A stretch of DNA of 64,000 nucleotides from Candidatus Hydrogenedentota bacterium (GTDB lineage: Bacteria; Hydrogenedentota; Hydrogenedentia; Hydrogenedentales; SLHB01): the NCBI GenBank assembly GCA_016215105.1, contig JACRLJ010000006.1:1-64000 (forward strand), given 5' to 3'. A program made the translations under genes and the position numbers. How positions within the stretch are numbered: the stretch's first letter is position 1; every line of letters begins with the position of its first letter. Of the stretch, positions 1-64,000 are shown one piece after another. The notes under the pieces were generated by a model. The model saw only the letters and a list, made by a program, of their open reading frames with translations. It searched no databases and had not been told where the DNA came from.

Positions 1-54
1 ACGAATCGATGGGGAATACAGGCGAACACGGCCTTGGCCGGAAAAGGGGTGAGA

Positions 55-510
55 ATGTGGCATGAGCGGAAGAGGCCTGCGGGTGGGGTGAAGAAGCCGG
101 CGTCCGGGACAGTCATCGTATTTGACACGGTTTGCACCAAATGCCATGCGACTTGGCTGGCACATGACTACTGCCACAGGCTTCTGCTGGAGGTGTGGAA
201 CGAAGCCCGGTTTTGGCAAGTCGGACGATACGTGACTATGCCAGACCACATTCACTTGTTCGCCGCGCCTGGAGATGCGGACTACGATTATGATGGCTGG
301 GTGAAATACTGGAAACGGTTATTCGCGATACGTCATGGCCGGCGTGACTGGCGCTTCCTGCGCAACCAGTGGCACACTCGGTTACGAACCGGCGAAAACT
401 ACAACCAAAAATGGGACTACGTTCGCGAGAATCCGGTTCGCCGCGGATTGGTGACGAATAGGGAGGAATGGCCCTACCAAGGCGAAGTGAACGAGTTGAA
501 TTGGCATTGA
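55..510 (+). CDS. REP-associated tyrosine transposase (RAYT, Y1/IS200-like)
   Basis: HUH-type motif 'MPDHIHLF' and C-terminal 'KWDYVRENPVRRGLV' with candidate catalytic Tyr; ORF open from 34, internal ATG at 55. Confidence 0.85.
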   Translation: MWHERKRPAGGVKKPASGTVIVFDTVCTKCHATWLAHDYCHRLLLEVWNEARFWQVGRYVTMPDHIHLFAAPGDADYDYDGWVKYWKRLFAIRHGRRDWRFLRNQWHTRLRTGENYNQKWDYVRENPVRRGLVTNREEWPYQGEVNELNWH

Positions 511-557
511 AGAAACCACAGAGTCCGGCCAATTCCGACAAGACGGCGCTAGCCACC

Positions 558-707
558 GGGAGGGTCCGCGTCCTCGCGGACCAACGCAGGCCAAGGACCT
601 GCCCGGCAGATTAAACGCGCAGCGAGTAGCGCCGAACCGAGGGCCTCTTTCCCGCTGAGGTCGGGCTGTGGGCGCACGGACCGGTCCGCGAGGACGCGGA
701 CCCTCCC
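558..707. repeat. Inverted pair of REP-like hairpins downstream of the RAYT gene
   Basis: gggagggtccgcgtcctcgcggacc (558-582) is the exact reverse complement of 683-707; each arm is GGAG + hairpin GGTCCGCG-TCCT-CGCGGACC. Confidence 0.85.
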
Positions 708-842
708 GCACGCGGGCAATCCAGCCCTCGCCGTCTCACCTTGATAGCCCAATGTTCCGCAAACGTGCTATAACAAACCCCTGGACGTGTTATGATCTCC
801 ACGTATTGCAGGAGGCAAAACAGAAAGCGGGAAATCGAGAAC

Positions 843-1883
843 ATGAAGACAGTCATTTGCATCCTCGTATACGCCGGGATGACCGCCGCCGCCCAACCCT
901 CAAAGCCCAACGAAACCCGGGCCTCGGAACTTGCGAACCTGCGTTGCGGAATGTTTGTGTGCTGGTCGCTCAGCACGTTTTCCGGCCACGAGTGGACGCG
1001 CGGCGCCACGAACCCCGACTTCTTCAAGGCCACGGGGTGCGACACGGACCAATGGTGTCAGGCCGCCAAGGATGCCGGCATGGGCTATATTCTGTTCCTC
1101 ACGAAACACCACGACGGGTTCTGCCTGTGGGACACCAAGACAACCAATTTCAAGGTAACCAACAGTCCACTGCATACCGATGTTCTTGCCGCCCTGCGCA
1201 AATCCTGCGACAAGTTCGGCCTGAAACTGGCGCTCTACTTTTCCGAAGGCGATTGGACGTGGATCAAGGAACCGCTGCCGAAGGAGGGAATGATTCCTGG
1301 CGGTTCCGACTGGAACAACCCCATCTGGGCGTCGAGCAAAAATCCGGACGTGAAGAAGGCCCAACTTCAGGAGTTGCTCACCCAGTACGGTCCTATCGCG
1401 TTCCTCTGGATGGATCACGCGCAAGGCGACGGGGGCCTCAGTCACCAGGACACCGCGGAATGGGTGCGCCAGCTTCAGCCAAACTGCTTCGTCGGCTTCA
1501 ATCACGGTGACCCTGCCGGTGACCTGTGCCTGCGCGAGAGGGGTAAACCGGGCCCCATCGGTGACGCGAGCGCGTCCGAGTACAACAAAGAATCCGAAAC
1601 GACCTACAAAGGATATCTTGTCGCGGAATTCACGTATCCGATTCTACCGCAACACGAGGGCGGCGCGGATTGGTTCTATTCGCTGCCGAAACACGACCAG
1701 TTATGCCGGCCCGCCGAACAGCTGTTCGAAGACTATCTCGGCGCAATCAAGTTCGGAAACATTTTCTCCATCGACGTAGGCCCCGACTACCGTGGTCGGT
1801 TGCGCGATATCGACGTGGCCACGTTCCACACGCTCGGTGAGCTGATCCGGAAACACAACAAGGCCAAAGACGAGAAGCGGTAG
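843..1883 (+). CDS. Alpha-L-fucosidase family protein (GH29-like), secreted
   Basis: 'GMFVCWSLSTFSGHEW', 'GMGYILFLTKHHDGFCLWDTKTTNF', 'LALYFSEGDW', 'FLWMDHAQGD' match the GH29 pattern; internal Met at 843 gives a signal-like N-terminus. Confidence 0.8.
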   Translation: MKTVICILVYAGMTAAAQPSKPNETRASELANLRCGMFVCWSLSTFSGHEWTRGATNPDFFKATGCDTDQWCQAAKDAGMGYILFLTKHHDGFCLWDTKTTNFKVTNSPLHTDVLAALRKSCDKFGLKLALYFSEGDWTWIKEPLPKEGMIPGGSDWNNPIWASSKNPDVKKAQLQELLTQYGPIAFLWMDHAQGDGGLSHQDTAEWVRQLQPNCFVGFNHGDPAGDLCLRERGKPGPIGDASASEYNKESETTYKGYLVAEFTYPILPQHEGGADWFYSLPKHDQLCRPAEQLFEDYLGAIKFGNIFSIDVGPDYRGRLRDIDVATFHTLGELIRKHNKAKDEKR

Positions 1884-1908
1884 CGCGAGGACGCCGCCCC
1901 CCCGGGGC

Positions 1909-3209
1909 TTACACCAACCAGATGTATCGCGCGAGCAACGCGACAGCGATCCCGTACATGATGGGATGGACTTCCTTAGCGCGGCCCGCCAGCGGTTTGA
2001 TTAGCGCATAGGATATACAGCCTGCGGCGACGCCCTCCGTGATGCCGTAGCCGAACACCATCAACGCCACGGTCAAGAAGGCGGGAAGACTTTCGGTTAC
2101 ATCTTCCCATTTAACGCGGCGCAACGGCGCCATCATCATGAATCCGACGAAGATCAGTGCGGGCGCTACCGCCGGGTACATGCTCGGGCACAGCTCGCCG
2201 GGCTTGACGTGGTAGAACGCCGGACCGATGTCCTGTCCCACGACGTGGATAAATGGGGCGAACGCAATGGCGGCCAGAAAACAAACGCCGGTTACCACGG
2301 CCGCCAATCCGGTTCGCGCGCCGGCGGCGATGCCTGTCGAGCTCTCAATATAGCTCGTCACCGTGGAGGTGCCGAACAGCGCCCCGACGCACGTGGCCAG
2401 CGCGTCCGCCAGGAACGCGCGTCCAATCCGCGGCAGGCGCCCATCCTCGCCGATAAACCCCGCCTGTGTCCCGAGACCAACCACGGTGCCCACCGTGTCA
2501 AAGAACACCAGGAAGAAGAAGACCAGTATCGCCAGAATCGCCTGGTCCCACTTTGCCACTAGTTCGGAGGCGTTGAAGTGAAAGAAGGTGGAAAACGACA
2601 GATGCACCGTCTCGCTTTTCCACGGGATGACGCCGCTTGCGAGGCCAACAACGCAGGTTGCCAAGACACCGATAAGTATGCCGCCGCGAACTCCCCGCGC
2701 TGCGAGCGTGGCGATGAGAAACACACCGAACGCTGTCATCGCCGCCGGGCCCGCGTGAAATCCTCCCAGCTTCACCATCGTCGTCGGACTCAGCACGATG
2801 ACTCCGCCCCACTGCAAGCCGATAAACGCGATGAATAGTCCTATCGCGGGTCCGACGGCGTTCTTGAGGCAATCCGGCAGAACGTCGAGCATCTTCTCCC
2901 GCGCGCCGCAAAGCGACAGCAGCACGAACAACAAACCGGAAACAAAGACGATGAGCAAACCGGCTTGCCACGAAAACCCCATCCCTCCCGGGAAGGTCGA
3001 GCATACAGTAAACACGAACAGAAAGTTCTCGCCCATGCCCGGCGCCAGCGCAATGGGATACCGGCGCAACCAGCCACCGTACTCAAAACGGTCGGCTGGA
3101 CGAACACGATGTAGCTCATCGTCGCGAAGGTGGTGACGCCGCCGAGCGTTTCGCGGCGCACGGTTGATCCCGCTTCGGTGACCCCGAATGTCGTATCCAA
3201 GTTCCCCAT
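1909..3209 (-). pseudogene. NCS2-family nucleobase permease, apparently frameshifted with a small internal deletion
   Basis: N-terminus 'MGNLDTTFGVTEAGSTVRRETLGGVTTFATMSYIVFVQPTVLS' (start 3209) is in a different frame from 'RRYPIALAPGMGENFLFVF...' (1909..3069); residues expected between them are absent. Confidence 0.7.
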
Positions 3210-3475
3210 GCGACCATGCTCGATCATTTGTATGCGAAAATCAACCGAACGCACTACTGAACTGTCGCTCCGTAAGGCGCGGGCGGCCGCCATATTCCCC
3301 GCGTCCCACTCTTCGGCAAGCGCATTGAAGTATGAAGGTCGTTTCTAATTGAACGGCCTTCCACGGTTACGTCATGATGGTCGCGGGAGACGACCCGCAT
3401 TTCCGCGCCCGGCGCGTGCGGGTCAACGTTACGTGCCGCGTGGTGGCCGGGGAACTTGAAATCGGAAGCAAAGCC

Positions 3476-5060
3476 ATGTCCGCGTTGTCTGAAACGATTC
3501 ACGTCCACAAGCTGCCGAGGCCGCTCGTTGTGTTGGCGCCGAATCGGAAGGGCCGCGCGCAGACGTTCGAGCGCCTTCAGCATACGCTCCAACAGGAGCC
3601 GGGCCTGCGGGATGCGCTGTGGCTGCAATTCAATTACCACGAACCCTTGTGGAGCAACCGGAGTCTCGAGGTGGTGGGAGAAGGGCGCGGAGATCTCGAC
3701 GATCATCCTCGCGGGTCATAGTGTGGGCAGTACGGTCCTGCGCAGGGCCTACCTGAACGCGTCCGGCTATGGTAACGCGGAGACATTGAGACAAGGCTGG
3801 GTGGAAAAGGTAGAACGAATTGTTCTGATGGGCGCCATAGCGCGCGGCATCAAGATTGAAAAAATGCCTTGGAAAGATCGCGTTTGGGTCCGCCCCGCGC
3901 TTTTTCTTGCGAAGCTGCTGCGGCTGGCCGCGATGCATCGCTCCACGCTGGCCGGCGCGGATTTTCTCGCGCGCCTGCGAATCGACTGGATTCGGTTCAA
4001 CAACAGCGCCTGCCCAAAGCCAACCGTGGTGCATCTCCTGGGAACCAGCGACGCAGTTCAGGACCCGGATGATGTGATTGACATCGATCAATTCCCGGAT
4101 GTCGTTCCCGTGGAAGTTCCCGAAGCGACCCACGCCAGCATCATCGTGCCCACGCCGGATACCCGCTCCTTGTATATTCGGGCGTTCCTCGGCCAATCCA
4201 TTCCAACGCGGACGGTCACAGCCAGCGGCTCCGGCCATGTCTTCATTCTTATGCACGGCATACGCGATTCAAAGGTGTGCTTCAAAGAGCTTGCCGACGA
4301 GATCAAGCGCCGCCGCCCCGAAGCGTGTGTCATGCTGCCGACTTACGGATACCTCTCGATCATCGGATTCCTTCGACCGTTCTATAGGGATTCGTTTGTA
4401 GCCTGGTTCCTGGATCAGTACGCGGACCATCTCGCCAGAAATCCAAAGGCGGAATTTCACTATGCGGGCCACAGCAACGGCACCTATATTCTGGGGGAGG
4501 CGCTACGACGAGTCCCGCGATTATCGTTTAATCGAGTGTGCTTCGCAGCCAGCGTATTGCCAACGGACTTTGAGTGGGACCGTGTCATCGACACGCGAAA
4601 GCAAGTTCAACTGGTCCGATCGGACATGGGATATGGAGACTGGGCGGTCGGGATACTTGCCAAAGCGCTACACAGACTGGGTTCTCGGACAATCGGCTCC
4701 GGCGGATACGACGGGTTTAAGTACGGAGATACGTCGCACCTGGTCGAGAACGTCGTATCCGGTGGCCACAGCGGGATGTTGTACGACAGGAAATACATTA
4801 TGTCTATCGCGGATTTCCTGTTGAACGGCAGTCCGGTCAGGCTGGATTCCGGGCCATTCGGCGCCGAACCGAAATGGTTTACCTTTTTTCGCGCCTACGC
4901 GGACATTGTGGCGTTCGTGCTCATCGTGTTGGCGCTGCTGTTCATCTTAGTGAACGTCGCCGGTCTGTTATTCTTGCCCGTATTTGGACTTGCGGGGTGG
5001 TCCTTGTCAAGCGCCTTGGGCCTCGCGATTATCATCTTGGTCATTCTGGATCGTTTATAG
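3476..5060 (+). pseudogene. Tandem alpha/beta-hydrolase-fold protein with C-terminal TM region, probable frameshift near 3680-3715
   Basis: N-terminal 'MSALSETIHVHKLPRPLVVLAPNRKGRAQTFERLQHTLQQEPGLRDALWLQFNYHEPLWSNRSLEVVGEG' is in the 3374..3721 frame; 'IILAGHSVGSTVLRRAYL' and 'FILMHGIRDSK...YAGHSNGTYILGEALRRV' are in the 3456..5060 frame. Confidence 0.55.
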
Positions 5061-5176
5061 GCGAGCGCCTCATACGACTATATAGGCGCTGTTCCTCCGG
5101 CGAGCGAGGACGATCGCTCTCCTGTCACAGTGGCTTTTGCAGTGCGAGACCACAGCAACCATTCGTGAGCGGCTGC

Positions 5177-5296
5177 CAACGTGTCATTCTGAACGGAGTG
5201 AAGAATCTGAGTCTAGCATGGGATCGAGATGCGTCTGAGGCGGTGTCATTTGTATCTGTGAAGCAGATTCTTCACTCCGTTCAGAATGACACGTTG
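5177..5296. repeat. 120-nt element with perfect 33-nt terminal inverted repeats
   Basis: caacgtgtcattctgaacggagtgaagaatctg (5177-5209) and its exact reverse complement (5264-5296). Confidence 0.85.
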
Positions 5297-5387
5297 CGAA
5301 GCGCATCTCGCAAATCGCCGGTTTGATAATGATCGGCTCGCCCCGTAGCATGAGGCGAGTTGAATAGGGATCAACAGGAGAAACAAG

Positions 5388-7523
5388 GTGCGCACAATAT
5401 CAATCGCGGCGCTGCGGGTTATGCTGGCCGTTGTGTCGTCATCGGCGGCGGGGGCGCAGATTGCCGAGAAAGGAAAGACTGTGGTGCAGTCGTTTGATTA
5501 TCGGGGTGTGACACTTCACGACAGCCGGCTGAAAATGCAGTTCGACGAGGTGCGCGACTTCTACCTTCGGCTGCCCAACGACGACATTCTGCGCGGGTAT
5601 CGTCTGCGCGCGGGATTGCCCGCGCCGGGCGCCGACCTCGCGGGTTGCTACATTGGACACAATACGTTTGGCCAAATTCTATCTGGGCTCGCGCGAATGT
5701 ATGCGGCCACAGGGGACGCCGCGTGCAAAGAGAAGGCGGAGGCCCTGCTGAAGGGATGGGCGGAATGTCTGGCGCCGGACGGTTTCTTTTTCATCGAGAA
5801 AGATCCGCAATTGCCTCCCTATTACTACGACAAGATGGTCTGCGGGTTGGTGGACCTGATGGTGTACTGCGGCAATCAGGATGCGGCCGGGTATCTTGGC
5901 CGGATTACGGACTGGGCCATCGCGCATCTGGATCGGACCAGAGCATATGCGCGGCCGACGGGCCCCGGCGGCGGGGAGTGGTACACGTTGAGCGAAAATC
6001 TTTACCGGGCCTATTTGGCGACAGGGGACGCGAAGTACCGCGATTTCGCGGCGGTATGGGAGTATACCGAGTTCTGGGATCTGCTCAAGAACAAGGAGGA
6101 CATTTTCCAGCACGATATGAAAGGCGGTGGCTATCACGCGTACAGCCATGTGAATAGCATGAACGGTCTAGGCGCGGCCTTTGCCGTCACGGGCGAGCCC
6201 CGCTATCTGGAGACGCTGAAGAACGGGTTTGATTTTCTGCACGATTCGCAGCTCTGGGTGACCGGCGGGTACGGCCCGAATGAATCGCTGGCCCCGCGTC
6301 CGACGCTTGCCGCGATGTTGAAAGAGACTTCGAGCCATTTCGAGACACAGTGCGGATCGTGGGCGGCGTTTAAGATGAGTAAGTACCTCATTCGCTTTAC
6401 GGGCGACGCCCGTTACGGCGATTGGATCGAGTTGCTCGTGCTGAACGGGATTGGCGCAAGCATTCCGATGGACCCCGATGGGAGCGTGTTTTACTACTCG
6501 GAGTACAACCTCGGCGGATCAGCGAAACAAAACACGGCGCCGTGGGCGTGTTGTTCGGGAACACGGCCGCAGGCAGTCGCCGACTTTCATGATCTGATTT
6601 ACTTCCATGACGAGACTAGCCTTTACGTGAATCTGTTCACGCCGTCTTCAGTGGATTGGAGCTGTGGCGGAGCCAAAGTGAAGATCGACCAGGCCACGCG
6701 TTTTCCGGAAACCGGGAAGGTTGAGTTCACGGCGCATGCGGCGGCGCCGGTGACGTTCGCGCTGAAGGTGCGCGCGCCGGGATGGTTGGCAGGGCCCATG
6801 AAGGCGTCGGTAAACGGCGCTGCGGCCACCGTCGAGGTGGATGCGCACGGATGGGCGGTTTTCAGCAGGGAATGGAAAGACGGGGATAAACTCGCCGTGG
6901 AATTGCCCATGGAGTTCCGGGTGAGCCACTTCCTGAAGGACAAGCCGTTTCCGGCGGCGATTACGTTTGGACCGGTAACCATGGTCGCGCGTTGCCTGAC
7001 GGCAAATCCATCGAAGAAGATCGACTTCACGAACGTCGCCGCGGCTCTCGAACCACTCGCGGGCGATCCTTTGAACTATCGAGTGAAGTCCGACAACTCC
7101 ATTCTGATTCGGCCCTTCTACCAAACAAAGAAGGGCGAGCGATACTTCCTGTACATGGACCCGAGTTACCCGAGCTTCCGGATCCCAAGTTCGGCGGCGA
7201 CGTTGAGCCCAGGCTGGACCAACTACGTTGCGTGGCACGCGAGCAATGTCATTGGGGCTACGGCGCAGTATACCTTCACGGGCGAGAGCATTACGGTGCT
7301 GGGCGCGCTATACGACGACGCGGGAAGAATGGAAGTGAAGATCGACGGCAAGGTGGCCGGGACCATTGACCAGTACGGGCCGAACCGCGGGGAGGCGAAG
7401 CACTGGGACTTCACCGGGCTCGGCGCGGGTTCGCACACGATTCTATTGACGCTGCTCCCCGACAAGACGGAAGCGTCAAAGGGCAACTTCGCAAATATCG
7501 CGGGGTTTGAGTTTTCAGGCTAG
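5388..7523 (+). CDS. GH127/DUF1680-like secreted glycoside hydrolase (beta-L-arabinofuranosidase family) with C-terminal accessory domain
   Basis: 'WYTLSENLYRAYLATGDAKY', 'ETQCGSWAAFKMSKYL', 'PWACCSGTRPQAVADFHDLIYFHDETSLYVNLF'; GTG start after AGGAG. Confidence 0.8.
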   Translation: MRTISIAALRVMLAVVSSSAAGAQIAEKGKTVVQSFDYRGVTLHDSRLKMQFDEVRDFYLRLPNDDILRGYRLRAGLPAPGADLAGCYIGHNTFGQILSGLARMYAATGDAACKEKAEALLKGWAECLAPDGFFFIEKDPQLPPYYYDKMVCGLVDLMVYCGNQDAAGYLGRITDWAIAHLDRTRAYARPTGPGGGEWYTLSENLYRAYLATGDAKYRDFAAVWEYTEFWDLLKNKEDIFQHDMKGGGYHAYSHVNSMNGLGAAFAVTGEPRYLETLKNGFDFLHDSQLWVTGGYGPNESLAPRPTLAAMLKETSSHFETQCGSWAAFKMSKYLIRFTGDARYGDWIELLVLNGIGASIPMDPDGSVFYYSEYNLGGSAKQNTAPWACCSGTRPQAVADFHDLIYFHDETSLYVNLFTPSSVDWSCGGAKVKIDQATRFPETGKVEFTAHAAAPVTFALKVRAPGWLAGPMKASVNGAAATVEVDAHGWAVFSREWKDGDKLAVELPMEFRVSHFLKDKPFPAAITFGPVTMVARCLTANPSKKIDFTNVAAALEPLAGDPLNYRVKSDNSILIRPFYQTKKGERYFLYMDPSYPSFRIPSSAATLSPGWTNYVAWHASNVIGATAQYTFTGESITVLGALYDDAGRMEVKIDGKVAGTIDQYGPNRGEAKHWDFTGLGAGSHTILLTLLPDKTEASKGNFANIAGFEFSG

Positions 7524-7530
7524 ACGTGTG

Positions 7531-8088
7531 CTACTTCCGTTCGTGTTCCTCCGCCTCTTTGTCATCATCATCTGATGGCGCGGCGTTGGCGGATGGAGCG
7601 GCGGGACCAAGCATTGCATGCACGCCGTACGTGTGGACGAGCACCCCGCCCTGGTGCGCGGTGTTTACCAGGAACGTGGCGGCCACCACATACAGCACGA
7701 GAAACGATCCGTTCAGGGCGACTGAGGGGATAGGGTCCAAGATCCTCTTGGACAGAAACGGCGCCAGCACAATGAGCGCATAGACGACCGTAACTACGAT
7801 CAGCATGGTCCGGGTTGTTTCGGCCAGATCTTCGTGTTTGTCAATGGCGGCGTCCACACCGGCAACGCGCTCCGCGAGTTCCGCGCCGGCTTCTCCGGTC
7901 GAAACGGCGGCCATTGCTCCCGCCGTGCCCAGCGCCATGAGAAGCAGCGCGCATGCCGCTAACGGCCGCGCAGACTTTCGAAGGATCACGCTCAACACGA
8001 CAAAGATGGGCGCGATGAGCACGAGCGCTATTGGAAAGTGAACAACTAGCGGGTGCATGCTGTCCCAACTGGGTATTTGCGGTAACAT
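7531..8088 (-). CDS. DUF2231-like multi-pass membrane protein
   Basis: N-terminal 'MHPLVVHFPIALVLIAPIFVVLSV' and further hydrophobic segments. Confidence 0.65.
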   Translation of the reverse strand: MLPQIPSWDSMHPLVVHFPIALVLIAPIFVVLSVILRKSARPLAACALLLMALGTAGAMAAVSTGEAGAELAERVAGVDAAIDKHEDLAETTRTMLIVVTVVYALIVLAPFLSKRILDPIPSVALNGSFLVLYVVAATFLVNTAHQGGVLVHTYGVHAMLGPAAPSANAAPSDDDDKEAEEHERK

Positions 8089-8306
8089 CAGTTCTTGCTC
8101 CTATGGCTCTTACGCCGAACTCTTCTGCGCACGCTGCACCAATAACACTGACTTCAGAACCCTGCCGTCAACTCCGCTCCAACCGTCTTAGGTGGTGAGT
8201 GCGGATTAGAGGAGATCGGCGCCGCCCTTCACGCGGGATGTGAGTTGGGGATAGAGGAACGGGCGGCGCCGACCAGGGTACAGCAAAAGCTTACTTCTCC
8301 CGGCGC

Positions 8307-8957
8307 CTAGGCGACCGAGATGTACTTCTCTTTCGGGGTAAAGCACGACACGCACTTCTCGAAGTTCAAGCTGGTCGTGGTGTAACCGCAAATCGGACAC
8401 ACGTAGAACGTCTTCGCTTCTTTCCAGGTGTCAAGGCCGTCCAGCGCCGTCTTGTACAATTTTGCATGCTCCGCTTCCGCCGTCTTCGCAAAATTGAAGC
8501 TGCGTAGCGCGTCCTTATTGTTGTCTTTCCGCGCCTTCGCGATGAATTCCGGATACATCGTGTCGCGCTCGTATGACTCGCCCTTGATCGCCGCTTCGAG
8601 ATTCTCCTTGGTGGACTTCACTTCCGGGGCCTTGATGTCGGCCTGAGCTTTTCCGCCAAGCGCCTCAATGACTTTCTTGTGATTCGCGGCGTGGATTTCC
8701 TCCGCGCGGGCGGCCCCGCGGAACAAGGCGGCCGCGCCCTTGAACCCTTCTTCGTCGGCTTTCTTGGCAAACGCGATGTAGCGGGCGTTTGCATTCGATT
8801 CGCCATCGAACGCGGCTATCAAGTTGTCGAGCGTCGTTCCCGCCGGTTTGTCTGCCGGTTTGTCTGCCGCATACGCGGTGACGGAAGCCAGCATGGCGAA
8901 CGCCAAGACGAGTCCCGACGCGAGCGCGACGGAAACGCGAGGACAGGTGGTATTCAT
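8307..8957 (-). CDS. Rubrerythrin family protein with predicted signal peptide
   Basis: Ferritin-like 'GESNANARYIAFAKKADEEG', 'RAEEIHAANHKK', 'AEAEHAKLYKTAL' plus rubredoxin-like 'CPICGYTT...CVSC'; hydrophobic N-terminus ending AYAADKPA. Confidence 0.85.
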   Translation of the reverse strand: MNTTCPRVSVALASGLVLAFAMLASVTAYAADKPADKPAGTTLDNLIAAFDGESNANARYIAFAKKADEEGFKGAAALFRGAARAEEIHAANHKKVIEALGGKAQADIKAPEVKSTKENLEAAIKGESYERDTMYPEFIAKARKDNNKDALRSFNFAKTAEAEHAKLYKTALDGLDTWKEAKTFYVCPICGYTTTSLNFEKCVSCFTPKEKYISVA

Positions 8958-9168
8958 ATCTGTTTCTCCTTCTGTTGATCTTTTGGGTGTTAGCGCAAGA
9001 GCACTGGCGCTTGCATTGGCGTTAGAAAGAGCAATGGCCGTGCCAGCGGACTCGTGGCGAATTGACGCGAAAACCAGCCGTTTCGAGGTCCATTTGCGTT
9101 GACTGGCGCGGCAGCGCGTTCAAATTCTCGGACACGACGCTGAAACCCGTTCAAGAATTGCGACACAA

Positions 9169-9295
9169 GAGGCGCGGACAGAAAGCCTCCGCATAGCAAA
9201 ACTCCGCATGAGCCAAGCGCTGGTGTTTTACAACTTACAGGCGCTTTCTGCCCACGCCGCGCCAAAAAGCTGACTTTCTCGCCGGATTCCTAGCC
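9169..9295 (+). repeat. ~126-nt dispersed structured repeat, copy A
   Basis: gaggcgcggacagaaagcctccgcatagc...gcgctttctgcccacgccgcgcc...actttctcgccggattcctagcc; same architecture at 62434 and 63736. Confidence 0.75.
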
Positions 9296-9360
9296 GCGCG
9301 AATGCTGAGAGACGTCGAAAGAAGTTCAGAGAGACAGCCCAAGGCCGCCGGCTACGCCGG

Positions 9361-10767
9361 TCACACGGAGAGATGGGAGCGCAGGTCGTACTTGTTCACT
9401 TTGTAGGCCAGATCGCTACGCGAGATTCGGAGCCGGCGCGCGGCTTCCGCTTGGGCGCCTCCGGCCGCTTCCAGCGCACGGATGATAAGATCCCGTTCGA
9501 CTTGCTCGAGTGTCGCGCGTAGGTCGATGGGCTCAGCGTCCAAATTCCCACGTCCGAGGATAGTGTCCGCTACGGTACGACGCTCGGCGCTGGGCTCGGC
9601 GGGGACGATGGATACGGGAAAATCAGCGCTGGTTAGTTCGGTCTTCTTGCCAAGTATGTAGGCGCGTTCGATGAGGTTACGCAATTCGCGAACATTCCCG
9701 GGAAAGTGATACGTACAGAGGGCCTGAAGAGCCTGCGCGGCGATCGTGCGCTCCGGAACCTTCATGTCGTCCGCCACGGCTTTCAGGAAGAGCGTGGTAA
9801 GCGCAGGGATGTCCGCGGGGTGATCGCGCAAGGCTGGCACGGGCACGGGGACCACGGCCAGCCGGTAGTATAAGTCTTCGCGAAACGCCCCCTCACGGAC
9901 CCGCTCTTCGAGGTTACGGTGCGTGGCGACCAAAATACGCACGTCCACTTTGCGCGCCGCCGTCGAACCCACCCGCGTAATCTGTTGATCCACGAGTACA
10001 CGGAGCAATTTGGCCTGAAGCGGCAGCGGCATTTCGCCCGCTTCGTCGAGAAATAGCGTGCCCCCGTCGGCCGCCTCAAACAGTCCGCTACGCGCCCGGT
10101 CGGCGCCCGTGAACGCACCCCGCTCGTGTCCAAACAGTTGGCTCTCCAGCAGCGCTTCGGGCATTGCCGCACAGTTCACGGCGACAAACGGGTTCTTGGC
10201 GCGGCGGCTGTTGCGATGAATCCCTCGCGCCACAAGCTCCTTGCCGGTCCCGGTCTCGCCCGTGATGAGCGCCGTGGCGTCCGTCGCGGCGACACGCTGA
10301 ATCAGATGCCGCAATTCCGTCATCGCCCGACTCTCGCCGATGAGGTCATCCAGTCCGGACAGGCGGCGGACTTCGTCGCGCAAGCGCGCATTTTCTCGTG
10401 TAAGCTTTGTGTGGAGACACGCGCGATTGACCGCGGCGAGCACCGCGTCGGGGTCAAACGGCTTGGTGATGAAGTCGAACGCCCCATGGCGCATCGCCTT
10501 GACGGCAAGATCGACGGAGCCAAACGCCGTGAGCATAATGACCGGCGGGCTCAGCTCACTTTCGGCGCAAGCGGCCAGTATCTCCATTCCTTCGCCATCC
10601 TTCATCCGCTGATCGGTGAAGACCACGTCCCAGGACTCGGCCGCGATTAGCCTGCGCGCGCTCTTGACACCGTCGGCTTCGGCGGTTTCGTGATGGCGTT
10701 GAGTCAACAGCGCACACAGTACACGCCGCATATTGGCCTCATCGTCAACCACTAGAATACGGGCCAT
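9361..10767 (-). CDS. Sigma-54-dependent response regulator (NtrC/AtoC family)
   Basis: REC '[14 protein letters not shown]', AAA+ 'GETGTGKE', 'GAFTGA', '[12 protein letters not shown]', C-terminal Fis-type HTH. Confidence 0.93.
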
Positions 10768-10776
10768 TTCCCTCCT

Positions 10777-12114
10777 TTACTTGTTCGTCGGCGCCACTGG
10801 ATCCGCGCTCGGTATCCGGACGGCAAAGCGCACCAAGCCCGGCTTATTCAATTCTAAATGCGCCGACCCTCCATGCGCCTCGGCGATCCTTCTGACAATC
10901 GCCAGGCCGAGACCCGTGCCCTGCGGCTTCGTGGTGAAAAAAGGCTCGAATAGCTGAGACGCCGCTGTCACTGAAACAGGGTCTCCGGCGTTCTGCACGT
11001 ACAGTTTGACCAGAGAATCGGCGCCCTGTTCGCAGCCGATCTCTATTTCGGATTCGGGACCGCTCGCCTCGAGCGCGTTCGTAATGAGGTTGAGCAGCGC
11101 CTGGTGGATCTGAAACGGTTCAACGTTTACCGTCTCGTTACCGCCGCAAACGCATCGAATCCGTATCCCCTTTTCGCTGGCGCGCGCCCGCGCCACGTCC
11201 GCCACGTACCGGAGCATCGTCCGCACATTTGTCGGCTCCGTGTGAAGTTCCGTGCTGCGCGCGTATGCCAGGAACTCCGTGGTGAAGCGTTCGAGCCGCC
11301 GCGCTTCCTCTATGGCAATGTTGAACATCTCGTCCCGAAGCGCGGCGTCGCTTTCGCCCTTCTTGACCATGGCCAGACTGCTGGCGATCATCGCAATCGG
11401 ATTACGGATCTCGTGCGCGATTCCGCTCGAGAGCCGGCCCACCGCCGCCATCTTCTCCTGTTTGACGAGTTGGTCTTTGGCGCGCTCGAGTTCGGACATC
11501 GCGCCGCGAAGCCGATTCTGTTCCTTGCGCAAGTTACTCGCCAAGAGCCAGACGACAAGACCGACCAGCAAATAAATAAAAATCGTTCCGGATGCTTCAA
11601 AGTACTCGGTGAGATTGCTGGAGGGATTTCGCCGATAGAAATCCCACACTTCCGCCATGGAAACGAAGCTCGCGCACGCTGCAACGCAAAGCGTGGCGGG
11701 AAACGACGTCCGGAACCCCGCCGCGATGACCGGAAGCACGAGCAGCACCGTGTAGTGGGTGTCCTCATTCTTGGACACGATCGACACCAAGGTGGCAAAC
11801 CCCAAGTGCATCAGAATCGAGAAGCGGCTGTATAGAAACTGCGCCTTGGGGCTAATCGGGCTCTCGCGCGCGCTAAGCCACAGCAACTCGCCGGTTTGTA
11901 TCAGAAAGCGCCCGCCGAATAGCGTAAGAATCGCGCGTGTTGGCCACCCCAGCAGTGATTGAAAAGACAAATGCAGGAGGAGAACGGACGACATGATCGC
12001 AAGATTGGTGAGGATCAGCGCCGATTCCTGTGCGCGAAACGCGCTATAGCCGGAATCCAGCGGAAAGAGCGCGACATTCTGCTGAGCGTCCGTATGACCC
12101 TTCCCGTTTGGCAT
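10777..12114 (-). CDS. Membrane sensor histidine kinase
   Basis: H-box 'LSSGIAHEIRNPIAMI', N-box 'LLNLITNALEA', 'GTGLGLAIVRRIAEAHGG'; adjacent to the response regulator. Confidence 0.92.
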   Translation of the reverse strand: MPNGKGHTDAQQNVALFPLDSGYSAFRAQESALILTNLAIMSSVLLLHLSFQSLLGWPTRAILTLFGGRFLIQTGELLWLSARESPISPKAQFLYSRFSILMHLGFATLVSIVSKNEDTHYTVLLVLPVIAAGFRTSFPATLCVAACASFVSMAEVWDFYRRNPSSNLTEYFEASGTIFIYLLVGLVVWLLASNLRKEQNRLRGAMSELERAKDQLVKQEKMAAVGRLSSGIAHEIRNPIAMIASSLAMVKKGESDAALRDEMFNIAIEEARRLERFTTEFLAYARSTELHTEPTNVRTMLRYVADVARARASEKGIRIRCVCGGNETVNVEPFQIHQALLNLITNALEASGPESEIEIGCEQGADSLVKLYVQNAGDPVSVTAASQLFEPFFTTKPQGTGLGLAIVRRIAEAHGGSAHLELNKPGLVRFAVRIPSADPVAPTNK

Positions 12115-12225
12115 GACTCAATTATATCGGAAGCGGGCGCGATTATCAGCGAACGTGAGCCGACTCGCCGCTCAGACGTTCACGGGCGCGGCAATCCGTA
12201 CTGGAATGTCCTCCTTTGGCGCGGC

Positions 12226-13776
12226 TCAACTCTGATAGAGCTTCTCGTACGCGGGAACGCGGCTCTCCCAGCCGTTGCGCTGGGCGAGGGCGTTGGACTG
12301 GAGCCGGCTGTAGTCGTTGGCGTTATGATAGGCCTTGATAGCGCGAGCGGCGGCCGCTGTCATGTCGGCAGGCTCGAATTGATCGAATACGAAACCGTTT
12401 GGCGAGGGAAATGAGTCGGTTTCCATCTCGGACACCGTGTCGGCGAGGCCGCCGGTGGCGCGCACGATGGGAATGGCGCCGTAACGCTGGCATTCCATTT
12501 GCACGAGTCCGCACGGTTCGTAACGGGACGGCATGAGGAAGAAATCGGCGAGTGTGTAGTGGAGTGATGTGTCGCTCGGGGAACTCAGTTCGGGCGGGTT
12601 AAGGCGCAATCGATCCGGGTGCTGCTTGGCGACCAGGTTGAGGACCTCCCACAATTCCATCAGCTCGGGCGTCGCTCCCGGGACGCCCCATGCGACAAGA
12701 ACAACACGGGCCTTGGTGAGCAGCTTGGGCAGCCCCGCCGCGATGATGCCGACGCCTTTCTGCATGTCCCAGCGGCTCCGGATACCAATTACCGGATCGC
12801 CGGTGTCTTTCCATTTCCATGTGGAGAAAAGGGACCGCTGGCATTTCCGTTTCGCGTCGTCAACCGCTTTGAGTGCGCCGCTACCGGAGTAGTCGAGACC
12901 GGAAAGCGCCCAGCGTTGATCGTCGATTCCGTTGATGACGCCGGTGAGGCGCTCTCTCTCGCGTAAGCCCCGCAGCACGCCGGACAATCCGAATCCATAT
13001 TCGTCGGATCGGCAAATCTCGTCGGCGTAAGTCCGGCTGACGGTGTTCACCATGTCCGCGCGGAGCAATCCGGCCTTCAGGCAATTCGCGCGGCCATAGA
13101 ACTCGAAGCATTCCAAGTTGAACAACTCGGTGGGCAAGCCGGCGTAGGCCACCAGCGCGGGATCTCCGTTGCCCTGATTGAGCAGGTTGTGGATCGTGAG
13201 TACAGTACGAACGGCGGACGCCATGCTGTCCGGTTGTTGCTGGCGCAACTGAGAAACATACACCGGCAGCAAGGCGGTCTGCGCGTCGTGGCAGTGTACA
13301 ACGTCGGGCTGCCAGTCCAAGACGGAGATCAACTCCATCACCGCTCGGGAGTACGCGATCCAGGGTTCGTGGTTGGGCCAGGTGTATATCTCGCTCGCGG
13401 ACCGCACGGTCTCGAAATGCTTGTGATTACCCGCGAGCATGACGGTAAGTGTCCGGCCATCCGCGCCAGGACACTCGACGGTGAGTTCGTGAACCGGCGA
13501 GATCTCGGTGGCGCCAACTCCCAACGGAACAACCAGCCGGTCGCTGAGTAGCGTCAGCCCATCGCGGGCGCGCAGGAATCCGTAGGACGGGAGAACGACG
13601 CGCACGTCGTGGCCCTGACGCAACAGGGCCGATCCCAGCCCCAGGATGTACTCACCGATTCCACCGACTGAGACAAGAGGGGTAAGCTCAGCGGACACGA
13701 GCAGTATCTTGCGCGCCGTTCCTGCGTCGACGACCGCCTTGCGCGAGCTGATAAGCGCGGGATAGTTGCTATACAC
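12226..13776 (-). CDS. glgA: Glycogen/starch synthase (GT5)
   Basis: 'ILLVSAELTPLVSVGGIGEYILGLGSAL', 'DVVHCHDAQTALLPVY', 'MPSRYEPCGLVQMECQRYGAIPIVRATGGLADTV'. Confidence 0.85.
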   Translation of the reverse strand: MYSNYPALISSRKAVVDAGTARKILLVSAELTPLVSVGGIGEYILGLGSALLRQGHDVRVVLPSYGFLRARDGLTLLSDRLVVPLGVGATEISPVHELTVECPGADGRTLTVMLAGNHKHFETVRSASEIYTWPNHEPWIAYSRAVMELISVLDWQPDVVHCHDAQTALLPVYVSQLRQQQPDSMASAVRTVLTIHNLLNQGNGDPALVAYAGLPTELFNLECFEFYGRANCLKAGLLRADMVNTVSRTYADEICRSDEYGFGLSGVLRGLRERERLTGVINGIDDQRWALSGLDYSGSGALKAVDDAKRKCQRSLFSTWKWKDTGDPVIGIRSRWDMQKGVGIIAAGLPKLLTKARVVLVAWGVPGATPELMELWEVLNLVAKQHPDRLRLNPPELSSPSDTSLHYTLADFFLMPSRYEPCGLVQMECQRYGAIPIVRATGGLADTVSEMETDSFPSPNGFVFDQFEPADMTAAAARAIKAYHNANDYSRLQSNALAQRNGWESRVPAYEKLYQS

Positions 13777-15025
13777 GGCGCCACGCGCTTTCCAGGACCG
13801 CGAACGCTTCGTCCAATTCCTTCTCCGTAATGACCAGCGGCGGACTCACCCGCAGCACCTTCGCGGCAAGCGGCCCGAGAAAATGGACGCCTTCCTTTCC
13901 GGTTCCGCGGTACGCCTCGAGGACGCAGCGGTTCGCAGTGTCGGCGTCGGCAATCTCGACGCCGTACACCAGTCCCTCCCCCCGCACATGGGTAACAAAC
14001 GGAAACGTGTCCTTGAGGGCAAGCAGCTTCTTCCGGAGGACCGGCGCGATCGTCTGGCAGTGCGCGACGATGTGCTGTTCGTCGAACACGTCGAGCGTGG
14101 CGCAGATCGCAGCGCAGGCGTGCGGGTTACCGCTGAACGTGTCAGAAGCCTCGCCGTAGTCGAGCGCGTCAATCAGATCGGCGCGGCCCACGACGGCCGC
14201 GGCGGGCTCTCCATTGGCGAGGCCCTTGCCAAGCACGACGAGATCGGGCTGAATGCCATAGGTTTGAAACGCGTACATCGAGCCGGTGCGTCCGTGGCAC
14301 GATTGGACCTCGTCGAGAATGAAGGCCACGTCGTGCTTCTTGCACCACGCTTGCAGTAACTGGTGGTACCACGCAGGCGGATGAAAGGACCCTTTGGCGC
14401 CAAGGTACGGCTCGGTGATTAGCAGCGCGATCCGGTTGGGAAACTCGGCGGCCAGCGCATCAAGTTCGCTCCGGTAAAACTCGGGTGTCTTTTCTTCATA
14501 CAGCGGAAATGAAATGAAGCGGACGTTAGGATTTGTGCTCGACTCACCGGAAACATCTGCGGCGAGACCTTTCTTGCCGTGAAACCCGCCGCGCGTCGCG
14601 ACAATGATTGGGCGGTCCGGCTGACGATGCAGCGCGGCCCACATCGCCTTCTGCACCCCTTCGGATCCGCTGGCGGCCCAGAAGAGTTTCTGCGCGTTGG
14701 GCATGTTGAGACTGGCGACCAGACGCTCGGCGGCTTCGACTTCAATCGGAGTTGTGGCGTTGTACGACGTGCGCGGCAGCGACCCGCAATAGTGACGATA
14801 CCGCTCCTCGAAACGCGCGTGGGCATGGCCCAAATTGGCCACGAGAACGCCGGAAGTGAAATCCGTAAGGCGGCGGCCGTCGGCGGTCCAGAGATGAACG
14901 CCTTGCGCGCGGGCAATGACGGTCTGAGTAGGCGTGCGGGTATTCTGCGCGCGGCCTACGACTGCGGCCAGACGCCCGCGCAAGGAATTGCCGAGAGGTT
15001 CCCCGGGGTGTTCAATCGATGACAC
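13769..15025 (-). CDS. Class III pyridoxal-phosphate aminotransferase
   Basis: 'LFWAASGSEGVQKAMW', 'FILDEVQSCHGRTGSMYAF', 'DLVVLGKGLANGEPAAAVV', 'SDTFSGNPHACAA'; GTG at 15025 preceded by AAAGGAAA. Confidence 0.85.
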   Translation of the reverse strand: MSSIEHPGEPLGNSLRGRLAAVVGRAQNTRTPTQTVIARAQGVHLWTADGRRLTDFTSGVLVANLGHAHARFEERYRHYCGSLPRTSYNATTPIEVEAAERLVASLNMPNAQKLFWAASGSEGVQKAMWAALHRQPDRPIIVATRGGFHGKKGLAADVSGESSTNPNVRFISFPLYEEKTPEFYRSELDALAAEFPNRIALLITEPYLGAKGSFHPPAWYHQLLQAWCKKHDVAFILDEVQSCHGRTGSMYAFQTYGIQPDLVVLGKGLANGEPAAAVVGRADLIDALDYGEASDTFSGNPHACAAICATLDVFDEQHIVAHCQTIAPVLRKKLLALKDTFPFVTHVRGEGLVYGVEIADADTANRCVLEAYRGTGKEGVHFLGPLAAKVLRVSPPLVITEKELDEAFAVLESAWRRV

Positions 15026-15334
15026 AGCTTGATTTCCTTTCAGAATGGGGTCCAAGCTAAGTGTAGCGCAGAATAGGCGCGGAATTAAATCACCGGCCGC
15101 CCAAGACGCGTTACGAGCGTTTGCCGATGGACGCGGTCGCCGCATCACCGGGGCGCCAGTAACGCAGCAAGCCGCGACAGCTAGTCTGGGCGCGTTGACT
15201 ATCTAAACTGGAACGTAGTTGTCTCCTGGTCAGCTTTCGTAGACTTACCAAGTCGCATCCCCCAGAGCGGCGCGGCGATTCACCGCGACTGGTCAATGCA
15301 CAAACGCGGTGTGGCGCGGAAGAGGTAACTCAAC

Positions 15335-16354
15335 ATGTGGATCGTCATAATATGCGCGGGGTTCGCCGCTGGCGCCACACCCCGGAACGAGATCCCTATC
15401 GGGCCGGGTCTGCGGGCGCTCGCCGCTCCTCGACATCTGGATATCGGCGCCGCCGTGGCCATCGAGCCGTTGGCGGGCGATCCACGGTATCGCGACGCAT
15501 TGGCTCGGGATTGCAGCATTCTCACATCGGAAAACGTGATGAAGTTCGGACCGATTCATCCCGAACCGGACCGGTACGCGTTTGAAGCGGCCGATGCATT
15601 GGTGGCGTTTGCGCAGCAGCACGGCATGCGGGTGCGCGGGCATGCGCTGGTCTGGCACGAGCAGCTCGCGCCATGGGTGACCGAGCGGCAGCGAACCCGG
15701 GAAGAATGGCAACGCCTATTGCACGACCATATCAGCGCCGTTGTGGGTCACTACAAGGGGCGCGTCTACGCGTGGGATGTGGTCAACGAAGCGGTGGCCG
15801 AAGACGGGACACTGCGCGAAACCCCGTGGCTCAAAGGCATCGGTCCGGACTATCTCGAAATGGCGTTCCGGTGGGCCCACGAGGCCGACCCGGACGCGAA
15901 ACTGTTCTACAACGACTATGGCGAGTCGAACGAGCGCAAGCAGAAGGCAATTCATCGGCTGCTACGTGACTTGCTGAAGAAGGGTGCTCCCATCCACGGC
16001 GCCGGACTCCAAATGCACATGGACGTAGACAGCCATCCTCGGCCGAGCGCCGTGGCGCGCGCCATCACCCGATTACATCGGCTCGGTCTCGAAGTCCACG
16101 TCACGGAAATGGATGTGGCCGTTCCGGAGCCGTTCACAGATAGGCGCCTGGGCGAACAGGCCGAGTTGTATCGAAAGATGATGCGGACCTGCCTGGACAC
16201 AAAAGGCTGCACCGCGTTTATCACCTGGGGTATCTCTGACCGGTACTCCTGGATCCCGGCGTTCCGGCGCGGCTGGGGCGCCGCCCTGCCGCTCGACGCC
16301 GAATTCCAAGCCAAGCCCGGATACCGCGCGATTCGTGACGCGCTGTCGCGCTAA
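15335..16354 (+). CDS. Endo-1,4-beta-xylanase (GH10)
   Basis: 'CSILTSENVMKFGPIHPEPDRYAFEAADALVAFAQQHGMRVRGHALVWHEQ', 'WDVVNEAV', 'VHVTEMDVAVPE', 'TWGISDRYSW'. Confidence 0.92.
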   Translation: MWIVIICAGFAAGATPRNEIPIGPGLRALAAPRHLDIGAAVAIEPLAGDPRYRDALARDCSILTSENVMKFGPIHPEPDRYAFEAADALVAFAQQHGMRVRGHALVWHEQLAPWVTERQRTREEWQRLLHDHISAVVGHYKGRVYAWDVVNEAVAEDGTLRETPWLKGIGPDYLEMAFRWAHEADPDAKLFYNDYGESNERKQKAIHRLLRDLLKKGAPIHGAGLQMHMDVDSHPRPSAVARAITRLHRLGLEVHVTEMDVAVPEPFTDRRLGEQAELYRKMMRTCLDTKGCTAFITWGISDRYSWIPAFRRGWGAALPLDAEFQAKPGYRAIRDALSR

Positions 16355-16464
16355 CTCCTCATTTCTTTTCACACGATTCACGAGCTACACTACCGGGATG
16401 CGGTTGTGCGGTCTTGAATCCATAAAATGCTTGCCGGAACGCAGAGTACAGAAGGAGTACACGT

Positions 16465-17835
16465 ATGTCAGGATTGGACGCGGCGTTAGAGTTGGTGCGA
16501 GGACAGCGCGACGCGCATTTGGAACAATACAAGGAGTTTCTCCGGCTGCCAAGCATTTCGACGTTGCCGCAGCACAAGGCGGACGTGGAGCGTACGGCGG
16601 CGTGGGTCGCGGACGAATTGCGGCGCGCCGGAATGACGACGGTCGAAATTGTGCCGACCGCGTGTCATCCCGTGGTCTATGCGGAGTGGCTGGGCGCGCC
16701 GGGAAAGCCGACTGTCTTGGTTTACGGTCACTACGACGTGCAGCCCGCCGATCCGCTCGGGGAATGGGTTTCACCGCCCTTCGATCCGCAGGTGCGGGGG
16801 GAGAATATCTACGCGCGCGGCGCCTCCGATATGAAGGGGCAGATCTTTGCCCAGATCAAGGCGGTCGAGGCGTTGATGAAGCAGGGACCCCTCCCGGTCA
16901 ATATCAAGTACATGATCGAAGGGGAAGAGGAGATTGGCTCACCCAACTTGGGCGCATTTATCGATGCCCATCGCGGCCAATTGACGTGTGACGCTGTGCT
17001 GAATTGTGACGCGGGTATTCATCGACCCGACGTACCGGGGATCATCTACTCACTGCGGGGCTTGGCGTACTTCGAGCTCGAGGTCCATGGTCCGAAGACG
17101 GACCTGCACTCGGGGCTGTTTGGCGGCTCGATCCACAACCCCGCCCAAGTGCTCTGCGAACTCATTGCCGGAATGCACGACGAACACGGGCGTGTCACGC
17201 TTCCGGGATTCTACAAGAATGTGCGCCCCTTGACGCCGGAAGAGCGCCGCGATCTGGCGCGTTTGCCTCATTCCGACCAGGAGTGGAAGGAAGTGGCCGG
17301 GGTCCCGGCGCTGTGGGGCGAGCATGGTTACACTACCCTGGAACGGGTCGGCGCCCGGCCCACGCTCGAAGTAAACGGCATCATCAGCGGCTTTACCGGC
17401 GTAGGATCGAAGACGGTGCTCCCGGCCAAGGCGATGGCGAAAATCTCGATGCGGCTCGTGGCGGATCAGGACGGGGCAGAGGTGTATGATCAATTGTCCC
17501 AGTATCTTACGCAGCGCGCCCCCGCGTCGGTAACGTGGGAACTTCGGGAATTGACGCATGGCAAAGGGGCTATCATGGACCGAACGACTCCGGCGATGAA
17601 AGCGGCTGTGGCCGCCTTGAAAGAAGTGTTCGGGGTAGATCCCGTTTTCAAGCGCGAGGGGGGCAGCGTACCCGTGGTTAGCCTGTTGCAGGAGAAACTG
17701 GGGGTAGATTCAGTGATGCTTGGGTTTGCGATGCCCGACGACGGTATCCACGGCCCAAACGAGAAGCAGCACTTGCCCAGTTTCTACCGGGGCATCGAGA
17801 CTTATATCCGGTTCCTGTCGGGCCTGGCGATGTAG
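16465..17835 (+). CDS. M20-family dipeptidase/metallopeptidase
   Basis: 'VLVYGHYDVQPADPLGEWVSPPFDP', 'GASDMKGQ', 'MIEGEEEIGSPNL', 'HGPNEKQHLPSFYRGI'. Confidence 0.92.
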   Translation: MSGLDAALELVRGQRDAHLEQYKEFLRLPSISTLPQHKADVERTAAWVADELRRAGMTTVEIVPTACHPVVYAEWLGAPGKPTVLVYGHYDVQPADPLGEWVSPPFDPQVRGENIYARGASDMKGQIFAQIKAVEALMKQGPLPVNIKYMIEGEEEIGSPNLGAFIDAHRGQLTCDAVLNCDAGIHRPDVPGIIYSLRGLAYFELEVHGPKTDLHSGLFGGSIHNPAQVLCELIAGMHDEHGRVTLPGFYKNVRPLTPEERRDLARLPHSDQEWKEVAGVPALWGEHGYTTLERVGARPTLEVNGIISGFTGVGSKTVLPAKAMAKISMRLVADQDGAEVYDQLSQYLTQRAPASVTWELRELTHGKGAIMDRTTPAMKAAVAALKEVFGVDPVFKREGGSVPVVSLLQEKLGVDSVMLGFAMPDDGIHGPNEKQHLPSFYRGIETYIRFLSGLAM

Positions 17836-17870
17836 GTCGTAAGTCCTTGCGGAGTCGAATGATAAGGCGT

Positions 17871-18248
17871 TTAGAGTAGCCCTGCGGCAATTTGGAAGAA
17901 TCCGGCGCCAAACCATACCAGCAGGAATGGGACGTAGATCGCGATGCATACATACTGCAACGGGCGGCGCCGCCACAATACCGGGACCAGCACGAGTGCG
18001 GCGGCGAGCAACGTCAGTCCACCGGCCCATGCCAAGCTGAAGGAGCGAAGTCCCGCGTTCGGAAAGTCCACCAGCCATACGATGGGACCGGCCCACGGAC
18101 CGAAGTAGTTCGCGGCCACCGCCACGACGCGCTGAAGCGGAGAAATGGGCGCATCGTCGGGTCTCGCTATTAGGTGAAGGAAAGAGAACGGGACACTAAT
18201 GGCCACCAGGAAGACGAGATAGGCGAAAAGGAGGCTTCGCGAAGTCAT
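17871..18248 (-). CDS. Small predicted integral membrane protein
   Basis: Several hydrophobic segments; no family recognised. Confidence 0.5.
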   Translation of the reverse strand: MTSRSLLFAYLVFLVAISVPFSFLHLIARPDDAPISPLQRVVAVAANYFGPWAGPIVWLVDFPNAGLRSFSLAWAGGLTLLAAALVLVPVLWRRRPLQYVCIAIYVPFLLVWFGAGFFQIAAGLL

Positions 18249-18421
18249 GACCTAGGTCCTCCACGTATATGGTCACCGTTGGAAACCCCGGCGTCTTCAT
18301 TGTAGCACAGTCTTTTCCGTACGGCTCGGCAAATTCTCTCGTTGCGGCCATGGCAAGCCGCGTGCGGACACGAACTTGCGAGGTGGCGCGGCCGTGTGCT
18401 ATGGTACCGTGCTTTTCAATT

Positions 18422-18482
18422 CACAGGGGTTCTGTGTAAAGAGCGGTCCGGGTGCCCGGCGCATGACGCCGGGTTGGCCGCT
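18422..18482 (+). promoter_or_regulatory. Structured 5' leader of rpsB (candidate ribosomal-protein leader)
   Basis: Hairpin CACAG-gggtt-CTGTG (18422-18436), then AGCGG...CCGCT (18442-18482) enclosing CCCGGCG-catga-CGCCGGG (18455-18473). Confidence 0.45.
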
Positions 18483-18521
18483 GGAACTCCAACGGGCAAC
18501 CCAAAATGGAGGTTTTTTGTT

Positions 18522-19382
18522 ATGGCGTTTGTAACGATGAGGCAACTCCTCGAGGCGGGCATTCACTTCGGCCATCAGACCCGCCGCTGGAATCCGAAAA
18601 TGTCCCGCTATATTTTCGGCCAGCGTAATGGCATTTATATCATTGACTTGCAGAAGACGTACAAGCAATTGCACAAGGCGTACGTCCTCGTTCGCAACGT
18701 GGTGGCCGAAGGCGGCGATGTGCTGTTCGTCGGCACCAAGAAGCAAGCCCAAGACCCCGTTGCGCACGAAGCGCAGCGTTGCGGCATGTATTACGTCAAT
18801 AACCGGTGGTTGGGCGGCACGCTAACCAACTACGAAACCGTCAAGAAGAGTATCCGCGGTCTGCTGCGTCTCGAAGAGATGGAGACGAACGGCAAACTCG
18901 ACGCGCTGCATAAGAAGGAAGCGATCACGCTCCGCAAGGAACGGGTCAAACTGAACAAGAACCTCGCTGGCATCAAGCGTATGACGCGGCTGCCCGATGT
19001 GGTCTTTGTGATCGACGCCAAGAAAGAAGCCATTGCGGTGCGCGAGGCGCAACGCCTGGGTATTCCCTGCATTGGCATCGTGGACACGAACTGCGACCCG
19101 GATTCCGTGCCGATTCCGATTCCCGGAAACGACGACGCCATTCGCGCGGTATCGCTGTTCTGCCAGGTCATGGCGGACGCGGTGCTCGAAGGCCGGATGC
19201 GCGGCGAGAAGGTCCGCGAAGAAGCGCGTGCGCGTGATGAGCAATTGCGCAAGGAACGTGCGCTGGCGGCGAAGGCTGCGGCGACGGAAGCCAAGGCCGA
19301 AGAGGAACTGGAACAGGTATCCGACGAAGCGGAGCAAGCAGCCGCGAAATCGGTGGCGGACGCCGAAACGGCGGCTGAATAA
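18522..19382 (+). CDS. rpsB: 30S ribosomal protein S2
   Basis: '[41 protein letters not shown]', '[17 protein letters not shown]', '[12 protein letters not shown]'; start after GGAGG. Confidence 0.97.
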
Positions 19383-19399
19383 AGGACACGTGACTGATC

Positions 19400-20062
19400 A
19401 TGAGTTTTACCGCGGACGATGTAAAGCGATTGCGTGAACAGACCGGCGCCGGCATGATGGACTGCAAGAAGGCGCTGACGGAAACAAAAGGCAATTTCGA
19501 GGCGGCGGTGACGTGGCTTCGTGAGAAAGGTATTGCGAGCGCCAGCAAGCGTACAGCGCGCGTCGCCAGCGAAGGCTCTATCGCGTCCTATATCCATATG
19601 GGCGGGAAGCTTGGCGTGCTGGTCGAGATCAACTGCGAAACCGATTTTGTAGCGCGCGGCGAAGCGTTTCAGGCCCTGTGCAAGGACATTTGCCTGCAGG
19701 TCTGCTCGGCGGCGCCCCGTTGGGTGCGGCGCGAGGAGGTCCCCCAGGACGCCATCGACGCCGAGCGCGAGATCTATAAGGTGCGCGCCCGCGAGACCGG
19801 GAAACCGGAGAAGATTCTCGACAAGATTGCCGATGGCATGTTGTCCAAGTGGTACGAAGAGATGTGTCTCATGGAGCAGCACTTCGTCAAGGATCCGGAC
19901 AAGACCATCGAACAGCTCTGCAAAGAGTTGAGCGGCAAAGTGGGCGAGAAGATCGACATCCGCCGGTTCATCCGATTCCAACTGGGCGAAGGGATTGAGA
20001 AGAAACAGTCGAATCTCGCCGAGGAAGTCGCCGAAGCGATTGCGCAAACCAAAGGGAACTGA
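19400..20062 (+). CDS. tsf: Elongation factor Ts
   Basis: '[44 protein letters not shown]', '[18 protein letters not shown]'. Confidence 0.97.
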
Positions 20063-20067
20063 GCCCC

Positions 20068-20787
20068 TTGCCTCGACCCGTGTATAAGCGCATCCTGCTG
20101 AAGCTCAGCGGCGAGGCGCTCGAAAAGGAAGGGCAAGGCGGAATCGATTTCGCCTTCGTGGGCCGCTTCTGCGACGAGATCGTGGAAGTGGCGCAGTTGG
20201 GCGTTTCCGTTGGATTGGTGGTCGGCGGGGGGAATATCTTCCGCGGAACCCAAGGCCTCGACACGGGAATCGATCAGCCCACCGGCGACTACATGGGTAT
20301 GCTGGCCACGGTGATCAATGCGCTGGCGATCCAGGCGGTGCTCGAGAACAAAGGCATGGCGACGCGCGTGCTTACCGCCATCGAAATGCCGCCGGTCGCC
20401 GAGCCGTATATCCGCCGGCGCGCAGTGCGCCACCTCGAAAAGGGCCGTGTGGTCATTTTCGGCGCGGGAACCGGCAACCCGTTCTTCACGACCGACACTG
20501 CAGCCGCGTTGCGCGCTAACGAAATCGGAGCCGAGATCCTGTTCAAGGCTACCAAGGTGGACGGCATCTACGACGCCGATCCCGTCAAGCACAAGGACGC
20601 GACGCGGTACGACGAAGTGACGTACACGACCGTCTTGGCGAAGAACCTGCGCGTGATGGACGCCACGGCAATATCGATGTGCCGTGAGAGTAAGCTGCCT
20701 ATATTAGTCTTCAATTTGACCCAGCCCGGAAGTATCCTGCGGGCCTGCCGCGGCGAAAAAATCGGCACAATGGTGAAAGGAGACTGA
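20068..20787 (+). CDS. pyrH: UMP kinase
   Basis: '[13 protein letters not shown]', '[10 protein letters not shown]', '[10 protein letters not shown]'; TTG start. Confidence 0.97.
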
Positions 20788-20790
20788 CCC

Positions 20791-21348
20791 ATGGAACACG
20801 CTCTCGCAATCGAGGCGAAGAGTAAAATGCAGAAGGCGATTGACGCCTTCAAGCACGAACTCACGCTCATACGTACAGGCCGGGCTTCGGCGGCGCTCCT
20901 GGATGGAGTCGAAGTCGACGCCTACGGCTCGAAAATGAGATTAAATCAAGTCGGGACCGTCACGGCGCCCGAAGCGCGGTTGATTGTCATCACGCCGTGG
21001 GATAAGAACCTGATTCACCCCATCGAAAAAGGCATTATGACCTCGGGGCTCGACCTGGTCCCGTCAAACGACGGTCAAGTGGTCCGGGTGCCGATTCCTC
21101 AATTGAACGAGGAGCGCCGCAAAGAGATGGTGAAATTGATCGGGAAACTGGCCGAAGAAGCCAAGGTTTCGATCCGCACCACGCGCCGTCACGAAGTCGA
21201 GGTGGTCAAGAAGGCGCAGAAGGACGGCGAAGTCCCGGAAGATGACGCGCACAAGCTTTCGGCGCATATTCAGAAGATTACCGACGAGTTCTGCGCGAAA
21301 GTCGACGAGGCGTTGAGGGCTAAAGAGGCCGAGGTCATGGAAGTATAA
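20791..21348 (+). CDS. frr: Ribosome recycling factor
   Basis: 'LTLIRTGRASAALLDGVEVDAYG', 'INPWDK'-like 'ITPWDKNLIHPIEKGIMTSGLDLVPSNDG', 'LNEERRKEMVK'. Confidence 0.97.
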   Translation: MEHALAIEAKSKMQKAIDAFKHELTLIRTGRASAALLDGVEVDAYGSKMRLNQVGTVTAPEARLIVITPWDKNLIHPIEKGIMTSGLDLVPSNDGQVVRVPIPQLNEERRKEMVKLIGKLAEEAKVSIRTTRRHEVEVVKKAQKDGEVPEDDAHKLSAHIQKITDEFCAKVDEALRAKEAEVMEV

Positions 21349-21384
21349 TCATGCGGAAGCACGCGCGCGCCTGAATTGCGATTG

Positions 21385-21432
21385 AACCGCGGAACCGCCC
21401 TGTTCGAGGCGCGTATCCGCGGTTTTTCTTTT
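21385..21432 (+). terminator. Rho-independent terminator after frr
   Basis: AACCGCGGA ... TCCGCGGTT followed by TTTCTTTT. Confidence 0.8.
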
Positions 21433-21480
21433 GATTGCGCGCCAGGACGACGACTGGCGGAAAGACGCGACCGGGCGATT

Positions 21481-21543
21481 GTAGCGCCGGCATCTTGCCG
21501 GCAAAGTTCAGTTGCCGCGATGCCGGTAAGATGCCGGCGTTAC
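21481..21543. repeat. GTAG-type REP pair (63 nt), copy 1
   Basis: gtagcgccggcatcttgccggc...gccggtaagatgccggcgttac; near-perfect inverted arms; homologous 63-nt block at 48785. Confidence 0.8.
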
Positions 21544-21565
21544 CTCTGATGGACAGGACGAAGCA

Positions 21566-22291
21566 GTGACACTACCGGAAATCGACAAGGAGCGGCTTCC
21601 CAAGAACGTCGCCATTATCATGGACGGGAACGGGCGCTGGGCGAAGAAGCACGGCGTAGGACGCGCCGCCGGTCACGAGGCCGGCGCCAAGAGCGTCCGC
21701 GCGGCGGTCGAAGCGTGCCGGCAGCTCGGCGGAATCAAATCGCTCACGCTGTACGCGTTCTCGACGGAGAATTGGCGGCGGTCGAAGGTGGAAGTCGAAA
21801 CCCTGTTCCGCCTCCTGAGCAAGTACATCAAGATCGAGATCGACAACATCCACAAGGAAAACATCCGCGTGGTGTTCATGGGACGCCTGGGCGCCTTGTC
21901 GGCGCGCGCACTGCGCGACATCAATTACTCAATGGAGCTTACCAAGAACAATACGGCGATGTTGCTCTGTATCGCGATGAACTACGGCGCGCGCGCGGAG
22001 ATCACCGACGCGACGCAGGCTATCGCCGCGGAAGTGAGAGCGGGAACGTTACAGGTCGAGGATATCGACGAAGCGTGCTTCGCGCGCCACCTGTACGCCC
22101 CGGAAATCTCCGACGTGGACCTCATGATCCGCACGAGCGGCGAGATGCGGATTAGCAATTTTCTGCTGTGGCAGTTGTCGTACGCGGAATTGGTCCCCTT
22201 GCCGGTGCTGTGGCCGGACTTCCGCAAACAGCACCTGTACGAGGCCATCGCCGAATACCAGGCCCGCAGCCGCAGGTTCGGGGGACGCTGA
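21566..22291 (+). CDS. uppS: Isoprenyl transferase (undecaprenyl diphosphate synthase family)
   Basis: 'VAIIMDGNGRWAKKHG', 'GHEAGAKSVRAAVEACRQLG', 'LTLYAFSTENWRR', 'DLMIRTSGEMRISNFLLWQLSYAEL'. Confidence 0.96.
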   Translation: MTLPEIDKERLPKNVAIIMDGNGRWAKKHGVGRAAGHEAGAKSVRAAVEACRQLGGIKSLTLYAFSTENWRRSKVEVETLFRLLSKYIKIEIDNIHKENIRVVFMGRLGALSARALRDINYSMELTKNNTAMLLCIAMNYGARAEITDATQAIAAEVRAGTLQVEDIDEACFARHLYAPEISDVDLMIRTSGEMRISNFLLWQLSYAELVPLPVLWPDFRKQHLYEAIAEYQARSRRFGGR

Positions 22292-23130
22292 TGGCGAAGA
22301 AGTGGAGCGGCTTGGCCGTGCGCGTGTTGACGGCCGCGGTGGCGCTGCCCATTGTGCTGCTGCTGATCTGGCGTCCGGAATTGCGGCCCGCCTTTGCATT
22401 GTTTATCGGCGTCTTGGTCGCGATCGGTTTGTACGAGTACTACGCCATCGTGCGTACGTCGAACATATCGCCGGAAACGATCGGCGGAATTCTGTCCGGC
22501 ACGGCGGTTGCCCTCAGCGGGTACTACAACAGCCTCACATTGACCGGCCTCGCGCTCTATGGCGGATGTCTGCTGGTAGCGGCGCTTCACATCGTGCGGG
22601 GCCAGCACTCCGTGGCGGGACTGGCAAGCTCCGTATTTGGCGTCTTGTATCTGGGCTGGTTTCCCGCCCACGTGAATCTGTTGTTAAGTGAGCCGGTGAT
22701 CGGTCCCGGCTTGGTGACCATACTCATCGTCGCGGTCGTCTTGACGGACACCGGCGCGTATTTCGCCGGGTCTTTACTTGGACGGCACAAGCTGGCCCCG
22801 AAAGTGAGCCCGAATAAGACGTGGGAGGGCGCGGTGGGCGGTGTCGCGGTGGCGTTGGCGGGCATGGCGGTCTTGTATAAACTGGCGCCGAGTTTCGAGG
22901 CCTTGCCCGATTGGCAATTGTTGCGATACCTCCACATCGGAGCGACATTGTCCGTTGCGGCGCAGATCGGCGACTTGGCCGAATCGTGCCTCAAACGCGA
23001 CGCCGGCGTGAAGGATTCCGGCAACCTGTTTCCGGGACACGGCGGCATGCTGGACCGGTGTGACGGCCTGCTGTTCGCGGCGCCGGTGATGTACTATTTG
23101 CACGCGGTGGCGCCCGTCGCGGCTAACTGA
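22291..23130 (+). CDS. cdsA: Phosphatidate cytidylyltransferase
   Basis: Multi-pass protein ending 'ESCLKRDAGVKDSGNLFPGHGGMLDRCDGLLFAAPVMY'; ATG overlaps the uppS stop. Confidence 0.93.
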   Translation: MAKKWSGLAVRVLTAAVALPIVLLLIWRPELRPAFALFIGVLVAIGLYEYYAIVRTSNISPETIGGILSGTAVALSGYYNSLTLTGLALYGGCLLVAALHIVRGQHSVAGLASSVFGVLYLGWFPAHVNLLLSEPVIGPGLVTILIVAVVLTDTGAYFAGSLLGRHKLAPKVSPNKTWEGAVGGVAVALAGMAVLYKLAPSFEALPDWQLLRYLHIGATLSVAAQIGDLAESCLKRDAGVKDSGNLFPGHGGMLDRCDGLLFAAPVMYYLHAVAPVAAN

Positions 23131-23148
23131 TGACTCAAGGATCAACGC

Positions 23149-24270
23149 ATGTACGATGAAGAGGCGGCGCGCGTAAGCGCGTACGCGGAACGGCTTGCGG
23201 GACTGCGCAAGTGCTTGAACGTCGACCATTCGAAGGCGCAAATCGCGGAACTCGAGGCGGTCCTCGCGGCGCCGGACTTTTGGAATGATCCCGAAGCCGC
23301 TCAGAAAACACTGCAGCGGCTCAAAGCACTCAAAGGTGTGGTAACGGCTCCGGACGCGTTGCACTACGACTTGGAAGAAGCCGGTGTCCTAATCGGCATG
23401 GCGCGTGAAGAGGCCGACGAAAGCATGCAGGCCGAAGTGGCGACGCTGGTGAATTCACTGGAAGAGCGCCTTAAACGGCTCGAACTGAACAGTCTCTTCC
23501 AGGACCCGCGCGACGACACCAATGTGATCCTCAGCATTCATCCTGGCGCCGGCGGAACGGAATCGTGCGATTGGGCGGAAATGCTCTATAGAATGATTCT
23601 GCGGTATTGCGAGCGCCGCGAATTCGTGACGGAAGTGGTGGACTACCAGCCCGGTGAAGAGGCCGGATTGAAAAGCGCGACGGTAACAGTCTCGGGACCG
23701 TTTGCCTACGGCTATCTCAAGTCGGAGGCCGGTGTGCATCGCCTGGTGCGCATATCGCCGTTTGACGCCGCGAAACGTCGTCACACCTCGTTTGCCGCTA
23801 TCGAAGTGCTTACCGAAGTGGACGAGAATATCGAAGTCGATCTGCGCGAAGAAGACATCAAGATGGACGTGTTCCGTTCGAGCGGCGCCGGCGGCCAGAA
23901 GGTCAACAAGACCAGTTCCGCCGTGCGCCTCACGCACCTGCCTACCGGGATCGTGGTGGCGTGCCAAATCGAGCGGTCGCAACATCGTAACCGCGCAACG
24001 TGTATGCAGTTCCTGCGCGCGAAGCTCTATGATATCGAAGTCCGAAAGAAGGATGCGGAATTGTCCGCGCAGCGCGAAGGCCATCAAGACGTGGCCTGGG
24101 GCAGCCAAATCCGAAGCTATGTTCTGCATCCGTATCAGCTGATTAAGGACCACCGGACCGATACGGAAACTGGCAATGTTGACAAGGTGCTCGACGGTGA
24201 CCTCGATCTGTTTACCGAGGCCTACCTCAAATGGAAGCTGGGGCTGCGCGCTCAAACGGGAGTCGCGTAG
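23149..24270 (+). CDS. prfB: Peptide chain release factor 2
   Basis: 'GAGGTESCDWAEMLYRMI', SPF motif 'RISPFDAAKRRHTSF', 'SSGAGGQKVNKTSSAVRLTHLPTG'; full length in one frame. Confidence 0.95.
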   Translation: MYDEEAARVSAYAERLAGLRKCLNVDHSKAQIAELEAVLAAPDFWNDPEAAQKTLQRLKALKGVVTAPDALHYDLEEAGVLIGMAREEADESMQAEVATLVNSLEERLKRLELNSLFQDPRDDTNVILSIHPGAGGTESCDWAEMLYRMILRYCERREFVTEVVDYQPGEEAGLKSATVTVSGPFAYGYLKSEAGVHRLVRISPFDAAKRRHTSFAAIEVLTEVDENIEVDLREEDIKMDVFRSSGAGGQKVNKTSSAVRLTHLPTGIVVACQIERSQHRNRATCMQFLRAKLYDIEVRKKDAELSAQREGHQDVAWGSQIRSYVLHPYQLIKDHRTDTETGNVDKVLDGDLDLFTEAYLKWKLGLRAQTGVA

Positions 24271-24367
24271 CAGGGCAAGTTCTTGGACAAAGCGCGAGCC
24301 GATGGTACCGCCGGGCTCCGGCGTGGAGAGGGTTGTGAGACGAAGACCGGGTTAACGCGTCGTGGCC

Positions 24368-24392
24368 GGGAGGGCGAATGTCCTCATTCGCC
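24368..24392 (+). repeat. GGAG/TCCT-type REP-like hairpin
   Basis: gggagggcgaatgtcctcattcgcc; stem GGCGAATG/CATTCGCC with TCCT loop. Confidence 0.7.
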
Positions 24393-24497
24393 TGTCGGAG
24401 CGCGTAGACTACCGCCTGCGCAAGCGCGTTCCCAGGAGAATCTACCGTGTGCGTGTCACTTACTTTGCCATACGGTTTGTAGTCACACGTTGGCAGT

Positions 24498-24528
24498 AGA
24501 TTCTTCACTGCGTTCAGAATGACACGTT
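24498..24528 (-). repeat. Solo copy of the 5177-5296 terminal repeat
   Basis: agattcttcactgcgttcagaatgacacgtt, one mismatch to the corresponding part of the 5264-5296 arm. Confidence 0.65.
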
Positions 24529-24632
24529 AGTAAGCAAATAAGCATATGAAATGGAACTCTAGATAGTACGTCAATGTCCTTTGGACGGCCCGAATACGGC
24601 CCGTCCAGGAACGGGAGTCACACGGTAACGTT

Positions 24633-26183
24633 ATGGACGAGCACCACAGCGCGGAAGAAGAACTAATCAAGAATCGCGTCGCCAAGATGGAGCGCCTGCG
24701 CGAGCGCGGGGATGAGCCGTTTAAGTACCTGGTGGATTTTCACGCGATTCCTGTCACGCGGGAAGAGGGCGAGTCCGATGACGCCTATCGGATTGCGGGA
24801 CGCGATGCGATAGGCTCCGTTCGTGCGCGGTTCGAGGCGGCGGAACCGCAGGGCACGGACGCGGCGCCGGTGTATGTGGGCGTGGCGGGCCGCATGGTGT
24901 CGTTCCGCGATCACGGGAAGACGGTGTTCGCGAATCTGCGTGACGAGACGGGCCAAATCCAGGTGTATCTGGCCAAGAAACACCTTAGCGAAGCGGCGTT
25001 TGAAGCGCTCAAGGATCTGGATATTGGCGACTTCATTGCGGTGGCCGGCAAGGTATTCCGCACGCGTACGCAAGAAATCACCGTGGAAGTCCGCGGCTAT
25101 ACCATTCTTTCCAAGTCACTGCGGCCGCTGCCCGAGAAGTATCACGGCTTGACAGACGTCGAGACTCGCTATCGCCAGCGCTACCTGGACATGGTCGCGA
25201 ATCCCGAAGTGCTAAACACGTTCCGGCGCCGGGTCCAGGTGGTCAACACGATGCGGGACTGGCTGAATCGCCGGGGTTACCTCGAAGTCGAGACCCCGAT
25301 GCTGCATCCGATCCCCGGCGGCGCCACGGCCCGTCCCTTCATTACCCATCACAATACCTATGACCGCGATCTCTACCTGCGGGTCGCCCCGGAACTGTAC
25401 TTGAAGCGGCTAATCGTGGGCGGGTTCGAGAAGGTGTACGAGATCAACCGCTGCTTCCGCAATGAGGGCGTGGACACGCGGCACAATCCCGAATTCACGA
25501 CCATGGAACTCTACGAGGCTTACCAAGATTATATGGGATTGATGGACGAGACCGAAGAGATGCTCGTCGCCATCATCGAGGCCACGGTGGGCGGGTTGGA
25601 ATTCGACTATCAGGGAGATCGGATCAACGCGGCGCGGCCGTGGAAACGAATCACGCTGTTCGAGGCGATTCGCGAGTACGCGGGGATAGATCTCGAGGCG
25701 ACGCAAGACCGGGACAAGGCCGCCGAGTTGGCTCGGAGCATTGGCGTGGACGTGGACCCAACCATGGGATACGGAAAAATCGTGGACGAAGTGATGTCAG
25801 CGAAGGTTCAGCCGCATCTGATTCAGCCGACGTTTCTCTACGACTATCCTCTGGAAATTTCGCCCTTGGCCAAGAAGAAGCGGGGCAATCCAACCCTTAC
25901 CGAACGCTTTCAGCCGTTCATCGGACGCCTGGAGGTGGGCAACGCCTTCTCTGAGCTAAACGACCCCATCGATCAGCGCGAGCGTTTCATGGATCAGGTG
26001 CGTCAGCGCGAAAAGGGTGACGATGAAGCGCAGTTTCTCGACGATGACTTTATCACCGCGCTCGAAGTGGGCATGCCTCCTACCGCGGGGCTGGGCATCG
26101 GCATTGACCGGCTCGTGATGCTCGTGACGAATTCCGCGTCCATCCGGGAAGTCATTTTGTTCCCGCAACTGCGGACACTTTGA
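24633..26183 (+). CDS. lysS: Lysyl-tRNA synthetase, class II
   Basis: 'YRQRYLDMVANPEVLNTFRRR', 'EVETPMLHPIPGGATARPFITHHNTYDRDLYLRVAPELYLKRLIVGGFEKVYEINRCFRNEG', 'PPTAGLGIGIDRLVML'. Confidence 0.97.
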   Translation: MDEHHSAEEELIKNRVAKMERLRERGDEPFKYLVDFHAIPVTREEGESDDAYRIAGRDAIGSVRARFEAAEPQGTDAAPVYVGVAGRMVSFRDHGKTVFANLRDETGQIQVYLAKKHLSEAAFEALKDLDIGDFIAVAGKVFRTRTQEITVEVRGYTILSKSLRPLPEKYHGLTDVETRYRQRYLDMVANPEVLNTFRRRVQVVNTMRDWLNRRGYLEVETPMLHPIPGGATARPFITHHNTYDRDLYLRVAPELYLKRLIVGGFEKVYEINRCFRNEGVDTRHNPEFTTMELYEAYQDYMGLMDETEEMLVAIIEATVGGLEFDYQGDRINAARPWKRITLFEAIREYAGIDLEATQDRDKAAELARSIGVDVDPTMGYGKIVDEVMSAKVQPHLIQPTFLYDYPLEISPLAKKKRGNPTLTERFQPFIGRLEVGNAFSELNDPIDQRERFMDQVRQREKGDDEAQFLDDDFITALEVGMPPTAGLGIGIDRLVMLVTNSASIREVILFPQLRTL

Positions 26184-26234
26184 TGGCCGCTCCGCGCAGC
26201 GTTACAGCGAACCGGCGCAGAAGGGTAATGCCCT

Positions 26235-27489
26235 ATGCGCTTTGAGACCTTTGTCGCCATGCGCTACTTGCGCGGAAAACGCAAGACCCGCTTCGTCAAT
26301 CTCATCACCATTATTTCCGTCGCAGGAGTCAGTGTCGGCGTGATTGCGCTCATCGTCGTCAATAGCGTGATGAGCGGATTTGACGAGGCGCTCCGCGCAA
26401 TGATGATCGGCAATCGGTCCCACCTCACCGTGGCGCACTTTCAGCGCACCCCCATGGAAGATTTTGATGAGGTCATCAAAGAGGTCGAAGGACTCTGCCC
26501 CGAGATCGTGGCCTCCGGGCCCTTCGTGCAGATCGAGGCGCTCATACAAAGCTCGCAGACGATCCAGAAGTTTACAACGGGCGCTTACATTATCGGCGTC
26601 GACCCCGAACGCGAAGTGCGGGTTACGGATTTGGCCGAGAACCTCACCGATCACAACCACCGGATGCACGGAGCCGGCCATGTGCCGGAAGACAAGGAAA
26701 TCGTTCTCGGGTGGAGAATCGCCGACAAGCTGGGGGCCAACGTGGGCGACTCCGTTGCCGTGTCGACGTTGAAAGAAATCCCCACTCCCTTCGGGAGCGG
26801 TCCCCAACGGCTCTATCTCACGGTTAGCGGCATATCCGAGTCGCAGATGTCCGACTTTGATTCGATCTACTGCTGGGTCAACCTGAAAACCGCGGGAATG
26901 ATGACGGACAAGGCGGGGGTGGACGGCATTCATTGCAGGCTGAAGGATCCGGACCAAGCGGACGTCGTCCGCGACCGCATTCAACAGCAACTGAGCTATC
27001 GCGCAATGACATGGTACGAAAGCCAGGAGGCGTATTTCGGCGCGCTCAAGCAGGAGAAGGTGATGATGTTCATCGTTCTCCTGTTCATTGTGCTGGTCGC
27101 CGCATTCAACATTACGAGCACACTCATTATGATGGTGATGGAGAAGCGGCGTGACATCGGCATCTTTCGCACAATCGGCGTGGGCGCCGGCGCAATTCTC
27201 CGCCTGTTCATTCTCGAGGGGCTGTTCATCGGACTCAGTGGGACGCTGATAGGCTTGGTGGGCGGCACGGTGCTGGCGTACAACCTCACGCCGGTCGCCG
27301 AATTCATCGCGCGCCAAATGGGAGTGGACCTCTTCAACAGCCAGATCTACTTGTTCGACCACATACCGGTTAAGGTCATTCCACTGGATATCACGTGGGT
27401 TACCCTTTCGGCCGTGTTCCTGACCCTCCTCTCAACGTTGTATCCGGCGTGGAGCGCGTCGCGCCTCGACCCAGTGGATGCTTTGCGTT

Positions 27490-27497
<8 letters not shown>
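26235..27497 (+). CDS. Lipoprotein-releasing ABC transporter permease (LolC/E family)
   Basis: 'FVAMRYLRGKRKTRFVNLITIISVAGVSVGVIALIVVNSVMSGF', 'FNITSTLIMMVMEKRRDIGIFRTIG', 'LYPAWSASRLDPVDALRYE'. Confidence 0.92.
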
Positions 27498-28176
<679 letters not shown>

Positions 28177-28196
28177 TCCGGCGCTGTAGATCTATC

Positions 28197-28907
28197 ATGC
28201 GCTTTTCACTAATTATTCCCGCGTACAACGAAGAAAGCCGCATCGGCGCGACGCTTTCGCAGGTATCAACGTACCTTGCAAACCAGCCGTACGATTCGGA
28301 AATCATCGTCGTAGACGACGGGAGCGTGGACCGGACGCGCGAAGTTGTCACGCGCGATTTTCCCGGTGTGCGCGTGATTCGCTATGACGAGAATCGCGGC
28401 AAAGGGTACGCGGTGCGCGCGGGGACGAACGCGGCCACAGGCGCGTACCGCGCGTACTACGACGCGGACGCGTCAACGCCGATCGACGAACTGGAAAAGT
28501 TCTGGTTGGAATTTGAGAGAGGCGCTGCGGTCGCTATCGGCTCGCGTTCGTTACCGGAGTCGCGGGTCGAGGTCCACCAGCCCTGGTACCGCGAGAATAT
28601 GGGGCGCGTGTTCAATCTGCTCCTGCGCGCGTTTGGCCTCACGCATTTCCCGGACACGCAATGCGGGTTCAAGGCGTTCACCGCCAAGGCGTGCGCAGTC
28701 ATCTTCCCCCGCCAGACCGTCGAGCGGTTCGGGTTTGACGCGGAACTGCTCTACATCGCCCAGCTACACGGCCTACCCATCGCGCAGGTCCCTGTCCGCT
28801 GGATCAACTGCCCGCACACCCGCGTCCACGCCTTAGCGGATTCCACGCGGATGATCTCCGATCTGCTCACCATCCGCCTGAATGCGCTCAAAGGCCGGTA
28901 TCGCTAA
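28197..28907 (+). CDS. Family 2 glycosyltransferase (dolichyl-phosphate beta-glucosyltransferase-like)
   Basis: 'SLIIPAYNEESRIGATL', 'IIVVDDGSVDRT', 'YYDADASTPIDELEKF', 'DTQCGFKAFT'. Confidence 0.9.
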   Translation: MRFSLIIPAYNEESRIGATLSQVSTYLANQPYDSEIIVVDDGSVDRTREVVTRDFPGVRVIRYDENRGKGYAVRAGTNAATGAYRAYYDADASTPIDELEKFWLEFERGAAVAIGSRSLPESRVEVHQPWYRENMGRVFNLLLRAFGLTHFPDTQCGFKAFTAKACAVIFPRQTVERFGFDAELLYIAQLHGLPIAQVPVRWINCPHTRVHALADSTRMISDLLTIRLNALKGRYR

Positions 28908-28911
28908 AGGG

Positions 28912-29031
28912 TAGTCCGGCTTTTCCAAAGCCGGATGACTTGCGCACAATGAATCCTTCGAAGCGTGTGGGCTGCGCGGCGGATGGCGGTGATGGTTGGG
29001 GGACGATCCGGTTATGGAAAAACCGGACTAC
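28912..29031. repeat. Inverted pair of GTAG-type REP hairpins
   Basis: gtagtccggcttttccaaagccgga (28912-28936) and tccggttatggaaaaaccggactac (29007-29031), reverse complements at 22/25 positions. Confidence 0.75.
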
Positions 29032-29052
29032 TTGGTGGCCGCAGTGTTGCAT

Positions 29053-29859
29053 TTACGCGGGCAGCCACCCCTGGATCTCGCGCTTGGCTTCCAGAAAGCG
29101 CCTGGAAGCGTGCGGCGTGGCGCCTTTTGTCGCGACGTACTCGACCCGCGTTGTGCGGCGGCCCGGCGGACGCCACGTTTCGGCGTCGAATTGGCCCAAC
29201 AGCGTAAAGCCGGCGTCCGCTAACGCCGCCATCAGCTCCTGCGTCGAGAACACCCTTTCCCGGACAATGCAGCCGGGTCCACGATCAACTTGGATGTGCG
29301 TTTCCGCGGTGGACGTCGCGCGGTCGTAATGGCTGGACCAAGTGGTCGAGAACCGGCCGTTCTTTTCCGTCCACCGCTGGCCGTGGAAGTGCTGAGTGAT
29401 CATGCGCTCGGTGACGGTGTCAAAGTAGAGCACCCCGCCGTCCTTCAACGCGGCGCCAAATTCATGAATCGCAGCGCGCATTTCCTCAACAGTCAGAATA
29501 AAGTTGAGACTGTCGAAGAGACACGTGACGTAGTGAACGCCGCCGCGAAAGGGCAACGCGCGAAGATCGGCGACGGCTGTGACAGGATGGACCGCGCCTT
29601 TTTGTCCCGCGCGAAGCATAGCCTCCGACAGGTCTACGCCCATGCTGTTCCACCCGATCTTCCGGAGGCGCTTAGTCAGGTTGCCCGTGCCGCATGCGGC
29701 GTCGAGGTGAACAAACTCCGGAGGAAGAAGCCGCGCCAACGCCGTCGCAATGAAATACCACCGCTCGTAATTGACGTGGCTCATGATGGGATCGTAATAG
29801 CGCGCAATATCCCGAAAGGTATCAGGCGTCGCCATCAACGATACTCCTGCTGAAGCCAC
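29053..29859 (-). CDS. Class I SAM-dependent methyltransferase
   Basis: 'FVHLDAACGTGNLTKRLRKIGWNSMGVDLSEAML' and 'YVTCLFDSLNFI'. Confidence 0.85.
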   Translation of the reverse strand: MASAGVSLMATPDTFRDIARYYDPIMSHVNYERWYFIATALARLLPPEFVHLDAACGTGNLTKRLRKIGWNSMGVDLSEAMLRAGQKGAVHPVTAVADLRALPFRGGVHYVTCLFDSLNFILTVEEMRAAIHEFGAALKDGGVLYFDTVTERMITQHFHGQRWTEKNGRFSTTWSSHYDRATSTAETHIQVDRGPGCIVRERVFSTQELMAALADAGFTLLGQFDAETWRPPGRRTTRVEYVATKGATPHASRRFLEAKREIQGWLPA

Positions 29860-30419
29860 CCAAAGAACGCCTCGGTCGCAGGGTCCACGGTGTACTTGGC
29901 GCGCACGTGCTCGACTTTCCGCTCCGCGACATACAGCAGCGCGGGGATAAAGCCGTCACTCGCCAGCCGCGCCCGCGCCTCGGCGGATTCAGGCATCGTG
30001 CGCAGTGGCTCGGCAAAGTCGCAAAAGTACAGGGCGAGCCCCACCCGTCCGAGACCCGCGCGGCCCGTGGTGTGCCAGAACATGGCCTCATAGACCCCGT
30101 CGCTCGTCACACCAAGATTGCGGCGCGCTTCCTCGGCCGCGACAGCTCCGTGAAGCAGCATGGGTTTTTCACGCTGAATAGGTGTGATGGGAATCTCATA
30201 TCGTTCAGCGGCGGCGAGCAGTTCGTGGGCCTTGGTGGCTTTGAACATGTCGTGCAACAAGCCCGCCGTTATCGCGTCATCTCGATCTACACCGGCTTGC
30301 TCTGCGATACCCCCAATGAAATTCGCAACGGATATCGAGTGACGGAGGGTCCTCTCTGGCAAGCGTTTCGCTAAGAGCGCGACGAATTCATCCGCGCGCG
30401 GGGCCAGGTGAACCAGCAT
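29835..30419 (-). CDS. yqeK: HD-domain hydrolase, YqeK family
   Basis: 'RTLRHSISVANFIGGIAEQAGVDRDDAITAGLLHDMFK', 'AMFWHTTGRAGLGRVGLALYFCDFAEP'; next to nadD. Confidence 0.85.
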   Translation of the reverse strand: MLVHLAPRADEFVALLAKRLPERTLRHSISVANFIGGIAEQAGVDRDDAITAGLLHDMFKATKAHELLAAAERYEIPITPIQREKPMLLHGAVAAEEARRNLGVTSDGVYEAMFWHTTGRAGLGRVGLALYFCDFAEPLRTMPESAEARARLASDGFIPALLYVAERKVEHVRAKYTVDPATEAFFGWLQQEYR

Positions 30420-31026
30420 CGTAAATTCCTTTTTCGCGTATCACGTCGGCGACGGCGGGCGGCACTAGCGTGCGAATGGATTGACGGGCCGCGACGCGGC
30501 GCCGCACCTCGGTGGACGACAGTCGCGTCTGGTCAAACGGCAACAGCTCATAGTGGCCCTCGAGTTCGGCCGGAATGGAACGCCGCTCGGGCCGCGGCAC
30601 AACAAGCAGGCGCGACAGTTCCAAGATCGTCGGCATGTTCTTCCAATGCGGCAGTTCCACCAGCGAGTCCAAGCCTATAATCAGATAGAGTTCCGAAACG
30701 GGGTAACGCCGTTTCAATTCGGCAAGCGTCGCGTCAGTATAGGAGATGTCGTTCCGATCCATCTCCAAGCGGCTGGGTTCCATCCTTCCCTCGCCGGCAA
30801 GCGCGGCCTCCACCATCGCGTAGCGGTCTTCAGCGGAAGCGTACGGGCCGCGCCGTTTGTGAGGCGGCCGCGCAGACACCACAAACAGCACTCGATCCAG
30901 CTTGGCGTGATCGAGCGCGGCGTGCGCGATACTCAAGTGGGCATTATGCACGGGGTCAAAGGTTCCGCCGTATACACCGATGCGTTCGGGTTTACTCACG
31001 GATTTGACCCGAGCCCCGAATGACAT
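30388..31026 (-). CDS. nadD: Nicotinate-nucleotide adenylyltransferase
   Basis: 'IGVYGGTFDPVHNAHLSIAHAAL', 'PPHKRRGPYASAEDRYAMVEAAL', 'DQTRLSSTEVRRRVA'. Confidence 0.94.
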   Translation of the reverse strand: MSFGARVKSVSKPERIGVYGGTFDPVHNAHLSIAHAALDHAKLDRVLFVVSARPPHKRRGPYASAEDRYAMVEAALAGEGRMEPSRLEMDRNDISYTDATLAELKRRYPVSELYLIIGLDSLVELPHWKNMPTILELSRLLVVPRPERRSIPAELEGHYELLPFDQTRLSSTEVRRRVAARQSIRTLVPPAVADVIREKGIYDAGSPGPARG

Positions 31027-32245
31027 ACTTGAGCGACGTGAGTTCCTTGAGCGCCATCGGACCGCGGCAGTGCAGCTTATTCGTGCTAATCCCAATTTCG
31101 GCGCCGAGGCCAAACTCGAACCCGTCGGTAAAGCGCGTGGATGCGTTCACGTAGACCGTCGCGCTGTCCACCGCGTCCAGGAAACGCTCCGCGGCGCTGT
31201 AACTTTCCGTAATGATGGCGTCGGAATGGTGCGAGCCATAGCCATTGACGTGATCGATGGCCTCGTCCAGCGAATCCACCACTTTGATCGACAAAATCTT
31301 CTCGAGATACTCGGTAACCCAGTCATCATCCGTGGCGGCCTTACACGTCACGAACTTCTGTGTGCGCGCGCAGCCGCGGACTTCGCAGCCGGCTTTCGTC
31401 AGTTCCGCGACAAAAGCCGGCAGGAATTTGCCTGCCACGGCGGAATGCACCAGCAGCGTCTCCATCGCGTTGCAGGTGCCGGGCCGCTGCATCTTGGCGT
31501 TGAAGCTGACCTCTGCGGCCATCGCGAGATCGGCGTCCTGGTGTACGTAGGTGTGGCAGACGCCGTCCAGATGCGCCACCACCGGAATGCGCGACTCTTC
31601 GTAAATGCGGGCGATAAGCCCCTTGCCGCCACGGGGAACAATCACATCAATGTATTGATCGAGCTTCAGCATTTCGCCAACCGCGTTGCGGTCCGTCGTC
31701 GCAATCATCTGCACGGCATGGTCCGGAACCCCGGCAGCCCTCGCGCCTTCGATGAAACACTCCGCAATGGCAAGATTGGAATGAATGGCTTCCGAGCCGC
31801 CGCGCAGGATACAGGCGTTGCCGGACTTGAGACACAGCGCCGCCGCATCCGAGGTAACGTTGGGCCGGCTCTCGTAGATGATGCCAACGACGCCCAACGG
31901 CTGACGGACTTGCGCGATACGCAGCCCATTCGGGCGGATCGTTTGGTGTTCGATGTCACCCACCGGATCGGGCAATGCGGCGACGGCCTCAAGACCCTTC
32001 GCCATCTCCTCGATGCGCTTGTCGGTCAACTCAAGCCGGTCAAGCATCGCGCTCGACAAGCCCTTCTCTTTGCCCGCCGCAAGGTCCTTCGCGTTGGCGG
32101 CTTTTAGCCGCGCGCCGGCGCCGCGCAAGCCCTTAGCAACGCCCAACAGCGCGGCATCTTTCGTGGCAGTAGACAATGAGCGCAACGCATTCGACGCCGC
32201 GCGGGCCTGCTTGCCGATTTGGAGAATCTCGTCGTGCAATTCCAT
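30992..32245 (-). CDS. proA: Gamma-glutamyl phosphate reductase
   Basis: 'PLGVVGIIYESRPNVTSDAAALCLKSGNACILRGGSEA', 'PRGGKGLIARIYEESRIPVVAHLDGVCHTYVH', 'FTDGFEFGLGAEIGISTNKLHCRGPMAL'. Confidence 0.97.
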   Translation of the reverse strand: MELHDEILQIGKQARAASNALRSLSTATKDAALLGVAKGLRGAGARLKAANAKDLAAGKEKGLSSAMLDRLELTDKRIEEMAKGLEAVAALPDPVGDIEHQTIRPNGLRIAQVRQPLGVVGIIYESRPNVTSDAAALCLKSGNACILRGGSEAIHSNLAIAECFIEGARAAGVPDHAVQMIATTDRNAVGEMLKLDQYIDVIVPRGGKGLIARIYEESRIPVVAHLDGVCHTYVHQDADLAMAAEVSFNAKMQRPGTCNAMETLLVHSAVAGKFLPAFVAELTKAGCEVRGCARTQKFVTCKAATDDDWVTEYLEKILSIKVVDSLDEAIDHVNGYGSHHSDAIITESYSAAERFLDAVDSATVYVNASTRFTDGFEFGLGAEIGISTNKLHCRGPMALKELTSLKYVIRGSGQIRE

Positions 32246-32248
32246 TGC

Positions 32249-32644
32249 CTAGGATTCCAGCCTTTCTCTAACAAATCGCAGAACTTGTTCTGCATAAACT
32301 ATCGCCTTTTGTGCTTCCTCCGGTCCAAGCTCGATCCAGTCATCCGGATAGCGCCCGGTAACGGCATACACGGTTACCTCGGGAGCGGTCACGGCGAAAG
32401 TTTCAAAGGCGGCGTCGTAACGCCCGCACGTGTCGACGAGCTTGGGTAGGCTGTGGGTCCTTTCCACGTGCTCGTCTTTCTCAACCAAGTACGCCTTCAA
32501 CGCTTTCTCCGCACACTGTTGCGAATGGAAGCAGACGGTGTCCAGCGGAGGCTCGGGCACAGCCAGCATCGTTTTGGCCGTTCGCAGATCGTTGTTAGCC
32601 TTAATTAGCCAACGTTGGACGGCGATCTTCTTCGCCTCATCCAT
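32249..32644 (-). CDS. HEPN domain protein
   Basis: 'WLIKANNDLRTAKTML', 'CFHSQQCAEKALKAYLVEKDEHVERTHSLPKL', 'AQKAIVYAEQVLRFVRERL'. Confidence 0.85.
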   Translation of the reverse strand: MDEAKKIAVQRWLIKANNDLRTAKTMLAVPEPPLDTVCFHSQQCAEKALKAYLVEKDEHVERTHSLPKLVDTCGRYDAAFETFAVTAPEVTVYAVTGRYPDDWIELGPEEAQKAIVYAEQVLRFVRERLES

Positions 32645-32972
32645 AGCAAACGACCCCGTGTTCGTCTGCTTCGCGAGCCAGAGTATTGGCTATGCGCCTC
32701 TGCGTCTCGAACTGTTCAGGCCGCAGTACGAACACATCCAGCGAGAAGTCGGGGTGTGCGAACAGCCGGTGTATGGCTATCTGGACCTCACGCTGTGACT
32801 TGGCGCCACCATACAAGACAAGCAAGTCAATGTCGCTCTCTGGATCAGCGGTTCCGGAAGCGCGCGAGCCAAACAGAATGACCCGTTCCGGATGAAACGC
32901 TTCCGCGATGGTCGCGACGACCTTCTCAACCTGTTTGTCCACACCTGCCTCGTATGCGCCACGCTGTATCAC
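32637..32972 (-). CDS. Minimal nucleotidyltransferase (MNT) domain protein
   Basis: GSX10DXD motif 'FGSRASGTADPESDIDLLVLYGG'; overlaps the HEPN ORF. Confidence 0.88.
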   Translation of the reverse strand: MIQRGAYEAGVDKQVEKVVATIAEAFHPERVILFGSRASGTADPESDIDLLVLYGGAKSQREVQIAIHRLFAHPDFSLDVFVLRPEQFETQRRIANTLAREADEHGVVCYG

Positions 32973-33020
32973 GTGCGAAAGATTAGTCCGGAATGCGTTG
33001 GTGCGTTCGGCGCTATTCCC

Positions 33021-34139
33021 CTAGATAATAACCAAGTTATCGCGGTGAATCACTTCATCAAAATCTTTGTGACCCAGGATGGCCTTGATTTGGGCGCTCT
33101 TGAGACCTTTGATGCGGGCGATGTCGCCGCTCGAGTAATTCACCAGTCCGCAAGCGATTTCGTGGCCGGACGTGTCCCGGACGCGCACCGAATCGCCGAC
33201 TTCGAAGCTGCCCGAGACCGCCGTCACACCCGCGGGAAGCAAGCTTCGCCCTTTCGTCAGAAGCGCGCTCCGGGCGCCGTCATCGACATCGAGGACACCA
33301 CGCACGTGCCGCCCGAACGCGATCCAGCGTTTGCGCTGGGATATGCCGGAATGGTTGGCGCCGAACCGGGTACACCGGGCGGTCCCCGCGAGGACGTCGT
33401 GGATGACGTTGGACCGGCGGCCATTGGTGATGACCATCGGCAGTCCGGCGGCGCCGGCAATCTTCGCAGCGGAGAGTTTGGTGTGCATCCCGCCCACGGA
33501 CGATTCGCCCGCGGCCCCTTCCGCCAGGGCTTCTATTTCGTCCGTCACGTGATCCACCACTTCAACAAGTTTGGCGTTCTTGTGACGCGCGGGATTCTTG
33601 TCGTACAAACCGTCCACATCGCTCAAAATAATCAACAAGTCCGCATCGATCTTCGCGGCGACTTTGGCCGCGAGAGTGTCATTGTCGCCAAAGCGCAATT
33701 CGGCGGTCGATACCGAGTCGTTCTCGTTCAGAATTGGCACCACCGTCTTGAGTTCAAAGAGTGTCTTGACGGTATTGCGAATGTTGAGGTAGCGCTGCCG
33801 GTCGTCTAGGTCCGGAGTGGTCAACAGGACTTGGGCGGATTGCAGTCCCTGTCCGTGGGTCTGGAAGAGGGTTTCGTAAAAGTGCATCAGCCGGGACTGG
33901 CCGACTGCGGCGGTCGCTTGTTTGAGGGGAATGGATTTGGGCCGTTGCGTGAGTCCGAGCAGCGTCATCCCGCAGCCCACCGCGCCGGACGACACGATCA
34001 GGACGTTGATCTCGCGCGTCTTCTTCAACGTGGCAATCTCTTTGACGACGGATTCCATCACGCGTCCGTCAAAGCCTTTGGGGCCGGTCAACAGCGAAGT
34101 GCCGACCTTGACCACCAAGGTATGTACGTCAGTCTGCAT
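33021..34139 (-). CDS. proB: Glutamate 5-kinase with PUA domain
   Basis: 'LVVKVGTSLLTGPKGFDG', 'VSSGAVGCGM', 'PILNENDSVSTAELRFGDNDTLAAKVAAKIDADLLIILSDVDGLYDKNP', 'GGMHTKLSAAKIA'. Confidence 0.97.
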   Translation of the reverse strand: MQTDVHTLVVKVGTSLLTGPKGFDGRVMESVVKEIATLKKTREINVLIVSSGAVGCGMTLLGLTQRPKSIPLKQATAAVGQSRLMHFYETLFQTHGQGLQSAQVLLTTPDLDDRQRYLNIRNTVKTLFELKTVVPILNENDSVSTAELRFGDNDTLAAKVAAKIDADLLIILSDVDGLYDKNPARHKNAKLVEVVDHVTDEIEALAEGAAGESSVGGMHTKLSAAKIAGAAGLPMVITNGRRSNVIHDVLAGTARCTRFGANHSGISQRKRWIAFGRHVRGVLDVDDGARSALLTKGRSLLPAGVTAVSGSFEVGDSVRVRDTSGHEIACGLVNYSSGDIARIKGLKSAQIKAILGHKDFDEVIHRDNLVII

Positions 34140-35382
34140 GGTACTCGAGCTCAGCGTCCCCTATCATAACGGTCTGACCCTCTTCGGCGCCCAGACGTTT
34201 GAGCGCCTTGTACACGCCCATGCGTTTCAGGCGCTTCTGAAGGTGGCGAATAGCCTCCTCATTACTAAAGTCCGTCATGCGCACAGCCTGAACGACTTTG
34301 GCCCCGTCCACCTGAAACCCGGCGTCGGTTTGCCTAATGACGTAGGGGGGTTCATAGGTGTAATCGTGCTCGGACGCTGCGGAAGGGACCTCGGCCTCTT
34401 CCTTCCGGAGCTTGGCCACGGTCTGCCACATGCGCTCGAGCAATTCCGGCACGCCTTCGCCGGTAGCGGCCGAGATCACGGCTGGGCTGTCGAACGACTT
34501 GGAGACAACCCCGGACCGTTCGCGATTTTCAGTAATGTCGACCTTGTTCAGGGCATATACCTTCGGTTTGTCCGCGAACGCCGCGCTATGCTGCGCAAGC
34601 TCGTTTTCCAGTGTCGCACAGGTTTGGACAGGGTCCGGATCGCCGAGGTCGATGAGAAACAGCAGCACCTTAGTGCGCTCGATATGGCGCAGGAAATCGT
34701 GTCCCAAGCCTTTGCCTTCGGCGGCCCCTTCGATAATTCCAGGGATGTCGGCGATGGTCAAGGTCCGGTATTCGCCCAGGATTGAAACACCAAGATTGGG
34801 AGACAATGTGGTGAACGGGTAGTCGGCGATCTTGGGACGCGCGGCGCTCGCCGCCGCGAGAAAAGTTGACTTGCCGGCATTGGGGAGTCCAACCAGGCCC
34901 ACTTCCGCGATCAGCTTGAGTTCGACAAGAAACTCGGCGTTCTCGCCGGGTTCGCCCAGTTCGGCAAACTTGGGGGCGCGGTTGGTCGAACTGGCGAACC
35001 GCGCATTTCCGCGTCCGCCGCGTCCGCCGTGAGCCGCAAGAAAACGCTGGCCTTCCTCGACGAGATCAGCCATGACCTCGTTCGTCTCTAGGTTGCGCAC
35101 GAGCGTGCCGAGCGGAACCTGGATCAGCAGGTCAGACCCGTTCTTGCCATGACAATCACTGCCCTTGCCGTGGACGCCGCCTTCGGCGATCCAATGAGCG
35201 TGGTATTGCAGATCTAGGAGTGAAGTGAACCGGGTTGCGGCGACGAAATACACATCGCCCCCATTGCCGCCGTCGCCCCCATCCGGCCCCCCGCGGGGAA
35301 CGTACTTCTCACGGCGCATGCTGGAGCAGCCCTTACCGCCCGCGCCGCCCGTTACGCGAATTCGTGCGCGATCGATAAACAT
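34129..35382 (-). CDS. obgE: GTPase ObgE/CgtA
   Basis: 'FIDRARIRVTGGAGGKGCSSMRREKYVPRGGPDGGDGGNGGDVYF', 'VGLVGLPNAGKSTFLAAASAARPKIADYPFTTLSPNLG'. Confidence 0.97.
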   Translation of the reverse strand: MFIDRARIRVTGGAGGKGCSSMRREKYVPRGGPDGGDGGNGGDVYFVAATRFTSLLDLQYHAHWIAEGGVHGKGSDCHGKNGSDLLIQVPLGTLVRNLETNEVMADLVEEGQRFLAAHGGRGGRGNARFASSTNRAPKFAELGEPGENAEFLVELKLIAEVGLVGLPNAGKSTFLAAASAARPKIADYPFTTLSPNLGVSILGEYRTLTIADIPGIIEGAAEGKGLGHDFLRHIERTKVLLFLIDLGDPDPVQTCATLENELAQHSAAFADKPKVYALNKVDITENRERSGVVSKSFDSPAVISAATGEGVPELLERMWQTVAKLRKEEAEVPSAASEHDYTYEPPYVIRQTDAGFQVDGAKVVQAVRMTDFSNEEAIRHLQKRLKRMGVYKALKRLGAEEGQTVMIGDAELEYHAD

Positions 35383-35420
35383 GGTCTGCCGCCTTGCGAG
35401 AGGATAAAGGGGGTGAACCC

Positions 35421-35684
35421 TTACTCCGCCGTTACCGCCACCACGTCAATGCACTGGCGGGCCTTGCTGGTATGACGAAACTTCACCACGCCGTCAATCA
35501 ACGCGAAGATCGTGTGATCTTTGCCGATACCGACGTTCAGCCCGGGGTGGAACTGCGTGCCGCGCTGCCGCACGATGATGTTGCCCGAACGCACGGGCTC
35601 ACCGCCGAACTTCTTCAAGCCCAACCGTTGCGACGCGCTGTCGCGGCCGTTCCGTGAACTGCCGCCTGCTTTCTTTGTTGCCAT
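35421..35684 (-). CDS. rpmA: 50S ribosomal protein L27
   Basis: '[69 protein letters not shown]'. Confidence 0.96.
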
Positions 35685-35735
35685 GATACCTTCTCCTCAA
35701 TACCCGCGTCCGCGGCGCGCCGCGGCGGGGGGAAC

Positions 35736-36047
35736 TTACGCCTGAATCTCGCGGACCTTCAGTTCGGTGTAGTACTGGCGGTGACCTTGTGTACGAACGT
35801 AGCCTTTGCGGCGTTTCTTTTTGAAGACGCGAATCTTCTTGCGCCGGTCTTGGGCGATAACCTGACAAACTACCTTGGCGGTCGTCAGTTTCGCGCGATC
35901 CACAACCAGGCCATCGTCCTTCGCTAGCAGGCAGACATCGGTCAACTCGACCGTCTCGCCTACCAGCGCACTGAGTTTTTCGACTCGGACGAGGTCGCCC
36001 TGGGTCACCTTAATCTGCTTACCGCCCGTTGTCACCACTGCGTACAT
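35736..36047 (-). CDS. rplU: 50S ribosomal protein L21
   Basis: 'MYAVVTTGGKQIKVTQGDLVRVEKL', 'KKIRVFKKKRRKGYVRTQGHRQYYTELKVREI'. Confidence 0.96.
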   Translation of the reverse strand: MYAVVTTGGKQIKVTQGDLVRVEKLSALVGETVELTDVCLLAKDDGLVVDRAKLTTAKVVCQVIAQDRRKKIRVFKKKRRKGYVRTQGHRQYYTELKVREIQA

Positions 36048-36099
36048 GGTCTCGATCTCCACCTTTGCGGCTGGGACCCGTCCCGCCGCGTATCATTCA

Positions 36100-36903
36100 T
36101 CACTTGCTGAAGGCCAGCGCCGCCGCGCGAAGTTCCGCGCAGGCTGACAGCGAGGCCAGATAACTCGTCTTCGGGTTTGCCGGCGACGGCACATTCTCCG
36201 TCAGTGTTCGCAGGCGCCCAAAAGCGCCTTCGGCCACCACTTCATGGCTATTCACATTCGACCCCGGCTCCGCGATTACGCGAACCGTGGTTCGATCAAT
36301 TCCAATACCCGCTAAACTCAACGCAACGGCCACATTAACGTTTTTCGGAAAGCCCTTGATGGCATCCCGGGCCGTGCCCTCAAATACCACGGTCGGCTCC
36401 GTCAACGCGTCCAAGTCGATTCCGCGTTCGACGATGTACGGCGCGCCAGCCAAGCCTTTCGGCGGCTTCCGCGTCGTCAGCGTTACCCGGTCGAGACCGG
36501 CCTCGCGCGCTGCCCGAACGCCATCCACTCCGCACAACGCTCCGGACGGCAGCCGAACCTGGATACCGGCATCCTGCGTACGCGCCAGCAAATCCGGTTC
36601 CGCGACCAGCCCGCCAATGCTCATAATAAGGCAGTCGCGGTGATGGCGGATGGCCGCCTCGATAACCGGTTTGACGGCCCCGGGCGCTGCCGCTTCGACC
36701 ACGAAATCCGCAGCCGATACGGTCGCGTCCACCGTACCCAACTTAGCATTCAACTTGAACTTATTCACCAGCGCAACCGCTTGCGCTTCAATCACATCCG
36801 ATACCGCGACAATCTCCGCCGCGATGCCGCCCCGTTCAAGCGCGGCGCACAACTCCGCGGAGATGTTGCCACAGCCTACCAAGCCTACTTTCATGTTAGC
36901 CAT
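36100..36903 (-). CDS. nadX: Aspartate dehydrogenase
   Basis: 'KVGLVGCGNISAELCAAL', 'VVEAAAPGAVKPVIEAAI', 'GALCGVDGVRAAREAGLDRVTLTTRKPPKGLAGAPY'. Confidence 0.85.
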   Translation of the reverse strand: MANMKVGLVGCGNISAELCAALERGGIAAEIVAVSDVIEAQAVALVNKFKLNAKLGTVDATVSAADFVVEAAAPGAVKPVIEAAIRHHRDCLIMSIGGLVAEPDLLARTQDAGIQVRLPSGALCGVDGVRAAREAGLDRVTLTTRKPPKGLAGAPYIVERGIDLDALTEPTVVFEGTARDAIKGFPKNVNVAVALSLAGIGIDRTTVRVIAEPGSNVNSHEVVAEGAFGRLRTLTENVPSPANPKTSYLASLSACAELRAAALAFSK

Positions 36904-37097
36904 GAGGCGTCCAAAAACAGCACCCGGCGCGCTTCAAACGGCCTTATTCAAGGCAGCCAAAGCCCACCGATCTGATGTCGCGAGAATCGTTTACGGTCAA
37001 AGATCGGGGTAAGTTAGCATATGGCGGAAGTTGAAGTCAAACTTCCGATATCACGAACTTAGCCTACAGCTTCTGATTCCAAGGGCGTAAGAGGTAG

Positions 37098-37154
37098 CCC
37101 ATGGCGCAAGCCGTGGGACCAGAGATAATGCCTGAGCGCCAGCCCTGTAAGGGC
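37098..37154. other. Compact hairpin-rich intergenic element
   Basis: CCCATGGC-GCAA-GCCGTGGG (37098-37117, GNRA-type loop) and GCCCT-gta-AGGGC (37142-37154). Confidence 0.35.
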
Positions 37155-37225
37155 GAAAGAGATCTTGCGTGGCGCGTGAGTTGTACACTACGACGCCAAC
37201 AGTGTGAATCTGCGTCTCCAGACGC

Positions 37226-37289
37226 CGTGTCCGGCCCCAAGGCATGTGGTAGACTGGTCGGCATGGACAACCCTGCCGCAGAAAAGGCG
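37226..37289 (+). promoter_or_regulatory. Duplicated promoter/start cassette, copy 1 (extended -10 TGGTAGACT, 7 nt before ATG 37263)
   Basis: cgtgtccggccccaaggcatgtggtagactggtcggcATGgacaaccctgccgcagaaaaggcg matches 38194-38258. Confidence 0.6.
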
Positions 37290-38099
37290 CCCAATCCGTG
37301 GCTTGCGATGACCATAGACGACGCGCGCGAGTACGACGAACGGAAGGAGACTTATCCTCTCAGGAACCACGTTGCCCTTTCGCGGCGGGTGGCCTGGGAG
37401 TTGATTCTACCGCATCTTCCCAACGACAAATCTCTCGAAGTACTGGAAGTCGGAGGAGGCACCGGCTTCTGGAGTATACGCCTCGCTCTGGAGGGTTGGC
37501 GTGTAATGCTTACAGATCCGGCGCAGGGACTATTGGACTGCGCGAGGGAGAAGCTACTGGCCTTAGGGCTGTTGGATAAAGTAACCATCATGAGTGCGGA
37601 TGTCTGCGATCTGAGCGCGTTCGCTTCGGAATCGCGTCGTCTCGTGCTCGCCATGGGAGACCCGCTTTCATACTGCGGAGACGCTGTCAAAGCGCTCCGA
37701 GAAGTCTGGCGCGTCACACAAGCCGGTGGCGTGCTCATTGGGAATGTTGAATGCCGGTACCGCGGGATTGACGCTCGAAGAGCCCCGTCTTGGTCAGATG
37801 CGCAGCGCATATTGACGGAGGGAATCGGGTACTGGCCGGGCCCGCATCACCACTTGGCCATCCAAATGTTTACGCCTTCGGAATTCAGATCATTGGCGGA
37901 ATCGGTCGGATGGCAGATGCAAGTAATGCGCCCTTCGGATCTGTTGCTTTCTCTTGTGGGAAGGGAACTGCTTAACGACGCCTTCGCTCGTGGAATTGAT
38001 CTGGAGGAGCTTGCGGAATTGGAGCTTCGTCTCGGCGAAGACCCCAGCTTGCTTGGGGCGGGCACGGATATATGGTTCGTGATGTCCAAACCCCGGTAG
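37263..38099 (+). CDS. Class I SAM-dependent methyltransferase
   Basis: 'LEVLEVGGGTGFWSIRLALEGWRVMLTDPAQGLLDCAREKL', 'AMGDPLSYCGD'; internal Met at 37263 inside the shared cassette. Confidence 0.82.
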   Translation: MDNPAAEKAPNPWLAMTIDDAREYDERKETYPLRNHVALSRRVAWELILPHLPNDKSLEVLEVGGGTGFWSIRLALEGWRVMLTDPAQGLLDCAREKLLALGLLDKVTIMSADVCDLSAFASESRRLVLAMGDPLSYCGDAVKALREVWRVTQAGGVLIGNVECRYRGIDARRAPSWSDAQRILTEGIGYWPGPHHHLAIQMFTPSEFRSLAESVGWQMQVMRPSDLLLSLVGRELLNDAFARGIDLEELAELELRLGEDPSLLGAGTDIWFVMSKPR

Positions 38100-38193
38100 G
38101 CGATTCCATTGTTCTTGTGCGATTACGTTGACCACCCACTGCCGACCCGCTGATTTGAAGACCATAACGGGCGCTGAATTATGCCTCGCATAG

Positions 38194-38258
38194 CGTGTTC
38201 GGCGCCCAAGGCATGTGATAGACTGACCGACATGGACAACCCTGTCACAGAAAAGGTG
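38194..38258 (+). promoter_or_regulatory. Duplicated promoter/start cassette, copy 2 (extended -10 TGATAGACT, 7 nt before ATG 38232)
   Basis: cgtgttcggcgcccaaggcatgtgatagactgaccgacATGgacaaccctgtcacagaaaaggtg. Confidence 0.6.
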
Positions 38259-38630
38259 TTTCCCGTCTTTGAGCGGTTTCCAGGGCTCAAACTGGTGTAC
38301 TTTTTCGGATCGCGCGCTGCCGGTGATCCCGGGCCGATGAGCGACTACGATTTCGCGGTGTATTTCGACGGCCTGAGCAATCGCGAAATAATGGACAGCC
38401 AGCTAAGCCTTCTGTCCGAATTGCAGAAGGCGCTCGCCACCGACGCGGTTGATCTTGTCGTACTCAACACCGCCGAAGCCCCCGAACTGAAGTACGAGAT
38501 CATCAAGAATGGCCTGCTCATCTACGATGTCGAACCCTACCGTGTCCTAGTCGAGCCGCAAATCCTCAACGAATACTTCGACTTTTACGACGGCCTTAAG
38601 CGATTCGGCCTGACGCGAGCGGCGCCATGA
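38232..38630 (+). CDS. MntA-like nucleotidyltransferase (antitoxin of a HEPN/MNT module)
   Basis: GSX10DXD motif 'FGSRAAGDPGPMSDYDFAVYFDG'; overlaps the following HepT ORF. Confidence 0.85.
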   Translation: MDNPVTEKVFPVFERFPGLKLVYFFGSRAAGDPGPMSDYDFAVYFDGLSNREIMDSQLSLLSELQKALATDAVDLVVLNTAEAPELKYEIIKNGLLIYDVEPYRVLVEPQILNEYFDFYDGLKRFGLTRAAP

Positions 38631-39040
38631 CAAGTCTGCGCGTTATTGAAAATAAGATTGCTTCCGTTCACAAATACATCAAGCTCCTGGAAATCTACAA
38701 GGACCGTAGTCAAACGGAAATCGAAAACGACCCTACGCTTCGCGGGGCGGTCGAGCGATATTTGTATCTGGCCGCTCAGGCGTCGATTGATCTTGCCGAG
38801 GCGACTATCGCCTACAAGCACTATCGCAAGCCCGCAACGAACCGGGAGTGCTTCGAGATACTCGTCGAGAATGCCCTCATCGAGAGGAACTTGGCGGATA
38901 GGCTCATAAGAATGTGCGCATTCAGGAACATGCTCGCGCACGCCTATGATCGAATTGACTACGGCGTCGTTGTCGACGCGCTGAACGGCTCCTTGCCGGA
39001 CTTGGATGAATTCACCAATGCGATAAAGCAAGTGAATTGA
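38627..39040 (+). CDS. HepT-like (DUF86) HEPN ribonuclease toxin
   Basis: RX4HXY motif in 'MCAFRNMLAHAYDRIDYGVVVDAL'; 'ALIERNLADRLIRM'. Confidence 0.85.
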   Translation: MTSLRVIENKIASVHKYIKLLEIYKDRSQTEIENDPTLRGAVERYLYLAAQASIDLAEATIAYKHYRKPATNRECFEILVENALIERNLADRLIRMCAFRNMLAHAYDRIDYGVVVDALNGSLPDLDEFTNAIKQVN

Positions 39041-39128
39041 CCTACACGTCCGCTGCCCGTCTGCATATCCACAATGAAACTATGTTAGCCCGGTTCTTGA
39101 AGGCAGGCAAAACAGGAAGAACACGCAC

Positions 39129-40328
39129 ATGATGAAGAATACAATTGCGCTCTTAGTGATGGCGTGCGCCGCGAGTACGCTGGCGGCGGCGCAGGGCCAA
39201 AACGGACGTGAAGGCGCCACGCTTTACGTATCCAAATTGGGCGACAACACGGACGGTTCGTCGTGGAAGAAGGCATTCAATACGATCCAGGCCGCATTGT
39301 CAGCCGTGCCCGACGACAAAGGAGGGCATCGTGTCGTTGTGCGGCCCGATACGTATGCGGAAGCCAATCTCGATCCGGCTTTCAAGGGAGCAGCCGGCGC
39401 GTACAACACTTTGATAGGCGATTTCGACGGGAGCCTGGGATCGGGCGCAACGGGCTGGGCGGTGATTGACTCCGGCGCGGTGGACGTCATTGTGCGGACG
39501 GATACCAATGACACCGCGGGCAATCCCGGTTGGAAACTGCTCGACAAAGGCGACCCGAAAAACGAGTGGGGGCTCAAAAGCATTGACTGGTGGGGAACGA
39601 CGCGTTGCTCGCCGAGTCACTCTGCTATCCTTTGGGATCGGTGGAAACTCAAAAACCTGTACATGACCGGCGCTGAAGGGTCTGGCTGGGACCTCACGAT
39701 AAACAAAGGCGCTGAATTCTCCACCATCACCGAACATTGTGTCGCCATTGGCCGATTCTCCGGGATTTGCGTGGGCGCGTTTGTCGGCAGGCGCGACGAA
39801 CCGGTGCTGATTAAGGACTGTTTCTCGATGTGCATGGACTGGTGGGGCGACGCGGCCGGCATCTACATTCGCGCCGAGAATCCCAAGCCGAACGACTATC
39901 CCGATGTCGTCATCGAGAACAGTACGCTCGTGGGCCCTGACAACGCGCTCCAAGTGGGCAATCCGGGTTTCGCCGGCTACACGCGCATTCGCCTAAAGGA
40001 CTGCCGGCTGTTCTCGCTGAACTTCTCGCAGCCCACCGGACAGCCATCTACCGGTGTCATCTATCATACCTTGGACGGCAAATTGCTCCACGTCGATTTG
40101 GAGGACTGCCTGCTGGCGGGCTACAAGATATTTGGTAGCGGAGGCCGGCAGTTTGGCGGCGACATACGTCCTGAAGGCGCGGCGATTTCATACACGCTCA
40201 AGGGCAAGGTCCGCGCTTACGTGCATTTCAGGCAGCCTGTTCCGGAAGGAATGGAGCGACTGCGCTACTGGCCGGTGGCGGATTTCGAGTACATGCTCCC
40301 ACCGGAGTTTCATAATCCAAAACCGTGA
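39129..40328 (+). CDS. Secreted protein, probable right-handed beta-helix fold
   Basis: Signal peptide; 'LYVSKLGDNTDGSSWKKAFNTIQAALSAV' N-terminal pattern seen in beta-helix proteins. Confidence 0.6.
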   Translation: MMKNTIALLVMACAASTLAAAQGQNGREGATLYVSKLGDNTDGSSWKKAFNTIQAALSAVPDDKGGHRVVVRPDTYAEANLDPAFKGAAGAYNTLIGDFDGSLGSGATGWAVIDSGAVDVIVRTDTNDTAGNPGWKLLDKGDPKNEWGLKSIDWWGTTRCSPSHSAILWDRWKLKNLYMTGAEGSGWDLTINKGAEFSTITEHCVAIGRFSGICVGAFVGRRDEPVLIKDCFSMCMDWWGDAAGIYIRAENPKPNDYPDVVIENSTLVGPDNALQVGNPGFAGYTRIRLKDCRLFSLNFSQPTGQPSTGVIYHTLDGKLLHVDLEDCLLAGYKIFGSGGRQFGGDIRPEGAAISYTLKGKVRAYVHFRQPVPEGMERLRYWPVADFEYMLPPEFHNPKP

Positions 40329-40359
40329 ACTTCGGGAGCGGGACGTTCCTGAAACGCCA

Positions 40360-41631
40360 TCAGAACGCCGGATCGCTGGGTTTTGGTTCCCCGTCAAACG
40401 TTAGTTCGATGACGTTAATGAATTCACCCGGCGGATAGGCAGGGAGATCGTGCAACCAGACGCGATCGCCGCGCTGTTCGATTCGCGCGGCCTGTCCGGT
40501 CGCCAGCGCCTTGGCCGAAACCACGTTAGCGCCGATCCAGGCCAGGGGCGCCGTGCTGCCTGGCCAACGCTGGCATTGCAGGTAGACCTTGTTACCCACG
40601 CGGGTGGTCATGCCCAGGTTCGGCGCATCAATGGGTGATTTGACCGCGCCATAGATGGAACTGCCGTTGACGGTCATCCATTGACCCATTTCCCGGAGGC
40701 GATCCACCTGTTCGCGGGGAATTGTCCCCTCGCGATCCGGACTCACATTCAGCAGCAGATTCCCCCCTTGCGAAGCGCACGAAACAAGCACGCGAATCAG
40801 TTCGGCGGCGGGCTTGTAGTTCGTGTCATAGGGACAATAGGCCCAACTCCGGTTCATGGTGTAACACGATTCCCAGGCTTTGCCGCCCGGCGTGACGGTA
40901 TTCTCGGGCGTGCCGAAATCGGCGGGTACGCCCGCGCGATCATTGATTAGAATATCCGGTTGCAGTTCGCGCGCCATGGCATTGAGTTCTTTCGAGCGCC
41001 ACAGCTCCGGATCCGTAGGGTGGAGCGCGTCGTACCACAGAATATCGATTTTGCCGTAGTTCGTTAGCAGTTCACGCACCTGCGCGTGCGCCTGTTCGAT
41101 CATGGGCGCATATACTTCGGGTTTGCCTTTAATACCCATCGGAAGCACGCCGGGAAACCGCCAGTCCACCAGCGAATAATAGAACCCGATCCGCATGTCC
41201 GCTTCGCGGCAGGCCGTTACAAACTCGGCGACAAAATCCCGTTTCGCGCCGGTTTTTACCGATGTGAAATCGGAAACGTGGCTATCGAACAGACAGTACC
41301 CGTCATGGTGGCGCGTGGTAATCACGACGTACTTCATGCCCGCCGCTTTTGCCAACGCGACCCATTCGCGCGGATTGTAATGGCGTGGCTGAAACTCTTC
41401 CGCCAACTTGGCGTATTCTTCGGCGGGAATATGCTCCTGGTACTTAATCCACTCGCCGCGCCCCGGAATGGCGTAGACGCCCCAGTGAATGAACATCCCG
41501 AAGCGCGCCTGGTTCCACCAGGCCAAACGCCCGTCCTGTGCGCTGGACTCGGCCGCTTGGGCGGGGACCATACTCAGCAACAGGGCGAGCACAAGAAGCA
41601 CGCAAACCCGACAACGCGGTAGTGATGGCAT
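40360..41631 (-). CDS. Alpha-L-fucosidase (GH29), secreted
   Basis: 'WWNQARFGMFIHWGVYAIPGRGEW', 'KYVVITTRHHDGYCLFDSHVSDF', 'IDILWYDALHP', 'NLLLNVSPDREG'. Confidence 0.93.
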   Translation of the reverse strand: MPSLPRCRVCVLLVLALLLSMVPAQAAESSAQDGRLAWWNQARFGMFIHWGVYAIPGRGEWIKYQEHIPAEEYAKLAEEFQPRHYNPREWVALAKAAGMKYVVITTRHHDGYCLFDSHVSDFTSVKTGAKRDFVAEFVTACREADMRIGFYYSLVDWRFPGVLPMGIKGKPEVYAPMIEQAHAQVRELLTNYGKIDILWYDALHPTDPELWRSKELNAMARELQPDILINDRAGVPADFGTPENTVTPGGKAWESCYTMNRSWAYCPYDTNYKPAAELIRVLVSCASQGGNLLLNVSPDREGTIPREQVDRLREMGQWMTVNGSSIYGAVKSPIDAPNLGMTTRVGNKVYLQCQRWPGSTAPLAWIGANVVSAKALATGQAARIEQRGDRVWLHDLPAYPPGEFINVIELTFDGEPKPSDPAF

Positions 41632-41656
41632 AGCGTAATTCCCTTTCATCGTGTCC

Positions 41657-44600
41657 TCAGATCTTCAAGCGCTTGTACGGATGAATCTCGACGGGACCCA
41701 ACAGACCGGAGCGCGGCAGTGGCGTGAATCCCAACAGCTCTTGAGCAGGGGAGTGTGTATCGTTGAGACCGTGCCCAAGCCGGTCTTGGAGATCCTGGGG
41801 CACAGGCGGAAACTCGGTGAGCCCGGAGACGCGGTTAATGAGCGTGTTCGTTACCCGAACTACGATTTGGTTGCTCCCGCTCCGCGCGTGTCCGGAAATG
41901 TCGAGGCGTTGGCCTCGTATCCAGACCGTTCCAACAGGCTTGCCGTTCAAGATGACCTCGGCCACGTTCCCTACGGCGCCCAGGTCGAGGTACAGGCGGA
42001 TACCGTCCTGGATGTATTGTTCGGGAAGACTGAACTCGGTGGTGTATACGCCTGTGCCACTAAAATGTTTCGTCTCGGGCAAGTCCGTCCACGAAGCCAA
42101 TTCATCTAGCTGAGTCTCGTAGCGTTTAAACACCGGGCTTTCGAGTACGAGCCGCCACGGCGCGGAAAGGCGCAGGGGCGCAGGAACCTGTTGGGCCTGC
42201 GCACGGCGGATGGCGCCTCCCACATTCACGGCGTGGCCGCCCTCCCGGTCCGTCCAGCCTGTCACGGTTTTGTCATCCACGCTTTCGATCCAGGCAAGCG
42301 AACTCGACACCGCGTGGGGACGCTGTTCGCCTTTCTCGAAGACGAAGAATGTGGATTCGTACGGCCCCAAGCGCAGTGACACATACGTCACCCCGTCCCG
42401 TTCTTGGTATTCGTAGAGCGCGTGCGCAGCGCCCGAGTAGGGGTCCCATTGCGAAGGCGCCGCGCCGGCAACGTGAAACCCCGCAGGCTGATCAACCGCC
42501 CGGTCCTGAAGATTGGTGACGAAGTAGATATCCCGCTGCGCCTGCCTCCGGTGAATGAAGGACAGCCCCTCGTTGTCACGCACACCTTCCCGGACGCAGT
42601 CGAGCGCCATGTCCGGCGTCACGTGATTGCGAAGCGCCTTGAGAAACGGGTCGAGCGCGCTGGGACGCCGTTCCAGGAGGTCGCTGCGATCAATGACCGT
42701 CTTGAGCCAATAGGTCGTGCCGTGGCCATACGCGCGCTTCCCCGAACCGTCGCGTCCCACGGGCGCCTCAAACAGGCGCGCCGAAATATCGCGGACTTCG
42801 CGGTCATCCACCTGCCAATTCCGCATGCCGCAGGAAGTTTCGGGTACACGCTCCAGGGCAATGACGACACCGCCTTGGGCCGCGTAGGCCTCCACGCGCC
42901 GCAGCGACTCCACCGGCATGGCGCTGATGTTGGGCACAATCAGCGCCCGGTACGCCATTTCTCCGAGTTTCAGGGACTGGCCATCAACGGAAGACAAGCG
43001 TTGCAGGGCGTCGTCATTCACCAGGTCGAACCCGTAGCCGTTGCCGATGAGCAGGCTTCCGAGATCGCCCCAATCGAAATCGCGCGTCCAACGGCGCGCG
43101 TTCAAGGCGTCTATCGTCCACTGGTTCGCGAGCGGAGAGTAGACGGCCACGTCGGCGCAGAATTTGCCCTGCCGCAACAGGTAACAGCACCGGGCGAGGT
43201 AGTCGCTCAAGACATGGTAATAGGGCCACCACACGTTGTCCGGACTAATGTGGATGGCCGGGTAGAACCCGCGCGTCGGAGCGATGTCCGGTTCCGGGGA
43301 AGCGATGAAGCCGTGGTTGTTGAAACGGTTGGCCCCGGCGCGCAGAAACACATCGCTGGCGAGCTTCAGTTCCTCGAGTGTGGCGCGATAGGGCTGCCAG
43401 TGAATATAGGTATAGGCCTCGACGGAAACGATATTGCGCCCGTAGAGGTGTGCGCCGGACGCCACGTATTCTCTCGGGCTGATGCGCGTATCAAACCACG
43501 GTACGGAATCCTTCTCTCCCGCGGTGACTTCCATCTCGGGGATATCGACGGCGCCGGCCCCTTCAATGTTGTCGGTGACGAATCCGTACGGCTGAACCCG
43601 GCTTTCGACGCCGTGCGCCTTACACCAACTTACGAACGTATCGAAAAAGGCTTCCATCCCCATCCGGTGGAGCGCGTCGTTGACATCGTAGCGAACTTTG
43701 GGCGAGAGGTCTCCGACCTCCCACCACAGCGCCGGTAGATGCGGAATGAGATCGTACCCCGTGCGTGCGCGGAATACCGCGGGCAGGTCATCGCACCAGT
43801 AGAAGCCGTTGCGGTAAATGGGGACCTCGAAGCTGTCACCGAAAAGCGATTCAACCGTCCTTCCGAGCGAGTCTCCAAGCGCCTCTGAATACTTCTGCCC
43901 CACGTACTCGACGTAATGCGCCATGGCTTTCTTATCAAGATGGTTCACGGCGTTACCGTTGTATGGGATGGCGGACCAGAAGGCCATGATGCGCCACGAC
44001 CCCTCGGGCGCGTCCCATGTGATCCGGCCAGTGCGAACGCGGTCCGTCACGACCTGCAGAGATTCGGGGTCCAGTACGCCGTCCTTCGTCTTTCCAGCCA
44101 CGACAGCGACCAGCCGGTCGCCGGGTTTGATCTCGCGAAAGGAGCGGATCGGTTCGCGAGGATTAATCGTGGCTTCCATGGAAAGCGCTTCATCGATGCG
44201 GGCAGGACCTTGGACGATAATCGAGCTGGATAGCAATGTCTGGTTGCGTTCCTCCTGCGGGATCCAATCTCCTCCCCAGACCCAGCCGGGGCCGCCAAAG
44301 TTCAGAGACACCGTCATGTCGAGCCTGCGCGCCTCGGCCGCGGCGTGTTTCAATAAGTCGAAGTAGCCGGAGGAAAGGTACGGAACGTTACCTTTTTCAT
44401 ATTCCGGCGCCATCGTGATCTGCTCGGCGCCACCTATGCCCTGGGCGTGCATCTGGCGGAGCTGCCGCGAAATATCCTCTTTCGTAACGGCATTGCCCAG
44501 CCACCACCACCGCGTTTGAGGGCGGCAGTCCTGTGGCGGGTTGACGAATCCCTCAGATATATTCTGGCGCGCATCGTCCGCGGCCGATACCAAGGCCGGA

Positions 44601-44662
44601 CCCGAAATTGCGAGCAGGAACGTAAAAATAACTAGCCGGTGGCTGACAACGCGTCGCATCAT
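41657..44662 (-). CDS. GH106-like glycoside hydrolase (putative alpha-L-rhamnosidase), secreted
   Basis: 'NPPQDCRPQTRWWWLGNAVTKEDISRQLRQMHAQGIGGAEQI', 'LSLNFGGPGWVWGG'-type barrel segment, C-terminal beta-sandwich 'LDLGAVGNVAEVILNGKPVGTVWIRGQRLDISGHARSGSNQIVVRVTNTLINR'. Confidence 0.75.
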   Translation of the reverse strand: MMRRVVSHRLVIFTFLLAISGPALVSAADDARQNISEGFVNPPQDCRPQTRWWWLGNAVTKEDISRQLRQMHAQGIGGAEQITMAPEYEKGNVPYLSSGYFDLLKHAAAEARRLDMTVSLNFGGPGWVWGGDWIPQEERNQTLLSSSIIVQGPARIDEALSMEATINPREPIRSFREIKPGDRLVAVVAGKTKDGVLDPESLQVVTDRVRTGRITWDAPEGSWRIMAFWSAIPYNGNAVNHLDKKAMAHYVEYVGQKYSEALGDSLGRTVESLFGDSFEVPIYRNGFYWCDDLPAVFRARTGYDLIPHLPALWWEVGDLSPKVRYDVNDALHRMGMEAFFDTFVSWCKAHGVESRVQPYGFVTDNIEGAGAVDIPEMEVTAGEKDSVPWFDTRISPREYVASGAHLYGRNIVSVEAYTYIHWQPYRATLEELKLASDVFLRAGANRFNNHGFIASPEPDIAPTRGFYPAIHISPDNVWWPYYHVLSDYLARCCYLLRQGKFCADVAVYSPLANQWTIDALNARRWTRDFDWGDLGSLLIGNGYGFDLVNDDALQRLSSVDGQSLKLGEMAYRALIVPNISAMPVESLRRVEAYAAQGGVVIALERVPETSCGMRNWQVDDREVRDISARLFEAPVGRDGSGKRAYGHGTTYWLKTVIDRSDLLERRPSALDPFLKALRNHVTPDMALDCVREGVRDNEGLSFIHRRQAQRDIYFVTNLQDRAVDQPAGFHVAGAAPSQWDPYSGAAHALYEYQERDGVTYVSLRLGPYESTFFVFEKGEQRPHAVSSSLAWIESVDDKTVTGWTDREGGHAVNVGGAIRRAQAQQVPAPLRLSAPWRLVLESPVFKRYETQLDELASWTDLPETKHFSGTGVYTTEFSLPEQYIQDGIRLYLDLGAVGNVAEVILNGKPVGTVWIRGQRLDISGHARSGSNQIVVRVTNTLINRVSGLTEFPPVPQDLQDRLGHGLNDTHSPAQELLGFTPLPRSGLLGPVEIHPYKRLKI

Positions 44663-44757
44663 GGATCTCCTATGTAGTCCTTGGCGCACGGGATTGTATG
44701 CGAAACGAGGACAAATTGTGACCTGCTTGGCGCCGTCCGAAACAACTAATCCAAAAT

Positions 44758-44798
44758 ATCCTTGCAATTTGTCCACGGCGTGGACAAATTGCAAGGAT
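44758..44798. promoter_or_regulatory. Perfect 41-bp palindrome in a divergent promoter region
   Basis: atccttgcaatttgtccacg-g-cgtggacaaattgcaaggat; extra half-site ggacaaattg at 44709-44718. Confidence 0.7.
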
Positions 44799-44861
44799 GA
44801 ACCCTCGACGCATAGAGTACCGTGTACGTGGCAGGAAGCGTGTAGCGCGAAAGGAAAGAAA

Positions 44862-47800
44862 ATGGTTCGTACGTTTGCCATGTCCGGTCTCATTATGGTT
44901 CTTGCCGTTGCGAGCAAGCCTGCCCACGCCCTGGACTACCGTATGGCGGCGTATCACAAGACCGTCATCGGCGCGAGCGAAACCGCGCCGCACGTGATCG
45001 TGTTTACCTATCTCAAGGACGGCGTTTCCTACACGCGCTCCAACGTCCTGGCGAAACTCGTGCCCAAACGGTCGGACAAGGATAGCGCCCCAGAAGGACT
45101 TCACGTGGAGGATTTCCCAGGGGGTGTGACTTCTGACTTCGACACGGGGAGCGTACACATTCGCACGGAAACGGAGCCGCTCCTGATTGGCCGGGGAACA
45201 GAGGCCTGGGAAGGCGCGATGCTCTATAGCATCGAGTCCGACCCGGCCACGCCGCTAGCGGTGGATATCGGGGGACCGGAGCCGCAGGAGATGGGGCTGC
45301 CGCCGGGCATTTCCTCGGCCGCCCTTCAGCCGCTGCCGCAGCTCGAACTCGCCCCAGATAGCGCGTCGTTCCTCGGCGGCGCAGAAAAGATGCCCGTAGC
45401 GATCCGAGTGTCTGGAACGCTTGTGTCTAATGGTCTTGCGGCGCAGGCTCGATTCGATTCGGGGCGCGGCTGGATTCTTCTGACCTATGCGGACACCCTC
45501 GAACGCGCCAAGGAGATTGCGCGGCTCGATCCACTGGCGGCGCGCGCGCAGGTGACCGCGCATTACGCGGCCTTGCTCGAAAATCAGATCGACACCCCGG
45601 AGGAAACGATCAACCAGGCCTTTCGCGCGGCGTTGTACAACCTCGAATACAATTGGATCGCACCCTACGGTTGGAACGAGTGTATCCACCACTGGCTATC
45701 GCTTTGGCACAATCAACATACCGCGGGCGCGGAGTGGATTGGTCAGGAAGATCGCTCGCGGCAATGCACGGCCTACCACGCCGAACATCTGCTACCGGGT
45801 GGCGCGATTCCACAGTTCTATCCCAACGGGCGCACGCACCGCGACTTCGGCGGCTCGAACCAATTTTGGACGTGGCAGGCGCGGCATTACTGGAGATTTA
45901 CCGGGGACAAATCCTTCGCGGAAGCCGTGGCGCCGGCTCTGGACAAGGTCTTGGCGCAAACCTTCGCCGAACACGATCCCGACGGAAATCTTCTGCTGGA
46001 CTGGGGCCAGCAAATCGGCAACCAGGAAGACTTCGTCCAGTTCTATCACGACGCCGCCACGCCGACCATCGAGGTCATCAATATGATGCGGACGGCTGCG
46101 GAATTCGCGGAGGCCAGAAGCGATGCCAAAGCCGCTGCGATGTGGAATGCGCGGGCGGATACCGCTCGTGAGCGGCTCTGTTCCGCGCTTTGGATGCGTG
46201 ACTTGGGCCGCTTTGCGTCGTATGTCGACGAACACGGCAAACAGCGTCCGGACGCGCAATATCACGCCTTTCTCTATCCCGCGCTTTGGGACATCGTGGA
46301 TCCACTGGACGCCTACAGCTCGTTGCGGCATGTGCATGACCGGCTCACCGGCGCAAACGGGGACGTCTATTGCTCGAACAATTTCCCGAATCACGATGTG
46401 GGCACGTGGGGCATGCAAAGCGGCGCGGCGCAACAGCCCTGGGCCGCGTGGGCGTTCTCCAAGGCCGGGCAATTCGAGCATACGTGGCGTCCATTGAAGG
46501 CCGTGTCGGACTGGGTGATGAGCCCGGAACACCGCGGCGCCTGGCCGGAAATCTCCACCGAACCCACCCCCGCGTATTTCACGCCGCCCGCGGGACTGTT
46601 TGTCGCCTCGGTCGCGGAAGCCCTGTTTGGTCTGCGCGTGGATGCCCCGTCGGGAGTAGTAGAAATCGCGCCATCGTTTCCCGAACACTGGCCCCGCGCC
46701 TCCATGCGCCTCGCGCATTATTCCGCCGAATATCGCCGCAGCGGAGCGCGTTTGGGCTACACCGTACGTAGCGCAACGCCCCTGGCGCGCCGGCTGAAAT
46801 GGACCCTGCCGCCCGCCCGCGTCGCGCGCGTGACGGCCAACGGCGCCCCGCTCCCGTTCGCGGTGCAGGAAGGCGTCCAGCATATCGTACTCACGGCCGA
46901 AACCGCGGCCGAAACCGAAACCACGTTCGAGATCGAGTACCAGCCGGAGCAGTACGAAATCGACGCGCCAACCACGATCGCGGAAGGAGAACTGTTTCAC
47001 GCCAAAACTTCAGGCCTTCAAGTCCTGGACTTCGATGATCGCTGCGGCGTGCTTGCCTCCACGGACGCGTCCGATCCGGACCGATTCAATGGCCGGATAC
47101 AACGCGGTCTGCTGGCGCCGTATCTTCCCTATGGCCGGCTTGGGCTGATGACATTCTCGCGCCGCACCTTCTTTCTGCATTGCGAGACCAAACACGGCGT
47201 GCGCTTTTGGCGTCCCATCGATCTGACGATCCTTCCCAGAGTCGAAGCCGCGCCCCAGGGCGAAATCACGCTAGCGGCCGACAGCCTGGACGTTCCCCTT
47301 CTAGTGCGCAACAACACCGAATCACCGGTCCAGGGCCAAGCGTGGCTTCATGTCGCGCAAAACTCCTTCCCTGTTACCGTCGATATCCCCGCGCGCTCGG
47401 AAATCGAAACCCAAGTAACCGTGCCCGCTTCTCTCGCGGCGCTGTTCTCCCTCGGCGATAATCGTGCCTCGCTTGCGCTGCCCGGCGAGGAGCCGGTCGC
47501 GTTTACCCTGCCGTGCGTCCAACCCTTCCGCGATAACGCCCCGCTGCGGGAATTCGCCGCGAAACGCCTCACGGCCCTCGCACTCCCGGCGGATACGCTG
47601 GCGTCTGGCTTGGCGTGGACGGAGCTGAGACCGGGCGGTCACGGCGGACCGGTGGCTTGGCCCGGATGGAAACCGCCGCTCGAGGGTCTCGAGGCCCAAG
47701 CCCAGTTCGAGGCGCCGGAACTGCCGGGGCTATCGTTCCAAGCGACGCAGGGAAAATGGGCGCTCGTAGGCGAACGCATCGGGAAGCCGTATCTGCGCAT

Positions 47801-48737
47801 GGAACTGAACGGTAAAGTCTACAAGAAATTCTTCCTGCTGCTGGCCACGTTTGCCGACAACCACGACATGTACACGCGCCTCGGCCAAGTGACCGTTCGC
47901 GGACCCAAGGGAGTCATTGACGCCCGCACGTTGCATCTTCCAGGCGACGTGGACTGGTGGGAACACAAAGGTATGGGCGCCACGATGGGGACCGCGCGTC
48001 TGGGACATCCCAGCCGATTCGGTTTGTTACCGCTGCTCAAACCCGGCCAGACCGACTGGGCCGAAGGCGTCCCGCCCGCGTTTCCGCAGCCGGAATTCTG
48101 GGCCAGCAGCGTGCCGCTCACCACGCCGAACTGCACCTTTAGTGTCGTGGAAATAGAGTTGGCGGCGCCGCAGCCTGTCACATCGCTCTCCCTGAACACC
48201 GAAGGCATCTGCCCTGGATTCGCGATCATGGCGGTGACAGCCGAAACCGCCGACGACACCAGCTTGCTTCACGATACGCCGTTCCTGCCGCCCCCCGCGT
48301 TTCGCACGCCGCGCCGACTATTCTCGTTCAACACCGCCGGCGATGACGCGGGGTGGAGCTTCGACGGCGACGCCTTCTCCGTATCGGATTTCATGGGTAC
48401 AATCAGCCTCAATAGCGCGGTCAAGCGCGGCGAGGGCGCCGTCGGAAAAGCCGAATCTCCGTCCTTCACAATAGGCCCCGATGATAGTCGCCTACTCATC
48501 GAATTCATGGGAGGCCGCAACGTGAAAGGAAACCTGAGCGTTAGACTTGTCGATGCAAGTTCCGCGGAAACGCTACACACACTTGAACCGCCTGGTACGC
48601 ATATGGTGACTCCGGTCGAGATTCCGCTGAAGCCCTGGCGAGGCCGTTCGGCGCGCATCGAACTCGTGGACCAAAACGCCGATTCCAGCTACGCGTGGAT
48701 TGGCCTGAAGACGGTTTCCATATCGGAAGCTGAATAG
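44862..48737 (+). CDS. Large secreted glycosidase-like protein with (alpha/alpha)6 six-hairpin core
   Basis: Signal peptide at 44862; 'WIAPYGWNECIHHWLSLWHNQHTAGAEW', 'LLDWGQQIGNQEDFVQFYHDAATPTIEVINMMRTAAEFAEA', 'HDVGTWGMQSGAAQQPW'. Confidence 0.65.
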   Translation: MVRTFAMSGLIMVLAVASKPAHALDYRMAAYHKTVIGASETAPHVIVFTYLKDGVSYTRSNVLAKLVPKRSDKDSAPEGLHVEDFPGGVTSDFDTGSVHIRTETEPLLIGRGTEAWEGAMLYSIESDPATPLAVDIGGPEPQEMGLPPGISSAALQPLPQLELAPDSASFLGGAEKMPVAIRVSGTLVSNGLAAQARFDSGRGWILLTYADTLERAKEIARLDPLAARAQVTAHYAALLENQIDTPEETINQAFRAALYNLEYNWIAPYGWNECIHHWLSLWHNQHTAGAEWIGQEDRSRQCTAYHAEHLLPGGAIPQFYPNGRTHRDFGGSNQFWTWQARHYWRFTGDKSFAEAVAPALDKVLAQTFAEHDPDGNLLLDWGQQIGNQEDFVQFYHDAATPTIEVINMMRTAAEFAEARSDAKAAAMWNARADTARERLCSALWMRDLGRFASYVDEHGKQRPDAQYHAFLYPALWDIVDPLDAYSSLRHVHDRLTGANGDVYCSNNFPNHDVGTWGMQSGAAQQPWAAWAFSKAGQFEHTWRPLKAVSDWVMSPEHRGAWPEISTEPTPAYFTPPAGLFVASVAEALFGLRVDAPSGVVEIAPSFPEHWPRASMRLAHYSAEYRRSGARLGYTVRSATPLARRLKWTLPPARVARVTANGAPLPFAVQEGVQHIVLTAETAAETETTFEIEYQPEQYEIDAPTTIAEGELFHAKTSGLQVLDFDDRCGVLASTDASDPDRFNGRIQRGLLAPYLPYGRLGLMTFSRRTFFLHCETKHGVRFWRPIDLTILPRVEAAPQGEITLAADSLDVPLLVRNNTESPVQGQAWLHVAQNSFPVTVDIPARSEIETQVTVPASLAALFSLGDNRASLALPGEEPVAFTLPCVQPFRDNAPLREFAAKRLTALALPADTLASGLAWTELRPGGHGGPVAWPGWKPPLEGLEAQAQFEAPELPGLSFQATQGKWALVGERIGKPYLRMELNGKVYKKFFLLLATFADNHDMYTRLGQVTVRGPKGVIDARTLHLPGDVDWWEHKGMGATMGTARLGHPSRFGLLPLLKPGQTDWAEGVPPAFPQPEFWASSVPLTTPNCTFSVVEIELAAPQPVTSLSLNTEGICPGFAIMAVTAETADDTSLLHDTPFLPPPAFRTPRRLFSFNTAGDDAGWSFDGDAFSVSDFMGTISLNSAVKRGEGAVGKAESPSFTIGPDDSRLLIEFMGGRNVKGNLSVRLVDASSAETLHTLEPPGTHMVTPVEIPLKPWRGRSARIELVDQNADSSYAWIGLKTVSISEAE

Positions 48738-48784
48738 GCAGAATCGAAGGGCCTCTAACAAGACCTCGGAGCGGTTGGCGAAAA

Positions 48785-48847
48785 GTAGCGCCGGCTTCCA
48801 GCCGGCAAAGTCCAGTCGCCACGAAGCCGGCAAGATGCCGGCGCTAC
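48785..48847. repeat. GTAG-type REP pair (63 nt), copy 2
   Basis: gtagcgccggcttccagccggc...gccggcaagatgccggcgctac; same length and spacer as 21481-21543. Confidence 0.8.
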
Positions 48848-48981
48848 GACCGACGAATAAGGACTTTGTTAGAGAATCTAAGAGCTGGAAAGTCAGAGTG
48901 GATTGGGAATACCATCCATCCGAACGGCGGGACCGCCACGGCGACTGGGCGCAACATAATAAACGGGGTAAGGAAGAACTT

Positions 48982-51900
48982 ATGGAAACGTATTTCGTGC
49001 GGATGCGGATTTCGCTCAAGGTGGCGGTGACAGGGATGATCGCGGTCTTTCTAGGAGGTCTTACCGTGTGCGCAGATGCGGATGAATACGTCAAAGACGC
49101 GGGGACGACATGGACCCTCGGCACGAAAACCGTCGAGCGCCAGGTAACGCTGGAAAACGGCAAACTGCTGCTGACGCATTTCAAGGACAAGTCGTCCGGA
49201 CAAGAGTTGATCGCGGATGGGGCGGCCTCACCCGAGTTCAGCTTCTCTATCGACACGCCCGAGAACCGGATCACGAGCGCGAGCGAAGGGTGGACCTTGG
49301 CGGGGACGCATGAGTCGAAAGGAACCCAAGGCGAGCGCTACTTCGATATCCGTTTGCAGCGGCAATCGCTCGAAGTCACCAAGAGCTACGCGATCTATCC
49401 CGATTCGAGCATCATTCGTGAATGGGTCACGGTCAAGAACCTGGGGAATGCGCCGGTTCGATTGATCGATCCCAGCTTTCTGAATCTGAGCGCGAGCATA
49501 GGCGCCCCCGACGCCTCTGATTTCCTTTGGATGACCGGGGGCGACAACCAGCCGGGTTCGTGGGACCTGAAGACCGAAAAGCTGAGCCCGGATAAGGCTC
49601 GTACCTTCGACTCGTACGATCCTTTCCCGTTTGATACATCGAAGGCGTCGTATCCCGGTGACGGAATCGACGCGAAAATCCTCAAGAATGACAAACCGGT
49701 CTGGCCGGACAGCGGCTGGAAATATGTCGCCAACGCGGCCACAACCGAGGCGTTCGATCTCTCGCTCGACGTCAAAGCCGGTGACCTATTGGCCTTTCTG
49801 GTCGATATGCACGGCAATATTGGGTTTGACACCACGGCTTTTGACCCGACCATCCTCTTTGACGACGGCGAAACGCACATCGCCAGCAAGGAGTTCAGCG
49901 GCGAACAAGGAAAGAACGGCTGGCGCTATCAGTGTCTCGAACAGGGCAAGTATGTGGACCTGGTGTATTACCCCAGTATCCAGCAGTGGCAGAAACTGAC
50001 CACGAACGCGACCGGGACACCGTTTATCGGGCAGGGCAATCAGCACCCCGATGTCGGACAGAATGCCGCGCGCGTGTGGACAGCGCCGAAATCGGGCCAC
50101 GTTCGCATCACGGGGACGGTCCGCAACTCAGGCAATGGACAAGCGCCAGGGAAATACGGGGTGCGGCCTACGACGGGGACCTATGCGCCTTGGTATGGCC
50201 TGCTTAACCACAAGACGCATCAAGGCATGTTCATCGGCTGGGATTACTTCGGGCATTGGGCCTCGTCGTTCCGCTTGGGAAGCGGCGGCGTGGTGTCCTC
50301 CGAATTGGGCGTGGCCGGGTTCAATCAAACGCTCGCGCCCGGCGAGAGCGTCACGACGCCGAAAGCTTTCGTCGGCCTGTTCCGCGACGACCTCGACAAC
50401 GCCGGCAACGAATGCCTCGACTGGCAGTACCGCTATCTATGGGATTACACGCGGGAAGAATGGTTCCCCGCGATCCGCATGCTCGGGTATTGGATGTACG
50501 GGACCGGTTGGGGCCGGCCCGGCGTCGGGTGGACCGGCGGGAATCCCGATCTGGACAGCACGTTTCGCAAGGTGTTCCGCGTGGCCGATCTGATGCAGTA
50601 CGTCGGTGCGGACGTCTACCATCGCGACTGGGGCTGGTGGGACCGGGCCGGCGACTGGAACGGACCGGACTTTCGGACCACGATCAACTATTTGCGCAAG
50701 CGCGGCATGGGCCAACTGATCTACGCCTTCCTATACACCGTGGACCCCGAATCCAAGGTTGCGAAGGAGCACCCGGACTGGTTAATCGGGGGCTGTTTGG
50801 ACATGTCCAAGCCCGAAGTCGTGGCGTTTATGAAAGGACAGTTGGACGAGTTTGTCGAGCGCTGGGGTAATTTCGAGTGGCGTAATGACAGCTTCTTCAC
50901 CGCCCAACGCGACGGCGCCGATACCGTAATGCTGGCTCAGGACGAAGGCCTGCGGCAGGTCATCCGCGGATTCTTGGACAAGCATCCGGGCTGCGCATTC
51001 CAGGCCGTCAACGGCGGAGGTAACTACGGCGGCTACGACTACACACGCTACGCTTCGTCGTTTTCGTTCAGCGACGGCGCCGTGGGCATCCTGAGGAACT
51101 ACTATGCCTCGCTGCTCTTCCCGCCCGACAAGACCAGCGACATTCCCGACGTGTGGAATCCGGATAAGTACGATAAGGCCACCTGGCGCGGACTGCTCTG
51201 CATAAACTTTGATATGACCGGCGACACGTGGGACCCCGCAAAACTCGAGGGGCTTCGCGAGCTGATCGACATCTATCACTATCTGCATACGCAGGGCGTA
51301 GTGGGCCGATGGGTCCACGTCTACCGCCCCGTCATCGAAGGTGACGACGCCACAATGTATCTTCAGCGCCTTAGCCGCGACAAGCGCCGCGGTATTCTCA
51401 TCCCGAAACGGCCCGCCCCCGGCCCGATAACGATCAAACCGAAAGGACTGGCGCCGGACGAGAAGTACGAGGTGTCGTTTCACGAATCCGCGGCCCCCGA
51501 GACGCGAACCGGCGCCGATCTGATGGCGAAAGGAATCGCGATCGCGAGCATGGCGCCGGGTGAACTGATCTACCTCAACCTGCCGCTTCATCCCGGCAGC
51601 AAGCTGGACAAGACCCCGCCTACTCGCCCGCGCCGTATCACCAAGCATTTGGGAGAGAATATGGGGTACCCGGGCGTCGAGCTTACCTGGAAGCCGGGGA
51701 AAGACAATAACTGGGTTTCGTATTACGAGATTAGCCGCAACGGAGTTCCAATCGACAAAGTCGCCAAGGGCGGTTTCTACTTCGATCACTCCGCGGGCGC
51801 GGACTTGGCCGCCACGTACGAAGTGCGCACCGTGGATGGCGCCGGGAACGCGTCGAGTAATACCTTGGCCAACGGCCCCAAGTGCAAGCCCAGCCGTATC

Positions 51901-52275
51901 GTGGACGACGCGGATGGGCTGACACTCTCGGGAAAATGGGAACACAAGACAGGCCTATTGCCGGCCTATGCGGGAACGCTGTCCACGTCCAATGAAAAGG
52001 GCGCTCACGCGGACCTGAGTTTCGAGGGAAAGAAGGTCCTCGTGTTCGTGAAGATGGGAGCGGACTGCGGCAAAGCGGCCATTCGCATTGACGATCTTCC
52101 CCCGGTGACGGTGGACACCTATTCCGCGGACGACATCTGGGGCGTGTGCGTCTTCCAGAAGGAACTCTCCACCGCAGGGCCGCATACGCTGCGCATCGAA
52201 GTCATCGGCGTGCATTCCGAACGGGCGAAGGACAACTTCGTCAATATTGACGGCGTCCGCGTGGTCACGGAATAG
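48982..52275 (+). CDS. GH36-like (clan GH-D) secreted glycosidase with Fn3-like and C-terminal accessory domains
   Basis: N-terminal beta-sandwich 'VTKSYAIYPDSSIIREWVTVKNLG'; barrel 'YVGADVYHRDWGWWDRAGDW', 'NFEWRNDSFFTAQRDGAD'; Fn3-like 'VELTWKPGKDNNWVSYYEISRNG'. Confidence 0.65.
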   Translation: METYFVRMRISLKVAVTGMIAVFLGGLTVCADADEYVKDAGTTWTLGTKTVERQVTLENGKLLLTHFKDKSSGQELIADGAASPEFSFSIDTPENRITSASEGWTLAGTHESKGTQGERYFDIRLQRQSLEVTKSYAIYPDSSIIREWVTVKNLGNAPVRLIDPSFLNLSASIGAPDASDFLWMTGGDNQPGSWDLKTEKLSPDKARTFDSYDPFPFDTSKASYPGDGIDAKILKNDKPVWPDSGWKYVANAATTEAFDLSLDVKAGDLLAFLVDMHGNIGFDTTAFDPTILFDDGETHIASKEFSGEQGKNGWRYQCLEQGKYVDLVYYPSIQQWQKLTTNATGTPFIGQGNQHPDVGQNAARVWTAPKSGHVRITGTVRNSGNGQAPGKYGVRPTTGTYAPWYGLLNHKTHQGMFIGWDYFGHWASSFRLGSGGVVSSELGVAGFNQTLAPGESVTTPKAFVGLFRDDLDNAGNECLDWQYRYLWDYTREEWFPAIRMLGYWMYGTGWGRPGVGWTGGNPDLDSTFRKVFRVADLMQYVGADVYHRDWGWWDRAGDWNGPDFRTTINYLRKRGMGQLIYAFLYTVDPESKVAKEHPDWLIGGCLDMSKPEVVAFMKGQLDEFVERWGNFEWRNDSFFTAQRDGADTVMLAQDEGLRQVIRGFLDKHPGCAFQAVNGGGNYGGYDYTRYASSFSFSDGAVGILRNYYASLLFPPDKTSDIPDVWNPDKYDKATWRGLLCINFDMTGDTWDPAKLEGLRELIDIYHYLHTQGVVGRWVHVYRPVIEGDDATMYLQRLSRDKRRGILIPKRPAPGPITIKPKGLAPDEKYEVSFHESAAPETRTGADLMAKGIAIASMAPGELIYLNLPLHPGSKLDKTPPTRPRRITKHLGENMGYPGVELTWKPGKDNNWVSYYEISRNGVPIDKVAKGGFYFDHSAGADLAATYEVRTVDGAGNASSNTLANGPKCKPSRIVDDADGLTLSGKWEHKTGLLPAYAGTLSTSNEKGAHADLSFEGKKVLVFVKMGADCGKAAIRIDDLPPVTVDTYSADDIWGVCVFQKELSTAGPHTLRIEVIGVHSERAKDNFVNIDGVRVVTE

Positions 52276-52293
52276 AACTGCTGTGTCCCGCGC

Positions 52294-52318
52294 GGGAGGG
52301 TCGGCGTCCTCGCCGACC
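52294..52318 (+). repeat. GGAG/TCCT-type REP-like hairpin
   Basis: gggagggtcggcgtcctcgccgacc; differs from 558-582 by a paired C/G to G/C change in the stem. Confidence 0.75.
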
Positions 52319-52473
52319 AGTCCTGGCACGGGTAACACGCGAATGGATAGCTTCTTTGTCCGCAGTTTCCACGTTGTTTGCGTAGATGTTGCGGACAAAG
52401 AAGTCATACCAACGACTCTGCCGTTGCGGCCGGGCCGCCTTAGGGCCAATGATCGAGCGTCAAGGCCGGTCCG

Positions 52474-53469
52474 TCACGTTCCGTACAGCGCGCGCAAAGC
52501 GTCAGAAATGAAATCGCCGGTGAGCGGTTCAACATCCACCACGCTGAAGAAGAACCCTGTCTTCGTCCTGAATTCCTTGAGCGTCTCCAGGCACTGCCGC
52601 ACCTCTTCGCGCGAGGCGTCCGGGCAGCTGTAGCGGAGTCCGGTGCGGCGCATCAGGTCGACGGCCCAATCGTGTTTGTTGTTTTGCAGCCGCGTCATCG
52701 CGAAGATGCCCAGGCCCACCAGATCGCCGTGTATGAAGTGCCGGCGGGTAAGGTGCTCCATCGCATAGGCGACGAGATGCTCCGAGCCTTCTTCGGGACG
52801 GCTGTGGCCAATGCGCGCGCAGAATTCCACCTCGCGGCGGAACAGATCCACTACGGTGTCAATGCCCTTGGGCGTTACGTTGTATACCTCGTCCGCGTTG
52901 CGATCCAACTCGCGCAAACACTCGAGCGCTAGTTGCGCGACCTCGGTGTGATAGGTCTCGCCGTTGCGATCGGCGGCAAGTTTCCAGTCCCAGAGCGCGG
53001 TATGAATGCTCGCGATGTCGCATGCGCCGGCGCGGTTGAGTTCCATCGGCGCTAGCTGAATCAAGTCGTAGTCAACGATGATTTCCTCCGGAAAGATGTC
53101 GCCAACATACTGAACCGACTTGTCCACGCGCACCGCGATCATATTCGTGAGAGGCGCGTCCACGGAAATGATTGTGGGTACCAGAATCATCCGGCAACCG
53201 CGCTTCCACGCGAGGTACTTCGCCGTGTCCACACACGATCCGCCGCCGATCCCCACGACCACGTCGCACGGCGGCGTCTCGGAATCCAAACGCTCCAACG
53301 TGGCGAGGCCCATGTCGGTGACCATATGAACCCGCGCCGGCGCCCATGCCATCTGCTTCTGGACGAGCCGCCACGGCAGTTCCATCGTGACCACTTGAAC
53401 CGCACCCTGCAAATCGCGAAGCAAGCGCGTCGCGCCCCGCCCCGATTCGATGTGCGGCTTCTTGTACAT
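52474..53469 (-). CDS. Iron-containing alcohol dehydrogenase / glycerol-1-phosphate dehydrogenase-like protein
   Basis: 'CDVVVGIGGGSCVDTAKYLAWKRGCRMILVPTIISVDAPLTNMIAV', 'EGSEHLVAYAMEH', 'FIHGDLVGLGIFAM'. Confidence 0.8.
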   Translation of the reverse strand: MYKKPHIESGRGATRLLRDLQGAVQVVTMELPWRLVQKQMAWAPARVHMVTDMGLATLERLDSETPPCDVVVGIGGGSCVDTAKYLAWKRGCRMILVPTIISVDAPLTNMIAVRVDKSVQYVGDIFPEEIIVDYDLIQLAPMELNRAGACDIASIHTALWDWKLAADRNGETYHTEVAQLALECLRELDRNADEVYNVTPKGIDTVVDLFRREVEFCARIGHSRPEEGSEHLVAYAMEHLTRRHFIHGDLVGLGIFAMTRLQNNKHDWAVDLMRRTGLRYSCPDASREEVRQCLETLKEFRTKTGFFFSVVDVEPLTGDFISDALRALYGT

Positions 53470-54060
53470 GAATAGATTCGATCTCCAACGGCCTTTGGCG
53501 TTTCCAGCACTTGTCGTTACGCGCGGTCTCCCAGCGCGCGCATGTCAGGCACGAGGGACTTTGGCTTGTCTGTGGAGCGTATCATCCCAAAGGTGGAACG
53601 CACAATAGACCCGCTTATGCCCTTTGGAAAGATAAGCCAGCCCCGCGAACAGCGGCGCATGTCATCCAGTCTACCGGTTGGCAGGGACCGGCGTTTGGTG
53701 GGCCTCCCTTATCAAGAACTGCGGGCGTCTGCGGGGCACCACGCAGCGCGCACGAGTAGTTGTGTGCAGCCCTTGTAGGCGTATTGTACCGAGGAAAAAT
53801 ACCGAGAAGTCCGCTAGACTTAGAATGGGATGAGGGTCGCCTGAACCTGACTGCGCTGATGAATACTGCGTCCACGTACGTCGCCCCATTACTCGGGCAC
53901 GTGGCGGAGATGGGGACAAGATCACTTCCCGAGGTAATCCAGGCGTCGAATTTGCCGACGGGTTGCCGGAGAAAACGGATTAGAACGGCGCAAGAAGAAC
54001 GCGTTAACGATATCTAGCACGAATAGAATCTGACGAGGTCGCTACCGAGGGAAAAGCATC

Positions 54061-57000
54061 ATGAGGCTGAAACCGGCGCGTGTTGGATTCATGTTGGCGT
54101 GGGCGCTTACCAGTTCCTGTACGGGGGCCTTCGCTTCGACTGTTCCCGGAGACGTGAACGGTTCCGGTGGCGTTGACGCGGTAGATGTCCAACTTGTCGT
54201 CAATGCCGCTCTTGGTATCGGCTCAAGCCCCGCATGCGATATCAATAGCGACGGCGCAGTCAACGCGGTGGATGTGCAGCTCGTCATTAACGCGGCCCTG
54301 GGGATCAACATCAGTGTGCCGCCGACAATAACGTCCTTCGCCATCAATAGTGGCGCGGCCGAGACGACTTCACGAACCGTGACCCTGAATAACACCAGCA
54401 CGGGCGCCCCGACCCAGTACATGGCGAGCGAGAACTCGGGCTTTGCCGGGGCGGGCTGGCAGACCTACTCGACCGCGCCGTCGTTTGATCTCTCCTCGGG
54501 CAACGGGACCAAGACGGTCTACTTCAAGGTCAAGAACGCCGATGGTGAGTCGCTGATAAGCAACGACACGATTACGCTGAATGAACTCGCGGCCGGCACG
54601 GAGGAGACTATCCTACTTCCCGGGCTCGCTTCCGGCGTCGTGCAGTTGGTGATGGTGTGGTGCCCGCCGGGGACCTTCATGATGGGACGGTCACCGGGCG
54701 AGCAGGGAAGTAATTCCAGCGAAGACCCGCAGCACCAAGTCACTCTAAGCCACGGCTTCTGGATTGGCAAGTACCCGCTTACACAAGCGCAGTGGATGGC
54801 GGTCATGGGGAGCAATCCATCCTTCTTCTCGGGGTACGACAACCGTCCGGTAGAGTCGGTATCCAGGGACGCTACGCAGGCGTTTATTACGGCGCTGAAC
54901 GCGGCTACAGGCCGAACCTTCCGCTTACCGAGCGAAGCGGAATGGGAGTATGCCTGCCGCGCAGGGACAACGACTCGTTTCTACTGGGGCGACGACCCGG
55001 GCTACACGGATATCGGCGCCTACGCGTGGTATTTCAACAATAGCGCGTTCACGACGCACGACGTCGGAGGCAAGGCCCCCAACGCGTGGGGCCTGTACGA
55101 TATGGGCGGGAATGTCTCGGAATACTGCCGGGACTGGTACGGGAGCTACTCGCGCGCAGTGACCGATCCGGCGGGACCTTCCTCGGGCGTGTGGGGCGTT
55201 TCGCGAGGCGGCTGCTTCGGCAGCATGGGCCTTTCTTGCCGCTCGGCGAGCCGCTCCACCGACTCCCCGGGCGCCGTATCAAACGGCAGCTACGCCGGAT
55301 TCCGCCTCGTCAGCGCTTCGAGGCCCGGGCCAACAGTGACCTCGTTCCTGATCAATAGTGGCGCGGCCGCGGCGGCCTCACGAACGGTCACCCTCGATAA
55401 CACCTGCGCGAAAACCCCGACCCAGTATATGGCGAGCGAAGACTCAGGCTTTGCTGGGGCGGGTTGGCAGACCTACGGGGCCGCGCCATCGTTTGACCTC
55501 TCCTCCGGCAATGGGATTAAGACTGTCTACCTCAAGGTCAAGAACGCCGGCGGCGAGTCAGAGGTAAGCAGCGACACGATCACGCTGAACGAGATCACGT
55601 TGAGCGAAATCTCGGCCGGCACGGAGGAAACGATCCTGATCCCCGGACTCGCTTCCGGCTACGTGCGGTTGGACATGGTGTGGTGCCCGGCGGGGACCTT
55701 CATGATGGGCGCGTATCCGGGTGAGCAGGATAGCGACCCTGTCGAAGACCCGCAGCATCAGGTCACTCTAACCCAAGGCTTCTGGATGGCCAAGTACCCG
55801 GTAACACAGGCTCAGTGGCAGGCGGTGATGGGGAGTAATCCCTCCTTCTTCTTGGGGTACGATAACCGTCCGGTAGAGCGGACTTCCAGGGACGGCACGC
55901 AGGCGTTTATCACGGCGCTGAACGCGACTACCGGCCGAACGTTTCGCTTACCGAGCGAAGCGGAATGGGAGTATGCCTGCCGCGCGGGGACACGGACTCG
56001 GTTCTACTGGGGCGACGACCCCTCTTACGCGGACATTAGCAACTACGCTTGGTGGTCCAGCAACAGTGGCAATCAAACGCACGATGTAGGAGGCAAGCTG
56101 CCCAACGCGTGGGGTTTGTACGATATGGGGGGGAATGTTTACGAGTACTGTCAGGACTGGTATGGGAGTTACTCGAGCGGCGCAGTGACGGATCCGGCTG
56201 GGCCCTCTTCGGGATCGAACGGCATCTCGCGAGGCGGTGGCTTCAGCAGCCCCGGCTCCGACTGCCGCTCGGCGGGCCGCTTGGCCGATTCGCCAGGCAG
56301 CGCGAGCAACGGTATCTACACCGGCTTCCGCCTCGCCCGGACGTCGTCGGCTGCGCCCACAGTGGCCTCGTTCCTGATCAATAGGGGCGCGGCGGAGGTG
56401 ATGTCGCACACCGTGACCCTCGATAACACCTGCACCACGCCCCCGACGCACTACATGGCGAGCGAAAACCCGGACTTCTTCGGGGCCAGTTGGCAGACGT
56501 ACTCCAACGCGCCGTCGTTTGATCTCTCTTCCGGCAATGGGACCAAGACCGTCTACCTCAAGGTCAAGAACGCCGATGGAGAGTCGGGGAGAACCAGCGA
56601 CACGATCGCGGTGAACGAGCTCACTATTCTCCTTCCCCAAGCCCTTTCCGACACTCCCGTGCCGCTGGTGATGGTGTGGTGCCCGGCGGGGACCTTCATG
56701 ATGGGCGCGTATCCGGGCGAGCAGGATAGCGTGGGTAATGAGGTCCCGCAGCATCAGGTCACTCTAACCCACGGATTCTGGATGGGCAAGTATGAGGTAA
56801 CCCAGCAGCAATGGGCGGCCATAATGGTGGGGAATCCCTCGTACTTCTCCGGCAACCCTAATCGGCCTGTTGAGTCGGTGTCCCGGGATACCACGCAGGC
56901 GTTTATCACAATGCTCAAAGCGGTTACGGGGCGGACCTTCCGCCTGCCGAGCGAAGCGGAATGGGAGTATGCGTACCGCGCCGGGACAACCACTCGCTTC

Positions 57001-58332
57001 TACTGGGACGACGACCCGGGCTACTCACGAGTCGGAGAGAACGCGTGGTTTTATGCCAACATTGCCACTATCACGCACAACGTCGGATTCTTGTTTCCCA
57101 ACGCGTGGGGCTTGTGCGATATGAGTGGCAATGTTTGGGAGTACTGTCAGGACTGGTATGGGAGCTACTCCAGCGGCGCAGTGATCGACCCGGTCGGGCC
57201 CGCTTCGGGCGTGTACGGCGTGTCGCGAGGCGGCTGCTTCAGCAGCTACGGCGTTGCTTGCCGCTCGGCGAGCCGCATCAACGATCTTCCAGGCAGCATT
57301 ACAAACGGCAACTACACCGGCCTCCGCCTCGCCAGTTCTTCGACATCGGGGCCCACCGTGACCTCGTTCCAGATCAGTAGTGGCGCGGCAGAGGTGACGT
57401 CGCGAACCGTGACCCTCAACAACACGTGTACGGATCTCCCCGGGCAGTACATGGCGAGCGAAGATTCGGGCTTCGCTGGGGCAAGCTGGCGGACGTACTC
57501 GACCGCGCCATCGTTTTCCCTCTCTTCCGGCAACGGAACCAAAACCGTCTACTTCAAGGTCTACAACGCCGAAGGCGAGTCGGCGGTAAGCAGCGACACC
57601 ATCACGCTGAGCGAAATTCCGGCCGGCACGGAGCAGACTGTCCTTCTTCCCGGGGCCGTGCCGCTGGTCATGCTGTGGTGTCCGCCAGGGACCTTCATGA
57701 TGGGACGACTTCCGGGCGAGCAGGATAGTTTCCCTACCGAGGACGCGCTGCATCAGGTCACACTGACCCAAGGCTTCTGGGTGGGCAAGTATGAGGTTAC
57801 GCAGGCGCAGTGGGTGGCGGTGACGGGCAGTAATCCTTCCCACTTCACGGGGGACAACCGGCCTGTCGAGCAGGTATCCTGGAACGGCGCGCAGGCATTC
57901 ATCACCGCCCTCAATGCGTATACCGGCAAGACCTTCCGGTTACCGAGTGAAGCGGAATGGGAATATGCGTGCCGCGCAGGAACAACAACCCGATTCTACT
58001 GGGGCGACGATGCAAGCTACGCACAAATCGGCGGCTACGCATGGTACTCGGACAACAGCGGCGCCACGACGCATGACGTAGGAGGCAAGCTGCCTAACGC
58101 GTGGGGTTTGTACGATATGAGCGGAAATGTGTTCGAGTGGTGTCAAGATTGGTGGTTTGGGAGTTACCCGAGCGGGGCAGTGATCGACCCGACCGGAGCC
58201 TCCTCGGGATCCAACCGCGTGGTACGGGGTGGCAGTTGGTACTTCAGCAACGGCAACGCCCGTTCTGCGAGCCACCGCCTCAGCGGCCCGGACGCCACGT
58301 CCGACCGCGTCGGCTTCCGCCTCGCGAAGTGA
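54061..58332 (+). CDS. Secreted dockerin-type protein with four tandem [Ig-like + FGE/SUMF1-fold] units
   Basis: Dockerin-like Ca-binding pair 'GDVNGSGGVDAVDVQLVVNAALG...CDINSDGAVNAVDVQLVINAALG'; four copies of 'VMVWCPxGTFMMG...FRLPSEAEWEYACRAGTTTRFYWGDD...NAWGLYDMGGNV.EYC.DWYGSY...RGG...GFRLA'. Confidence 0.9.
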   Translation: MRLKPARVGFMLAWALTSSCTGAFASTVPGDVNGSGGVDAVDVQLVVNAALGIGSSPACDINSDGAVNAVDVQLVINAALGINISVPPTITSFAINSGAAETTSRTVTLNNTSTGAPTQYMASENSGFAGAGWQTYSTAPSFDLSSGNGTKTVYFKVKNADGESLISNDTITLNELAAGTEETILLPGLASGVVQLVMVWCPPGTFMMGRSPGEQGSNSSEDPQHQVTLSHGFWIGKYPLTQAQWMAVMGSNPSFFSGYDNRPVESVSRDATQAFITALNAATGRTFRLPSEAEWEYACRAGTTTRFYWGDDPGYTDIGAYAWYFNNSAFTTHDVGGKAPNAWGLYDMGGNVSEYCRDWYGSYSRAVTDPAGPSSGVWGVSRGGCFGSMGLSCRSASRSTDSPGAVSNGSYAGFRLVSASRPGPTVTSFLINSGAAAAASRTVTLDNTCAKTPTQYMASEDSGFAGAGWQTYGAAPSFDLSSGNGIKTVYLKVKNAGGESEVSSDTITLNEITLSEISAGTEETILIPGLASGYVRLDMVWCPAGTFMMGAYPGEQDSDPVEDPQHQVTLTQGFWMAKYPVTQAQWQAVMGSNPSFFLGYDNRPVERTSRDGTQAFITALNATTGRTFRLPSEAEWEYACRAGTRTRFYWGDDPSYADISNYAWWSSNSGNQTHDVGGKLPNAWGLYDMGGNVYEYCQDWYGSYSSGAVTDPAGPSSGSNGISRGGGFSSPGSDCRSAGRLADSPGSASNGIYTGFRLARTSSAAPTVASFLINRGAAEVMSHTVTLDNTCTTPPTHYMASENPDFFGASWQTYSNAPSFDLSSGNGTKTVYLKVKNADGESGRTSDTIAVNELTILLPQALSDTPVPLVMVWCPAGTFMMGAYPGEQDSVGNEVPQHQVTLTHGFWMGKYEVTQQQWAAIMVGNPSYFSGNPNRPVESVSRDTTQAFITMLKAVTGRTFRLPSEAEWEYAYRAGTTTRFYWDDDPGYSRVGENAWFYANIATITHNVGFLFPNAWGLCDMSGNVWEYCQDWYGSYSSGAVIDPVGPASGVYGVSRGGCFSSYGVACRSASRINDLPGSITNGNYTGLRLASSSTSGPTVTSFQISSGAAEVTSRTVTLNNTCTDLPGQYMASEDSGFAGASWRTYSTAPSFSLSSGNGTKTVYFKVYNAEGESAVSSDTITLSEIPAGTEQTVLLPGAVPLVMLWCPPGTFMMGRLPGEQDSFPTEDALHQVTLTQGFWVGKYEVTQAQWVAVTGSNPSHFTGDNRPVEQVSWNGAQAFITALNAYTGKTFRLPSEAEWEYACRAGTTTRFYWGDDASYAQIGGYAWYSDNSGATTHDVGGKLPNAWGLYDMSGNVFEWCQDWWFGSYPSGAVIDPTGASSGSNRVVRGGSWYFSNGNARSASHRLSGPDATSDRVGFRLAK
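54322..58329 (+). repeat. Four tandem ~1-kb coding repeats (54322-55329, 55330-56355, 56356-57351, 57352-58329)
   Basis: Each begins 'P-T-[IV]-[TA]-S-F-x-I-[NS]-x-G-A-A' and ends 'GFRLA'-like. Confidence 0.9.
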
Positions 58333-58389
58333 CTATCGCTTGGCGCCGCCGCCTTTGGAGAATTACCCAGATCAAAAGGACTGCGAACC

Positions 58390-59703
58390 ATGAGTGAACT
58401 CATCTACACCTTCGTCGCCTATGCGGCGCGCACCGCTCAAGGGAAGACGTGCCTGGATGGCATGCGTCTCCTAGCGGACATCATGCATCCGCGAGGCATA
58501 CCTGTTACGTGGTTGGTGAGCCCCGAATCGGCGGCGATTGCCCGAGACACGCTGAACGAATGGCATACCGCGCACGGTGACGAGGTCGCGGTGGATCTGC
58601 CACCGCTCACGGGAACCTACGCTGAGAAGCTCGCGCGTATTACGGAACTTCGCGGCAAGGTTCGGCAAGCGCTGCCGTGGACAGAAGCCACAATCGCGGG
58701 CGGCGTACACTGCGACCCAGACATCGTCACGCTGCTCGAGGCCGCCGGATTCGAGGGCATCTGGGGGTTCTGTTGGGAACAGATCGAGGTGGACGACATC
58801 ACGGATCGCGGCTGCCCCTGGGGGTTCTACTACATGGACCCCAAAGACCGGCTGCGCCCCGCGGCGCAACGCAGCGTCGTGGCCATCCCGTGGCTATCTC
58901 ACGATCTCGTGAAAACGGTTCACTGCGGGTGGGCGCCCCTCTATAACAACGATCCGAACGACATGGCCCGCGCGGGGATTTGTTCCTGGGAAGACGCCGC
59001 CTATTGGGACGCCTTCTTGGACAGTTATCACGAGAACACGCGCTATAACGATACGGTCTTTCTCCTGCAACACCAGGAGGCGCACGAGATGGAGGCCAAC
59101 GAGCGAAATCACTGCTACACGCCAGAGGACATCCGCGAGGCCGCCATCCTGCTCGAGCGCCACGTCGATCATCTCTTGCGCAAACCACGCGTCAGGGTGA
59201 TGTCGCTGCCCGGCGCCGTCCGCCATTACCGCGCCATCAACCCCGCCACCGCGTCGTCCTACATGCTGTGGAAAGACACCCCCGCCCCGAGGCCAAACCC
59301 GGATTACGCTTGGGACATCTGCCCCGGTCCTTGGCCCAAGACATTCCTCTACTACGACTGCGGGGCGCAGATGGTTTTCATTGACGGGCAAGTCCGGCCC
59401 GCGCGCATTCTCAATTACGGCAAACCGTTTGATGCGATCGACGACTACCGTGAAAGTCATATTCCCCGGCCGCGCCTTGTTCGCAACACCCAGTTCGTCT
59501 GGCGCCGCGAAATCGAGATCACCGTCACCAGCGCGAAAGCCATGCCCTACGGCCTCGCGCTCTGGGGTGACTACGGCCTCTACCAGATCGGCGCCGCCCC
59601 CGGGCTCCTCGCCGGCAAGATCCTTCCCCGCGAACTTCTCTTCCTGCGCTACGACCTTCAACCCGGCGAAAACCGTTTCGTTGTGGCCCTGGAAGGAAAA
59701 TAG
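58390..59703 (+). CDS. Uncharacterised protein with polysaccharide-deacetylase-like N-terminal barrel
   Basis: 'GMRLLADIMHPRGIPVTWLVSPESA', 'HGDEVAVDLPPL', 'GGVHCDPDIVTLLEAAGFEGIWGFCWEQ'. Confidence 0.5.
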   Translation: MSELIYTFVAYAARTAQGKTCLDGMRLLADIMHPRGIPVTWLVSPESAAIARDTLNEWHTAHGDEVAVDLPPLTGTYAEKLARITELRGKVRQALPWTEATIAGGVHCDPDIVTLLEAAGFEGIWGFCWEQIEVDDITDRGCPWGFYYMDPKDRLRPAAQRSVVAIPWLSHDLVKTVHCGWAPLYNNDPNDMARAGICSWEDAAYWDAFLDSYHENTRYNDTVFLLQHQEAHEMEANERNHCYTPEDIREAAILLERHVDHLLRKPRVRVMSLPGAVRHYRAINPATASSYMLWKDTPAPRPNPDYAWDICPGPWPKTFLYYDCGAQMVFIDGQVRPARILNYGKPFDAIDDYRESHIPRPRLVRNTQFVWRREIEITVTSAKAMPYGLALWGDYGLYQIGAAPGLLAGKILPRELLFLRYDLQPGENRFVVALEGK

Positions 59704-59779
59704 AGGAACCGCGCGCGCCAATCCCGCTTTTCGTTGCTTCTTACCCTTCCCGCGAAAAGAAAGAAGTGACGTGTCTCGG

Positions 59780-60994
59780 TTATTTCGCGGGGTCGCCGGC
59801 CTTGATCCACTCTTCATTGAAATGCGCGTACTTGATCGTCTTCGCGTCGAGCGTATACGTCGCGTGAAGGGTACCGTCCTTGCCCTGAACGATTGACGGA
59901 TAATCGAAGCGGCCGTCCGGCGAGTCCTCGAGATGGCGTGTCCACTGCCAGGTCTCTCCGCGATCCGTCGACAACGACACGGCCAGTTTGTTGCGCGGCG
60001 CTTTATCCACGTCGTTGTAGATCAGCAGCAACAACCCGCTCTTGAGCACACGCGCTTCGATACCCGCGCCGGGGTGAGGCCTATCGGTGAGCGTGACCGC
60101 CGACCACGTTATGCCGCCGTCGCTGGATTCGCTGCGCTTGATACGATGTTCCTTGCCGGTATTGCGGAAGAATGCGACGATGGACTTATCCGGAAACTCG
60201 GCCAAAGTCGGCTGGGTGATGCCGGTTTGAGAAACCGGCTTTGAATAGGTCCACGTGTCTCCGCCGTCACTCGTGACGGCCATGGCGGCGACATAGAAGT
60301 TCTCGTTCGAGAGCGGCAGCAGAACCGCGCCGTCGGACCGCAACAGCGGATGCGCGCGCGGCATCCAGCCCAAGCGGTAATAGGCCACGTTGTTCAGCCG
60401 CGCAGCGAAGTCCTTGCGGAACTGTTCGACCTTATCCGGAGGGAAATTGTCGGGGATCGCGGCGAGCGATGACTCGACCACTTCCTTAACGCCCTGCACA
60501 TGCGGGATGAGGATGTTTTGCTTGGACCATACCGGCGGGCCCGGCTTCGAGTAGTTTGTCGAAACCGAGTACTGAAGTACCGCACTGCCCCACGGCCAAT
60601 CCGGCGCGCCTGTCAGAGTGGGATAGAACAACAAGAGCCGCTTCTGATTGTCAATAACCATACACGGATTATTGTCCGACACGCCGAACGTGTCCGCCAT
60701 GACGAACGGCTTCTCCCACGCTTTCGCCGCGCGCGCCTTCCGGCTGCCGCCAATGCGCACGTCGTCCGACCTATCGCGGGACTCGGAATAGTACGACGCG
60801 GGAAGCGCGGCCCCCGTCTCATACCACACGGCGCGGAGATCGCCGTTGGGGCATTCCACCAAACACGACGCGTGCGCATGGAACGGCGCGTCGGACGTCG
60901 GCCGCTCGAAAATGAGTTGGGATTCGTACAAGGGCGCCCCATTGGCCACTGCCATCAGCGCCACTGTCGCCAAAATCAGAGCACGAGTTCGCAT
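59780..60994 (-). CDS. Secreted sialidase/BNR-repeat family protein
   Basis: 'HASCLVECPNGDLRAVWYETG', 'SDGGDTWTYSKPV', 'SSDGGITWSAVTLT', 'STDRGETWQWTRHLEDSPDGRFDYPSIVQGKDGTLHATYT'. Confidence 0.85.
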   Translation of the reverse strand: MRTRALILATVALMAVANGAPLYESQLIFERPTSDAPFHAHASCLVECPNGDLRAVWYETGAALPASYYSESRDRSDDVRIGGSRKARAAKAWEKPFVMADTFGVSDNNPCMVIDNQKRLLLFYPTLTGAPDWPWGSAVLQYSVSTNYSKPGPPVWSKQNILIPHVQGVKEVVESSLAAIPDNFPPDKVEQFRKDFAARLNNVAYYRLGWMPRAHPLLRSDGAVLLPLSNENFYVAAMAVTSDGGDTWTYSKPVSQTGITQPTLAEFPDKSIVAFFRNTGKEHRIKRSESSDGGITWSAVTLTDRPHPGAGIEARVLKSGLLLLIYNDVDKAPRNKLAVSLSTDRGETWQWTRHLEDSPDGRFDYPSIVQGKDGTLHATYTLDAKTIKYAHFNEEWIKAGDPAK

Positions 60995-61194
60995 ACGCTG
61001 TCTCCCCGGGGTGTACCCTCTGGTGCGAATTGGCACGACACTTCTCTCCGCAACCAAGAGTACAAGCAAGCGCTGCGCGTTGTCCACCGCGACGGCTATC
61101 GTATTTCGACAAGAACTCGGAGTACAGGGCGTCTCCTCTCGTGCGCCCACAACTACCCGCACAAACAGGAGGCGAATGTCCTCATCCGGAAAAG

Positions 61195-61959
61195 CTATTT
61201 CTGGCGGCGCAGTTTCCGCGCTCCCAGCATCCCGGCGCTCAGGCAACCGAGTATCACCATACTCATAGGCTCCGGAACGGGGGTCGCTGTGACGTGGTAA
61301 TCCGCGCTTACAGAACTCGCCGTAACGCCCGTATCGATCCACAGTTGGGCGATCAGATAGCCGCCGTTCTGTAGCTCGCCGCCCGACCAGCCCGACCACC
61401 CATCCCACCAGTTACGGTGACCAAAAGTGTACGTTGTGGAAACGTCGCTGGCGCCGTGCAACGTCAAGCCCATGTTTCCGTCGCCCGAAATATCAAGGGT
61501 GAAATCAAACATACCGGGGGTTGTCCCGGGTGCGTTGAACAACTGGCCGGAATAGAGGTCATTGTTGTCCGCTAACCGCGCATAGTTCCGTGTCCCCGCG
61601 TAAAAAGTGGCGAACGCGCTGTTGTTGAACATGTAGCCGCCCCAGTTATATGTATCCAAAGAGAGATCGGCCTGCTCCCTGTCCACCAGCCCTATCTGAA
61701 GATACGAGCCACCCGCAAGGGCACGCACATCAACGGTCCCCGTGATGGTCACCGGCGACCCAACGGGAAAGTAAAAGGTGTTGGCGGGAATTCGTGCCGC
61801 CATATCATAATCGTGGTTGCCGTCACCGTCGTCCCGGATGCTGTTGGAATCCGTGCCGGACAACGTTCCGTCCAACACAATAGGGATCGCCAACGCCACG
61901 TTGGCGGTTGACATAACTAATGCAAAAAAGAAAGCGCACATCATTACTTTCATCTTCAT
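61195..61959 (-). CDS. PEP-CTERM sorting domain protein
   Basis: Signal peptide and C-terminal 'PVPEPMSMVILGCLSAGMLGARKLRRQK'. Confidence 0.88.
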   Translation of the reverse strand: MKMKVMMCAFFFALVMSTANVALAIPIVLDGTLSGTDSNSIRDDGDGNHDYDMAARIPANTFYFPVGSPVTITGTVDVRALAGGSYLQIGLVDREQADLSLDTYNWGGYMFNNSAFATFYAGTRNYARLADNNDLYSGQLFNAPGTTPGMFDFTLDISGDGNMGLTLHGASDVSTTYTFGHRNWWDGWSGWSGGELQNGGYLIAQLWIDTGVTASSVSADYHVTATPVPEPMSMVILGCLSAGMLGARKLRRQK

Positions 61960-62161
61960 CGTCGACTCCTTCCTTTTCGTGACAAAGTCTTTCGGCAATC
62001 CTCGCTATGGGCGATCGTCATGACCAACTCGTCTGAGATCAATCCCCGTAGTCGATTCGAGCCATCACTCGCACAATCAACCGTTCTCTCAGTTGCCATC
62101 GCCATGCGGGGTCTCGTTCCTGTTCGAATCGCTCTGCCCATACCCCGCCAAACACAAAAAA

Positions 62162-62194
62162 GCCCACATGAGTTCGGACCGAACTCATGTGGGC
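62162..62194. repeat. Perfect 33-bp palindrome (terminator-like on the minus strand)
   Basis: gcccacatgagttcgg-a-ccgaactcatgtgggc; flanked by aaaaaa on the left, i.e. a T-tract on the minus strand. Confidence 0.65.
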
Positions 62195-62433
62195 CTCTGT
62201 TCTCGAAAAAACCTTTGCCCCGGCGCCAAACGCTCCAAAGAGCGCAATCTAAGCCTACCACTTCAGGCGCTATTGGTCAAGACACTTCTCGCCAAGTCTG
62301 CACCCACGTTTTCCGAATGTAACGCCAACCCTCTTGGCGATTGGAAACCGGCGCTACACCAAGACGCACGACCTCGGCATCGTACGCTCTTGGCCCGACG
62401 CCACTCGGGACGCTATCCATATTGCACTGTCTA

Positions 62434-62558
62434 GAGGCGCGGACGGGAAGCCTCCGCATAGCAGGACTCCGCACGGGTCTGCACTGCTATTGTCCAATTG
62501 ACAGACGCTTTTCTGGCCGCGCCGCGTCAGAAAGCCGGCTTTCTGGCCGGGCTCGTAG
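62434..62558 (+). repeat. ~126-nt dispersed structured repeat, copy B
   Basis: gaggcgcggacgggaagcctccgcatagc...acgcttttctggccgcgccgcgtcagaaagccggctttctggccgg. Confidence 0.75.
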
Positions 62559-62811
62559 AAGTCTTGCCTCGACGACATATTCCGACGCGCATCCGCTGGG
62601 GCGAGTCACAAATCACTCTCCAGTGCTAACTTATGCTTCACACCGTAATCACGATTACCCACGCCCTCCGGCCGAAATCGACTCGATATTCAACCTCTGT
62701 CAACCCCTAAGTCTATGTTTGCAGAATGGTTACGTCATGCGGGGGCAACTGGCGCACTTTATGCTATTACCCCGTTAGCTAATATTGCGCCTAAACCGGG
62801 AGGAATCAGTC

Positions 62812-63504
62812 ATGAAGCGCAGTGTCTTGTTCGCAGTAGTTGTTGGACTCGCAATACTCACCAGTATGTCCGCCGGGGCCAACGTCATTTACGACAATGG
62901 TGGACCAAATTTGGGGGGCGCGTTCATTTCGGACGCCGCCGAGGGCTGGGAACAGGCCGACGATTTTACCCTCCTCCCCGGTGAGACCACGATAACCGAC
63001 GTACACTGGTGGGGCATTTACATCTTCGGGAATTCCCCGATGACCGATACCTTCACGGTCCGCATCTTCGGGAACAATGCCGGCATATTGCACGATTATC
63101 CCCAAGAAGCGCCGCTGTACGAGTTCTCCGGAATCTCGGGTAACCGCGCGGATACGGGGAGTAACATCACAGCCGCCGTGCCGAGTGGCGGTACGGTGAA
63201 TTTCGACGTCTACTCCTACTGGGCCGACATCGCTCCCGTAACCCTGGCCGCCAATACAAGGTACTGGATCTCCATCCAGAACGACACCACCAATGACTCA
63301 GACGATTCATGGTTGTGGGCTACGAGCTTAACCTCCGGCGGCAACGAGTACTACCGGGGGACTGGCGGGTCGTGGAATACCATCCTGTCTGAAGATTTGG
63401 CCTTCAATCTTACGGGCAGCGTCGTTCCCGAACCGGCCTCGATGACCCTCCTGGGCATCGGTATTGCCGGCTTGGTCCTGCGCATGCGCCGGAAGAGCAG
63501 CTAA
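62812..63504 (+). CDS. PEP-CTERM sorting domain protein
   Basis: Signal peptide 'MKRSVLFAVVVGLAILTSMSAGA' and 'VVPEPASMTLLGIGIAGLVLRMRRKSS'. Confidence 0.9.
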   Translation: MKRSVLFAVVVGLAILTSMSAGANVIYDNGGPNLGGAFISDAAEGWEQADDFTLLPGETTITDVHWWGIYIFGNSPMTDTFTVRIFGNNAGILHDYPQEAPLYEFSGISGNRADTGSNITAAVPSGGTVNFDVYSYWADIAPVTLAANTRYWISIQNDTTNDSDDSWLWATSLTSGGNEYYRGTGGSWNTILSEDLAFNLTGSVVPEPASMTLLGIGIAGLVLRMRRKSS

Positions 63505-63588
63505 ACCAATTCTAGGCTGACTGAAAGCAAGACCCCCGAATGGTCCTGCGCAGCCCAACATAATCCAATACGTCACCAATGCCATACC

Positions 63589-63618
63589 GATAGCGCCGGG
63601 CCGCAGCCCGGCGCTATC
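63589..63618. repeat. Hairpin related to the CGCCGG REP family
   Basis: gatagcgccggg-ccgcag-cccggcgctatc, perfect 12-bp stem. Confidence 0.6.
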
Positions 63619-63735
63619 TTCGTATCGGCTTCCATGCGGCGCCATTTGTGTTCCCTCAAGCCGCATCCGAGAGCTCTCGGGCGCTGGACGATTCGCTCGA
63701 GCAATCGCGGCTAGTTCTTCCGGCTGCTCCGGCTA

Positions 63736-63861
63736 GAGGCGTGGCCAGAAAGTCTCCTCGTACCAAAACCAGACAAGAACGAACGCCGGTGTTGAACAAC
63801 TTACAGATGCTTTCTGGCCGCGCCGCGTAAGAAGACCAACTTTCTGGCCGGATTCCTAGCC
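63736..63861 (+). repeat. ~126-nt dispersed structured repeat, copy C
   Basis: gaggcgtggccagaaagtctcc...gatgctttctggccgcgccgcgtaagaagaccaactttctggccggattcctagcc. Confidence 0.75.
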
Positions 63862-63981
63862 TCCTTCTCGTTCCGCGGGCGTCACTCGTTGCGAACCCTT
63901 CCGGCGCCTGCTACCATGAGTGCTCCAGGCGCCCGGAGGCGCCACGCTGTCCCGCCGGAACATTTGCGAAAGGAGCCTTCC

Positions 63982-64000
63982 GTGTTTGATATCGACTTCA
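63982..64000 (+). CDS. Start of a CDS running off the window (GTG start, MFDIDF...)
   Basis: AAAGGAG followed by GTGTTTGATATCGACTTC. Confidence 0.35.

Follow-up and report, generated by a model that had tools for sequence, protein, structure and literature searches.

The locus between 37226 and 39040 raises the question of why two neighbouring genes with unrelated products should begin with almost the same DNA. In the window (the whole 64,000-nt stretch that was analysed), a methyltransferase gene and the antitoxin gene mntA each start within one copy of a short repeated block, which reaches from the upstream region through the ATG into the first codons. Answering the question requires the extent and uniqueness of this block, the nature of the two genes behind it, and the kind of gene start that it provides.

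Extent, identity and copy number of the shared 5' block

According to the original prediction, a ~64-nt block upstream of and into the methyltransferase gene recurs before mntA, with similarity ending abruptly on both sides. Such a block is present on the plus strand at 37226-37290, with promoter, ATG and first methyltransferase codons, and at 38194-38259, with promoter, ATG and first mntA codons. Two small amendments apply: the similar stretch is about 63-66 nt long, and the second copy begins at 38194. The copies are 87% identical over 63 aligned positions (37226-37288 versus 38194-38256), one 1-nt indel included, and the second copy was recovered with E about 1e-14 in a search of the whole 6.67-Mb genome, which rules out chance similarity of the two blocks. 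In a search of the genome, the whole block as query matched in exactly two places, and a third copy was absent from the 6.67 Mb, where a dispersed or mobile repeat family would be represented by more than two. A model derived from the two copies was run over 68 genomes of the phylum; it scored 98 and 94 bits on the copies themselves and 25.3 bits on the next best match, and the 67 other genomes held no copy of the block. Self-comparison of 36001-41000 gave no further significant repeat and no extension of the similarity, which does stop abruptly at both sides, and the block is therefore not the remnant of a still-recognisable larger duplication.

The copies differ by nine substitutions, all transitions, and by the 1-nt indel; at eight of the nine sites a G or C in the methyltransferase copy stands against an A or T in the mntA copy. 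The substitutions affect the free n of TGn, the 7-nt spacer, and codons 5, 6 and 9. Unchanged are the -10 hexamer, the TG, the 7-nt distance, the ATG and the first four codons, and CCCAAGGCATG, upstream of the -10, is identical in both copies. As the copies are only 87% identical, the duplication is neither recent nor an assembly artefact. The two blocks are of common ancestry, stand before unrelated genes, are unique in the genome and have kept a promoter-like geometry.

When the 5' regions of 1549 ORFs (1.84 Mb, 27% of the genome) were all compared with one another, about 200 pairs of unrelated genes at first appeared similar. Apart from the methyltransferase/mntA pair, the similarity came from dispersed repeats, mostly of palindromic type, in which the common 'starts' are for the most part accidental TTG or GTG codons, and a cassette frequent in the compared 1.84 Mb is thereby ruled out. 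Within the 1.84 Mb, the methyltransferase/mntA pair is the only private block in which the ATGs of both unrelated genes occupy the same column. Of the copied 5' cassette that had been proposed, common ancestry in front of unrelated genes therefore stands, while a recurrent or mobile cassette falls with the count of only two copies.

Dispersed palindromic repeats of several families (e.g. GGCCAGAAAGC...GCTTTCTGGCC, CTTCTTTGTC...GACAAAGAAG and GTAGCGCCGGC...GCCGGCGCTAC) are abundant between the genes of this genome. Sites include 37084-37166, 48785-48847, 21481-21502 and the loci L058, L070, L085, L093, L098 and L128, among others, and mechanical ORF calling runs into them.

The two genes and their start codons

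The upstream gene (37263-38099, plus strand) encodes a class I SAM-dependent methyltransferase of 278 aa (Methyltransf_25, E=1e-13), the best relative of which, 34% identical, was found in one of the 67 other genomes. Behind it lie mntA (38232-38630, plus strand), for an MntA adenylyltransferase antitoxin of 132 aa (NCBIfam NF047752, 73.9 bits, cut-off 60; Pfam Polbeta), and hepT (38627-39040, plus strand), which adjoins mntA with a 4-nt overlap and codes for a HepT RNase toxin of 137 aa (NCBIfam NF047751, 105.8 bits, cut-off 60). The type VII toxin-antitoxin module HepT/MntA is defined by the motifs GSX10DXD and RX4HXY (PMC7641770), which are present here as GSRAAGDPGPMSDYD in MntA and RNMLAHAY in HepT. 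Based on the mntA-hepT order, both signature motifs and scores above the curated cut-offs, the pair is assigned to this type, and antitoxin action by adenylylation of HepT by MntA is predicted. What sets the locus apart from the known module is the methyltransferase gene ahead of the pair, which carries the same 5' block. Directly downstream of hepT, 39129-40328 encodes a protein of 399 aa that probably has a signal peptide and gave no Pfam match.

Both products begin with MDNPxxEK, as had been read from the codons after the ATG. The view that the proteins are unrelated also held, since methyltransferase and MntA belong to different families and have no N-terminal domain in common. The closest relatives of MntA, 48-55% identical, are found in Patescibacteria (L153-L158), where they adjoin hepT in both loci checked (L153 and L154), while within its own phylum the identity of relatives over the matched part does not exceed 38%. 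As the nearest relatives thus lie in Patescibacteria and only distant ones in the own phylum, lateral transfer of mntA-hepT (38232-39040) is likely. With relatives in the phylum few or distant, methyltransferase and mntA are both accessory genes here. Plasmid searches returned only distant relatives of MntA and of the methyltransferase, and no close ones.

In alignments with MntA homologues, the M of MDNPVTEK falls on their first residue (e.g. MKKELEEKIREIFERFQAVKLAYFFGSRA versus MDNPVTEKVFPVFERFPGLKLVYFFGSRA), and 38232 is therefore the native start of the family. The N-terminus of the methyltransferase is variable among relatives, and in one homologue (L024) the shared YD comes 7 residues earlier. 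A lengthening of the methyltransferase by the block was considered and dropped, as the PDB relatives 2avn and 6uv6 have equal N-terminal length. An alternative in-frame start at 37101 is covered by the copy of a dispersed intergenic repeat at 37084-37166 (plus strand; related sequence also lies at L069, L113 and L123 in this genome), which makes this start unlikely and 37263 the better one.

Promoter geometry and probable leaderless-type starts

The predicted arrangement of TGnTAGACT, 7 nt and ATG is found in both copies. On the plus strand, the candidate extended -10 elements read from the sequence are TGGTAGACT at 37247-37255 and TGATAGACT at 38216-38224, which together with the 7 nt and the ATG span 37247-37265 and 38216-38234. 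In each case TAGACT begins 13 nt before the ATG. This agrees with the TANNNT about 12 nt upstream of the start that has been tied to leaderless genes in bacteria (PMC3160421), a link confirmed by experiment in Deinococcus (PMC12340547; Deinococcus-Thermus). Direct reading of the sequence found no Shine-Dalgarno (SD) sequence before 37263 or 38232, again as predicted and as expected of leaderless genes, and neither copy has a convincing -35. On its own, TGNTAGACT+N7+ATG is a motif of background frequency, with 43 matches in the 68 genomes versus 37 for the reversed control, while the whole block is far beyond chance. A pattern scan also gave 7 matches in viral contigs.

Gene-start statistics, taken over 1.84 of the 6.67 Mb, describe a genome that is mainly SD-led: SD words reach up to 9% per position at 10-15 nt before first ATGs, against 0.1-0.4% for internal ATGs. 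TAnnnT 12 nt before starts is a minority signal (1.4 vs 0.3%, p=6e-5). TAnACT 13 nt before an ATG coincides with a gene start in 7 of 16 cases versus a background of 13.5% (p=0.003), and in 5 of 14 when the window pair is left out; generic TAnnnT at exactly 13 nt was enriched in a first sample and not significant in a larger one.

A single ABC-ATPase gene accounted for three of the bare-pattern matches, through orthologues in two families, and 30 orthologues were therefore examined across the phylum (L220-L249; own copy G000:C160:61456-62352, minus strand). TAnnnT stands exactly 12 or 13 nt before the ATG in 27 of the 30, and nowhere else between 6 and 25 nt in any of them. It is preceded by TGn in 26 of these 27, and an SD occurs in a single orthologue (1/30). 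Several of the ABC-ATPase promoters have a convincing -35, unlike the block copies. The extended -10 fused to the ABC-ATPase ATG is accordingly a leaderless-type promoter conserved phylum-wide. The geometry of the block is thus kept throughout the phylum at another gene, a comparison that speaks strongly for such leaderless starts being functional here, and geometry and comparison together support leaderless starts at 37263 and 38232. The leaderless expression that had been suggested is thus favoured by the lack of an SD, by the geometry and by the ABC-ATPase conservation, although we infer it for a genome in which SD starts dominate. Its promoter shows by comparison that leaderless starts are in use in the phylum, and the ABC-ATPase gene is also a clean gene to test.

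The two starts resemble known leaderless genes (PMC3160421, PMC12340547, PMC3898074) in a -10 hexamer 12-13 nt before the ATG, counted from its first base, in the lack of an SD and in a weak or absent -35. They differ from them in the extended -10 (TGn), in the SD-dominated genome, and in that the unit is a copied block before two unrelated neighbours. The leaderless transcripts of M. tuberculosis are enriched in toxin-antitoxin modules (PMC3898074).

Two further starts of similar appearance were seen. In a histidine kinase gene (HisKA, HATPase_c; 10780-12114, minus strand; promoter-like site at 12110-12126), TATAAT lies 12 nt ahead of the ATG, and the gene is a further leaderless candidate within the window. 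In the same genome, a DUF2400 gene (G000:C159:113879-113897, L005) starts 7 nt after TGCTAGACT.

Origin of the block and competing explanations

The probable explanation is a single local duplication of a leaderless-type promoter with its ATG and first codons, one copy per gene. The duplicated 5' end of 63-66 nt would have comprised the extended -10, the ATG and the first eight codons, and would have been copied once within the locus, such that two adjacent accessory units, the methyltransferase and mntA-hepT, each received a copy of their own. RNA polymerase would recognise TGnTAGACT in each copy and begin the RNA at or within 1-2 bases of the ATG. Both messages would then be leaderless and translated from a 5'-terminal AUG without an SD, and the two genes would be similarly expressed. 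As the start of mntA is native to its family, we lean slightly to mntA as the donor of the block. Alternatively, the locus could possibly have been imported already duplicated. The observation behind the original prediction is confirmed, and its interpretation as a copied leaderless cassette, partly supported by the comparisons above, appears to be largely right.

A shared operator or RNA element is a rather unlikely alternative. Here a regulator would bind the inverted repeat TGTGRTAG/CTGYCRCA, or a longer leader would fold into a hairpin; the repeat spans the -10 and codons 4-7, the ATG would lie in the hairpin loop, and the similarity would have been kept for common regulation. The same 8-bp helix can be formed in both copies, with one pair compensated from G-C to A-U, and the unchanged stretch upstream of the -10 would also fit. 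However, the folding energy is no better than that of shuffled sequence (z about 0), no Rfam family matched, no further sites were found in the genome or in the 68 genomes of the phylum, and an RNA hairpin would need a transcription start upstream of the -10. Conservation of all pairs together with one double change was reached in about 10% of simulations, which leaves a shared operator or hairpin as a possibility only.

That the block is a recombination site is improbable. The methyltransferase would in this case have been inserted, or could be lost, as a 969-bp unit through recombination between the two direct copies, with mntA then placed behind the upstream copy. Direct repeats do flank exactly one gene and both genes are accessory in the phylum, but nine differences and one indel argue against recent exchange, and the genome contains no other such site. 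Very little likelihood remains for a dispersed intergenic repeat that extends into both genes by accident: the genome does have many dispersed palindromic repeats close to gene starts, including one that lies 59 nt upstream of copy 1, whereas the block exists in two copies genome-wide, is not strongly palindromic, and has ATG and frame at the same column in both copies. One translated N-terminal domain common to homologous proteins, perhaps starting further upstream, had been named beforehand as the refuting case and is rejected as hardly credible, since, despite a frame open upstream in both copies (SxPKACxRLxxMDNPxxEK), the folds differ, the motif is absent from homologues of either gene, in-frame differences alter the encoded residue, similarity ends with codon 9 and the upstream extension of copy 1 crosses a dispersed repeat.

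Under the preferred duplication of a leaderless-type 5' end, the arrangement has a simple consequence. Because the promoter, transcript start and ribosome start of a leaderless gene fit into about 20 bp, a single short duplication can be enough to turn on a new gene, and this locus looks like a natural example of a gene switched on in that way. Perhaps, though we regard this as doubtful, the block is a portable leaderless cassette that supplies transcription and translation before any frame and that has here placed a methyltransferase and a toxin-antitoxin pair under the same control. Fusion of a promoter to a start codon is a known arrangement, and its copying adds a small and uncommon variation. 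In variable surface-protein genes, 5' regions are likewise shared, several genes having the same promoter and first codons. Those genes form a family that recombines, whereas the present case concerns two unrelated genes, one event and an old divergence.
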